DNA of 64,000 bases from Antedon mediterranea (Eukaryota > Echinodermata > Crinoidea > Comatulida > Antedonidae): assembly GCF_964355755.1 (NCBI RefSeq), contig NC_092671.1, positions 7,451,001-7,515,000 on the forward strand, in the 5' to 3' direction. Positions within the stretch are counted from its first letter, which is position 1. Each line of letters begins with the position of its first letter. The position numbers were made by a program, and so were the translations under genes. Shown here piece by piece: positions 1 to 64,000 of the stretch. The notes beneath the pieces are model-generated. The model ran no database searches. It saw only the letters and a list, made by a program, of their open reading frames with translations, and was not told the DNA's origin.

Positions 1-3000
1 CTCTAAACTCCGTCAGCTGTGCTCTTAATGTGAGGTCACTGTTCACTAAGAATGCTTCACGACATTTCTGATACAAATCTTGAAATGATAAACCTGCAAA
101 AAAAAAGCAATTTTCACTTAAATTCAAAATAACATTTACTTCCCTTTTAGATTGAAACAATAACGGAATAAATAAGAAATAACATAGACAAATAACATTA
201 AACCAGGGGGTGGGGGAGGGGGAAGGAAGAAGGCAGGATGACAGAAAGATACAGGATCTTGAGTCTTCAATTGTCTAGTATATGCAATTATTCTTTACTT
301 TACTTTATTAAAATAAAATGAAAAAGAAGTTGATATAGGTCTAATCTTACCATTATACAATGAGCTGTCTTTGTTTTCCAGCTGATAATTGACAATAATA
401 TCAAATATCCCTCTAATAAAAACAAACCAATTTTAGATTAGATTATATTCCACCCTTTCCTTTACTGGAGTCTTGTAGGGTAGATAAGATAAGATAATAT
501 TTATTGGTTCATCAAAATATATGTTGGAAATTCATTTTTTCCAAACGGTGTACATACAAAACTACATCTGTTACCAATTTTCGTATTAAATTAGAGTCTT
601 CAACGATGAATATTGTTTTTTATAATGGAGTATTTAAAACATTAAGTTAGTACTGAAGAAACAACCTTGCGTTATTAACAAAATCTTAAGAGATTTGCAC
701 TTTAAAAAACCTAGTACATCTTTAGAGATGAATAGGGGGTTATCCAGGTGTACTAGTACATCACAGCCACTGGTCATAACTGGGAGACCAGTCTTTGACT
801 GAAGAGGCCACCCAGTATAAATAAATAATAATAAAAAAAAAATTTTAATATACCAATAATTGTAAATTGACAAACATTTATTCAAATCTATTACCTTGCA
901 TTTGGTGTCAGACTTCTAAGAACATTTTTGAGTGAGCTGAGAGCAAGAGCACCAGAATGCTGCACTAGAAGAGAATTCTCATAGGATGTTTCTTCTGTGT
1001 ATGGTTCAAAGTTTGTGACATCATACCACAACCAATTAAAACAACTTGCTTTCGTTTGATCCCAAACTGAAAATAAAACAGGAAAAAAAGTTTAATAAAG
1101 TAATATTCTATTGTATTCTGACCCAGTGTGTGGTTTATCTGTGTCTGATAAAATGTTCTTTTATTGGGCTGATGTTCCAGCACTACATAACCTTACATTC
1201 AGCTTAATATTATAAAATAACATTGGCACATATGTCGTGTTGTAAGTAAGACAGTAAGTAAGTAAATTTATTGTCATTTGTAACTATATAAAAAACAGTT
1301 ACATTGAAATGAATTGAACAGTTGCGGCTGACAACAAATAAATAGAACTTAAACTAAAAGGTTAAAGGTCAGACACCATCCTGGTACTTCAAGAACTGGT
1401 TTCGGGATTGTACCTATACTTGAGCTAGAATCATCTGGTTACAAAAAAAATACATACACCCACTGGAGGTGCTTGTAAAACGTAAAAAGATTGTGGTGCG
1501 GTTTGCGTCAAGTGAAAACCTTACAGAGTATCTATACTAATAACCAGATCCAATTACACCATGAATACCCACAAATTAATTAAATGACATAGATAACACT
1601 AAGCAACTCCCAACCCTAAGTAATGACTTATATTAATAGGGGTATATAACAGTGCCAAGACAGCTGGGAAGGTGGATAGGTAAGCATACAGTAGATTTGA
1701 TACTAGTATTATCCTTACTTAATGGTGCATTGATGTGATCAATAGACGCGACTAGATGAAACTGAGGTATTTGCGCTAATGAACTGAGAGCACTCTGCAC
1801 CTTCCTCCCTCGTAACATCTGTCCATCAATGTTGTTTACCAGCAAAAAAACATCCTCTAAAAAAAACCAACTTATTTATATCTATATTTTACTGTTTATT
1901 TATTGGTTCTCTCATAAAAAAAAAGAGAGGAACTTATGCAAAAGGTTTACAAAATTAAATAGTTAAATTATATAGATATAAAAAAGTGTAAATGTGTAGA
2001 AATTAATACATGAATTGGGACATATTCTGAAGACTTGAAAAATTAAAATATTAAAGAAAATTATTATCAATTTGTTGTCTTGAGTATAATCATATGTTTT
2101 CTAGTAAGTGATGATTTAAATGTTGTTGAAACCCTTAATAAAAAATGTCTTTATACAGTAGTATTCAAATATTGTGTAAAAATCCCTTACTGTTACATTT
2201 TGAAATACTTTACACTGGCTGGTTTATTCCCATTTATACAATTGATTTATAAAAGGCAGTAACACTTACCCCCACTTTCTTTAAGTGTCTCCTGGACAAA
2301 ATTAATCTGGTCTATTGGACTTTTAAAACTACCGGTGTGACTTAGGATGTCTTCTGTAATTGAGTTCAAAATCTGATAAAAAATAAAATATTTTAACATT
2401 AGTAACTGTGGTAATAAAAGTTTTATTTAGTCTATTATATGGACTTGGATTCAAAGACTATCTATATTTGCAGTTAAAGATTTTCTTACTTTTTAAAAAT
2501 AATAAATGGACTGAATAAAATAGAAATTGCTTTACTTAAGATAACTTACATTTTTCAAGGTGATACTAGGGAAAAATCCATTAACAACGATGTGGGAGCA
2601 GTCTTGTAACATCATGTTGCGGAATTGGTCCAACAACACTCGTTTTGATCCCAGACCATACAACAGAAGATTAAAGCCATCTCTGTAGAACACAATTTTA
2701 ATGATTTAAATATTAAATGATATTAAATTAACTATAAATTAAAAGCATTAGTAGTTATAAACTGTTGTGTATAATAAAAATAATAGTGTTTATGTAACAG
2801 GACCATATAAGGAGAACTGCGTAACGATGATTAGTAATGCACGATTAGACTTGATTTACACAACCGTCACACCTCAGCAAACAGTAAGCAGTTGCCGTCC
2901 TCTTACCCTCCAGTTTCAGAAATTCAAAAAGTGACTTATTAATATTATTATATATTTACAATAATTGGTACATCCATCGATTGAAGAGTCCGCGATGCTC

Positions 3001-6000
3001 TCGGTACAACAGTTCTGTGTCCTCAGAATGACTAGAGGGGGTGCTGTGTAACATATTTTTCAGTTGTTGTTGACTCATTTTTGGATTCTTAAGACGGGCA
3101 AGTGTGCGATCAGACGTGACAGTTCTATCGCTATGAGCAACAAAGTAATCTTCAGCCATGTTCTCCTAAACCAAATATAATATTTTTAAATGAAAAATAA
3201 AGAAACCATAATAAAAATTGTTAAAATCATACATATTAAAATATCTATGTAATGAAATAACAATAATGGTTTTCTTTAATAGCACTTAATACAATGTTTT
3301 TACACAAAAACGATCCATAAAAATATCTAAAGCTCTGTCTACACTATAAAAAATTATGTGACAAAAAATGTGATGTTCCCATATATGGACATGATGATGT
3401 CATATCCATATTTGAGCATATCACTACCATATTTGGGCACATCACACTTTTTTTGTTCTGAAAGTGTAAACAGAGCATTAAATTAACCAAAAAAAGGATG
3501 ATGCAGAGAAACAATTTTTCACTTCTCCATTCTCCAACACTCACATGAGTTAATTCCTATCCAATAACATTTTTTTTAAACCACTCTAGGCTAAAAAATA
3601 TATAATTGATAATGTGCTGCCCTCGATAACGGTCACGTCTTCTAGACAGCCAGATAACCAAATAAGACACTAGATAGATGTACATATAGTTAGAGCATGG
3701 AGCTATAGCTCCATGGTTAGAGTTTTGTTACTAACATTTATTATGCGTCGTATCGTAGTATATTATATTGGTAAAACTGTGGAGGATTACAAAGAAAAAC
3801 ATTATCTAGACTACATTAAAAATAGCAATACAGCGTATAAACATTCAATTTAGCTGTTTAAGCAAAAAAGGTAACGTAATTATTCTAATAAAAATCTAAA
3901 TTAATATCTTTGATAGCGATACTGTACTCTTTAATTAATATAACATTTCAACAAAGGTATAGGCATCAATGGTACAATTATGCCTATGCATTAATACTAG
4001 GAATGAATTAACAATAAAACATTGTCTTGGACTATAGACTGTAATTACTAAGATAGATACTGTACATATAGCCAGTACTATAAAGTAGTAACTTGATTAA
4101 ATAGTATATATGGACCTATATATGGCCTAATTAAAAGTTAAAATAACAATTATAAATTAACATGTACTCACACACTGTGATTCTTAAATAGAGACACGTC
4201 AAAGATATAAAAAGAAATGGACTTCTCTCAGTGAATGCTACTGTATTACTAATACTTTATATAGTACAATGTACAAATTAAGTCTATGCATTGGAATGTC
4301 CAAATCTAAACAAGTGCCTTAATTAATGATAATACAGTGTGGTACCCAGAGGTCAAAACTAGGAGTAACCATGGTAACACTTAAAGTTGCAATAAATTCA
4401 ATAGTGGACTGACTACATTTTATATTAAGGATAACCAGGGAAGAGTTAATCTTCCCTGGGATAACTATACTAAGTAAATTTTTAAGGAAATTTATTTGAA
4501 GACAAAATAGATAATAAGCCTACTGTTTGTATGTCAGCCCTGGTTCTCCTCTTCATTGTGGTAGTGTTATTCTTAGACTGCTGAGGTTTATTTGCTGAGG
4601 CCTTCACTGATTCTGAATCTCGACTGCTTGTACTACTAGCACTATCACTCATATCTTCCTCGTCATCGGACACATCTTCACTTTCAGATGAGTAATCACT
4701 GTCAAGATCAACATCACGCACAGCACCTAACAAAAAAATAAAGCCCTGTCTACACTATCAAACCCAAATTGTGCCCATAAATAGACACGATGATGTCATA
4801 TCACTACCATATTCAGGTATATCACTAACATATTTTGGCACATCACATTTTTTTGTCAAACTAGTTTGATAGTGTAGACAGAGCTTAAGATTATAATACA
4901 GTAAATTATGGATATTAAACCTTTCTAATGGGATGTAAAAACAAAAAACTTTCAGGTACAGACTGAAAGAAAGCAGTCTTTTCATAGGGAGATCTAAACT
5001 TCTGTCTACACTCTCAAAGTTTATGTGACAACAAAATGTGATTTCATATCACTATCATATTTGGGTACATCACACGTATTTGTTGTCAAACTACAGTAGA
5101 ACCTGTGTTTTACGTACCCTGATTTTACGTTCCCTTGATTTTACGTACGCTTAAAATAACCGATGACGTCATCATTTTCTTACATTGAGGGCGCAATTTA
5201 ACAACAACAAAGCACACAAAGCCACAATCATGGCTGTGTGTGGAATTCTGCTGTGTGTTTGAGTCAAGCTACGCACGTGCAGCGACTGTTTTTATTGATA
5301 GAAAATACAAGAACATTGATATTTTACACTTTATTTAAACATCTCACAGCCTGTATATACTGTACAGTACTGTATTTTTCTAGTTAGGCCTCGCATCTTG
5401 CTAGGCCTGCTAGCCTGGCCTGAAAGTCTAGGCAAGGCCTAGCTAGTGACAACCTACATGCTGTTCAATAAAGTAGACAAACAAGGTAGCCTTTATAGCT
5501 ACGATCTCTACGTATTTGGGGTAAATTTAAGGTCAACCTTGATTTTACGAATCCTTTGTTTTACGTACGCCTTTCGATCCCGTACCGTACGTAAAATGGA
5601 GGTTCTACTGTAGTCTGATAGCGTAGACAGAGCTAAATGGGGAAGGGGACAGCTGGCCTATCCATAAGTCCTAACCTCTTCTAGCAGAACGTCTTGTTGG
5701 TAATTTTCTGGTTGCTGGTGTCTGTGGTTGTTGCTTAGTTGACTTCTTCGTTGAGACGGGTTTCAGAGGTGTGGTTTTACTTGTGATTGGTGTGCAAGTC
5801 TCGGCAGCTAATTTAGCCATTTGGCCTGCCCTCTTTGGTGTTTTGAACTGATACACTGCGCTGCTAACTACTCCTCGTTTACTGTCTTCTTCATAACCCT
5901 CTACAAGCACTGTATATACAAAACAAAACATTTATTAATGTGGTTTAGTGGTTAGTATCAGGCGTGGATTTAGGCAGGGGCTTAACAGGCTTTAGACCCT

Positions 6001-7461
6001 CTAATATTTAACAGCTATGTCTTTTTAAAATAAAATTAATACTATTTTCTGCAACCCGACAGATCGTTTTTTTCATTTATGAAATATTTAGCTCTCCTCC
6101 ACCCCACCCCTGATCTATAATGCTGGATCCGCTCATGAGTATTCAACATCGTAAACATGAGTAGGTCCAAAGGACAAACAAATATTATACATGTTTATTT
6201 TGTCAGGATATTTTTTTTTTTTAAATGGGAGAAATAATTTTAGCAGGACAGTGGGAGATGACAGAAAATATCGGGATATTCCAGCAATTATCCTAATAAT
6301 ATTAGGGAGGTCTGAATTAGTATTCAACATTTGCAAATATGGAACAGAATAAATTAATTTTGGTTAGTCTGATTTTTGTTTAAAGCATGTCCACACTATA
6401 AAGGGTGCTATAACAGTTTGAACAATATATCAATCGTAAACATGGGTAGGTCTAAACAGATTCTATTAAGAGTCTAGTTGTAGAAGTTACACATTTTATT
6501 TTGTCGGATTTTTGTGTGTTTTTTTTTTTAAATTGGAAGAGATCATATTTTAGCAGGATAGCAGGAGATGACACAACATATCTGGATACTCAATTATCTC
6601 AAGATTTGGGAGGTATGAAAAATGATATTAATATATTTCTAATACAAACCAGAGAAAATCATATTATAAGTTTAACTGCCAGTAGATAAATTATTTATAA
6701 TTCACCTGATGGAGTGTTTTTATGTTTAAGCTTGTTAACATCAGTTTCTTCATCACTGTCACTGGATTCAGAGTTTGAGGGAAATTTGTTTTCTCCATCT
6801 TCTTTATATGAAACTTTTTTTCTGGTACTTCGTTGAGGATAACTTGGTTTAGCTAGTTTTTGAACTTGTGAACGAAGCTTTCTTGTCTTCTTTTCTGTCG
6901 TTTCTGTTTGAAAATGTTAAATAAATAATATTAATAATAATATAATATAAATTATAAATAATTTACAAACTTTGAGACTCAACATAATAGACAAGACGTC
7001 AGCAGTGTGTGTTCTAAATGCGAAAGATGGTGTTTTTAAAACAAAATCGTGCTTCAAAATAGAAATAGGTGATCACTAGAATCATGTAATTTACATTGGA
7101 GCCTACTGTAGAAAATACTTAGGTAGGCCCAGGTTTGGCCTGCTCGCTCTTCTCTGGCTTGCAAGGATTGGGACCTAATAAAGGACCTAGCTAGGCCTAG
7201 CTACCTGGTCCTACTAGTACTAGTAAGTAGGCCTTAGTTAGTAGGCCTTTAGCCTAGCGGGAGGCCTAGGGCTAGGCCCGGCGGGTTACATTATTTATGA
7301 AATATCGACTAAAATGTATTCATTTGTTCTATTATCGCCTTGTAATACTCACTAGCAACTGCGTCGGTCAGGTTAATATGGTTTACTATGTCACAATCAG
7401 AAACAAACGTCAAACGGTTCAAAGAAACTACCGGCGTTTCTTTTTCACTGGGGGCTGCCAT
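1..7461 (-). CDS. ORC2: Origin recognition complex subunit 2 (C-terminus beyond window)
   Basis: ORC2 is a core subunit of the origin recognition complex, which marks replication origins and helps load MCM helicase. Eleven exons join in frame: 7353-7461, 6706-6903, 5676-5909, 4524-4726, 2960-3165, 2550-2682, 2270-2372, 1719-1856, 895-1066, 351-412 and 1-93 (about 550 residues; human is about 577, so roughly the last 30-40 are off the left edge). The N-terminal ~250 residues are low-complexity, basic and acidic, with serine/aspartate/glutamate runs, typical of the disordered ORC2 tail. The conserved AAA+-like part starts near residue 250 ([15 protein letters not shown]). It includes [12 protein letters not shown] (~320-331, degenerate Walker A region), [27 protein letters not shown] (~399-412), [13 protein letters not shown] and [12 protein letters not shown]. 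The last visible segment, [20 protein letters not shown], begins the C-terminal winged-helix part. All junctions are GT-AG. Introns hold several MITE copies. The start lies 100 bp from the divergent ZNF830 start. Confidence 0.97.
480..1370 (-). mobile_element. LINE 3'-end fragments in ORC2 introns 9 and 8
   Basis: In intron 9 (413-894), GATAAGATAAGATAATATTT followed by ATTGGTTCATC near 480-515 is a minus-strand retrotransposon tail made of (TTATC) units. In intron 8, GTAAGTAAGTAAATTTATTG near 1252-1275 is another of the same type. Exon 9 of ORC2 lies between them, so these are two separate insertions. No coding part remains. Confidence 0.5.
3329..3478. mobile_element. MITE family A copy 1 (ORC2 intron 4)
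   Basis: The ends are AAGCTCTGTCTACACTAT and the diverged inverse AGTGTAAACAGAGC. The interior has the family's ATGTGATG, ATATGGACATGATGATG and TTTGGGCACATCACA segments. Confidence 0.85.
4741..4887. mobile_element. MITE family A copy 2 (ORC2 intron 3)
   Basis: About 147 bp, complete, with ends AAGCCCTGTCTACACTATCA and TTTGATAGTGTAGACAGAGC. The interior matches the other family members. Confidence 0.9.
4997..5635. mobile_element. MITE family A copy 3, interrupted by a younger element
   Basis: The left part is 4997-5091 (AACTTCTGTCTACACTCTCA) and the right part is 5613-5635 (CTGATAGCGTAGACAGAGC). They are separated by a separate inverted-repeat element flanked by TA duplications. Removing it and one TA restores the family sequence. 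Confidence 0.93.
5094..5610. mobile_element. pogo/Tc1-like MITE nested in family A copy 3
   Basis: 517 bp with inverted ends CAGTAGAACCT and AGGTTCTACTG, extended by imperfect TTTTACGTACG-type repeats. Exact TA flanks lie at 5092-5093 and 5611-5612. TA duplication and CAGT termini fit the Tc1/mariner (pogo) superfamily. It is non-coding. Confidence 0.9.
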
Positions 7462-7561
7462 GTTTAAAAAAAAAATAAACATAAGATAGAGGGCGGGCCA
7501 GAGTTCCCGTTTTATTTTTATGTTGCAGTTGTGTAATAATAGTAAACAAGTTGTTTAGACC
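7462..7561. promoter_or_regulatory. Head-to-head ORC2/ZNF830 promoter
   Basis: Only 100 bp separate the two divergent start codons, so both promoters and 5' UTRs must sit here or overlap the first exons. I see no TATA box at a useful distance; the stretch has an A-run beside the ORC2 start. A shared bidirectional promoter is inferred from the geometry; transcription start sites cannot be read from sequence alone. Confidence 0.7.
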
Positions 7562-10500
7562 ATGATGGCATCTAAAAAGGTGGATATTCGGCAACTTATG
7601 AAAAGGCAAAAAGTGCAAAACAGCTTATCATCTACAAAAAAAATAGATTCTCCGTTAGCAAGATATCCTTTTAAAGTGTTTAATTTAGTTAATTCATAGA
7701 ATACATTAGATCTAATCTAGGCCTCCTAGTGTAGACTCTCTGCCAATATGGTGGTAGCGGGACGTTTTCGGCCCAACAGTGGGCCGAATCGACCACACCA
7801 AACCTGGGCAAATTATATTTCCTTAATATAGCCTTACATATAACAGTCTTGGACAGTTATCATGTAAAGTATGTAACATACAAATCAAGAGTGAAATTCT
7901 ATGGAAAAGTCATCTACAAAGTAGAAAGCATAAAGAGGTAATTTAAATAAAAAGTGTCAGTCTTTTTTGTCTCTTTCATCTTTTTCTTTACTCATTTTAG
8001 ACGGTTCCAGGACGATTGGTTAAGGAAAATTTTCTATATGTTTAGTCAAAATAAACCACAACAACACCACTCAGGAGAGACTCCTTTTTTTGACACAAGA
8101 AAGACAAGCTGTGTGACCCAAACACTGCAGACAATACATAGACTAAAGCTATAATTTAAGAAAGTGACTACATACATGGTCTGACTTACTGACCAATGGC
8201 ATGGGGTCAAACATTTGTGTATTAATTTTTTAATTTTTTATTGGCATAGTTAACCATGCATCTAATGTTGCATATTCTATCAGCATGGTGGAGGAAACAA
8301 CATTTATTGAATTGATGAATTTGATCCACAGTTGAACATGCAGATAGGCTCCACACCAAATATTAACCATGCTGATAGATATAAAATACACTTAATAGCC
8401 TCATCTCAAACTTAGGCCTTCAGAAAGGAGGATTTATAGAATTGTTAGGTGAATCTATTCTTTTTTGCAGAGTCTTGAATTATTAAAATCAGGTAAACCT
8501 CAAGTAGCAACCACTCCAGCAGCAGCAACCAAAAACAAAGCAAAGCAAGTATACCAAGAGGAACCTGTAACAAAGAAAGCTAAAGGTGAACACTAACAAA
8601 TGAATTTTTATAATACAGTATAAGAATGACAGGACCTTAGCATTATGAAGAGGCATAAATTAGAAGTAGACTGGGTGCACAGTAGTGTACACATACAATT
8701 TGACTGATAACATATAAAACAACCAGTCTTTGTATAATTTTTAGTCAATACATGTATATAATTTCCAGATTTCATAGAAACATTTTATTAATCTTTTAAT
8801 CTTTTTTTTTTTTTAAACATTAGTTGAAGAAACATCAAAGGGGTAAGTTGTATAATGTGCTTTCTAGTATTCAAGCTAATTACTAATTATTTAAAAGATA
8901 CTGATTTTATTTGTATATCAATACATAATATTAATATAGTGTTTATTTTCCTATAGTTTACCTGCAGACTTTTTTGATACTGAAATAAGTTCATCGGACA
9001 CAACACAAGCATCAAATAACAAAAAATTACCTGATGGTAAAGACATTATCATTATCTTAATTAACATTAGGGAGGTTTCACAATCTTACGAATACGATAA
9101 CGAAAACGGATACGTCACGCACACGTATTTGTTTTTCGTAAGCCAGTAAAAATCTGTTTCGCATGGCAACGAAATATTGAGGGCGCCGTCCAAAATATGA
9201 CTGCGGTAAATTTGAGCGAAGGTGCTTGGCTGCCTAGGCCTAGCGTAACATCAAAGCGAGTAAGGACTTTAAAAACTGCTATTTATCAAAATTGAACTGG
9301 CATTTTAATAAATTACTTTAGTAAATTACTTTCAATAAATCTATAATTATGTTATAATCATTAATCATTCCTGCAAAATGTGCAAAATAGATAAAAAACT
9401 ATACTTGTTTTGTAGTTACGAATATGACTGGTGATATTCTTCAACACGAATACGCTTTACGAATATGAAATGGGGATCAGCTCAAAAGTTTCACAAATGT
9501 GTGACGTATTCGTTTTCGTTATCGTATTCGTAAGGTTGCGAAACCTCCCTAGTATCACTGATTTTATCCACTTATTGTTAGAACAGAGTTATGTTCTCAA
9601 TCAATAACAAATTACCTGATGGTAAAGACATTATCATTATCTTAATTAACATTATCACTGATTTTATCCACTTATTGTTAGAACAGAGTTATGTTCTCAA
9701 TAAAAGAAGCAAATTTGCCAATTACAATAGAAACCCTATTTAGAGAAAACCCAACAAATTTTGTTGAGCTTGAATCTAACCTAAGCTATTTTAGAGTTAC
9801 TAGTGAGGTTGTTATACCTGATAAAAACTGTTTAAAAGACAGTTCTCTAATACATCAGAGTTTCATAAATTACCCAACACTGTAATTAATCTGGTGCAAA
9901 ATGTGTATTATAGTTCATAGTTCATATACATTTATTCAGTTATTATTAAAATGACTACAATTAATTAATTAGCATCATAATACCTATCACTACCATCACC
10001 AATACATACTCCACCTTTTAAAATGCATTTTAAATATCTGTTTAGACTTTTTTGACTCAAATATCAAACCTAGTAGCCAACCTGAAACGACAACCGAAAA
10101 AGATGTACAGCCAGAAAGGTATGTTCCATTTTAAAGAAGGGATTTCTATTATGATGATTGTTAACAATCTAACTTAACTATCTTAAAACAATAATTTTGT
10201 ACATTTCTTTGCATATTTTTGTTTAAATTTTTGTTAACATGTTTTTTTTCCAAGTTCAAAAACCATGGCTGAAGCATTACCAGAGGGTTTCTTTGATGAT
10301 CCTGACATGGACGCCAAAGTACGTAAAGTAGAACCAAAGAAAAACATAGACGATGAGTGGGCAGAGTTTCAAAAGGTCATGCAACAAGAACAACAGGTAT
10401 GTATGTTATCCTGAACGTCTTTTTAGCTTTACTGATACTACCATAAGCCTACTCTAAGTGGTGTGGTTGAATGGTTAAGTTTGGACAAACCTGATTTTCT

Positions 10501-11549
10501 CACAGCACAACTTAACTCCTATGCCAACTACTGTATATTATAACATTACAAAATACATATTAAGCCGGATTCTTGCATCTAAAATTTGCAAATAATAGTG
10601 TATGGTATTTACAAATACTGTTTGAATTAAAGAGAAATAATTCATCGTATTTTATATTTCCAAGGTTTCAGAGGCCATTCTTGAGGAAGATGTTGATGAG
10701 GCCCAGAAAGAAAGACAGATAGACGAGATTGATGAACAAATGTAAGATTTCATATTATTTACATATTGGCTTGCAGTATGGACAGAATTTTCAAACCACC
10801 AGACTCGAACCCTCAGTTTTCATAGTAACTCCACCATTCCTCTGTGTGCTCACTAACCATAAAGTGATTGAAATTGACCCAATTATCTTTATAAAATGTA
10901 ATCAGCTATACCTGCCAACTCTCACACATAGTGCACGAGTCTCACACACGAGGGCCATTCTTTTATGCCTCGTGCATACATGGCTATTTCTCACACATCC
11001 ATAAATATATTCAGAAAAGGCATTATTTTGGAATTAACTTGCCTATTTTAAAGGAATAGCCTAGGACTACACATTATTTAATTAATTTGAGCATAATTAG
11101 CCTAGGCCTACAGTATGTGTTTTGTATTTTATGGTTAGTACAGGAAAGCCAATTCAATTTGCAACAAACTAAACATAGAGAGGATATTTTGTGAGGGCGC
11201 TACATACAATTTTACTTTAATGTATCATGCATTGGCCACTGAAAAAGTTAGCAGGTACAAGCATACACAAGGTTTTTTTTCTCATGAATAAGGTAGACAT
11301 GGTAAACCTATTCTATAACATAACATAATTGCATCACAATAACAACTTCTGAATGATTCTCATTCTGTTTAAAGTACAAGATGGAAGAAAACAGACATCC
11401 TACGTGACAAACAAGAAGAACTAAGGGCAAAAGCAAATGAAAGGGATTCCTCATCAAAAGACAATGAAAATGTGGAAGATGATGATGATGACGACGAAGC
11501 AGATTTTGAAGAATTTTTAGATTGGCGGTCAAAAGAAGCATGGAATTGA
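7562..11549 (+). CDS. ZNF830: Zinc finger protein 830 (CCDC16 family)
   Basis: ZNF830 is a nuclear C2H2 protein linked to spliceosomal complexes and genome stability. Nine exons join in frame to 293 residues (human is about 372): 7562-7662, 7838-7937, 8471-8585, 8824-8842, 8957-9036, 10046-10118, 10255-10396, 10665-10741 and 11375-11549 (stop TGA 11547-11549). The N-terminus has the family signature ([25 protein letters not shown]). One zinc finger has C43, C46, H59 and H65 (C-x2-C-x12-H-x5-H). A short motif, LPxxFFD, occurs three times: LPADFFD (~113), LPDDFFD (~136, split by intron 5) and LPEGFFDDP (~171). Then come a charged coiled coil ([35 protein letters not shown]), an acidic run and the C-terminal LDWRSKEAW, all family traits. 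Intron 1 is AT-AC; the rest are GT-AG. Exon 4 is only 19 nt. The start is ATGATG; either Met is possible. Confidence 0.96.
7663..7837 (+). other. U12-type AT-AC intron in ZNF830
   Basis: The intron begins ATATCCTTTT and ends with AC. TTCCTTAA, a match to the U12 branch-point consensus, lies just upstream of the 3' splice site (about 7819-7826, with AC at 7836-7837). Only this AT-AC junction restores the conserved reading [16 protein letters not shown] alternatives nearby (GT at 7676, AG at 7829-7830) give an early stop. U12 5' sites of the form ATATCCTT are known to be removed by the minor spliceosome. Confidence 0.93.
9015..9702 (+). repeat. Tandem duplication of a ZNF830 exon-5 end and adjacent intron
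   Basis: About 90-100 bp comprising the end of exon 5 (coding LPD), its splice donor and following intron occurs twice. Copy A is 9015-9067 continued at about 9553-9605. Copy B is about 9603-9702 and is intact. Copy A is split by the MITE at 9068-9551. The two copies are almost identical, which suggests a recent event. Copy B has a duplicated donor but no evident acceptor, so it is probably silent. Confidence 0.9.
9068..9551. mobile_element. MITE with long terminal inverted repeats
   Basis: The ends are inverted copies over about 40 bp: TAGGGAGGTTTC at the left, continuing with CTTACGAATACGATAACG, and the reverse complement at 9509-9551. It is about 484 bp with no coding potential. The ends are bounded by TA. 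It sits in intron 5 of ZNF830, inside one copy of a local duplication. Confidence 0.88.
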
Positions 11550-11754
11550 AAGTGTCATTCATCCATGTTAAAGTGGTATAAATGTAAACATGCTGAAAAG
11601 ATTGTACTATAATGCCCAGTTCTTGGAAGCTTTGCTCATCTATGGCTTTAGATTTCACATGTCTGATACTAATACAACTTACAGAGATCACCAGAATATC
11701 TTCGATATGGTTTTTCAATGATGATTAATAACAATCATTGCAATCTAATTTGAA

Positions 11755-11886
11755 CAGCTGCAGTGAATCTATTGCACAGCTGCAGTGAATCTATTGCAGA
11801 GCTGCAGTGAATCTATTGCACAGCTGCAGTGAATCTATTGCACAGCTGCAGTGAATCTATTGCACAGCTGCAGTGGATCTATTGCA
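11755..11886 (+). repeat. 22-bp minisatellite in the ZNF830 3' UTR
   Basis: Six head-to-tail copies of CAGCTGCAGTGAATCTATTG plus CA, with two single-base variants. Each unit contains the palindrome CAGCTG. It starts about 200 bp after the ZNF830 stop codon and so is probably transcribed in its 3' UTR. Confidence 0.95.
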
Positions 11887-12131
11887 CAGAGGTTGATATA
11901 TAATAGTATAACTATTACACAGTATATTATTTGTTAAATTTCAAATTAGGTCCATTTTCAAATAACGTGTTTGATCAGACTACATGCAACCCACTGGAAT
12001 TGTCTAAGCCCAGGCCAGGAAAGTCAATATCCAAACATTGCCCTGAAAAGCAGTTCTGTTATCTGCCTGTTATATGAAATGTAATATTATATATCAATAT
12101 AGGCAGACCTAGCCAATTACTATTCTTTTTA

Positions 12132-12174
12132 AATAAATTCAAACAACTTATGTTTTTCTTTGTATTTGTTTTAT
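12132..12174. terminator. Tail-to-tail poly(A) zone of ZNF830 and MOCOS
   Basis: AATAAA on the plus strand (12132-12137) followed by T-rich sequence fits the 3' end of ZNF830. AATAAA on the minus strand (12169-12174) fits MOCOS. This predicts 3' UTRs of about 600 nt and about 800 nt that meet or slightly overlap. Other AT-rich hexamers nearby could be used instead. Confidence 0.45.
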
Positions 12175-12973
12175 TGCAATCTACAGCTTTATGCAATATA
12201 TATATAAATACCCATTATACTGATATATATATTTTTTTTATACCCTGATTTTTTTCTAGTTCTATTAACATAAATATATAAAACCACTATAATATAAAGA
12301 TATATAATATTTTATACATTGTATTTAAATTGTATTATTACAAAAATTATCTTGGCCATTTTACTAATGTAAAAATATACATAAACCCTTAATATTAGTA
12401 CTGATGCTTTTCATACTGTATATACAGATTAAAAAATGTACATACAATTATTAGGCTAAAAGTAATGATACACTGTAAGAATATCCATATTTATACATTC
12501 TGTTTATGTAAGATTCATATATATATATATATAAAATGTTATTTCTCCATGATATAATACAAAATTGCTTAATTTATAATTTGTTATACTGGAAGATTTG
12601 TTTAAATATCCTTGGAAAATAATTTATGTACAGTATTGATTTTATAAGTTCAACATTAGCTTAAATTATTACATAATAAAATTACCCTTGCAGCACCAGT
12701 ACCAACATTTACCTTATATACACGTTGGTACAAGAAACATAGAACAAATTGCAACATCGTTTTGGATTAGCACTCTTTTGTCCTTGATTAACTATCGTTG
12801 AGGTTGAGATCCAAATAATAGGGCTGGAATAACTGGGGCCCATCAGGCACAAATGAAGACAGATGAGAACTGCCAAGTACATATAATTGGCCTCATGTTG
12901 ATAAATGAATAATATAAATTGTACTCTCTAGTACAAATGAAGCCATGCCATGTTTTCAGCCTGTAAAAAGTTC

Positions 12974-15900
12974 TTAACTCGATTCATCTATCTCATTGTG
13001 TACAACTCTAACTGAATCAGATGTACTTAGTTTACCATTCAACTCTTGGCTTGCTAGATGAAGATACACTCCAAAAGACATCTATATTGTAAAAAATAAT
13101 CAAACAAGAATTTCTGAGTACATTGTCAAGTGGAAATATACTGTATACATTTACATAAAAATTTAGAGGGCGTCTGGCGCAGTGTGTTGGACGTTGGACC
13201 ACTGATCGTGAGATTGTGGTTCGAATCCAACTCTCGCTGCGTTGCTTGTATCCTTAGGCAAGATACTTTACTTATGTTTTCCTCTCTCCACCCAGGTGTA
13301 TAAATGGGTACCCAGTTAGATCCAGACACAACTTTGCGCTAATTACTAGCTGCGTTATGGGAGTATGTTACCATACGTGTTTGATCAACAAAAATTACTG
13401 GGGCAATAATGTGAAGCGCTAAGATGCATTGTGCAATAAGCGCTATATAAAAACGAATATTATATTATTTTTTTATAAAGCATATTAAAAGTTAATACTA
13501 CAATATACACCGTTATTTATTTAGTACTACAAACAGAAACCGAGAATTAAATTCAACCCCACATGCTCACAATACAATACGTTAATTTTGTATACAAATT
13601 TGGATTGGAGTATATGTGGTATAACTTACCCTTTTGCCTCTGAGCTTTGATAGTATTTGCAGTGGTTCTTTACCTCTAGCACCTGTCTCCTGATCAACAC
13701 AAACCATTTGGCATCTTGTGCATGGACCAACAACCTACATACCATCAAATGAAAATATATTATATTTATTATCCAATTTATTACTTGCAAATGTAAAAAA
13801 AAAAAGAGAATGCATGAATTCAAGCTCAATAAATAAATAAAAAGTTTGATTCAATATTTTACACAGAGGCATCTTTATGTTGTGCAATCTTGGTTGTGTC
13901 ACTAGACAAGATTCCTCATCCTTCAAATGGGATGTTAAAGTCATTTGTCCCATTTAGATAAATGCACAAAAGAATTGAAATAAAGAATTTGATACATTAT
14001 TTGAAAAGTAAATTGTCTCCTAGTATGTTGATTGTGGTAGATGGTGCACAGTGGCTGCCATGTGTCAGATCTACTGATTTTTCCTGTTAAACTACCATAT
14101 GTTAAATTTTATATATATTCAGTGTTTAATGAAATATTTTATAATAAGTATGCCATATAAATAACCCTTCAAATTGTGTAATGTGTTAGATATATTTTAA
14201 TATTCATTTATATTATGTACCCCCCCCCCCCACCCAATATTTTAATTTTTTACTCGCGTTAAATTTTAAGTCATTAATGTAAACTTCCTTCCAATTATCT
14301 TCTTGAAACGCTTCTTGACTTGCGAAAACGAAGTTGGCACGAAATCGACCAATCAGATTGTTCAAATCCATCTGACAATCAATATCATCTTTCTTAACTC
14401 CAATAATGTGGTCTCTTAAAATATAAAACAAATTTTAAAGTGTAAAAGATAAAATTATGTCCAACAAATATAAAATAAAAACTATTAAATATATGAATAC
14501 ATCATTAATTTTTTATTTATTTAAATTGTGGATTGAAAGAAATGATAGAATTTTTATCATCATTTTATCAACAATATGTCATCAATGTCATGAATACAAA
14601 ATATTAGCATTTCTTATACATTAGGGTAAGTGTTATATTTCAGTATTTAAAATCAGTGGAATACTGTCTGCATTTTATGTTTGAATACTTACTACATTTG
14701 TCCCAAGGAAATAGAAAATAATTACCCTTAAGAACCAAATATGAGCAAATAAAACAATTAAAACGATGGATGGGTGGATAATGCAATGTCGGCCAACTAA
14801 CATGAAGGAATTAGAAGGTGAGTGTTCCCCTGTCATCGGATAATGATTGAGGATAGGGTGATAGGTAAATGTAAGCTAGTTTGCACGCTCTTATTAATTT
14901 GGTGTTTAAATAATTTCTCAAAAGGTTTGTTGGGGTGGGGGGGGGGGGAAATTGCTCCCTTTTTCTTCTGCTGCGCCCCTGCATTAAATACATCATTATT
15001 GTTTAGAATTTCTTCATTGGACTTGATAATGACTCGATGATGTAGTAGAAACATCGTTCTTTAAAAGCTTTATTTTTCTATTAGTTATTGTTATAATCAT
15101 AATAATACCTTTGTTGTATGCATTCAAGAAGATGATCCAAACTTGCTTTATTGAGTAATAAAAATTGGGATTCATTCGCAAAAGACACTTCTACAGCTTC
15201 ACCTAGATGGAATAATAATGTATAGAAAACCATAACTGTACAATTGTGGTAACATGATACAGCCAAGCAATAAGATAATGAAATACAAAACCTAATTAAC
15301 ACCAGACAGATATTATCATTTTTATTGCTGAATATATATTCTTCCACCTGTTCATTTGTTTGAGAAAACCATGGAAACATTAAGACTGTAATGTTCTAGA
15401 TGACAAATTTCGTTTTTGTAAAAGCACAAGTTAACGGAGTACTTACTCGAACGTTTCGATCTCTATCAGAGATCCTTCTCAACTGACTGCGGAGTGTTAA
15501 TGCAGCTTGGTCATTCTTGACGTCATCTGTTGATGACGTTGTACGCCTCCGGTTGTAGGTTGGAGGTTGTGCGGGGCTCGGCCAGGTGATGTGTCTATCA
15601 AATCATTGTACAAATGCGAGAGGCGTACAACGTCATCAACAGATGACGTCAAGAATGACCAAGCTGCATTAACAGTCAGTTGAGAAGGATCTCTGATAGA
15701 GATCGAAACGTTCGAGTAAGTACTCCGTTAACTTGTGCTTTTACAAAAACGAAATTTGTCATCTATACAAAATCGAAGCTAAATGAAATTCTTTCAAGAT
15801 GTAATGTTCTAATTGTATTGTATTTGATATGAAACAGAGGCTGTATAACTTCCAAACACCTGGGACACCTTTTATGATCACAGACTGTGAAACAGACACC

Positions 15901-18900
15901 ACTCAATATCATTAATGAGACAGGTGTGCATGCTAAAATACCTAGAATTATACTTACGTGGGCAAATAGCTCATCAAATATATGTAGATTTAAGCTATAC
16001 CTACAAAAACGGAGTAATTTTGATGCTAAATGTTCTATTTCGATAAATGCTAAACCCACTACATTACGCAGCTCATAAAACTCACCAGTAAAACTAGAAT
16101 TTCTTTTGTGTTAAGGAGTCTTACTTTATACCCATACCAGTACAGTAAAATTGTGAAAATTGTGATAATGATTGAGGTCTAATCAAATAATTGAGGTCAA
16201 ATCAAACTATAATTCATAGGGTTATAGTTAAAAACTGTAAATACTGTACCGTTCAATTTTGTAAGGCGTTTGTACTGGTTGTTCTTCTTGATTAGTCGAC
16301 AGCGTTGGCCTAGTACATCGGTCAGCCAGTCAGAAACTTCTTGACCACAATCAATTCCTTGAACCCTATTACAAAAAAGGTAGTTTTGAAATCAAATCAA
16401 ATCATCACTTTTACTTTCATCTTTAGTTCTGTCCCCCAAGCAGATAATTTCTTGAATTAATCAAAATGGTATTGGGTTAATGATCTACTAGTGTTCCTGT
16501 CATCCATTCATAGAAGCACTGGTGAAGAAGGTCTATCTGGTGGCGACGAAAAAATGGACCCGAGACATTACTATACTTCGGCTTTAGATGTAGTTAGAAG
16601 ATTGATTATGGTGAATGCAGACCTTGGTTTTACGGACCCATCTCATATTTTTACATTTTTAACTCAAAGCTTAGTACAACATCTGGATGGCTCCAATGGC
16701 ACTACAAATTTAAAATTAATGATTATGGAAGAGAGATATTGTCCCTCTCATTATGTGTAATACAAACAAAAGTCTTTTTCTCATTTGGCACAACGATGCT
16801 ACCAGCTCTATTTGTCATTGGTAGACCACTCTCGTACCTGTGCATGCAAACTCGTGATTGACAAAGACTCTGTGATGATGATGGTACATCACACTCAAGT
16901 GGAACAGTCATTGGTGTTTTTCCTATTGTAAACAAAACAACAAAATAAGCATATGAAGATTAATAGCTAGTTAATCAGTGGCGTAACGCAAAGGCCTCAG
17001 GCCCGTGGTTTAGGAACCCTAAGTGGCCCTCTAACGCTGGAGGCCTCGGACGTTTTCGGTATATTTTAATGCCTGTTTTCACCCTGGTCACTGCTCAGGG
17101 GCCCCCTAGGTTTAGCTATTAAGGGCTCATAGCAATTACGCCACTGTAGTTATGTAAATTATTAAAGGAAAAAGTATAAATTGGGCATACTGTATATACA
17201 CTATGAAATCTATAGAGAACCACAAAAAGACAAAGAGAAAAAGAGATGAAAACAAAAGACTAGTATGCTTAAATATTTAGTCAGTGGCATCTTAAATAGA
17301 TGACAGTATTTATCAAAGTCTCTTATATAGATATATATTTTAATTGTTCGCTGTAATAACTTGAATTTCTCTTTTATTATTAGATAGGCATTCATATTTA
17401 CTTGAACTTTCATTTCGTTATTGCTTTTTGAAAGATTTGTCTTTCTTTTCTGTTAATTTTGTTTTTAATTTATAGATAAGACAATCTTTTTAAATAAATG
17501 AAATCTTAATCTGAAGTAAAGTTTAATCAAAACAAATAAAGTTGAACCTTTTAAACTTTTGACATTTAAATTTCTTATTTTTATGTGACAATAATTTGTA
17601 TATAATGGACTTACAGTGCAGAGATAAATCATTGTCAAGTAGATGTCAGAAAATGTATAGTCAAGCTGTCTATACATTTTCATTATCACCTGCCTCTTCT
17701 TTATATTAAAAAAAACCTAAAACCTTACCCTATTTTATTTCATGAATAATAACCAAAAATTGGATAAATTTGACAAATTATAAATACTGTAAATCTATGT
17801 GTACTTGATTTGTTTCTGTAAATAGTACAATTACAATTATATGGTTGTATTTATTTTATTTAAGTCTTTAGACACATGGCCAAGGATTAACAATAGTAAA
17901 TTAATCACTCTCCTTATAAGATAGGTAGTTTGTGAACCAGTTCACCAATGTAACCCCCTACTTATCATCTCGAATGATGAACTAAGTTCTTTAAAGTGCA
18001 CATGGGCAAACTGTGTACACTGATGGATCTATGGTTTATAGTCCTTATCCGAGAAGACTTGTTCCACCTCCAGTAGTGAGCAAGTCGTCCTCAAACCTGA
18101 TATTGTTGGCTCTATAGGTGCATGTTAAACGGCGTTCCTACCTTAACCGCTCAGCCATTTGACTCGATCAAAGTGCTCGGCCATTTGATTATTTATATTT
18201 TCTTCTACAAGCTTTGATTTCTTGGTTTTGGAATTTTTATTTATAATATACTGTTATATTTTATTACTATTATTATGCAAATGAATAAAGTTATCATCCA
18301 AATGGAGCATCAAAAGTGGGATGTCTTTTGAGATTGGTAGTGTTGTTGTTTTTACTTTTTTTTAGTTATATTAAAATCTTGTAATGTGGTTGTAGAGGCA
18401 GGTACATAAATCAAGAACAAAGGAATCATTTGTCTTATCAGTCTTAAATCACTGATAAAGACACTCCATATTGTTTTGCAAGTGATTTTAAGACAGTAAT
18501 GCAAGTCTTGTTTTTTTGCTACCCTGGTTGAGCATGGAAAACACAATAAACAAATAATATTGTAAAAAACAATTAAGCTTCTAACCTTTGGCATTTAAAA
18601 TAAGAGTATTTTCCTTAAGGTTAATGTTTGGTTTAATACAGCACAGGTTTGTTGTTCTTTTCTGTGTCAATGCAACTCCGTTTTCATTGACTATCATCCA
18701 TTCTCTATCAAATAAAAACCCTCTACTACCAATATTCCATTCTTTAACCTAATAAAAAAAATAAAAAATAAAGGAATCATATATAGAATATCCATTTTAT
18801 ATTGTAAAATCAAATCAATATAAATCTAAACTGCTCTATCTACATTATCAAACTTCATGTGACAAAAAAATGTGATGTGCACATATATGGACATGATGGT

Positions 18901-21900
18901 GTCATATCACTAACATATTTGGGCACATCCACATTTTTTTGTCATAGTGTAGACAGAGCTTTAAATTAGTAGATTAAAAAAAAATTACCTCCATTGCACC
19001 ACATGATTTTACTGGGTATAGAAACATTTTGTACAGGAACAGGTTGGTTCTAGTTTCAACTGGTTCAGCATACTGCCGCAATCTAGTTTCACATGGTTCA
19101 GGGTTTGTAGACATGAAACATTCTCTAATGAACTGGAGAAATCGTTTTGCATCTTTCCAACTGGACATGTAGCCAAATGATATCCGTACGGATCCAGTAG
19201 GTTGACCATCGATCAGGTCTTTGTCATCTCCACATTTATGTCCAGCCTAAAAAAGTTTAAATTATTGGAAATAATGTCAAATTGGAAAGAATCTGAAGAC
19301 ATAGAAAAGTTGTAGTAGTTAAAATCATGTCTTTAATAAGACATGAAATAAATAGTTTATGGAATACAAAACACCAGAATCTCCAGCTGAGCTTAAATTG
19401 AAAACTATGATTATAAAATCAATCTATGAATCCTGTCTATGCATTACCTCAAAATTCTTCTTTACTTTATCAGAAGTCAGGCCTAGAAATTTCTGACAAG
19501 CTCCTGTGTTACAGAAACACCCTGTTCTTAGTTGAATACTGTATAAGTTGGCAAGTTTATCGACCTATAAAAAGAATGAAGCCAATCTATGATAAGACAT
19601 TTCAGTAGAGTGCGTCCTTTGGGACACCTCTATTAAGGGGTATTTATATTTTTCTTATTCCTCAATAATCCCTATTAAGGGTCCTGAAAATTTCCATATA
19701 GTAGAATCCCTTATTTGGTAAAACTATTCAGGGGACACTTTAATATGAAACATTAATATAATAATATATGTTTTAACACTGATGCCAACCCCTATTAAGG
19801 GGACGATTTGGTCCCAAGGTGTTTCCTTAATAGATGTTCTACTGTAATGGTCTAACTAATGTTCTTACTTCTGAATAACCAACATAATCTCCATTATCTT
19901 TAATTATGTTAAAGTTCACAATAGCACCTTGAATATTGATGTCCTCAAAGTTATTTTCATGATAAAGCTTAGCTACAGGCTTGCTGTTGCTATGACAATA
20001 CGATGCTAGTTCATGATGGACATATTTGGCAAGAGCAAATGTATGGTGCGAAATCTGATGCATTCCCCCTGGCAAACGAAATTAAAAGAAATTTATGAGC
20101 CATCAATCATTAATTCACAATTTTAAAACATAGTTTTCTCACAAAAAGAAATTACACGTCATTTCCTATGGTGCTACAAAAGAAATCAATATTGAAACCA
20201 AGCATCAAAATCTAATTAATATTTTAATAAATAATCATTGGATGTTTGACATTAAAATCTTACATGAAATGCATCTGTCATTACAGCATCTGAATTTAGA
20301 TTCATTTTAAAGATTATTCATTCCTTTATTATTATAATCAAATCCTAGTATTGTTGATCTGCTTGATACTTAAATCTTTTTGATGTCACCACAAGTGCCA
20401 TGCCATAAATTGTTGAGTTGCTTTTGGGAAGATTAAATTGGCATGTTGGTGTCTTTATTATTAATCCTTGAAAAAAGTTTATAATACTACAGAACATCTG
20501 CAGCGGATATTGAAGACTCCAAATATTACAGTTCAATATTATAGTACACATTTGATGACATACAGGGATATAGCCTTATGGATGGTCATAATAAATGTGT
20601 TGAAACAATTTTGAGGCTGCTGGTGGTGAAAAGACAAAGCTTAGAGGAGATTTAAATTGTAGAATATTACAGAACTATCATTCATTTTCTACACGTATGC
20701 AGGTGACACAAAACAAGTTTATACTTGTAAATAATATAAATGTATGATTTGACTTAAGCTATAATGTCAACACTATCAAACTAGTTTGATGAAAAAAAGT
20801 GTTGTGCTCAAATATGGTAGTGATATTCCCAAAAACGGCAGTGATGATATTGTCATGTCCATATATGAACACATAAAGTTTGATAGTGTAGGCAATGACT
20901 CATGGTCACGTTTCTGCTTAGTAAGAACAATTAAGATAATTTTGAAATATCTAAACATTATTCTCTGCAGTTACTGCAGTAATTAAATTATTTTTTAAAG
21001 AGGCAGTCACTGCAATAAACAGTTGTGTATGATAACTCCCCCTCCTCCTCCACCTCAAGAGCTTGCTAAATATTTATTTTATATTTAATTTAATAATCAG
21101 GATAAAGGAACAAATTTTAGCTACTCATGCTGCAGTAACTGCAGTAGATTAATATTGACCATTTAGATTCATGTATTATATCATACCATTGTAAGTAAAT
21201 ATTTCACTACATGAACTTCGCCTCTTTGAAAATAAAATAGCACAATATTTCATCTCTATGATTTATCATTCAGACAGATGAGATAGCGCTCTCTGCAACT
21301 GGTCCAAGATTAAAATGTAGACATTTGTCTCCATTCCTAAACTCAGTTTTCTGAATAAATATTGTGTGGATTTAATTATCAATTAAATGAAGAGTACATA
21401 GTCGATGTTCTTATAGGTGCAATCATAGTAATAATGATGAGGTTTATAAGATTTTAGGAGGTGAATAGACTGGCGGCAATACATTTAAAATGTACAAATC
21501 CAGAGACGACAGTTCATGAAATCGATGAAATATCCATTAATTAGTACATACCTGCCAAACCCTGTAAAGTATCAAAGCCGTGACGCAAAGCGATGATGTC
21601 TAAAAATGGAAGAGTTCCGTCTTCAAACCTACAGTATATGTATAAATAATAATTTATCCATTAAATATTATTAGCACAAGCACAATATACTCTGTGGGCT
21701 TACAAAAGTGATAGCATGGCACATACATACAGTAATAATTGTATTAATATCACGTATTAAATCTTTCATAGCATAATGAAATAGGTACCATGAGACTGTG
21801 ATGACCTACAATTGAATGAAGGAATAAGATACAAAATGACTAATAATAAATTTGCTCTATCTATTTTAAAGCTTGTATTGCTATATCCACTTATGTATTC

Positions 21901-24900
21901 CTGAATAAAACAAGTTTCTCATGAGGTATAATTATGTATCTACAAAAAATGTAATTTTTTTTGAGTGGAAACCCAAACTTTTTGGTCCTGGATTTGTCCC
22001 TTCAGACCACCCATTAGCATATATTATATCCACTCATGCAATTGTAATTAATGAATAATTCATTTATATACATAATGAAAATTATCAGACTAGAAAAATT
22101 AAAATAAATAATTTTCTAACCATTCATGGATGTTAACCTTTGGCACATGAAAATGTTCAGTGCTTGAATACGCTTGAACGGTTCCTCCTCCGAAGAATGT
22201 TTTACGCAGGAAAGAAGCAGACTCATTACTAATAATCAAAGCCCCAATACCCGTTGGAAAACCAAACATCTTGTAAAATGACATGGGAACAAAATCAGCA
22301 TTGCACAAACTGAGGTCAAGTTTAGATGTCATAACGTAAGATGCTGCATCTAACAGAACACACCACCTTCCGCACCGACCAACAAAACACGAAATTTCGT
22401 TCCTTTTCAAATTGTTCGCCCAGTTTAATGGAAACTTTCTTCCTGAAAAATTAGATTGTGCGGGATAGGCAAACAAACAGTTTGGTAACTCGGTTTCGTC
22501 ATGTTCAGAAACCTGTGGAAGATTTTCTATCGAGTTTAAAACAGCGCGTTCTGAGATACAATTAAAGTCTGCACCGTGTTTCAATGCGTATTCACGCATT
22601 CCGACAACAGATGTATGGGAGTCTTCAAGATAGTATAAAATGCCTTTATTCGAATTGAGTCCATCGTTTTCATATCTTCTATTTTCATTGATAAGTCTGT
22701 TCCACTGAAATGTTTCTGCAACTAATTTAATAGCACCTGTACTGTTAGCAGTAAAGATGACACTGTGGTACTCCGAAGATGTTCCAAAATGATTTAAGAT
22801 TCTGTATTAAAAAAAAATTATTAATACTAAAACATTGGGTTCAAATTCTGTCTGATGCAATATTTTTTTTTCTCATAACAAAAACACCACTTTAAAAACT
22901 TGCTGATTACCATGTGATTAGAGACAGTGATTAAATTTATTATTCTTTTTTTTTGCAAATTAAAACTTAATTGATAGAAATAATTTGATTTACCTCTCAC
23001 GCACATTTTCAACAACTTCTGAGGTCAGTTGACTTGATTGGCTTCTACTATGTGGGTTACCATAGATGTGATTGCTGATATCTTGCATGTAACTATCAAG
23101 CTGTCTTCTTGCATATAACGTGGCAGCAGCATGGTCCAAATATACAACATCTAATAGTGGACACAAATTTGAGAAAAATAAACTGTAGCTTGGGTAATTA
23201 ACAAGGTACTAAAACTTTGGTAGATGCACTTATTTAGCTCACATAATGGAACTGTAGCTTGGGTAGTGGCACTGTACAATAAGTGGGTGGCGGCACTGTA
23301 CAATAAGTGGGTGGCGGTACTGTACAATAAGTGGGTGGCGGCACTGTACAATAAGTGGGTGGCGGCACTGTACAATAAGTGGGTGGCGGCACTGCACAAT
23401 AAGTGGGTGGCGGCACTGCACAATAAGTGGGTGGCGGCACTGTACAATAAGTGGGTGGCGGCACTGTACAATAAGTGGGTGGCGGCACTGTACAATAAGT
23501 GGGTGGCGGCACTGTACAGAAGCTGGGCGGTGACACTATATTTTGTTTAGTATACTACTATGGCATAACGAATATGAGCAATTAATCGCTAAACCGAATG
23601 TAGGGGTGCAAGAGCATGTGCTTTGATGAAACTAACCAGTGTTAGAGGGTCTCTTGGGTGTTATAAACCAAGGTCCCCAGTGTTACGCCACTGCTTCAGT
23701 GGCATGTAACTGTATCTTGGAGAGAGAGATTGTACTAGATCTTGGGAAATGGCACTGTGTTTTGTTCAGTGTGCAATGTGACTGAAGCTTAGATAGAGAT
23801 TGCACTAAATTTTGGGGACTGGCACTGTACAGTAGCTGGATAGTGGCACTGTATTTTGTTCAGTGCAGTAGATAGAGATTGCACTAAATCTTGGGGAGTG
23901 GCACTGTACCTGGCCTTGGGTGGCATGTATATTTAAGACTTTTATTTTTTTAATTCACTTACTTAACTACACAGTGCAACAACCTATGCAAATAATATTA
24001 CTGATACCCTCTTAAATGTTATCATCTCTTTCAGCAATATGGTAGCACAATATGTTTGGTACTTACATTTTATAACTACCCTTATATCATAAACATCAAA
24101 GGTTATATTCACTGAAAAGTAGGAGATTTGTGGATTATCTCCTTTGATTTTTTTTTTTTTGTAGGCTAGATCATACAGTAGTTCTAATGGATGAATTTTA
24201 CATTATTATCGTACTTTTGCAATCAGCAACAGTTAACATTCAAACATGGTAACCTATTTTGATACTTACAACATTCTACCAAGAGGCCACACTATTCATT
24301 TCACTAATAATCAGGGAGCATAAAATAATTTATTCTTTTTATACCTCCCTGACTTAATACTGTTTGTGTTAAACTGTTGGTCATCATTATTATGATAATA
24401 TTATGAATACATATTATTATAATTTTTCCAAATGCTTCGATTAAGGGTTTGTTTTTGTATGAAACATGGTGGTTTACTGCAAATGACTATTCATAAAAAT
24501 AGCACCAGATATAAAAATTGCACTAGTTGTATTGAGTATATGTTGGATACATGTCACATAGGAACTGATAATGTAAGTATAATAAATAATTTGAATCTAC
24601 AGTGAAGAGAGTTCTATTTTTTACAGGAGATACATTTGAATCAGTAACTTCATAAAGAATACTTTTAAATCATGAAAGTGAATCTCTGAATATACTTTGT
24701 ATAACTAGTTTCTCACAAATCATAAATGCGACCTTTTACAAAATAATACATCTTACATTAATGTTGGCAAATTGCGAATATTTGCTGGAATGACATATCC
24801 ATTAATGAGTAGATGTACCGTCAAAGTAATGCGAGCACTGCTATTTAAACTTGTACCATCATGATTGGTGTGCAAACATAATCACGCTATTTGATAGTTG

Positions 24901-26211
24901 ATGGAGCAATAATGAGCAAATGCATGTGTCTGGCCATGAGATTTATGTCGTAAAATGAGATAGATTGATGTTTTACGACAGGCATATGTTTTAATTGATA
25001 AAGAGTAGTACAAAAATGTATTTGTTAAAAATGATTGACAATCAGTGCAGATTTCAAGAGTTACAGAAAGCGTACAGGATAACATACCGTCTCAAAAACA
25101 TGCAGGAATCCCGATCAATAGACTAAACTAAACTATTATATTAATGTGCGATTTGCAAAAATTCAAATTGTGCAAGGATTTTCTTGCGATTTTCTTGTAA
25201 ACCGTTAAAATCGCTCACAACATAAGAACAGTAAATCAGTCTTTTTTAAACAGGCAATCATTTCATAGTCATACAATTTGATGCAACAATCAGAAAGTAA
25301 TGTCCAGTGAGTTCCGGCCACATTGAAACTAATTTTCTACTGCTAGTCTTGACCAACGCTTAAAGTAGGCCTGAATATTAGGGGAATCTGTATGTGAAAG
25401 ATAGCCAACCTCCTTCCTAAATATAACTTAAACACCATTTGTGACGTTTTGCAAAAAAAATACATACATATTACTTTAAAAACATTAAACCAGGTCATTC
25501 CTTGTCTTAAATGTACATTTTATGGTAAATTATGATAAAAATTGAGAAACAATGCTCTACCTAAGTCGGTGAATGACCTCTCGTATAGTTTGTTATTTTA
25601 AATTAGATCTAAAAAACGTAAGGAAGGGGTCTTTAACCTAACCCTCTAAAGACTCTCAGAATATAAAATAAAAAGAAGTTGTCGGAACCCATATATCGAC
25701 ATGCAAAGTCCATAGTCTAATTCATTCGACTAAACAGACAGCTCGACAGAAAGCGTTTTCATTTGTGAATTGTAGTTAGGTAAATTCTTACGTCACACCT
25801 TATGGATATGACTATAGTGAATTAATATTCATTCATGTTTATGTGATGTTTCATGAGGGGTTTCAGGTACGAAAAGCTGACTGGCTGGGCCTTGTCACAT
25901 GGCCCCTACCAACCTACACATTTTAGCATATACAAAATAGGCCCATCTATCTAGCCCAGCTAGGGTAGGCCCTTTTCTAACTAGAGTAGCCTACTACTAC
26001 TAGTAGTAAGCCTACTTACTACTACTATACTCTACTCTAGGTATTTACTAGCGTCCTATACACCCTACACAGCCTGAGCCTAGAGAGGGAGCCTAGCTAG
26101 AAAACCCTATTAAACTTGTATTTAACGCTTTATAAAATTTCACTAAACTAATTCTTATTAGATCCCATTACCTTGCAAAAGTGGAAATTCAATTTCAATG
26201 TTGTCGTTCAT
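12974..26211 (-). CDS. MOCOS: Molybdenum cofactor sulfurase
   Basis: MOCOS transfers sulfur from L-cysteine to the molybdenum cofactor, activating xanthine dehydrogenase and aldehyde oxidase. Fourteen exons join in frame to 785 residues (human 888): 26172-26211, 22994-23150, 22121-22801, 21552-21628, 19869-20068, 19448-19564, 18989-19246, 18586-18748, 16838-16922, 16250-16365, 15109-15202, 14258-14414, 13630-13734 and 12974-13081. The N-terminal PLP-dependent cysteine-desulfurase domain shows YLDHAAATLYARRQL, YGNPHS, DSHTSVVGMREY, YPAQSNFSG, LLDAASYV and the PLP-lysine motif SFYKMFGFPTG (K ~243). It also has FFGGGTVQAY and the catalytic-cysteine loop RTGCFCNTGACQ (C ~401/403). Exon 7 enters the MOSC N-terminal domain (LYPVKSCGAMEV). 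The MOSC domain ends with FRANFVF and GPCTRCQMVCVDQETG (~718-733). The start has an in-frame upstream TAA. Intron 12 appears to be GC-AG. Confidence 0.97.
13166..13466 (+). mobile_element. tRNA-derived SINE in MOCOS intron 13
   Basis: The head resembles a tRNA: an A-box-like TGGCGCAGTGTGTTGG and an exact B box GGTTCGAATCC at about 13219-13229. A unique body follows, ending AAGCGCTATATAAAAACG and an AT-rich tail. It is antisense to MOCOS. The related tail GCGCTNTATAAA occurs elsewhere in this window. Confidence 0.85.
13735..14257 (-). other. GC-AG intron 12 of MOCOS
   Basis: The frame that keeps the conserved LKFN-VVGPCTRCQ junction requires exon 12 to end at AAC (14258), making the donor GCGAGT. 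The nearest GT donor, four bases downstream, would shift the downstream exon out of the MOSC frame. GC-AG introns are a known minor class. The lower part of the intron also carries a poly-C run at 14221-14232. Confidence 0.75.
15397..15765. mobile_element. Foldback element with 150-bp arms
   Basis: Left arm 15397-15549 and right arm 15619-15765 are near-perfect inverted copies around a 70-bp loop. The outer ends are CTAGATGACAAATTTCG and its inverse. The left arm has about 7 extra bases (near 15491). Each arm holds AACGTTTCGATC and a second GATC palindrome, part of the hammerhead-like core described in the findings. No ORF of note. It lies in MOCOS intron 10. Confidence 0.9.
15677..15721 (+). 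other. Hammerhead-like core in foldback arm
   Basis: On this strand the order is TTGAGAAG, a 6-bp stem (GATCTC/GAGATC) with a short loop, then GAAACGTTCGA. It resembles the CUGANGA-stem II-GAAA layout of hammerhead ribozymes, but has U for the first C and A where the invariant G is expected. An inverse copy lies at 15445-15489 on the minus strand. Activity is unlikely without those residues. Confidence 0.35.
16968..17154. mobile_element. hAT-like MITE
   Basis: The element spans 16976-17146 with inverted ends CAGTGGCGTAACG and its complement (CGTAATTG-type variant at the right). It is flanked by 8-bp direct repeats TAGTTAAT and TAGTTATG (6 of 8 match). CAGTGGCGT termini and 8-bp duplications are typical of hAT elements. 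It is in MOCOS intron 8. Solo ends occur near 23682 and 29925. Confidence 0.75.
17935..18195 (-). mobile_element. tRNA(Ser/Leu)-like SINE in MOCOS intron 8
   Basis: Read on the minus strand, the head has the A-box-like TGGCTGAGCGGTTAAGG and a B-box-like GGTTTGAGGAC. A body with GGATAAGGACTATAAACC follows, then GTGCACTTTAAAGAAC. The class is inferred from the promoter-like boxes; boundaries are approximate. Confidence 0.6.
18829..18962. mobile_element. MITE family A copy 4 (MOCOS intron 7)
   Basis: The left end is CTGCTCTATCTACATTATCA and the right end is ATAGTGTAGACAGAGCTT. The interior matches, with a short deletion before the right end. Confidence 0.85.
19603..19844. mobile_element. pogo-like MITE in MOCOS intron 5
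   Basis: The ends are CAGTAGAGTGCG and ATGTTCTACTG. The interior repeats CCTATTAAGGGG-type blocks in both orientations. A TA follows the right end, but the left flank is TT, so the duplication is degraded. A related fragment is at about 30050-30165. Confidence 0.75.
20765..20893. mobile_element. MITE family A copy 5 (MOCOS intron 4)
   Basis: The inner ends CACTATCAAACTAGTTTGAT and AAGTTTGATAGTGTAGGC surround the family interior. The outermost bases of both ends are lost or mutated. Confidence 0.8.
23262..23520 (+). repeat. 24-bp minisatellite in MOCOS intron 1
   Basis: About 11 copies of a 24-bp unit (GGCGGCACTGTACAATAAGT followed by GGGT). Because 24 is a multiple of three, and the unit lacks stops in several frames on both strands, it creates long artificial open frames (about 60-114 codons) encoding octapeptide repeats. 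These are not genes. Confidence 0.97.
23690..23930 (+). repeat. Degenerate longer-period repeat beside the 24-bp array
   Basis: Segments such as GTGGCACTGTA, TAGATAGAGATTGCACTAAA, TCTTGGGGAGTGGCAC and TTTTGTTCAGTG recur at roughly 100-bp spacing. They share the GGCACTGTAC core with the adjacent 24-bp array. They look like the older sequence from which the array was amplified. Confidence 0.65.
25432..25632. mobile_element. TTAA-flanked family B, internally deleted copy (MOCOS intron 1)
   Basis: About 200 bp flanked by TTAA at both sides. It matches only the two ends of the full copies (CATTCCTTGTCTTAAATGTA; AGATCTAAAAAACGTA); about 420 bp of the interior is missing. The right terminus is GGAAGGGGTCT; the left is diverged. 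Confidence 0.82.
25940..26060. repeat. CTAG-rich tract (MOCOS intron 1)
   Basis: Low-complexity sequence dominated by TAGGCCTA-, CTAGCTAG- and TACTACTAGTAG-type palindromic words. It is unlike the AT-rich background. Similar tracts lie near 5385-5445, 7080-7290, 33180-33280, 38560-38600 and 26400-26700. Confidence 0.8.
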
Positions 26212-26400
26212 TTGTCTATGGAAATCAACCGAAATTTAGCCTAACTTTTCTTCGTTTCGTACTGTGACTTTTACTTCTTGTTTTTATTTACATTAAACAG
26301 CGCCCTCTTAAATATCAAAATATCAAAACTTTTGTAAAAGAGCACTCTCCGATCCCCCTCTCTCTTCCCGCGGCGCATGCTCGAGTAGGTGTGAGCGATG
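26212..26400 (-). promoter_or_regulatory. MOCOS 5' flank and probable promoter
   Basis: The sequence just upstream of the MOCOS start is relatively GC-rich (TTCCCGCGGCGCATGCTCGA in the 26366-26390 area) within an AT-rich region, with no clear TATA box. Promoter assignment is by position. Confidence 0.45.
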
Positions 26401-26700
26401 TAGGGTGGTATGCCTAGGGAGGCCTAAGCCTAGCTAGGCAGAGTAACTAGGTCTAAGCTAGGCCTTTTTTAAAGCTATCTATAGCTACTACTACTAGGCC
26501 TAGGCTAGACCTAAGCTAGTAGTAGGCCTAGAGGAGGCCTAGGCTACTCTACACCTACTAGCCTAGCTAGCCAGCTAGTGCTAGTAGGCCCTAACCTAAC
26601 TAGGCCTAGGGCTACTCTTATATAGAAGAGCTCGCTAGCACTAGCCTACTAGGGGTAGGCCTATTAAAAAACTAGGGCTAGGCCTACTAAGGGGTGCTGG
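26400..26700. repeat. CTAG-rich palindromic tract upstream of MOCOS
   Basis: About 300 bp built from CCTAGGC, TAGGCCTAG, GCTAGC and CTACTAG words, on both strands. The density of CTAG and AGGCCT palindromes is extreme compared with the rest of the window. Confidence 0.9.
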
Positions 26701-27128
26701 TGAGTGTGTCATGGTGAGTGACCATAAAGGCTTACTTACATACTGGTAAGTTAGTGTCACTTTTGGTTACTTTAGCTATATTTTTTTTATGAATTTCAGT
26801 TTAAAAAAAATGTTTTTTTGTTATTCATTTTATTTATAAATTTTATGTTACATTCTACACAAGGAAAGAAATTTTAAAGCAGTTTCAAATCATAATGAAT
26901 GTGCAGTCTGAATTGGGTTATTTTGCGAGAGAGGGCAAATTGCATATATTATCATTTTCAATTACAGTCTACGCATTTTTCAATGACATTGATATGGGTC
27001 AAACGTGTGTTTAATGTTTTCTATCAGCACGGTAGTTTCACGGTAGCATTTCATGTAAACTCAAATATAAACTTTGCTGACTAAAGAAAAATATTAACAC
27101 TATAATATTAATTTAATAACTATATATA

Positions 27129-27260
27129 CTATAGCTGAAAATAAGTACTACGACTTGGTTGGAAACTGTACCATTTGGCGAATACCATAGCAAATCCATA
27201 TACCACAGCTATTATACCCATTGCCAACGAGACCACAGCAATGCTTTCTAACACTTTTAC
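27129..27260 (-). CDS. Candidate terminal exon with a transmembrane segment
   Basis: Read on the minus strand after a good acceptor (TTCTATTTTAGCATTAG), 43 codons precede TAG. They include a hydrophobic run (IAVVSLAMGIIAVVYGFAMV) followed by FAKWYSF, typical of a single membrane anchor with a short tail. AATAAA lies downstream near 26830. I do not recognise the protein. It could be a chance frame; no confirmed neighbour exon exists. Confidence 0.25.
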   Translation of the reverse strand, partial: VKVLESIAVVSLAMGIIAVVYGFAMVFAKWYSFQPSRSTYFQL

Positions 27261-28205
27261 CTAATGCTAAAATAGAATTTGTTTGAATATATATTGCATT
27301 ATTTTTCAACACATTTTGCTTTTAATTTGATATTAAACTTACTTTATATAAATAAAATATGAAATATTAATATTATTTCTACTATTAATGGTGGTAACAA
27401 AATGAATATTGATAAATGATTACACATATAAGGATCCTAGATTTATGACTCTTAAATCAGCCTTTGGATTCATATTTTATTTCTTTTTTTTTTTCAGTTT
27501 ATTTTTGACAGCTTGTAAATTAGAAAAAATATGCTTTTTACCTTGATCTTAATCTAGCACTTTAAAAATTTAACATGTTTTTTCCCCTTCCAAATTTACC
27601 TGTCATAATATTCTCTCTAGGGTATCTATTCATATATCAAGGTCACACCAATTTGGATATATTTACAAATCCAAATTATTGAAACTAAAGAAAAATTGGT
27701 TTCTGTTTCCGATATATTTGAAAGTCTATAATAACACTTGTATTTTATTTTATTGAACCATAGAGGTATTAAAGTGATTATATCTTTAGGATTGAATTTA
27801 ATATTGTAAGTATGTATATAATTTGATTTATATTGAATGGCCTGTAAATTTTACTTTCTAAAATGTTATTTTGCTAGCAATAATTACAAATTTTTATTAA
27901 AAAATAATATTGAAAATATACTTTTAGTTTATATTACAATAAAAATATTGTCAAATTGTTTTGACCCTCATATGAATGATTACCTTTAAGGACATTAAAC
28001 AGTGCCCTCTATTTGCAACTGATAAGGAAACTTTTTAAAATTTGTTTCTTTATGTCTGCTTTAGTTTGTAAAACCTTCAATTAAAACACATTTAATTTAT
28101 CATGCTGTCAAGCTAAATGTGTACATTCGTAAGTGTTAACAATTACTAATTACAATACTTTATGGGCTTTCAAATGCTTTTATTAAAATTCATTTCTGCA
28201 CCAAC

Positions 28206-28276
28206 CTTACTGCCTCTTAGATTAGGATTTGCGGCCCCAGGTGTCAAAATATCACTTAAAGTTATAGCTAGTAATT
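28206..28276 (-). CDS. Candidate internal exon
   Basis: On the minus strand, a stop-free stretch reading SDILTPGAANPNLRGSK lies between an AG (CACTAG) and possible donors AAG/GTTGGT or GCA/GTAAGG. With the first donor it joins in phase to the candidate exon at 27129-27260. The phase fit and balanced composition are the only support. Confidence 0.15.
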
Positions 28277-28641
28277 CTAGTGGAGCCACCAATCAGGAGA
28301 CTATATAATTCTTTCGTATGTCGCAATTGCTCGTTAATCAAGTACATGGTCCGTAGTTTGCTATTAATGTCTTTAATATGAGTAGAATCTTTATTAAATC
28401 ACTAGTTAATTAAAACTCGTAATACTGATTTAACATGGATAGAGTAAAGCTAAAGATTACAAATTTCTCCTTCAGGTTTTTTTCCTTAAGACATTCTGAC
28501 TACTGCTGTTATCATATTTGTCTTTAATTTAAATTTTTTTTTTATTATGAAAATAGTTTTCAAGTATGAGGACAAAATCAACATGATAAACATGCTCTTT
28601 GGCTTAGCTAGTGATGTTGTTCCTGTGACAGAATTGACCAT

Positions 28642-28684
28642 AGGATGTGATCACGTGACCATAGGATGTGATCACGTGACCATA
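28642..28684 (+). repeat. 21-bp direct duplication
   Basis: GACCATAGGATGTGATCACG plus T occurs twice in tandem and begins a third time. It contains the palindromes TGATCA and CACGTG. Confidence 0.85.
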
Positions 28685-28699
28685 TGATTAGAAGACTAC

Positions 28700-31400
28700 A
28701 TGATGATTACAAGCTCCAATTTCACTACACAAAGAAAACTCAACATTTAAATGGTAATTCATTATTATTAATTTATAAACCTTATGTATACAATATCAAT
28801 TATAATGAATGTATATAAGTGAATGGGGAGAATATTTTTATGAAAGATTAACTCTTCTATTCAATGCTCAGGCAAAGCCAAGTTGAATATCATAGGCTAG
28901 AATAGTCAGGCTTTCAACAAATAATTTTCATCTTCAACAATTCATTATTGTTTTATACTGTTCTGGAATTATGAATATTTAATTAATCTTTGGTGTTCGA
29001 TTTTCTTGGCCTCAGGAGTAGAGCAGTTATCGACGGCACGGCACAATCTCCAAGTTTGCTTCCCGCGCAATATTCATGCCTACGCATTGCATTTTACACA
29101 TAGCTCAGTCAAACATGTTTTCAATTGTCTATGAAAGAAATTAACGCACAAAATCAACCAATCAAATGGCTAGGACACACTTATATGTGTGTTGTAAAAT
29201 GGTATCATTAATACCCCATTACATGAATTTAAGCAAACATGTTTATGGGTCATATAAGCATTAAGATTAACCATCTGACCCTAAGATTCATTCACATGAT
29301 GATTATTAACAATTAGTTTGACAGCAAATCTTTTATCTTGCAATTAGGTTTTATTTTATCATTTAAACTTAATCCTAAGCAATGTTTCAAATGAGAATCG
29401 TTTGCTTGTTGAAAAGGAAATAACAATTTAATGGTTTTTAAATTATAACATTTTTATTTTCCTTTCTTAAAATATACACTAATAATTATTTACAACCGTC
29501 ATTAAAAAGCAAAATTTAATAGTCTGGTTGCTGCTTATAATTAGTAGATGAATCATATTTACGTGATACATTTCATTTGCAAGTAAAGGGTTATGACTTT
29601 TTAAAATAGAGTTTAAGGCCCTAGAAAGTAGGTATGAGGATTCTAAAATTAAGCCTGCTTAAGGTTTTAAGCTAGGGGTGGGTGGGAGAAATTTACATGA
29701 CTTTTTCCAGCTTTTACTTTAGGTTCATAATCATTAACCCATGAAAAATTTATAATAATAATAACTTATTTCTCCATTAACTTCTCAGAGTTGGTTTTAA
29801 CCAAATAAAATCTGCCTTTCAAACAGCATACAATTAAAAATATAGTTAAATTTACCGAGTCACTGAACTGAATACAAACTGATGCCATTGACTTGTACAT
29901 TCTACCATTGCTACCTAACCTGTACAGTGGCGTATAAATGGCTATGATCACTCACTGGCTAAACCAAGTGGGCCGGAGCTGCTTATGGGGCCCATGGCTT
30001 GAAAAAAAAAGATAAAAAAAATGTTGAAAAAGGCTAAAAATATTTTTTATGATGGGATACCTCTATTCAGGATTAAGAGGACACTTTCCTTTGAAACGAA
30101 CAAGGGGAAATATACGTTTTAACACTACAGCGAACCCCTACTCATGGGATATCCCTAGTGTGTAGTTAAGCAACGGGAATTGTGATATAAACGTCCTGCT
30201 TTTTATTAATTACGAGGTTTATTTCTATACTACTAGATTATCCATACTAAGTTCACTAAAATATCGGATGTCTCCATTTTCTCTGCTTTCATATAATTCA
30301 TTGCTTTACTAAACACCAGTGCAAGATATACTGTCTCAGTCATGAGAATCGTTTCTGCATGATATCTAAATTATATTTCTATGTATGTATGCTGATTGTT
30401 GATCAGGTTCATGTTTGATTCATTAACAACTTAGTTTGGACAGTCGGAAATACTAAAATATAAATGGAATTGAAAACCTCAGGGCAAACATAAAAAACGA
30501 ATGTTAAAAAGCTCAAATATATACAGAGAACAAACATGCAATCTATATAGGCTAATATTACCTTTTGCTATATATGTTTTATTTATTTATTTTCATGTAA
30601 AGATGTACACAGTATGCTGACTTCTATGGAAGGTTGTGAACAAAAGTTATTATTAATATAAATCTGAATGTGTCAAGAGGTGTCATGAGATACAGAAGCT
30701 TGATTAAAATAAATTTTTCTCAAAAGCTTTTAAATTAAGTCTTGTCAGAAAAGATTTTAAATGGAAAGTGTAGTTACATCTGTTTCATAAATATAAATGA
30801 ATTTGATAATGTTGAAGTGAAAGCAAAACAGAATAGTTTCAGTGATGTTTTGAGGCCTCTCATTCTTATTAATATACCAGACATTTTTTTACATAACTAA
30901 ACAGATTAATGTACATAAAGTTTTTAATATGAATACCAGGCTCATTGCTCCTAAGAATTAAAGTAGTTTTGTTTAAATCTGGTTTTATATCGGAGAAAAA
31001 AAATTAAAATCTCTTTCAATGACTTCCAAGTAAAAAAATTTGCTCAAAGTATGTCTTGAAGGCATAAAGAAAAAACTAGCTTTTACAGAACATAGTCTTG
31101 AACAAAAAGTATGTGGGACAATGTATATAAAATAATGCGAAAATAAAAGTCATTAATATGTTTTAATGTGCGTTTTTCCAACCAAAAGTGGTCAAAATAT
31201 GTGGAGGCCTTAAGGTAAAAATCATAAACCTAGAATCCGTCTACCAATTAGATCAATAAACATGTAGAAGACATTAAGGTAGTGTTTTAATGGCCTGAAT
31301 TCCTTCTAAATTATTGATATAGCAAACCAAAGACATAGAAACTTGTACAAGGCAATAGAATATTACATATGTGTGTCTTGTGGCTTTTATTTTATGTGTT
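28700..31400. other. Gene-poor stretch with repeat debris
   Basis: I see no supportable gene. Recognisable pieces are a degraded tRNA-like segment near 29015-29085 (A-box-like start, GTTTGCTTCCCGC), a hAT-like end CAGTGGCGTA near 29925, and a pogo-like fragment near 30050-30165 related to the element at 19603-19844. The rest is AT-rich unique sequence. Confidence 0.5.
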
Positions 31401-31408
31401 TTTCTTAA

Positions 31409-31690
31409 AGAAGTATTTTCCCCATAAGCATGAAAAATGAAGATTAATAAAAAAAGGCATTGAATATGCCATTTTACAGTTTCAATAGAGATAATCACTT
31501 TCGTAGAAAAAAAAATGTTTTCACTTATCAAAAGACAAAATAAATGGTTAAATTCAACCAAAAACCTATTTTGCTTTCAATTACAGATTTTTCAGGTAAA
31601 ATATTTTTTTTCGATCTAATTTTTGGTCAAATTGAATAACTATTATGTGACATTAAAATGGCATATTCAACACAAATATTGAAGAAAAAA
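31409..31690. mobile_element. TTAA-flanked family C, degraded copy
   Basis: It starts after TTAA with AGAAGTATTTTCCCC and then follows the copy at 58087-58416 closely (ATGTTTTCACTT, AAATAAATGGTTAAATTCAA, TGAATAACTATTATG). The right terminus is not recognisable. A stop-free frame over it is incidental. Confidence 0.8.
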
Positions 31691-32820
31691 AAATCTGATT
31701 CAAAGGGAAGAAAAATCAAGTCATTTCAAGTATAAAATGTGTGTCATGCAAAAGAAAAATAAAAAAAAATTGAAACTGTGTTAAAACAGAAAACAGAATT
31801 TGTTAAAAAAATGTCTAGGTTTATTACTAACTTTTCATATTACACGCATTTATTTGTATCGTCACCAAGTGACAGAACATGCCATACAATACTCATTTGT
31901 CTGACCAAAATTATTAACTATAGATATTAAACAACTTTTCATGGACATACATTTGTCCGACGTTATACTGGTCATTCGTGTAATTATCTCGTAGTCAGAC
32001 TAGTGTCTCGACGTGTGGACATAAAGGTAAACAGATTGCTTGGCTTCTGATTTATCAATAGTGTCATTGTTTGTTAATAGCCCCAAAATAATTCATATTG
32101 TATTAGTGTCTGATAGTATACAAAATGAATGTTTATGAATATGAGTTGAATAGTAAAATATTTTACAGTAAAATAATGACCTATTCAACTCTGCTTTCCC
32201 CGTTGAAGAGAGTCCGAATGAAAATATTCACCACATTCAACAAAATAAATTATTTGTTTTATACCTACAGTTCTAGAGAAAAATAATATTCAATTTAATC
32301 CCTGCTTTTGAATTTTATCGTCGAAGACTAGACGGGAGGCTAGGCCAATTGAAAAGCAGCAATCCTATTTTGGCAGCGGGGTGGCGTAGACCTTGCACAC
32401 TACTGTTTCAAACATGTAACGGTCACCAGCCTCACTTTTTGCAAAAACTGAAACACTTTTTACAAAAACTTTTAATGTAAACCAGCCACTTCCAATATCG
32501 AAGGTTAGGCCATGCATACATTTGACACTATGATATTTGCCATTGGAGAAATTACAGATTGTGGACTCTTCTTAGTCTTACTGTCATGTATATTCCAGCC
32601 TCCCTAACAATTTAAAATTACTGACCATGCAATAGAACTTTGAAATGGAAAAAGATAATGCATGTCATGTCTTATGAAGTCAACCAATCACTTTGACCTG
32701 TTATAATACCTAGAATATGTAATTATGTATTACAAAGTTTATCAATTACAGTATGTTTCTTTAAAAACCTTCAGTAATAATAACATACAGAATAATGTAT
32801 GTTTTGATTAAATATCTTAA

Positions 32821-33450
32821 AGCCCCCTTCCCTACGTTATTTAGATCTAATTTAAGATCACAAACTATATTTAATGTAAAAATAATACTATATGGTCCTA
32901 TTGCGATAACTTTTTCGTCTTTAAACGGTTAAAAATGTGAAAAATAAGTCGATTCTAATAATTATAGCGGCCCGCTACAAATCCCAAAATGCATTGCGTA
33001 CGGATCGGATTGATATTTTTGTTTTTCACCTGTAATTCGCCCACTTTTCGATCGATCGTGAGGCCAAAACAAATGGAAGACTCCAAACTTTTAAGCAAAA
33101 ATATCGGGTTTTCCCCAAATTGTATCAACGGAGTCTGGCAAAAATAGAAAGACAATTAATGCAGCAACTATACAACGTCAGGCTAGGTATATAGCTAGCG
33201 TATGATGTTCGTACGTTACCGATGTTTACCAGCTAGGCCTACAAAACTAAGCCTAGCTAGGCTAGGCCTAAGACCGTCCACGAGAAGTCGATTGCCGCTA
33301 GCTACTTAGGTAGTGCATTGTTTCTCACTTTTTATCATAATTTACTATAAAACGTACATTTAAGACAAGGAATGACATGATTTAATGTTTTTAAAGTGAT
33401 ATATATGTATTATTTTCCAAAAAACGTCCAAAATTGCAGGGAAGGGGTCT
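32821..33450. mobile_element. TTAA-flanked family B, copy 1
   Basis: 630 bp flanked by TTAA (32817-32820 and 33451-33454). The inverted ends are AGCCCCCTTCCCT and AGGGAAGGGGTCT. Non-coding. It is inverted relative to the copy at 38388-39013. The interior includes a CTAG-rich piece and GATCGATCG. Confidence 0.92.
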
Positions 33451-33916
33451 TTAATGTAGGCCATGCGATTGTAAACGTTTATTATACTTTGCCTATACTT
33501 TATTTTGTACTACAAAACCAACACCTGTTATGGAGGTATTTGCTTAGATGAATGTAAGTTGCTTTTATTGAACATAATGATTGGCATTCATACTGATCAT
33601 AAATCACCTATTATGACAATTCACTCTCCTGTCAATAATCAACAAAGACCTAATTGAAACAACTTTCACAGAACATAAAAAACACACATTTGATAAGCAT
33701 TCTTAATGATTAAGTAAGTTTTTACTCAGACAGCCGATCTAGTTCTAACATTTATTTTTCAATTGCTTTATACCTACAGTATGACTTTTCCATGATTTGT
33801 ATTTTGTATTGATAAATGACAAATACACACATCTTGTTGTATTTTTGTACACAGAACCAAGATTTGAACACATTAACATAGAATTAGTCGTGGTTGCATT
33901 TCTCATGGTTTTCACA

Positions 33917-33978
33917 AGCGCCTTGAGCACTTTGTGGATATGTGCGCTCTATAAACCTTATTATTATTATTAATTAGT
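33917..33978 (+). mobile_element. SINE/LINE 3' tail with (ATT)n
   Basis: CGCCTTGAGCACTTTGTGGA, then GTGCGCTCTATAAACC and a (TTA)n run. A near-identical tail is at 36808-36870. Typical 3' end of a retroposon; the body is not recognisable. Confidence 0.65.
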
Positions 33979-34025
33979 AAGGTGGTACGAAAGTTTCAGG
34001 CAACTGAAGTACTAAAACAGAATGT

Positions 34026-34088
34026 AAAGCTCTGTCTACACTACCAAACTCTTTTGACTAAAAAAAAGTTTGATATGCCCAAATGTAA
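34026..34088. mobile_element. MITE family A copy 6 (left end only)
   Basis: AAGCTCTGTCTACACTACCA followed by about 40 bp of family interior, then unrelated sequence. The right half is missing. Confidence 0.8.
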
Positions 34089-34111
34089 TATAATATACTG
34101 TAAATTGTATA

Positions 34112-34228
34112 AAGCTCTGTCTACACTATCAAACAAAGTGACAAAAAAAAGTGTGATGTGCCCAAATTATATGATATCATGTCTATATATGGGCACATCA
34201 AGTTTGATAGTGTAGACAGAGCTTAAGT
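34112..34228. mobile_element. MITE family A copy 7
   Basis: Complete but short copy with near-perfect ends AAGCTCTGTCTACACTATCA and TGATAGTGTAGACAGAGCTT, only 24 bp from the partial copy before it. Confidence 0.92.
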
Positions 34229-34316
34229 GACTTTCAAAATTGTTGGCAGCTACCACACCTGTCCCATTTCACACAACAGAAGATGGCTCTGCTGCCTTGT
34301 AATTTAATATATATTG

Positions 34317-35569
34317 TATAAAGCTCAAATCAGTTTGACAAAAAAAATGTGATGTGATACAGATACAGATACAGATAACTTTTATTGTCCAACCTAAACT
34401 GGAAATTGCATTTGCTCACTTATCACATAAAAATATCGTATAAAAATATCGTATAAAAATAAAGTATAAAATGTAGAATAACAAGATAAAAATACACAAT
34501 GATTAAAATAGTACATCAAAAATATTTAAGTTAAAAATACAGATCATTACAAAACGGTTTAAAAAGTGTCTTATATTTCATTATTAAATATATTATATTA
34601 TTATTATTGTTATTATCAAAATTATTGTAGTTACCTCTTAAAGTCATCGTTAAATTTTTTAATCCCAGCTGGGAGAAACGAATTTGAGTATCGACCCGTC
34701 CGCGCCAACACCGGCCTCAGTCTACCACTTCTACCAATGTGGTAGCGAAGAAGATCCGAATGAAGGGGGGGTGGCTTTCCTCCTCCATGATCGCCTGTAA
34801 ACCATTTTTCAATCGTTCTCCGTAGTGACAATCGTAGACTGAGTCCGCTGTCAGCGCCGACGAGCCAACCACTCTTAATGCCCTTTCTAACACTTTACAT
34901 ATGCGGCCCTTATCTCCCTTGTTTATGTTCCCACCCCAGCCTAATAGGCAATAATCCCAGATAAAAAAAATAACAGATGAATAGAACATAGTAAGTATCT
35001 CTTCCCTAACCCTAAAAACGTTCATTTTCCTCAAACAGTACAGTCTAGTATTTAATTTTTTAATTAGTTGATTAGTTGATCAACATGCTCTCCTCATGAT
35101 AAATTATTGTCATACGTTACCCCAAGATACTTATGTTTTAACGATTTCTACCTCATGTCCTTTAATCTGGACAGGCTCAATTTTCCTTCTTTTTTTACGA
35201 CGGAAATCTATTCGCATTTCTTTGGTTTTTGCTACAAGTTCCAGGAAATTGTCATTACAGTATTTCGTAAACCTAACTATTTCAGATTTGAAATTTGTAT
35301 CGTCATCCTCTTTTATTAAACCTATCATTGCAGAATCGTCTGCAAATTTAATTACTGGACAGTCCGGGAACCTAGGTTGGAAATCCGACATATACAATGT
35401 GAACAAAAGGTGCAAGTACAGTACCTTGTGGTGCTCCCGTATTTGTCCGAATAATGTGCCCAAATATGGTAGTGATATTCTTAAATATGGCAGTGATATC
35501 ATCATGTCCACATTTGGGCACATCACATTTTATTGTCACATAAAGTTTGATAGTGTAGACAGAGCTTAA
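34317..35569. mobile_element. MITE family A copy 8, split by a LINE
   Basis: The left piece is 34317-34356 and the right piece is 35454-35569 (ends TGATAGTGTAGACAGAGCTT). The intervening 1.1 kb is a truncated non-LTR retrotransposon. The word ATGTG flanks the insert on both sides. Confidence 0.9.
34357..35453 (-). mobile_element. 5'-truncated non-LTR retrotransposon (LINE) with broken reverse transcriptase
   Basis: The minus strand encodes the C-terminal half of a LINE reverse transcriptase. GAPQGTVLAPLLFTLY is read just inside the boundary, then the catalytic FADDSAM motif (about 35320-35345), a thumb region and the downstream YLGVTYDNN. There is at least one frameshift between IVKT and KYLGV. 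Read on the same strand, the 3' UTR ends in a (TATCTG)n tail at 34357-34376, which is common for CR1/Jockey-type elements. It lacks the 5' half. Clade not determined. Confidence 0.88.
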
Positions 35570-36263
35570 GACTAATTGAACGACGCCTTTTTGTGTGAAT
35601 GTAGCTGTAGACTATAACTTCTTAAATTGAATCATTCCGCTAGAATCATAAAATTGCACTTTGTTTTGTAAACGTAGCACACTTATATTTCAATTTCGTG
35701 TCGTGTACTGCAAAATTACAGATAGACAATTAACAATAACAAACACAAATCTGTAACAATAATATGTGAATGTATTAATGGTTCTGTGGGATATTTAAAA
35801 GCTAGGCCATAAATGCGTCAGGTATGTCGCTTAAGGGAAATTACTCTTTTTTTAACTCGCAGAATGGATGCTGGAGCCAGAATATTAACTTGATAGCCCA
35901 ATTATTTAAACTTTAATGACACACAAATATATCAAACACAGACTATTGCGTCACTTTTTTCTTAGATATTATCAAATGTGTTTTCTAGTGAATCTCTTTT
36001 TTTCTATCATCATATTGCAGACTATTACAGTAACTATACTTAATTTTATGCAAATGATGGCTCACCATGCACGTACCACAGAATTCTCTCAGTCTTCAAA
36101 ACATGATGTGTCGTGACATTTGAAGAAAATATCAAAATCTTCTACCTATTTTAGAATTATGGTTTAGACAATTAACAAGGTTAGTATTATTTTTATTTCT
36201 AGAAAAACTTCTAGAAAAATATCTGCTTTGTACAAGGGTTCATTGTTTTTTCCACTCCTATAT

Positions 36264-36422
36264 AAAGCTTTGTTTACACTATCAAACTATTTTGATAAAC
36301 AAAAAATTGTGATGTGCCCAAATATGGTAGTGATATGGCTAAATATGGTAGTTATATGACATCATCATATCCATAATTATGGGCTCATCACATTTTTGTT
36401 TGATAGTGTAGACAGAGCTTAA
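36264..36422. mobile_element. MITE family A copy 9
   Basis: Complete copy with ends AAGCTTTGTTTACACTATCA and TGATAGTGTAGACAGAGCTT and the full interior, including duplicated ATATGGTAGTGATATG-type words. Confidence 0.92.
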
Positions 36423-36807
36423 GAAACTCCTTAAGATACCTCCTAGTTCACCTGAAAGATAAAATCAAGAAGGATGACTAATCTGGAATAGTATACCAAG
36501 TCAACTGCAACAACTGTAAATATTATAAAAAACTTGTTTAAAAACACAAATTTCAGCGCCTTTTATGCAGAAACTTTTGGTGTTAACTATATACATAAAT
36601 AAATTTACTTTACATAAACCTACCATTTTAATGATACTATATTCATGTTTACAGGATAATCTCCATTTTCTCTAGTATTGAAATGCAAGCTACTGGAACA
36701 CAACATGGAACTGTTCTTGCTTTGGTCGGGAAAATGGACTTTTTCTTACCTACTTACTTACCTACCTAGAATACAATCAACTTTGTCGAAAAAGGGTTTT
36801 GTTTAAC

Positions 36808-36870
36808 CGCCTTGAGTACTTTAGTGGATATGTGCGCTGTATAAATCTTATTATTATTATTATTATTATT
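36808..36870 (+). mobile_element. SINE/LINE 3' tail with (ATT)n
   Basis: CGCCTTGAGTACTTTAGTGG, GTGCGCTGTATAAATC, then about eight ATT repeats. Matches the tail at 33917-33978. Confidence 0.65.
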
Positions 36871-36879
36871 TTGTTTCAG

Positions 36880-38380
36880 CTTAGCTTAACTATTGGTAAT
36901 TGGCCAGAAGTTAACAATGAAAAGAAATGATACCTATGAGATACATTATGGTACAGTATAACATTTCTGTATTTTAAATATTCATGAACATTTATGCATA
37001 TTTAAATAGAATTATCATTCCAGTGCATCTCATTTAATATTGCATGGTAGAGGATTTAATAATGAATTTGTGAAATCTTGACATTTCTAGAACTGTCTTC
37101 TAAGTGAAAAAAAAAAGAAGTTTGTTGTGAATAGTAATTTATGGAAGTCATCATAAAAAGGGTCAATCTCTATATTTCTTCTGTTTTTTGTTACCAGCTA
37201 AAGACAATTTTTTAAATGTGGACATCCTTAATTCATCTGTTTTTTCTACAATTGATTGCGCATGTATGGAAAATACCAAACCTACTGAATTATTTGTGTC
37301 AAATAATCAACATCATTGAGTCAACATCAGCCATCCATTCAAGTCTATCTTTTCAATAGAATTCATAAAACATGAAATATATTTCCTTTTCATTTTCCAA
37401 AAGCATGTTAGAAATGGTTAATTATCTTGCATTTACATGGATATTTATGCAAAATTTAGATTTTAATTAAACTTTATGTATCCATGGAGGCCCGGATTTC
37501 ATTGTTCTGGGCTGTGCACATACAAAAATGAAAATCAGTTTATGTTTAAATATTTTTTGTTTGTTTGGTACTTTAAAATACTAAAAATAAATGTTGCTTT
37601 TATTTATTTTTTAGAAGACATTGTATAACAAACAAAGTTTCCAGTAAATGAAAATTGGCCAATACTTCCAGTGTAAGTCTTTTTGATTAAATACTTATAC
37701 CCTGTTTGTAATTTGAGGGAGGGCAATCTTTTAGTGCACCTTTGTAGTACAACTTTGTCTCTAGAAATACAAAAATGTCTCTAGAAATATTGATTCTATT
37801 GAAAGGGATAGGCTATATAAAAAATCAACTTTCACAAAAACATAAGGTCATTCTTTAGGAGACATATTTTTACATCAAGAGCAGTTTAGAATTGGAACTT
37901 GCTTTCTCAAAATGTTGTTTGTGCTTCTTCCATAAAAATTCAAATATGGGTTAGAGAAAATCTTGTCTGATCACCACTTTAAAAAAAATATAAAAACAAA
38001 AATGATAATTATTTGTGACAATATAAATTTCTTATTACATTTCTCAGTGGCCTGTGATAGTGTGCAGGTCATGCTGTTTGAATGCAACACATGTTTTGCG
38101 GCCTTAGGGTTATGCTATAAAGGAGGAGTAGTAATAAGATGGTAATATATACATACAGAAAAAAGGCATCTACGCCAGGTTTTGAAGTTTGAACGAGTGT
38201 ATGACCTTGTTCTGCCAATGTAAAGATGGAAATTATAATATTAATTGATGAAATTAGTTAAATAAACTATTAAATGAATTTGAAAGATGATGATGTATTT
38301 GGTAGAGATGGTACTATGTTTGAAATGGAACGTCAAATAAGTATTCATTATTCTTCAGAAACATAACCAAGGCAGTTCAA
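36880..38380. other. AT-rich stretch without recognised features
   Basis: I see only AT-rich sequence with short chance frames here. No domain, tRNA or repeat end could be supported. Confidence 0.4.
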
Positions 38381-38387
38381 TACTTAA

Positions 38388-39013
38388 AGACCCCTTCCCT
38401 GCAATTTTGGACGTTTTTTGGAAAATAATACATATATATCACTTTAAAAACATTAAACCATGTCATTCCTTGTCTTAAATGTACGTTTTATGGTAAATTA
38501 TGATAAAAAGTGAGAAACAATGCACTACCTAAGTAGCTCGCGGCGATCGACCTCTCGTGGACGGTCTTAGGCCTAGCCTAGCTAGGCTTAGTTTTGTAGG
38601 CCTAGCTGGTAAACATCGGTAACGTACGAACATCGTACGCTACCTATATACCTAGCCTGACGTTGTATAGTTGCTGCATTAATTGTCTTTCTATTTTTGC
38701 CAGACTCCGTTGATACAAATTGGGGAAAACCCGGTATTTTCGCTGAAAAGTTAGGAGTCTTCCATTTGTATTGGCCTCACGATCGATCGAAAAGTGGGCA
38801 AATTACAGGTGAAAAACAAAAATATCCATCCGCGCGCAATGCATTTTGGGATTTATAGCGGGCCGCTATAATTATTAGAATCGACTTATTTTTCACATTT
38901 TTAACCGTTTAAAGACGAAAAAAGTTATCGCAATAGGACCATATAGTATTATTTTTACATTAAATATAGTTTGTGATCTTAAATTAGATCTAAAAAACGT
39001 AGGGAATGGGGCT
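38388..39013. mobile_element. TTAA-flanked family B, copy 2
   Basis: 626 bp flanked by TTAA (38384-38387 and 39014-39017) with inverted ends AGACCCCTTCCCT and a one-base variant. Nearly identical to the inverse of 32821-33450, including the GATCGATCG segment. Confidence 0.92.
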
Positions 39014-39974
39014 TTAAATACCAGTAACCTCTAGCTTACCCCTAGCTTAACATCAAATTGCACTTTTTCAATAATACACAAATTTCTGTAGGACAATGCC
39101 CATAATCGTGGGGTCATTATATATCATCAAGCCAAAGGCATGTTCACACTAAATTGGATTTCAGTTCATTAAACTTAACGTACATTGACTCATTGTTAAT
39201 AAATACAGCCACAATGCATACATCAACAATCATTTTGAATCTTGTGTGAAACGTAACTTAAAGTCATAGACTTATTTTCGCCATCAGATTACTTTATAAG
39301 CTTTTCAAAAATGCACTTGGTATATCATTACCCTTTTTGCCCATACCTACAGCAACTTAATGTATAATTTGTTTTAATATGCAATGGATATTGGCAGAAC
39401 ATGTCAGATGGAAATATAGTTTTGAAAGTATAATTATGTAACATCCGAACAGGCGTGTACATTAAATCAAGTCCCTGGATAAGGCTGATGTGTCTTGGCT
39501 GTATAATCAGAAAAAAACGGAAATTCAAACGATAAGGCTTAAACTTAAAGGTATAGTGTCTCTAGAAAAACACAATGTAAATGAATTTTATGAAGTGTAA
39601 ATTGTTTCCCAGTACAAACTAATGTTTACTTCATTCAGCATAAAATAAATATATTTAGTTTTTGAAAATAAAATTATTTGGGTTTAATATCATTCATACT
39701 ATAATGTACATATTTAAAAATGTGTGCCCTCATGGTTTTAAAATATATAATTGATTTTACAATATGAATACAACTAAGAAATAACGGCCTTGTTTCATTT
39801 CGTTTCGTTTATTTATTTATTTCCACTCACTTATATATATATATATATATATCATTTACATTTACATATAACATATATTAAAGGTTAAATGTTGTTAAAA
39901 GCACAAAATGATTTCTGTTTTGAAATATAGTTATTATTGTGTGTGTAGTTTGTGATAAACCACGTATATTAGTT

Positions 39975-40010
39975 CGACGTTTCGATCAATACGCTTTGAT
40001 CGTCCTCAGG
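39975..40010 (-). other. Hammerhead-like core
   Basis: On the minus strand: CCTGAGGAC, a stem GATCAA/TTGATC with a short loop, then GAAACGTCGA. This is close to CUGANGA-stem II-GAAA but carries one extra base before the stem. It shares the arrangement of the foldback arms at 15.4-15.8 kb. Such cores are reported from Penelope-like retroelements; no such element is visible around it. Confidence 0.4.
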
Positions 40011-40139
40011 AGAGTTATTATTATATAACTATAGGCCTTGCCGCCATTCAGTTTGTATTTTAAACAAATAATCTTTTTTTTTCTTAGTGATCTCTTTGAA
40101 GTTTAATAACCAAATAACTAGATTTCCCCAAAATAATAA

Positions 40140-40390
40140 AAATGTATGTGCAGGTATTTTTTAGACAATTTTCTACATTATAGTATAAACATAAGCTGAC
40201 AGATTAGCTAATTACTAGCGACTAATTAGCCTAAATGGTCTCTGTTATTAAGTATGATAACAGAAGCAAAATAAGTAGTAGACCATAACATGTATGTGCA
40301 GGTGTTTTGTAGAACATTTTCAAGATTATATTATAAACATAAGTTGACATGTTAGCTAATTACTAGTGACTAATTAATAACCTAAATTTG
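40140..40390 (+). repeat. Diverged tandem duplication
   Basis: Two copies of about 100 bp (40140-40245 and 40288-40390) share ATGTATGTGCAGGT, TATAAACATAAG and TAGCTAATTACTAG, with substitutions throughout. An old local duplication. Confidence 0.75.
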
Positions 40391-40874
40391 ACATAAAGGT
40401 AAATGGATTGCGGTAAGTATATTGTTAGTTTATAATAAGGCTTTGGTCAATTCATTGGACACCCTCTACCATTAAACATAATGTCACAACATATATATAT
40501 TAAGTTCCATAATACAGAAATACAGATTATTCAAAACTGCGTAGGTAGTTTTCATTTACTGAATAAAACATACCTCTATCTATAAATGACATTTTTGATT
40601 CGCTATAAATATGCAAATTACCAATTTAGTTGATTTATTTATGTTGATATAAAAAATGTAATTCAATCGTTCAAAAGGATATCTTTTATTTATATTATTC
40701 AAAGGGTATGTTGGATTTAATACATAGATTTCCTTTTTTTCAGTGTACACCAACTTGTGGGCCTCATAATGCAAAAAAAGAAAAAAATGAACAGTTTTAT
40801 TAATTCATATCAATTTCTTTTCTAAACATTTAAAAAATTAATAATCTACATTATATTTTATTTAAAATAATAAA

Positions 40875-41030
40875 CATTATTTTTATTCTTTATTGCCAAA
40901 CACATCATAAACAACAACAAACAATTATTAACTACGAAATATGTGACAGGAAACACATAGGGGAGGAACAACCATATGTTTACTGTCGGTCTTTGTGATT
41001 AAATAAAGTTGAATTGAATTGAATTATGAT
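40875..41030 (+). mobile_element. LINE 3' end with (TTGAA)n tail
   Basis: The segment ends ATTAAATAAAGTTGAATTGA followed by further TTGAA units, like the tail of the element at 54865-55497. Only the non-coding 3' end is recognisable. Confidence 0.55.
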
Positions 41031-44000
41031 TATTCTTGGTCAAATACAGTATACTGTACATGCATGCATACTTTTATTCTTTATTATAAATGTTGCAATT
41101 TAATCTTTATTTTTTGACAGTACACATTTCATATGTTGTTGTAAAAGTTTATTGTTAAAGTTCTAAGACATTAATTAGCCTAAAAACATGATGAAATAAA
41201 GTTCAATTGATTCTGCAAATATGTGCGGAAAGAACTTTCCAAAAGTTAAATGTGAGGGCATTTAAAGTACTTTAAATTAGAACAACGGCTCAGTAATAAG
41301 ACTAAACACATAAAGAATAATTTCTGATTTGTCTTGTCCTTATTGTTAACAGAAGCTGAAGGCTATGGCGCTACTCGCGGCTCCTTTGGGAAGCATTTTC
41401 TGTTGGTAACAGTGCATAAATTTAAACACCTTGAGCCTGCAAAGAGGCAGAATAAAATGACAATAACATAAATACCAGTGATAAGAATTCTCGCCGCTTT
41501 AACTGTACTGATTAATTAAGTTGATTAATTGATTGATTGGTTTATTGATCTTTTTACAATATTCAGTTAAAAAAGAAATCTTATACACCAAAACAAGAGT
41601 TCTTTAAAAAAAAATCAATTCAGGTAATTGCACAGGAAGCTATATAATGAAAAAATAGGAAGGCAGCTGAAAGTTAAAAAGAAGAAACATTTATTACTTA
41701 CAACATTTACTTTCATTTTGATATTATAACATATTGTATTGTAACATTATAATACTGGATCAAGTTTAATCCCAGGGATATAAGAAAAAAAAAACAATAT
41801 ATAAGAATAATTGAATTATTACTATTTTGATAAATACACAGTATAATATACAATACACAAATTAAATATCTATACACATTTGGTTTTACTAAATAAAATA
41901 TGTATTTTATTTACTTTTTGGCCTAAATGTACTGAACTAATAATAACTATACGGTAACATCTTTTTATTATAAAACTCCACATAATGAGTGGCAGACCAT
42001 GATTCAATGTTGGATCATGGCTTGGCTCTCGTTATTTGGAGTCAAGTTTTTTACTATGTTATTTAAACGGTATCAGTGCATATAATATATGAGTAGAAAA
42101 CCAATATTATTGGTTTTTTTATTGGTATTTTATCTTTTTTAGACAATGACTAAGACTAAGTACTGTACAACGAGAAAGTGAAACAATTCAGTGCCAAACA
42201 GAACAAAGTTGGCTACTACCATATATGGTGAGTATGTTCTTCCTTTCTCATATTGTTTAATATATAAAAAAAAAATGTATATTTAAAAAAAAAAATATTC
42301 TTGATTTTTTATTTTTATGCTAATCCATTGACATAGATCTAGTTTTCACATTTTATTATTACTATCCCATTACCAAAACTCTCCAAAACCAGATTTTTCT
42401 TGAGGTCCAAATTCCTAAGAAAAATCTTGTTTTGGGAGAATTTTCAGAGATTAGGAGAGTTGACAGTATTTTAGATATCTATATATAATGTACACCATTT
42501 ACCAAGTTTCACATGCTTAAAGGTTGGAGTTAAATATAAATAATATAGCCGGTAATTTAATTATTCAATTTTCAACTATATGAATTTGGTTTGTATGTTT
42601 AATTTGATGTATTATATTAAACATGGAACTTTAGTATAGGTTTCAAATAAAAAACAACAATCCATTCAAATAATTATATTGATGATATTGACAATAACAA
42701 CAACTACTTAATAAACAATGACAACAATAGATATAATGGAATCTAATAAGATGAAGACAGTTGAGTAGTGACATTATCCAAGGCCTTGTAAAGAGCTGCA
42801 TCTATACTGTCCAATGTAATCAAAGTCGTGGAGGTTTTCACATTTATTAACGCTAATTACCCATCATAAATTAAAACCACTTGGGACAAATACAGCTGCA
42901 TTCATTGGTCGCAAAATCTTTATTGATTTTTCCAAGGCAAAATAAAGTGTAGAATTGTGAATTCGGTGACGTTGGTGATTCATTTCGGTCCTAATTGTAT
43001 TTATTCTTTCCCGTGGCAAGGAATTGATTCTTCCATGGTATCCATGTTATTTTTAAAACCATTATTATCTTGTCAAAAACCCTCATATCACTTACGATAG
43101 CGGACGACAAACCTCTCTGTACATTATCCAGGTAAGATAATATGATTGATGTAATCTTTAGGTTTTTAGAAACAATTTTACTCACATTAATGGAGTTGTA
43201 AGGTAATCTAAGCTGAGAGATGATTTATTGAGACGGCTAATTTTCATTTGATCTCAAATTTAACTATGTTTAGAAACGATGTGTTTGTAACGTGTACACA
43301 ACTGCATTAAAATGCGTACCAAAGCGCATATATCATACGTAGGATTCTGTTGCATATGTTTTCAGTCGTCTCTGCTTCTATGTTAATCACATGACCTAAT
43401 CCTTAATCTTAACTATTGGTAAAGCTTAGTTGTATACACGTATCTATTTAACTAGCTTCGCAATTGTAGGCATGTATTTTGATCTTACGGTTTAACAGAT
43501 GTTGAAATTTCGAGTCGCGTTAGTCATTGAGAAATGCTTTGAACCAGAAAATTATGAACTTCTAAGTCAAAAATTTATATTGATTGAGATAGTAGTAGGT
43601 TTGGTGTATTCCTAGATGTTTTTGTTCACAATAATCACATTTTATAACATCGGTTTTAATTATGATTGCAAAATACAGACCTATATTTTTGAAATATTTT
43701 TATTTTGGTTGAGTGGCGGACTTGAAGTTTGAGTCATGGTTCTGGATCTACAACTCAGTCTCCAAATAGGGCAAGATTAGGGCCTATATTCAGGTTCCAT
43801 GTTTGTGTTAGATTTGAAAATGTTTATAGAATGGAATATTTCTTGATTCAACTCTTACAATCCCTAGAGGAATTCAGTTGAAAAATAAAATTACATTTGT
43901 AGTTTTGAAATCCGACATATTTTGCATTAAATAAATAGTAAGTATACATTTGTATGCTTACTACGCAAGCGGTAAGTGAAGATGAACAGGTGGGCTTTTA

Positions 44001-46291
44001 GAAATTTAAATAAGACATGTGTTTGTATAATGGTGATCTACATATTAGCCAGGTGTTGCAAAATAGAATCATAGGCTAATTATACATTTATGGTCTACTT
44101 TTGTTTGATTGTACCTTAGTGTCTATCTAAATGTTTTAAGGGTAAATATTAATCTGTTTGGTAATTATTTAAACTCTGAATTCAAATAAATTATCAACTC
44201 AAATTGTTTAATATTATTGACAAATAATTGTAGTTTTTGCACCAAAAATGTAGAATAAAATATATTTATTTTTTTTTTATTGTATAAATTGATATAGAGT
44301 TTATTTGTTAATTACAATTATATCTAAAATGTAGTGAAGATCTAATAACCTAGACCAGAATCTTTGGCTCAAATGTGATTTTAAGTGGAAGGATTTTTAG
44401 TTATTATAGGAGGGAGTGAGACAGTTTGTGTTTGTCCATTTTCCACATTTTTCTACTGCACATATTTAAAATAAATTTGAAATAAAAAGCAATGATTCTC
44501 AAAGTTTAGTGTTGATGAAAAGATTTTATCATAATTATAATTTACACAATTTTTTCAATTGAAATTTATATTAAAAACTCATATTCCTTAAACTGTATGT
44601 TTAATAGAACAGCGTGAAATTCAAAATGAATGTGTAGTTTTATATTATAAAATAGAAATGTCATTTGTAGGCCACGAGAGGTCTTTAAACCTAGAGGTCA
44701 TCTAGAATGTATTATACAGGATTACTGTATGTTCGCAATGAATTTTCGTTCTTGCATAATGAACTACTTTATGTACAGAAATATAAAAAAGTTTCATCAA
44801 TTAAAATATAAAAATAATTTGTTTTGAAATCAATCCTTGGGCTCAACAATAATTATTTTTACAATACATTACTAAAAGCAAAGACGGATATCTTTCCTTT
44901 AAAAGCATAACAAACATAGCCCTACATTTTGCTATAGTTATATACTATGTTGGAATTATGTTTTGTTTTTTTTTTAAATCCGGTTTTGAAAAAAATGTTC
45001 TAAATGTAACATAATACATTTTATGTTATGGCTGAAGATATTCTTATATTTAGGTTCAATAAAATCTACAGGAATGAGGAATACAATCTATATAAGTGCA
45101 ATAAGTTCTTTATAATAATACTGATCGAATGTGTAAAATCCTTTATTTTTGTGCGGCCTTATATTTCGTCACAAAATTTAAGAGTGCTTGAAAATAAATT
45201 TGTCCACAGGAGTAATTATCGTTGAGCCAATATACATGCATTTTCTTTTTATTCTAAGGGTATAACTCATAGTGAAAATAAAAAAGTGGAAAAGTGTCTG
45301 ATGTGCAAAATCATGAACATATAGTATTGCAAAAATAAAGGTTTTCAGCAAAGCCCAAAGTATGTCGTAAATTCTTCATATTTTGTAAAATAATCCTAAA
45401 TCTATTCAAGTCGTTCTCTTGTGACTGTGTATAGTTTTCTTTTGATGAACTCAAAGAAAGAAAATAAAAGTTGATGTTATCAATCATAATATTGGTAGTT
45501 TCAAACATAATGCTCATGGCAACATTGTTTAGTTTATTAAAAAAAAGGGCATTTTGATAAAAAAAAAATCTTTTGTATTCTTCTACATTCAAACATAATC
45601 TTGAATATGGTCTTCTAATTATATAACAATTTATTATTTATATGATTGATTGATATTTGTTTTTTTTTAAACTGTTTAGGCTTTTACTTAATTCTTTCCT
45701 TCCCCATTCTCATTTTAAGATATTTTGATAATTTATTTTCTTGCTAAAAGCATTCAAGTGGGATGTAATATAAATGTCTTTTATTCTCGGAGTATAGAAG
45801 CTTTTGTGGTGATAAATACTCACTACTAGTTATTGCCATGCCCACTAACGGTTTTCTAATTTAACCAATTAAGTTCTAATTTATATATGTGCTTATTTTT
45901 TTCAATCACTTTCCCAAATTACATGGCAGATTCTGAGTCCGGAAACTGTGACGTGAGCTTGTGGAACTGACACCAACCTGGTTGCGAGCTAATTTACGCT
46001 AACTTTAACTGAAAATGTGACTTTTCACAAAGGGGCCTCGTGGGATTTTATAGCGAGAAGAGATTTAAAGGATTTTCACTTTTAATTCCTTTGGCTATTA
46101 TTTTGAACACGATGTGATTCTCCAGTTCTATGTGTAAATAATTGCAATAAAAATGTCTGAATTCCACTACTTTATCAGAAATAAATGTTTTAAATTGGGC
46201 AAGTTGATATTTTAAAACTTTTTAACTCTAAATTAAATAATTAATTTCCAGTATATTACAGGTTGGTTTAGAATTTCTCTGTATAATAGGC

Positions 46292-46326
46292 CTGATGAAG
46301 GCCTGAAAATAGTGTTTTCTGAAAGC
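46292..46326 (+). other. Possible third hammerhead-like core
   Basis: CCTGATGAAGGCCTGAAAAT is followed by a GAAAA/TTTTC stem and TGAAAGC. The CTGATGA box is canonical, but the stem and the GAAA junction are offset. Weak. Confidence 0.2.
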
Positions 46327-46499
46327 TTACCACTTTGGTGACTGTTTTACTATACTTTATCGTTTGATTTGCCTTAAAAATTATTATTATTGACTGTAGA
46401 AAGATAATTAGTGTAAATTAGCTGATAACCTATTCCTCTTACATCACAGTTCCTAGAATCGTGATGAAGAGAATAACCATAACAAATAAATTAAGCCTA

Positions 46500-47110
46500 A
46501 TTGTCTAAGAGATCATTTAAATTCTTGAATAAAGATGGATTTTTGAAGCTGTATAAGTCTATTGTCAGGCCAACACTTGAATATTGTAATACTGTTTATA
46601 ATCCTATTAGAAAACGAGATCAGGATGAAATAGAGAAGGTCAAGAGCAACAACAAGATTGATTCCTAGGTACCGTAATATCCCGTATGGACAACGTTTGA
46701 GAATTCTTGGTCTTCCTACCATGAGATATCAAAGGCAGAGAGCAGATGTTATCCAAGTTTTTAGGATTGTAAAAGGTTTCGATCGTATTTCGATCAACAC
46801 ATTTTTTTAATTTGATCTAGAATCTCGGACCCGTGGACACCCATATAAACTCAAGTTTAAAAGCTCTTGTCTTAATATTAGGAGGGACACGTTCTCCAGG
46901 AGAGTTATTCTCTTATGGAGCTCTGCCTACGGATGTAGTTTCATGTGCTACGGTGAACTTGTTCAAAGCAAAACTTAACGTCGCATGGTCCAACCACCCG
47001 CTGAAGTTTTCACCCTATATAGAATAGGATTTTATTGCTAAGAGGGGCTTTTAAGCACTGAGTGCTTCGCCTCGATCCCGTAGACGAAAGTGTACGGGAA
47101 ACAAGTAAAC
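46500..47110 (+). mobile_element. LINE reverse-transcriptase C-terminus, decayed
   Basis: Plus-strand frames read KLYKSIVRPTLEYCNTVYNP, then RLIPRYRNIPYGQRLRILGL, then RRVILLWSSLPTDVV after correcting for frameshifts. These are typical of the C-terminal end of non-LTR retrotransposon polyproteins. At least two frameshifts and a stop are present. It ends in a (CAAGTAAA)-type tail at about 47100-47117. Confidence 0.85.
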
Positions 47111-47119
47111 AAGTAAGAT

Positions 47120-48360
47120 GTACCAAATTATTTTCACCTGATAAACTAAACAATTTAATTGTTATTTATCTATTCTGTATACAATGAGTTTTACCACGCC
47201 ATACAATGGTAGAAGATTCCGCAAATGACCACCACGAAATCACTCTTCACTCCACCCCTCTGGTTTCGGTAATAAATAAACTGTTTTTTGATATAGAGTT
47301 TTTGAATTCCAGAGCTCAAAAAAAGATGTTAGCATGTATGCCTGTGTATTTATTCATGGTTGACTTCTCAATGTAGTAATACTGCCCCCATTGTCAGTCA
47401 TAGTGTTAAGTACCCTGGAAAACAATTAGCTTTACAATTATTCCAACTTACCCAGTAGTAAAAACCAATTCAATATGTGACAAATGTGTAGGCCTATGTA
47501 GATATAAAGTTCAGAATTTGTGAGTTAAATACAACCAAAAATAATACAATAATCTATATACTCATGTGTAAGACGATGTATAATTGCTATCCAATTTTGA
47601 ATTCAGAATATTATGAAAAACTCTGATGTGTATATTATGTCTGTGTCGAGCAAAAAGCGGTTTCCATGTGTTTTTTTTCCAGTTTTGCCGATTTTTCTTC
47701 TTGATATTATTTCATATAATTTCATATGTAAATAATTTAGTTTTGTATAAAGAATTAGTATCAAGCACATTTTTATTAAAGAATAATTAATAGTCTAAAG
47801 TTATTAATTATTATCATATGTCTAATGATTTGAAATGTTTTTCACCAGCCTTAAAAACAATCCCTATCTATTTTCATCAGCAGTAAAACTGTACTTAAAA
47901 AGAAACATCCATTTTAAATGCAAGAGATTTCAGCCAACGTGACTGTTGATACATTTATTTTAAAAAGGTTTTTAACTGCTTGATTCAAGTAGTAAGTTCT
48001 CCTGCAATCTAAGGAGTTTATGTTTGTCTGCATTTTTTGGAGAGCTTTAATCTCTTGGACATGACTTTAGAACAGAAATTACACACATACACACACGCAC
48101 ATACATCAACACAATGGTACTGGATTAGGCAGAGGATAAAACTGAAATTTTCAAATAGACTACCGTGAAGGTATTTAGGAACAGATAATTGATAGAATTT
48201 AGATTTAAACTTTATAATGTTGCTCTCTATGTTGCTACAATTTTCTGGTGTCCTCCTTTTTTATTTGTCAGTATTCTGAAACTTTCTTCTTTAGGCCGGT
48301 AAAACCTTGTTGTACTTTCTACCAATTCAACACATGGATTAAATATACTTCCTTCATTTG
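47120..48360. other. No recognised gene
   Basis: AT-rich sequence with a short CA-rich microsatellite near 48082-48103. A possible donor (GGGTAAGT) near 47449 on the minus strand has no convincing exon attached. Confidence 0.4.
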
Positions 48361-48366
48361 AGTCTA

Positions 48367-48537
48367 AAACTCTGTCTACACTATCAAACTTTATGTGACA
48401 ACAAAATGTGATGTGTCCATATATGAAATCACTACCATATTTAAGCATATCACTACCATATTTAAGCATATCACTACCATATTTGGCACATCACACTTTT
48501 TTTTGGTAAAACTAGTTTGATGGTGTAGACAGAGTTT
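48367..48537. mobile_element. MITE family A copy 10
   Basis: Complete copy with ends AAACTCTGTCTACACTATCA and GGTGTAGACAGAGTTT. The interior word TATCACTACCATATTTAAGC is repeated internally, making this copy longer. Confidence 0.9.
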
Positions 48538-49717
48538 CAGAGAGTGGAGTAGAAATAGTTATGAGTTACCTAGTAATATAAAGTATTAAAAACAATATAC
48601 AAAATATTAACATGATATGAGCTAACTTTTCGCTTTATTCCAAAAGTTGATGATGTGCAGGCCTGTTACATAGAAAATTGTAATTGTGAAAATACTACTT
48701 GTCCGGTAAAATAATATAGCTGCAATTTACATTATTATCACTGCCATAACAATAATAAATTATTACTATTTTTTCATCGTGGTTTAGTGTTTTTTTTAGT
48801 TTTTAAAATATTTTCTATGGAATTTCATAACTGTAAAAAAGATTTCTCAGGTTTCTATTGTTTTTGGATATTGATAAATAGCAATATTACTATAAATAGC
48901 TGTGCAAAAATCATATTTTGCCAAGTGTTTCCTATTGTAGCCCTTGTTGTCTTTGTAAACAGTGACATTTAATGTACTAGATTTGCTTCATACACACACA
49001 AATCAATAATGCTATATACACATAACCATCCTTGTGAAACAATACAGAATATACAGGGCTGTATTTCCTGACGTACAGCACAAAAGAAAATTAACATCTG
49101 TTTGCGACACGTTTTGGCCTGTTTAACGTACAAATCTTTCCTACAAATCAATAAGCATATTCCAACTCCTTTAGTACAATAGCCACTCTACGCTTAATGG
49201 ACTCGATATCCAATATGCAAAATTAGCGACAAACAATACTAAGTATAGCTATGCACATGAATTTTAGTTATATCTGCCATTTACTCAACGTTTAACAATT
49301 ATTTTAGAGTGCTGAATGCGTGATTATGTTTTTAATAGGATATGACCATAAAAAATTCCCAGTTCCTTTAACATGAATACTTTTATAAAAAGTACAGATG
49401 CAGTGTACATGTATATACTCTATGTTATTTGTTAAATAGAAATTTATGGTTATTGCAAACTATTTGTAAAAAAACATTTTATGCATATTGCTTTGATACT
49501 AAATTTTATTGAAGGTTTACTATAAATTATTTTATTTAAGTCAAAAATATAAATGAATAGTTTTATAAAACAATATTAAAATGCAATACAAAATTATAAA
49601 ATTAACAAGCCATGTACTTTTCCATCTGAAAATTAGTTCATTAATTTAATGAAAGAAATATTAGAAAATATTTTATAATTTATTTATTGTGTGTAACAAA
49701 AGAAATAATTATATTGA

Positions 49718-49905
49718 GGACTATATTTGAGGACCGCTGGACTATATTTGAGGACCGCTGGACTATATTTGAGGACCGCTGGACTATATTTGAGGACCGC
49801 TGGACTATATTTGAGGACCGCTGGACTATATTTGAGGACCGCTGGACCATATTTGAGGACCGCTGGACTATATTTGAGGACCGCTGGACTATATTTGAGG
49901 ATATA
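49718..49905 (+). repeat. 21-bp minisatellite
   Basis: Eight full copies and a partial ninth of GGACTATATTTGAGGACCGC plus T, with one C-for-T variant. The unit length is a multiple of three, giving an open frame that repeats TIFEDRW. There is no sign that this is translated: it lacks a plausible gene context. Confidence 0.96.
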
Positions 49906-49999
49906 AATATTACCTAACTGTAGACACAGAGTCTAGGAAAAAAGCTATGTTTTGTTACCTCTATAATTTATTGGTTTTCTTTTTTTCTTCTTTCATCTT

Positions 50000-51725
50000 T
50001 CCAAGAATCTCATTTATTTGTCCTTACAAGAAATTACATTAAAGTACGTCTGCTCCTAAACATTCAACAATAATATAACAAGACTAACAGGACTAACATG
50101 ATATACAATGCTTGGCATGGGCATAAGTTGACAAAATTAAATCAAATTCAAATTTTATTTGACAAATTTTCCATAACAAGAATTCAACCACATGTGCATT
50201 ACTTATTGACAAGCAATGGCATGTAATGTCATATCCATCCATACGTACATATTTGATCCAATTTAAAAAAATAAAAGATCATGGAACTTGCATTATACTC
50301 TTATATATATATTATGCAGAAAAAAATGCATTATATTTAATAGGTTTCTATTACATGCATCTTGTTTAAAATCTTTCTTCACATAAATATATGTATTTTA
50401 CGTTGTTAGTCGTGATTTATTATACGTTGCCTATTGAAATGGCATATAAGTAGCCGTAAATTAGTCAGCGTTGCTTTTTTCCATTAGTATTATTTTTACT
50501 CTAATTTTTACCGTTTCTCTTGATGTAGTGAAATATATAAGTAATGTATATTTCATTGAATGTTAAGCTTCCTGTCTTGTAAGAATTTTGTTCGACAGTT
50601 GTAAGTAATATTTCATAATTATTACATAATAGTTGATATTAAAAGGAGTCAATAGCACAGGAAGGCTGTGTGAAGATTTATGCATGGTTTTTTTTTTCCA
50701 AAAAAAAAAAATAAATAAAATACATGTTAAGTTTGTTAATTATTAGATGTTGATCAAATTTAATGTAGCATTAATATATTGTATAGTATTTAATATTTTA
50801 TATATATGGCCGACGTTTGCATCAAAATGTTAACAAAAATTTTAATATATAATTTGTTCTATCTTTCATTTATAATTTCCATATTTTACTATGATTTAGA
50901 TTAAATTTCAGATCAAATCAAATAAATAAAGTATCAATTTTGGCAATAACTTTTACAATTTTTAAGACAGACTTCTATGCACATAAATAGTGTATATTAT
51001 TTAACACGGCATATTCTTTCTGGCCGTTTTACTTTTTTGTTTTATTAGCTTTTTGCTTATTATTTGTCTCCATAAGATCCAGCCAGTGATTGTCATTTTT
51101 TCAGTGATTTGCCTTTGGATTTAGTTATACTTTCATATACTGTGCTTGGTTGTCGTTTGCATCAAAATGTTTGTTAAATCGTAATTTAAGACTCCTAAAC
51201 TTCAAAGAGTATTTGAACAGATATTTTCTAAATTCTAATTTGTACACTAATTCTTCAAATTTACGTATAGATAGTTTTCTCTTCCAAAACTTCAATTATT
51301 GTGAAAAACAACTTTTTTTTGGCATTTAAATTTAAAATTCATGTCCTGTATATTAATTTAAAGTTAAATATAGACTAGAATTTTTCTTATAAAGCTAGTA
51401 ATTTAGTTCTGTGCAATACAGCACATCGTTTAATGTTTTTTTGGTGTATGAAGTCAATTTGTTATATGTTCTTTCTATACTATTTATGCTTACTAATATT
51501 TCATGACTTACTTATAGATTGAGTCGTAAGTTGCTGTAGAGCATGAAACAAATCCAGTTTATCTAAGGCAGTGAATTTAACGAGGAATGTAGCACAGTAC
51601 ATCAGATACCTGCGTGTCTAAACTCATTTAATTCAAATTGCAATACATTCGCTTTACACAAATGCTTCAGGAGATTAATGTAGAGAAAAAATTGAACAAC
51701 TATTCATAAAATCTTCTTTGAACTA
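50000..51725. other. Gene-poor stretch with a repeat related to 61.2 kb
   Basis: About 51003-51160 resembles 61180-61330 (TCTGGC..GTTTTACT, GAGATCCAGCCA-type word, TTTGCCTTTGG). A LINE-type 3' end (ATTTTATTTGACAAATT) is near 50150. I see nothing else. Confidence 0.45.
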
Positions 51726-51730
51726 ATTAC

Positions 51731-52605
51731 CAAGATCCAGGTCCACTTGTTTTCTGGGTCAATCGGAGGTCATTCTTCAGATTAGCAATCCAAACCTCTA
51801 GGTTCATTAGTTTTCTATCAGTTGTATCGATCACGTTAGGAAGCTTGTTTATCTCCCTTTCTAAATTCAAAAGATCTTTTATTTACTTAAGAATTACTGA
51901 GGCATGTATGACGAGTGGCACGCCACATGTTCACGCTCATCCTTGAAATTAGAACAATTGACTTCACACTTGCGTCACTGGGCAGTATAGATTATTGATA
52001 CAATCACTGCGATATTGATACACTAGGCCACACTGGTAGAACTACAATTTCTCCAGAGATAAACTTGTAGCATGAAGTCTAAAGGCTCCTGTTGTACAGG
52101 TATCTCTCGGCTGTGACCAATCATGCAGGTTTTTATTGAAACAAAATGTACAAAGCGAATAAGTTCCTAAGTAATTTTTTTTTTTCCAATCTCGAGCCAG
52201 AAGATTTCATTGCTTTTTCTACACTATTACTAGATTAAAAAGTAGCGTAGCATGGTTTGTATTGAATTAGCACCATTATCATGTGTGCTTTTTAAAGTGT
52301 TTTTAAATTACTCTCAAATTATATACAGGGAAACAAGGAGAAATCATTGGAAAAAAATCACCATTGCTCCTGTCTAGACCTGAAAATGCTAACTATAGCA
52401 TTAAAGCATGCACATAGTACAGCACATTACAGACCTGACTCACAGCATGGGTATCAGAGGCAATACTCTTAATAAACCTTTCGCATAGCTACAATAGAAA
52501 GACCTTTGAACTTAACCGGCATGTCATTTTAGTAGAACCTGAAGGTACAATTTGAAGGGTAATGAATCCTGATGCGGTGAACAAGAAAGAAACATTTGAC
52601 TTCAT
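51731..52605 (-). CDS. Candidate secreted protein start: three phase-compatible exons
   Basis: Minus strand. Exon a (52517-52605) begins ATG and reads MKSNVSFLFTASGFITLQIV, like a signal peptide. Exon b (52046-52110) includes REIPVQQEPLDFMLQ. Exon c (51731-51875) reads LLNLEREINKLPNVIDTTDR and continues with leucines spaced like a coiled coil, ending at a good donor (TTG/GTAATT). Phases close (2, 1, 2) if the donors GTTAAG and GTAGTT are used, but those were chosen partly to make them close. Composition of exon c is the best evidence. No family recognised; could be chance. Confidence 0.22.
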
Positions 52606-53015
52606 CGTAATGAATTGACGCACTCGGGTCGGTGTTAATTATAAGCTTTCATTCTCTTTGTAAACAACTGTGAAATAGAGATCACTTTTGTTAAACTCTC
52701 ATAATGACGGTTTAAGTAATCATTTTTCTATACTAATTAAACTAGAATGAGGGGTTTCTGAAAGAAAAATAACGTAGGAATTTACTAATTACATTATCTT
52801 TGAAGAGTATTAACAGCTGATATGTTTATCAATTTCAAAGAACATATTGTGGGTGGAATTAAATTATGCCATTTTAAATAATGTATAGCAAAGTATTTTA
52901 TTAGTACAAATCTTTGTAGGAGACAAGTTCAAGAATATTTTTACAAGTTAAAACGTTGCTATACTTTTTAATAAGACATATATCTGAAAAAGGCTTAAAC
53001 CTCACTTTTTTTTCT

Positions 53016-53160
53016 AATGCTCTGTCTACACTATCAAACTTTATGTGACAAAAAAATGTGATGTGCCCATGAACATGGTGGTGTCATCACTACCATATTT
53101 TGGCATATCACTACCATATTTGGGCACATCACACTAGTTTGATAGTGTAGACAGAGCTTA
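53016..53160. mobile_element. MITE family A copy 11
   Basis: Complete copy, ends TGCTCTGTCTACACTATCAA and TTTGATAGTGTAGACAGAGC. Confidence 0.93.
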
Positions 53161-53420
53161 AGTTTGTTTCATATTATCATAAATCTGAATGGTTTTGAAC
53201 TATTTACCAAGCAGACCTAGTTTAACTAAATGTGATAAGATTAAAAATTGAAAGGATTAGTAGCTGATAGAACTTTCAATCTTTAAAGTATTACTGTAGC
53301 TTATTTTATCAGATCTAATATTTGGGAGAAAAAAATAGATTTGTGAAGATTTGTTGTAGTATAAGGAAATGACATTGCTGCATCTCATAGCGCTTCCAGT
53401 TGATATTGTATGTGAGATGT

Positions 53421-53581
53421 AAAGCCTGTCTACACTATCAAACCAGTTTGACAAAAAAAGTGTGATGTGCTCAAAGATGGTAGTGATACGCCCAAATATG
53501 GTAGTGATATGACATCAGCATGTCCATAATTATGAGCACATCATGTATTTTGGTCTCATAAAGTTTGATAGTGTAGACAGG
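53421..53581. mobile_element. MITE family A copy 12
   Basis: Complete copy with ends AAAGCCTGTCTACACTATCA and AGTTTGATAGTGTAGACAGG, 260 bp from copy 11 and in the opposite internal orientation. Confidence 0.92.
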
Positions 53582-53589
53582 TAATGTTG

Positions 53590-54860
53590 AGATCCATGTT
53601 GCACCAACAAACTAATATTGTATTGTTTACCTGGAACTGAGGCAACTGAACAGAGATTTGACAATTTGGTGCAACTGAAAGAACTATAGTAGTGTGTGAG
53701 AGGTTCTTGTTTTGGTCGTGGTCACCATATTAGCTCAGTTTTACATTCACTAGTTCCATTTCGTTGAGTTCTTCCAGGTTGGCATACTGTACTTACCTTT
53801 CATATCTTAACTAAACTACAGTAGATCAAAATCCAACAGTATGGTCAGTGTGGCATTCAACACAACAGTGCCACAAAAAAACTTTATTTCAATTTGTTTT
53901 TCATATTTCAATTAACAGATGGACCAACGCAAGCAGTCTGATGGTTGTAGACATTGCTAGTAGCAAAAACTCTTTGCTCTATTTATACATTAAGGTTTCA
54001 TTAATTGTTTTGCGTTTGTTTGAATTATAACTTAAAATCAATGTTAACTCGATAAGTGATTTCAAACCGTGGTGGTAGGCCTACTTCTTCAGAATACACA
54101 GATACTAATGTTCAATTCTGTGTTGTTTTTTTTTCCTTCTGAAACATACATTGTAAACTATTATTAATAGCAACTTTCAGCACAGTGTGTGTAGTTGCGT
54201 CAGAGAGGTCTGTTTAATGAGCCATTAGAGGATTGGTCAATACTAGGGATAGAAAAGACATTAACGTGGCAGACTTATTGTTTAATATCATTGATTTACC
54301 TAATGTCTTTGAAGTTTGTTTTCTGATAATAACTGATATGATTTTGTTCATTTAAATAGTAATTTGATGAGGTATGGGAAATGGAAGCTCTATTATTAAT
54401 TTCTACTTAATAATCAACAACAAACAAATTGTCTTTTTCTTTTTATCATGTTTCGGTGTTATTAGAGAAGTGTGTGATTGATAATTTGATAACTACTTGG
54501 AAGTAGCTTTAGGTCAGAGAGTTAATTGGTCAGATGTTTGCCCTACTCTGATGTATTAAGTACAATTAAATTGTACTAAATAATAAGTATGGTGATTCAT
54601 TATAAACATCATGTTTTTAATGACATAGAAGTTGTAAGGCTAGTTTGAGGCAATAAGTTTAATATGCTAAATCATGTTTGCTTTGTTATTGAAAAATTAC
54701 CTTTTCTTTTGTAAACAATTATTTTGAAGTGTTTGCTCGAGTGTATAATTTTGAAAAAGAATTACTTTTTTAGTGTAAAACAGTTCCAGTAGGCTTGCCA
54801 TCAAAAACTGGTTAACATCTGGGTTTTGCATTTGAGCATTATTTTATTTATAATAATAAA
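53590..54860. other. No recognised gene
   Basis: AT-rich sequence without supportable exons, repeats or RNA genes. Confidence 0.4.
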
Positions 54861-54864
54861 AAGT

Positions 54865-55497
54865 CTAACTGTATGCTATTTTGTCCTAATATTCGTAGAA
54901 TCTATGGGGCTCCTTAAACAGTATTCGGTGATAAGGCGCTGGAGTATGTTGATCATTTTACGTACTTAGGCCATATTTTAACTTCAAATCTAAGAGATGA
55001 GGCAGATATAAACGCCAATATAGGTCTCTATTTATTAAAGGTAATGTTTTATGTAGGAAATTTTCATACTGCTCCAAATCAATCAAATGTTTTTTGTTCA
55101 GATCATATTGTATTAACATGTACTGTTCTCCTTTATGGTCTAATCATTTAAAAAAAGATATCAACCGACTTAAAGTTTGTTATAATGATGCCTTCCGGAG
55201 GTTATTGAGACAACCCAGATTTTTTAGTGCTAGGAATGTGTATGTGGAAAACAATATTCCATCATTTTATGAAAATTTGAGGATTTCGACTTACCGATTT
55301 CTTACAAGAATAATGAAAAGCGAAAACAGAATGTTAATTTGTATATATAAATATTTGTTGATGGATTCAAACATGTACTACAAATGGAGAGAGGCACTAT
55401 ATATCAATAGATAATGGTTTTGGTCCTCTCTCCTTCATTTTTTTTTGTAATGTATTATACCATATGGACAATTGTCTGAAATAAAAATTGAATTGAA
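54865..55497 (+). mobile_element. LINE reverse-transcriptase fragment, frameshifted
   Basis: Plus-strand frames read GDKALEYVDHFTYLGHILTS, a frameshift near 55022, then SYCINMYCSPLWSNHLKKDI and VCYNDAFRRLLRQPRFF, ending at TAA 55412. YLGH and the W-x-R/K-rich C-terminus are typical of non-LTR reverse transcriptases after the catalytic domain. The catalytic motif itself is missing. The 3' end is AATAAAAATTGAATTGAA. Confidence 0.85.
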
Positions 55498-55499
55498 AT

Positions 55500-58080
55500 T
55501 ATCCGTCAACATAGAATCAACTAATTCAAGGCTGTAAAAACACCCGTCTACTTCTTTCTGCAAGTTTGCCCCCTATAGTAGACAAGACAATATATAGAAA
55601 CATGTTGAGGGACACACAAGCTACGGCTTTATAAGTTTCAACATCAAGTAAATCTTTAATTCAATTTTGTGTAGAATTAATAAATTTACCATAAACATTT
55701 ATTTATTGCTTGCTTGCTAGTAATTGCTTTGTTTCTAGGTTTCACTGAGATAAAAAAGTAAATTTCTAGCCCTGCTTTACTTTCTTTGAAATGTAAATCT
55801 TGTTAATGGTGATGAATTCGCTGTTGGTCTGATATTTGAAAAATTATATAAATAAAGAAATAATAAACTAAGCTATTATTAGATATTAGACACACTTCTA
55901 TATTTTTCCTCTAATTGTTATATAGAAATCACTTTGCTCCAATTCTTTCAAAGTTGTAAATTGCTTTTAGTTGATTATCAATATCAAATGTAGTTAGCTG
56001 TTTTACAATTCTGTACATGTAGCTATGGCAAATATAAACACATTTCTTTATTGCAGACCTACAAAATTAATTTACATGTAAAATATATTATTATTACAAT
56101 TTCCGTTGAATTCCAGATCCTTAATTTACTTTTTTGATCAAAGCATTTATTGTGATCAATTAGAAGAAATAGTTGGCAGGAAATCGTTAAATTTGTACTA
56201 ATATGACAGGTGAAATTTCTTTTTTCTAATCACATTGGATAATACCACTTAGAATAAGCCGCTTGTGTTTACAGTATGTATATCGACACTTCATCCATTT
56301 ATACAAATAACTAAAATTACTTTTGATTTGTATTGTAAAATAATTATCACTGATTTGAAAATATATTAAGAAATTGCAAGGAAAATGTATAAAATGAATT
56401 CAAATATACATTCATTAGTAAATAGTACAAGTCATTAAGTCAATGTAATGATATATAATCTTTCTGTCAAACAACAATATCAACATTTTGAACAAACCAC
56501 CTTTTTTCTATGTCCTTTTCATACTAATCACCAGCAGCTAAAGTTCTTTGTAAATATATAGTACATGAAAATTTTTTTGCAAATCTTATATCAGGCCAGA
56601 ACAAAAACAATCTTTTCTTCAGTATCCCCCTCCCTTTTCCATAATAATTGCCGCTTACAGTTGCACATTCCCTCATTTTTGTCGCAATAATTTCGGTGTA
56701 AAGTTTGGGCTTAATTTCAATACACTTTATTTTAATTTATCATTGATACAACTTTATGTGTAAGTCTTCTATGGATATGTGCAAGTTTCCAGAATTATCT
56801 AATGCTTTAATCTGTCAGTATATCTCAAGTAGCCCCTATTGTATGAGATGTCTTCATGCTTTGTCAAATTGAAGAACATTAGAACCTTAACATTGCAACT
56901 AATATTACAATATTTGATTTTTATTTGCCTTTTGTTTTATAGTTGTGTACAAAATCGTTTTTGAAATCATATGTTGAAAATATATTTTGATCTAGTGAAT
57001 TTCACTATTTAATCATTCATACAGTATTGACAAGTAACTTAAGAATCTATTACCATTCCTGATATCCAATTACAGATTGAGGAAACAAAATTGAAAAATC
57101 TTGTTATCCATAATAATTTGGATTACATAAGATGTAGTACTTCAAATCTTGAATCTTTTTAATCTCATCAGTCCAGCGATCTTCACATCTATAATCCTCT
57201 TACTCATAAAAATTTGAATTATGACATTATTTGTGAAAGAACACGACTTACTATTGCACCGCAGCTTAGGAATAAACAAGTTATTTAAGCTCTTTACGAG
57301 TTTGGTTTTCTCTCTCTGCACTATTCATAGCATTGAATGTCAAACTGTAGATTTCCAATTAAGCAATTGTGATTTCTGGTGGCTTATTTGTTCAATTGAA
57401 TTATCCTGGGTAAAATAATTATTGTGTTCTCTAAGGGGTTATAGAGTCATTAATTTTGCTTCTGGGGTTAGCCTTTACTACAATCAGTAGACTCTTAATG
57501 AGCTCATTTGCATACGCAGTAATGACTTTAAACTATACGATATCAGCGAGATGTGATAAGTTTTAAATAGATGGTTAAGTCAAATATGCTTGTCCTAATG
57601 CTCATAATTCCTTTTGAAACGTAGATTCCATGTATACTGTAAATAAATCTATCAAGTCCTTTATTATTCATACTTATTTTTCACAAAAATACAATTAAAT
57701 TGTGTTATAGTACTGTCATACCTAGAAAAATTAATTTCTACATACATTCCTACCTATACTTTCACAAAAGCAAAAACACTTTAATTTGTGAAGAAAAAAA
57801 TAGTTCTTCCATGAACCATAATGTGACATTTAAAATGTTATTTACGGTAAGTAGAAATTTAAGGATAGTGTATTACAAAAAATAGAGTTAACGTAATTTA
57901 TTTATATTATAAAAACAATGTCTTTCCCAGTAAATTGTTTATATAAGGTTGTAATAATTAAGGTTGTAATAATTAAGTTTCTGTAAATATTAGTATTAAT
58001 TAGTAAAATTCCACTTTGATGATATATTTTTAATAGGCCTATGGCACAGATTTTCCACTATGTGCTCCATCAAAATAATT
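55500..58080. other. Gene-poor stretch
   Basis: No gene supported. A GC-balanced island at 57490-57560 contains CTCATTTGCATACG, which includes the POU octamer-like ATTTGCAT. It could be regulatory, but one motif is weak evidence. Confidence 0.35.
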
Positions 58081-58086
58081 TCTTAA

Positions 58087-58416
58087 AGATGTATTGTCCC
58101 CCAAAAACATGAAAAATTTAGAATAATTAAATCAGACTTTGAATATGTTATTTTGTAGTTTTGATAAAATTAATCACTTCCATAGAAAAAAAAAACCCCA
58201 AAAATAATGTTTTCACTTGTAAAATGACCAAATAAATGGTTAAATTCAACCAAAAATCCATTGGCTGGCAGCCAATTTGACAATTTTTTGCTTTGAATTA
58301 CATTTTTTAGGTAAATACAATTTTAGGTCAAACTGAATAACTATTATGATACATTAAAATGGAATATTGAACAAACAATTTGTTAAGAATAATTTTTTCA
58401 GGGGGACAATACATCT
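58087..58416. mobile_element. TTAA-flanked family C, complete copy
   Basis: 330 bp flanked by TTAA (58083-58086 and 58417-58420) with perfect 16-bp inverted ends AGATGTATTGTCCCCC. Non-coding. A degraded relative is at 31409-31690. Confidence 0.94.
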
Positions 58417-58429
58417 TTAACTGACCAGC

Positions 58430-61400
58430 CAACGTCAGATTTGTATGAATTTGTCATCTGTGAAGTCAACCTAATATAATATATTATGCAGAGCTCATAG
58501 TTTTCCTAATCGTGCAAACTCATCCACGGCCAAAAATTGATCTGATATGAATTTGAATTCAATATTTATAAATTATGATGACGACATAATTGTCCAATAT
58601 TGAATACCAACAAAATACATTATCAAAACTAGTCAATGTATTTAACTTTTTGAAATATTATTAAGAGAAAGTATATAACAGGTGATTGTTCTGTGATTGG
58701 AGGATTTGAATCACATGATTAAAGGATTGTATTATGAGAAAGACAGCTGTTAATTGGTGTTATGTAATAATGAGTCCTTCTAATGATCATTATTTTGATG
58801 TGTGACTATTGTTTGAGAATCTATGATCTGTCGCACTTCTGCACAAGACAACATTGTCAAGACATTTGATTGTTTAATTCAAGATTGCTGGATAGATTTT
58901 TTATATTTAGGAAGAAGTTTGTAAGTACTATAGGTATATTATACTGTTTAATGATATATGTTACCAATACTAGGTGTATTAATATCATGTTTAATGATAT
59001 ATGTTATTTATCAATTATAATGAACTTTGACCAAACTATAATTGAAAGAAAATTAGCTCATTTGTCTGAAAATCAATGGGTTTCTTGTTTAATGTATTTA
59101 TTTATTTTTTTGGCTTATTCAAAGTTTGATTTTATTTGTATTTTCATCTTTAATTGACTGTCCAAGAAGAACTATGTTCTATTTTTAAAAACATGTCATT
59201 GTTTTCAAACTTTTTGATTGAAATTTATTATTTTCATCTTTTATTTTATCCATACATTTTTTTTATCAAAGAAAATGTGTAAAGTTTTTAAAATGTTACT
59301 TATTTACTTCCGGACAGGAAGTTTTGCACATTTCAAAGTTAATCAAAACTAGGCTCTGATGTTAGCCTGAAGCTTACATTCTTGGCACCTTTCTAACGCG
59401 CGTACTGTGGTAAGTCACTATGCTAACATGTCGAGGAAGTGATCAATCGTTTAATATAAACTGACATCAGAACTTAAACTTAGATCGATCACAATTTGCT
59501 GATTTGTATCAAACTTCAATATTTCAATTCATTTTTTTTTATCTACATGTATTTTTTGTAATATTGACCTAATTGTATTTCCTTTTCTGAACTATGTTCA
59601 TTTCCTAAAGTAAAAATAGCCAACTTGCCCTATTTACCGATAGAGACTAAATATTAATGAAAATAGCGATAAATTTGTTTAAACGATGGAAGAGTTCTTC
59701 TTGATGATTGGCCCAGCTAATTGCATCCTATCAAGAAGGAAACAAAATATATTTTACCTCCTTAAGCGCCTTTTACACCTGCAATGTTCAGCTTCCCACA
59801 TGTAGCTGTGTGGCACTTTGTGAAAACGAAAATTCGCTATTGCTGTACACACAAACCTGCAGCCAGACCAGAACAGGTGTTACCTCAACTTTCATTGCTA
59901 AGAAAACCTGTAATTTTTTCCCATGTATGCTATAACTTAGGCCTACTACTATAAAATAATATCAGAAAACAATGCATATATGTTACCCGTTTCCTCAAGT
60001 GTAATGTTTCTGTGCGGAATAATGATACATACACATTTGTCAGAAACATAGAAATCAAATGTCTTGACCTCTGAACTTTTTTTGTCCTAAATAAATCTCA
60101 TAATAGGCCCTGAAGGCAGAAGAATGGTTATCAGTACACTAGTTCTAAATAGTGATGATGCAAATTGGAAAAATGGCACAGGCTAAGAACATCACATACT
60201 TTTAGAATATCCGAACATTTTCTGCTTTCAGTTGTGTATCAAAAAAGACAATTTTGATGGAGTAGATCGAAATTGTCATTTTAACATGATGTTGTCACAT
60301 TGAAGCTGTAGAAGTTAGTTATCGTAAGAACACAGGTCAAGAACATGTTCTATAATTTTTACCTGACAGATGTTTTTAGTCTTAATTTACAAACATTAGA
60401 GGAAACATCATCACAGAAAAGATAAATTCTTTGATTGACCGGATAACTAAAACGATTTAAATGCAAGGAAATTATTTTATCTATTAAGTAAAAATCTTTA
60501 TGAAAATGCTAGGCTTAAGTTTCATTTTCTTGTACATTTTAGCTCCCTAACGTTTTAACTGTTTATTATTATTTCTTTTCCGCAAGTTATTCAATTCTGT
60601 ATTGAAGAAATAAGTGGTTGAATATTGCATTACAATCATATTCTTAGCATCAGAAATTGAAACAAAAATAAATATATTATGTGCCTAAAATGGTTGAAAA
60701 CACTGTTATAATGTTGTATCCAATATTCAGAATGTGTAAGGAAGCATTTGAGAGAGTTTCACTATCGCATTGAGACCAATGTTAATATGCGCTACATAAA
60801 TCAAAATAACCTTTAACCTTTCAAGCATTCGCACGTAGAACATTATCGTTAGAGTAGAGATCTATATAATTTTTTAAAAGATGTGATTGCTTCCACCAAC
60901 GCTATAATACGTGCAACACAAAAGGATATCAGTTTGAAATGAAAATCAGGTCAAAGGTGAACTATTCGTTGCGATCAACATTTTAAAAGTTGTAATTTTT
61001 CATACTATTTTATGTTTGTATTTGTTTATTTGTTTCTATTGAGTGAATTTTTGATATTTATACGTTGTTTCTAATATACATGATTTTTATTTTCATAAAA
61101 TGAGCAAAGGTTTTTGCGTTGAGTTATTCAACCAACATTGTAAATTAAATAAATTGCAAAAAATATACCGTATATATATATACATCTCTTTTCTGGCTGT
61201 TTACTATATCATTTTGATTTAGCTTTTCGCTTTTTTTTGTGTATCTCCATTGAGATCCAGCCACTGATACCCACAGCATTGTCATTTTTTTTCAGTAATT
61301 TGCCTTTGGGTTTTAAATATATATAAATTAATAAAAGATGTTTTAGATTTGTTGTTGAATTAAAGGTTGAAAATCAATTACATAAATAGCTATATATATA

Positions 61401-61880
61401 ATTTTATAGATATAAATGATAAATTTATGTCAAGTAATAACATTCAAATAATGTATTTAAAGTTTCTTCTCTCAAAATTGTGGCGATCAATGTGTCGCCA
61501 TATGTACATCTCTTTGATAGAACCTGTTAATTTATCTATTTATGATGTTGTATACCGTACAATAAAGAGGAAATGTTCATTCCACAGACGTTTTAACCAC
61601 TTAGCCAGCCCTCAAATATATTGACTTCATCTGATACTAGAGTTTATATATGAATTTGATAAATTAAAGCCGTATTTAAAACCTTTTCGCAGTTCACAAG
61701 TCTGTAGGCTGACAGAGAGAGCGCCACATGCCTATCGACTTTAGCTGACATCCATTCAATAGGGGATCATTCAAAAACTGTGATTTAATTTATCAAGCTC
61801 TAGTAGTCATTAACGATTACAGACACACTCAATAATCAATAATCAGTGTGGAGTGACTGATTTACTGGCATACAGCTTTG
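58430..61880. other. Gene-poor stretch
   Basis: No confirmed gene. Seen: a retroposon tail near 60770-60815 (GCGCTACATAAATC), a repeat at 61180-61330 related to 51003-51160, and an Ets-like CCGGACAGGAAGT near 59310. Confidence 0.4.
59779..59856 (-). CDS. Isolated candidate exon
   Basis: Minus strand, between a good acceptor (CTGGTCTGGCTGCAG) and donor (CAG/GTGTAA), a 78-nt stop-free frame reads FVCTAIANFRFHKVPHSYMW followed by EAEHCR. There is no neighbouring exon and no recognised domain. The paired splice signals are the only support. Confidence 0.12.
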
Positions 61881-61888
61881 TCACTGCA

Positions 61889-61994
61889 TATAAACCCACT
61901 TTTTTGTTTCATTTACTAGTTCACTCGTTCCAAGAAGCACATCAGGGAAAAAAAATAAAACTAGCTGAAAGGAATTGCGCTTAAACCCTACAAG
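61889..61994 (+). promoter_or_regulatory. TATA promoter and untranslated first exon of a downstream gene
   Basis: TATAAA at 61889-61894 lies about 34 bp before an initiator-like TCACTC (A at 61923). The following ~72 nt end with a good donor (ACAAG/GTAATT, exon end 61994). No long frame is present, so this would be a 5' UTR exon. Its match in strand and order to the exon at 63878 supports the reading. Confidence 0.5.
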
Positions 61995-63877
61995 GTAATT
62001 TTATTTCTTTTGTTTATAATTTTGTACTTGCTTTGCTTTGTTTTTATGTTGTGTTCAATTTGTAACTTTTAATTTTAATTAGTATAAAAATAAATTTGAT
62101 ACTACTGTAATTTCGGTATTAAAATGAGTTTGGCTACTACTAATAATAATTTAGCGTTAAAATTACTTAAATGTTTATACTGTCTACAATTGACAAATAA
62201 ATTTAACTTATTTACAGTTACCAATTACAGGGTTAAATTAGTTTAATAATTTTTAGGTATAACTTTTTTTACACTTTTTTTTTTATTGTATTCTTAAATT
62301 CTAACTTTCTGCATTTGAAACAGATTTGCAAAACATGTTTTTAAATAAGTAGATAGGACAAATAATCTTTGATAAAACAAATGAATTTGCAGTATTATTT
62401 CAAATTCATAAAGTTAATATTTGTTGTAACTGCAAGAGAATTTCTTTCTCTGGTATATTAAACTTTTAATCATTAAAACTGTTTATAGAGTTTAAAAATA
62501 TTACCATTCAATATATTTCTGATAATGGCAAATTATGTTTCTAACTGCATTGCATAAAAGCAAGTACATTATTTATAACCAAGGTTGGCCTATTTTATAT
62601 CTTCCTTGCTTAATGATTATAACTTAAAATAGATAATTCATATCTTATTTTGTGTTTCCTTTTGATAAACCATCAATTTGATCAAACACTTTTCAAATTG
62701 TCAAATTGTAATGAATGTTGATTCCTAAGAAAAAGTAATCTTATGTTTGAATATTTTTTTAATGTTTTTTTTCTCTCAGAATTGATGTGAATTATGTAGC
62801 GAATTGTGGGTTGTACTGTGAAAAAATTAGTACAGAGTTTTATAACATTATTTCTATTTTAAGCTTATTTTTTGTTTTGATATTAAAATATGTTTAGCAG
62901 TTTAGGTTAGTGTAGATAAATAGAGGGGTTTTAGCGAAATAATTAATTTTTTCTATATTTTATTTCTATCCCCTTTGATCTATTTCCATAGTCAAAAATA
63001 TGTAATTGCATGGTTAACAATTGATCACAAAAATAACCAAAAACTGAAAAACTATGCTAATCATATATTGACATCAATGGTTTCAATGTCTTGTCCATCA
63101 TAAACTGATCAATATTAAGTGCATGGGTCATTTTAGTTTAATGAGTGAATGACCAGTGACAATAATATCCACTGGTCATTATTTTCGTCCACTCTTCTAA
63201 TCAGACTTGATATGTGTCTTCTTCTCAGTGTCTCCTCTGTATTAATGTTTTCTGTCAGCTTTGTGCCTCAAGACATGATTTTCAAGTTGATTTAATAATT
63301 GACTGTTTAATGGAGGAAGCTTTTCAATGATAAAAAATGCATTTGATGATGATAAGTGATTCGTATAGATACACATCTTACTCTTGGTTTCTGTACAATT
63401 TATCAATATAGTTTGGAAATATGCATCAGTTGTATTTCTTTAAATACTTGAATAAGTTTAATTGTGACATTTTTTTAAACAGAAAGTAGGTGTGTTATAA
63501 ATTTTAAATTTTTTTTTCGGTGAACGGAATGACACTCCAATCTGCAGACAGTACTATATCTTTCAACTCATACAAATTTATTTGTAAATTAATTAACAGC
63601 TACAGTATACTTTTATTAAAATTATATTATTTCAGTCTTTAGTTTCTGATATTTCTATAAATTTTATCTAGAACAATTTTAATATAATACATATCAACTT
63701 CACTATTCAAATTTGAAATATTTCTTTCTTCAAATAACTTCATCTTCATATAAACAAACATCAACAAACTAAAGTAAAATTTAAATCAAAAGTTATATAG
63801 GACTGTGTATTGTATATAAAGCAATTGTAAAGTTAGAAATGTATTGCTAAATTCAATATCGTAAATAATTCTTTCAG
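61995..63877 (+). other. Putative first intron of the right-edge gene
   Basis: 1.9 kb of AT-rich sequence between the donor after 61994 and the acceptor TTCTTTCAG ending at 63877. No repeats with clear ends seen in it. Confidence 0.45.
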
Positions 63878-63920
63878 TTAGATTAAACTGTGAGTAAACA
63901 CGTACACACAATTTCTCCTT

Positions 63921-64000
63921 ATGGAACGCCAAACCCAAGATGACTCCATTACCAGAAGATGTTCAGACAATTCATTACAGCATCTGCTAATTGCCGGCCC
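63921..64000 (+). CDS. N-terminus of an unidentified protein, cut by the right edge
   Basis: After an acceptor (AATTCTTTCAG, exon from 63878) and 43 nt of leader, ATG at 63921 opens a frame reading MERQTQDDSITRRCSDNSLQ and HLLIAGP to the window end without a stop. Base composition is richer in GC than the surroundings, and codon use looks protein-coding. Too short to name. Confidence 0.5.
   Translation, partial: MERQTQDDSITRRCSDNSLQHLLIAG

Follow-up and report, generated by a model that had tools for sequence, protein, structure and literature searches.

The ZNF830 (CCDC16) gene of the crinoid Antedon mediterranea carries a first intron that, to judge by its sequence, is very probably of the U12 type with AT-AC termini, and most likely orthologous to the first intron of the Drosophila gene CG11839. 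The gene lies in a 64-kb stretch of DNA (the window, to which all coordinates refer unless otherwise stated) and has nine coding exons, which encode 293 residues once joined. Apart from intron 1, the remaining seven introns of the model are all GT-AG. The gene is laid out as follows:

7562..7662, plus strand: exon 1, coding part, with the start ATG at 7562 and the end ...CCGTTAGCAAG
7663..7837, plus strand: intron 1, AT-AC, U12-type, phase 2, 175 nt
7838..7937, plus strand: exon 2, C2H2 zinc finger
8471..8585, plus strand: exon 3
8824..8842, plus strand: exon 4, 19 nt
8957..9036, plus strand: exon 5
10046..10118, plus strand: exon 6
10255..10396, plus strand: exon 7, in which the ZNF380_CC coiled coil (PF23406) begins
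10665..10741, plus strand: exon 8
11375..11549, plus strand: exon 9, coding part including the stop codon

The joined protein has the domains of the ZNF830/CCDC16 family, a zf-met/jaz-type C2H2 finger (PF12874, PF12171) and a C-terminal coiled coil (PF23406); in Pfam, ZNF380_CC (PF23406, E 5.3e-29) and zf-met (E 2.7e-8) both score above cut-off. The Pfam name ZNF380 we take to denote the coiled coil of ZNF830. A search of solved structures with this protein gives no match at E 0.001; when E was relaxed to 10 there were 12 chains, the best (0.0036) being yeast Bud20, and none bore the name ZNF830. Viral_contigs and genome_contigs, scanned once each, gave no relative for comparison. When a retrocopy, usable as a natural cDNA, was sought, all 8 protein matches (E 1e-3) fell at this same locus. 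A search for COX1, intended to place the lineage through its mitochondrial code, gave no match. Within the protein, LPxxFFD motifs recur at residues 113, 136 and 171, in the successive exons 5, 6 and 7 (8957-10396), the second of them spanning the exon 5/6 junction, which suggests small exon duplications. Some 100 bp separate the start of ZNF830 from the possible start of a neighbouring gene on the minus strand (5671-7461), apparently arranged head-to-head, for which a rough join of open reading frames has no Pfam match at E 0.01. At the other end, a tandem repeat of several 22-bp units (11750-11903) is likely to belong to the 3' UTR of ZNF830.

The 5' splice site of U12-type introns has the form [AG]TATCCTT, and the branch sequence the form TTCCTT[AG]A[CT]. 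Intron 1 has both, ATATCCTTTT at 7663 and TTCCTTAAT at 7819, together with AT and AC termini. The exon 1 bases leading up to 7662 are ...GATTCTCCGTTAGCAAG and exon 2 opens with ATATAACAGTCTTGGACAG, so that the junctions read AAG/ATATCCTTTT...TTCCTTAATATAGCCTTAC/ATA (slashes mark the splice sites), the final intron bases being CCTTAC. The signals lie at:

7663..7672, plus strand: U12-type 5' splice site ATATCCTTTT
7819..7826, plus strand: U12-type branch sequence TTCCTTAA, the branch A most likely 7826 (or 7825)
7836..7837, plus strand: 3' splice site AC, 11 nt beyond the branch A

This is the intron that a first-pass annotation of the same DNA had described, 175 nt long, beginning with ATATCCTTTT, ending with AC and carrying TTCCTTAA near its 3' end. 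The 5' site and the branch sequence are given as the defining features of U12 introns, with a best distance of 11–13 nt between branch and 3' splice site (PMC3584512). From A7826 to the last intron base there are 11 nt, or 12 if A7825 serves, within that range. In the joined gene the intron is in phase 2, in agreement with a bias against phase 0 that has been reported for U12 introns (PMC7367187).

The likeness to intron 1 of CG11839 in Drosophila melanogaster extends to the gene, the rank (first intron), the AT-AC subtype and the U12 class. The two introns come from different species and are likened by gene, rank and subtype; we infer from these characters that they most likely share a position and an origin. 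The 2010 catalogue of fly U12 introns is reportedly the work of Lin and colleagues. It holds 19 introns, of which number 11 is CG11839 (ZNF830/CCDC16) intron 1, AT-AC and absent in human (PMC2831892). The same source attributes the intronless ZNF830 of mammals and fish to three retropositions, and describes the chicken and frog genes as having introns; the intronless state of the mammalian gene, also given in the first-pass annotation, is stated there. Elsewhere CG11839 is listed among the fly genes with U12 introns (PMC2952598), and of the known U12 introns of the fly its intron 1 is the one predicted to pair most weakly with U11 (PMC7644725).

It appears decidedly improbable that ZNF830 gained a U12 intron independently in the crinoid's own lineage, so that this intron would be unrelated by descent to that of the fly. 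A recent insertion could leave a dispersed repeat within the intron and the sequence ATAT at both of its ends, and both are seen here, the repeat at:

7756..7809, plus strand: dispersed palindromic repeat of the TTCGGCCCAC type, one copy within intron 1

However, the repeat match takes up only 54 of the 175 nt and includes none of the splice signals, ATAT belongs to the U12 5' site itself, and the fly intron is of the same subtype and the same rank in the same gene.

The intron 1 copy of this repeat family, which is built of TTCGGCCCAC units, is diverged (85% over 54 nt). A 30-base stretch of the family is matched exactly 30 times in the assembly, the reversed control 0 times. The predicted fold of the intron 1 RNA is better than those of 200 of 200 shuffles (z -2.86). 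Intron 5 contains a MITE-like element (9068-9551) with 54-nt inverted repeats, 93% complementary and 376 nt apart. Beyond this element, at 9597-9654, there is a second version (93%) of the 58-nt stretch 9012-9069, which takes in the last part of exon 5 together with the 5' splice site there; the second version may offer a cryptic donor, and perhaps preserves the site as it was before the element inserted. A further repeat of 52 nt in the same intron (9553-9604 and 9653-9704, 98%) recurs 100 nt on.

The choice of junction was examined by enumerating in-frame, stop-free splices with donors in 7590-7799, acceptors up to 7861 and a product reaching GQLSCKVC, where GT-AG, GC-AG, AT-AC, AT-AG and GT-AC termini were allowed. 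There are 29 of these, and only 7663-7837 yields the full 12-residue conserved junction peptide, as had been proposed for this junction at the outset; the peptide is called conserved by comparison with what we take to be the residues of human ZNF830. Five junction registers give an identical coding sequence, because ATAT is present at both ends of the intron, and of these five, register 0 alone ends in a recognised pair (AT-AC). Retention of the 175 bp as coding sequence, which had been named as a possible objection, is ruled out: read-through adds 11 more codons before a TAG, with further stops beyond. The nearest competitor for the same junction, though a highly improbable one, is a GT-AG splice of the U2 type at 7654-7831 (TCC/GTTAGC...TTAATATAG/CCT), used instead of the AT-AC splice or beside it, as in a twintron. 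It is in frame, and its product is only one residue shorter than that of the AT-AC splice. U2-type donors usually have AG before the site and a purine at +3; by this consensus TCC/GTTAGC is a poor donor, lacking both. Of the in-frame GT-AG splices, the remaining three (7654-7846, 7678-7831 and 7678-7846) use either this donor or AGT/GTTTAA, and splicing at 7654-7831 would leave the U12 signals unexplained.

The motifs themselves are not rare. In the 64 kb, counting both strands, RTATCCTT occurs 5 times against 6.5 expected from shuffles, and TTCCTTAA 7 times against 5.2, and a U12 motif pair 40-3000 nt apart turns up in 98 of the 300 Markov surrogates made from the window. Tried as a significance test, an unconstrained motif scan was uninformative alone. 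At one named position the probabilities are far smaller, about 5e-5 for the 5' motif and 4e-5 for the branch motif, from shuffle rates of 6.485 and 5.19 per ~128,000 positions. The motifs carry evidential weight because they coincide with a junction already set by coding homology. That the exon boundary has been misjudged and the motifs lie there by chance, the true first-exon structure being different from that given here, is hardly credible despite the frequency of such pairs in the surrogate windows, since the motifs fall exactly on the junction that the protein requires and the other 28 in-frame splices lack the full 12-residue peptide.

The assembly also contains the snRNA genes expected of a host with U12-type splicing. 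Minor spliceosomal snRNA genes above the Rfam cut-off are present for U12 (one), U11 (two), U4atac (one) and U6atac (two), the second U6atac match passing only narrowly (33.7 bits, cut-off 33). Predicted pairing of ATATCCTTTT with the 5' ends of the two U11 genes gives -6.4 and -6.5 kcal/mol, and with the 5' end of a U6atac gene -7.9 kcal/mol. The U11 energy is a weak discriminator and was dropped as such, as it is equalled by 1187 of 9140 21-mers of the window. Predicted pairing of the branch sequence TTCCTTAA with nucleotides 13-30 of U12 (-8.3 kcal/mol) is rarer, being reached by 114 of 9141 15-mers.

As a positive control, four regions encoding Band_7 domains were retrieved from the 8 matches listed. 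One of them, L015, reads by eye as prohibitin-2. It is likely to hold a PHB2 ortholog, at approximately 4530-7580 of the reverse complement of that region, and in it an AT-AC intron of the U12 type of about 2.7 kb. After the exon sequence ...GAGTCAGCAATCATG comes ATATCCTTTC, and AACCTTAACATTGATTTGTAC stands before a later exon that reads CTGGGAGAGGCC; the junction reads SAIM/ATATCCTTTC...AACCTTAACATTGATTTGTAC/LGEA, and joining restores SAIM/LGEA. Intron 1 of ZNF830 and this intron share the genome, the AT-AC subtype, a ATATCCTTT 5' site and a CCTTAA branch. They differ in gene, in length and in the PHB2 junction falling between codons, and the branch sequence of the PHB2 intron is the weaker, with CCTTAAC only against the full TTCCTTAA in ZNF830. 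In the other three Band_7 regions (L014, L016 and L017), the strand that was read lacks [AG]TATCCTT. For PHB2, an AT-AC U12 intron is recorded for both fly, as intron 3 of l(2)03709, and human, as intron 5 (PMC2831892, Table 2). By its sequence, Antedon mediterranea very likely holds at least one further AT-AC minor intron, in PHB2. The U12 class that the first-pass annotation assigned to the ZNF830 intron thus agrees with its splice signals, with the continuity of the coding sequence, with the U11, U12, U4atac and U6atac genes, and with this second AT-AC intron.

Removal of intron 1 would proceed with pairing first of U11 and then of U6atac to ATATCCTT at the 5' site, while U12 would pair with TTCCTTAA and leave the branch A bulged. 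The minor spliceosome would then join AAG to ATATAAC, giving a continuous junction peptide of 14 residues. In evolutionary terms, an old intron would have been retained in this lineage, and lost in the lineages of mammals and fish when a retrocopy replaced the gene.

The link between ZNF830 and splicing, invoked in the first-pass annotation, is documented: CCDC16/ZNF830 is tied to splicing through the intron-binding complex (PMC6735682). An unlikely extension of this would make intron 1 a conserved rate-limiting control on a component of that complex, common to flies and this lineage, by which the minor spliceosome feeds back on the major one, and which the retrocopy abolished in mammals and fish. 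It is favoured by the fall of CG11839 protein in miso-null fly ovaries, where minor splicing is impaired and 8 of 12 detected products of minor-intron genes are lower, CG11839 included (PMC12084885). It is opposed by a fly U6atac mutant, where the CG11839 row has zeros in what appear to be the change columns and the authors report that U12 genes in general were not consistently affected (PMC2952598).

Reports of ZNF830 minor introns in other invertebrates were absent from the open-access matches listed, among which only the papers cited here deal with ZNF830 and minor introns. ZNF830 is not mentioned (0 occurrences) in the text of a survey covering more than 3000 genomes, whose supplementary data may already include intron 1 of this genome (PMC10639083). 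Two other matches contribute nothing to the question of the intron: PMC9505925, and PMC13326754, in which the gene matched is CCDC163.

For genome annotation, the locus is a useful test case, as a gene finder limited to GT-AG introns would break or alter exon 1 of ZNF830. The suggestion that a U12 intron here bears on ancestral gene structure is not new: it was drawn in 2010, in the work that lists the fly intron and ascribes the absence in mammals and fish to retroposition (PMC2831892). Very likely the crinoid gene is a further carrier of an old intron that was already known, and its comparative value is small. It would add one more animal with the AT-AC intron in ZNF830, and fits the view that this intron is old and was lost by retroposition in mammals and fish.
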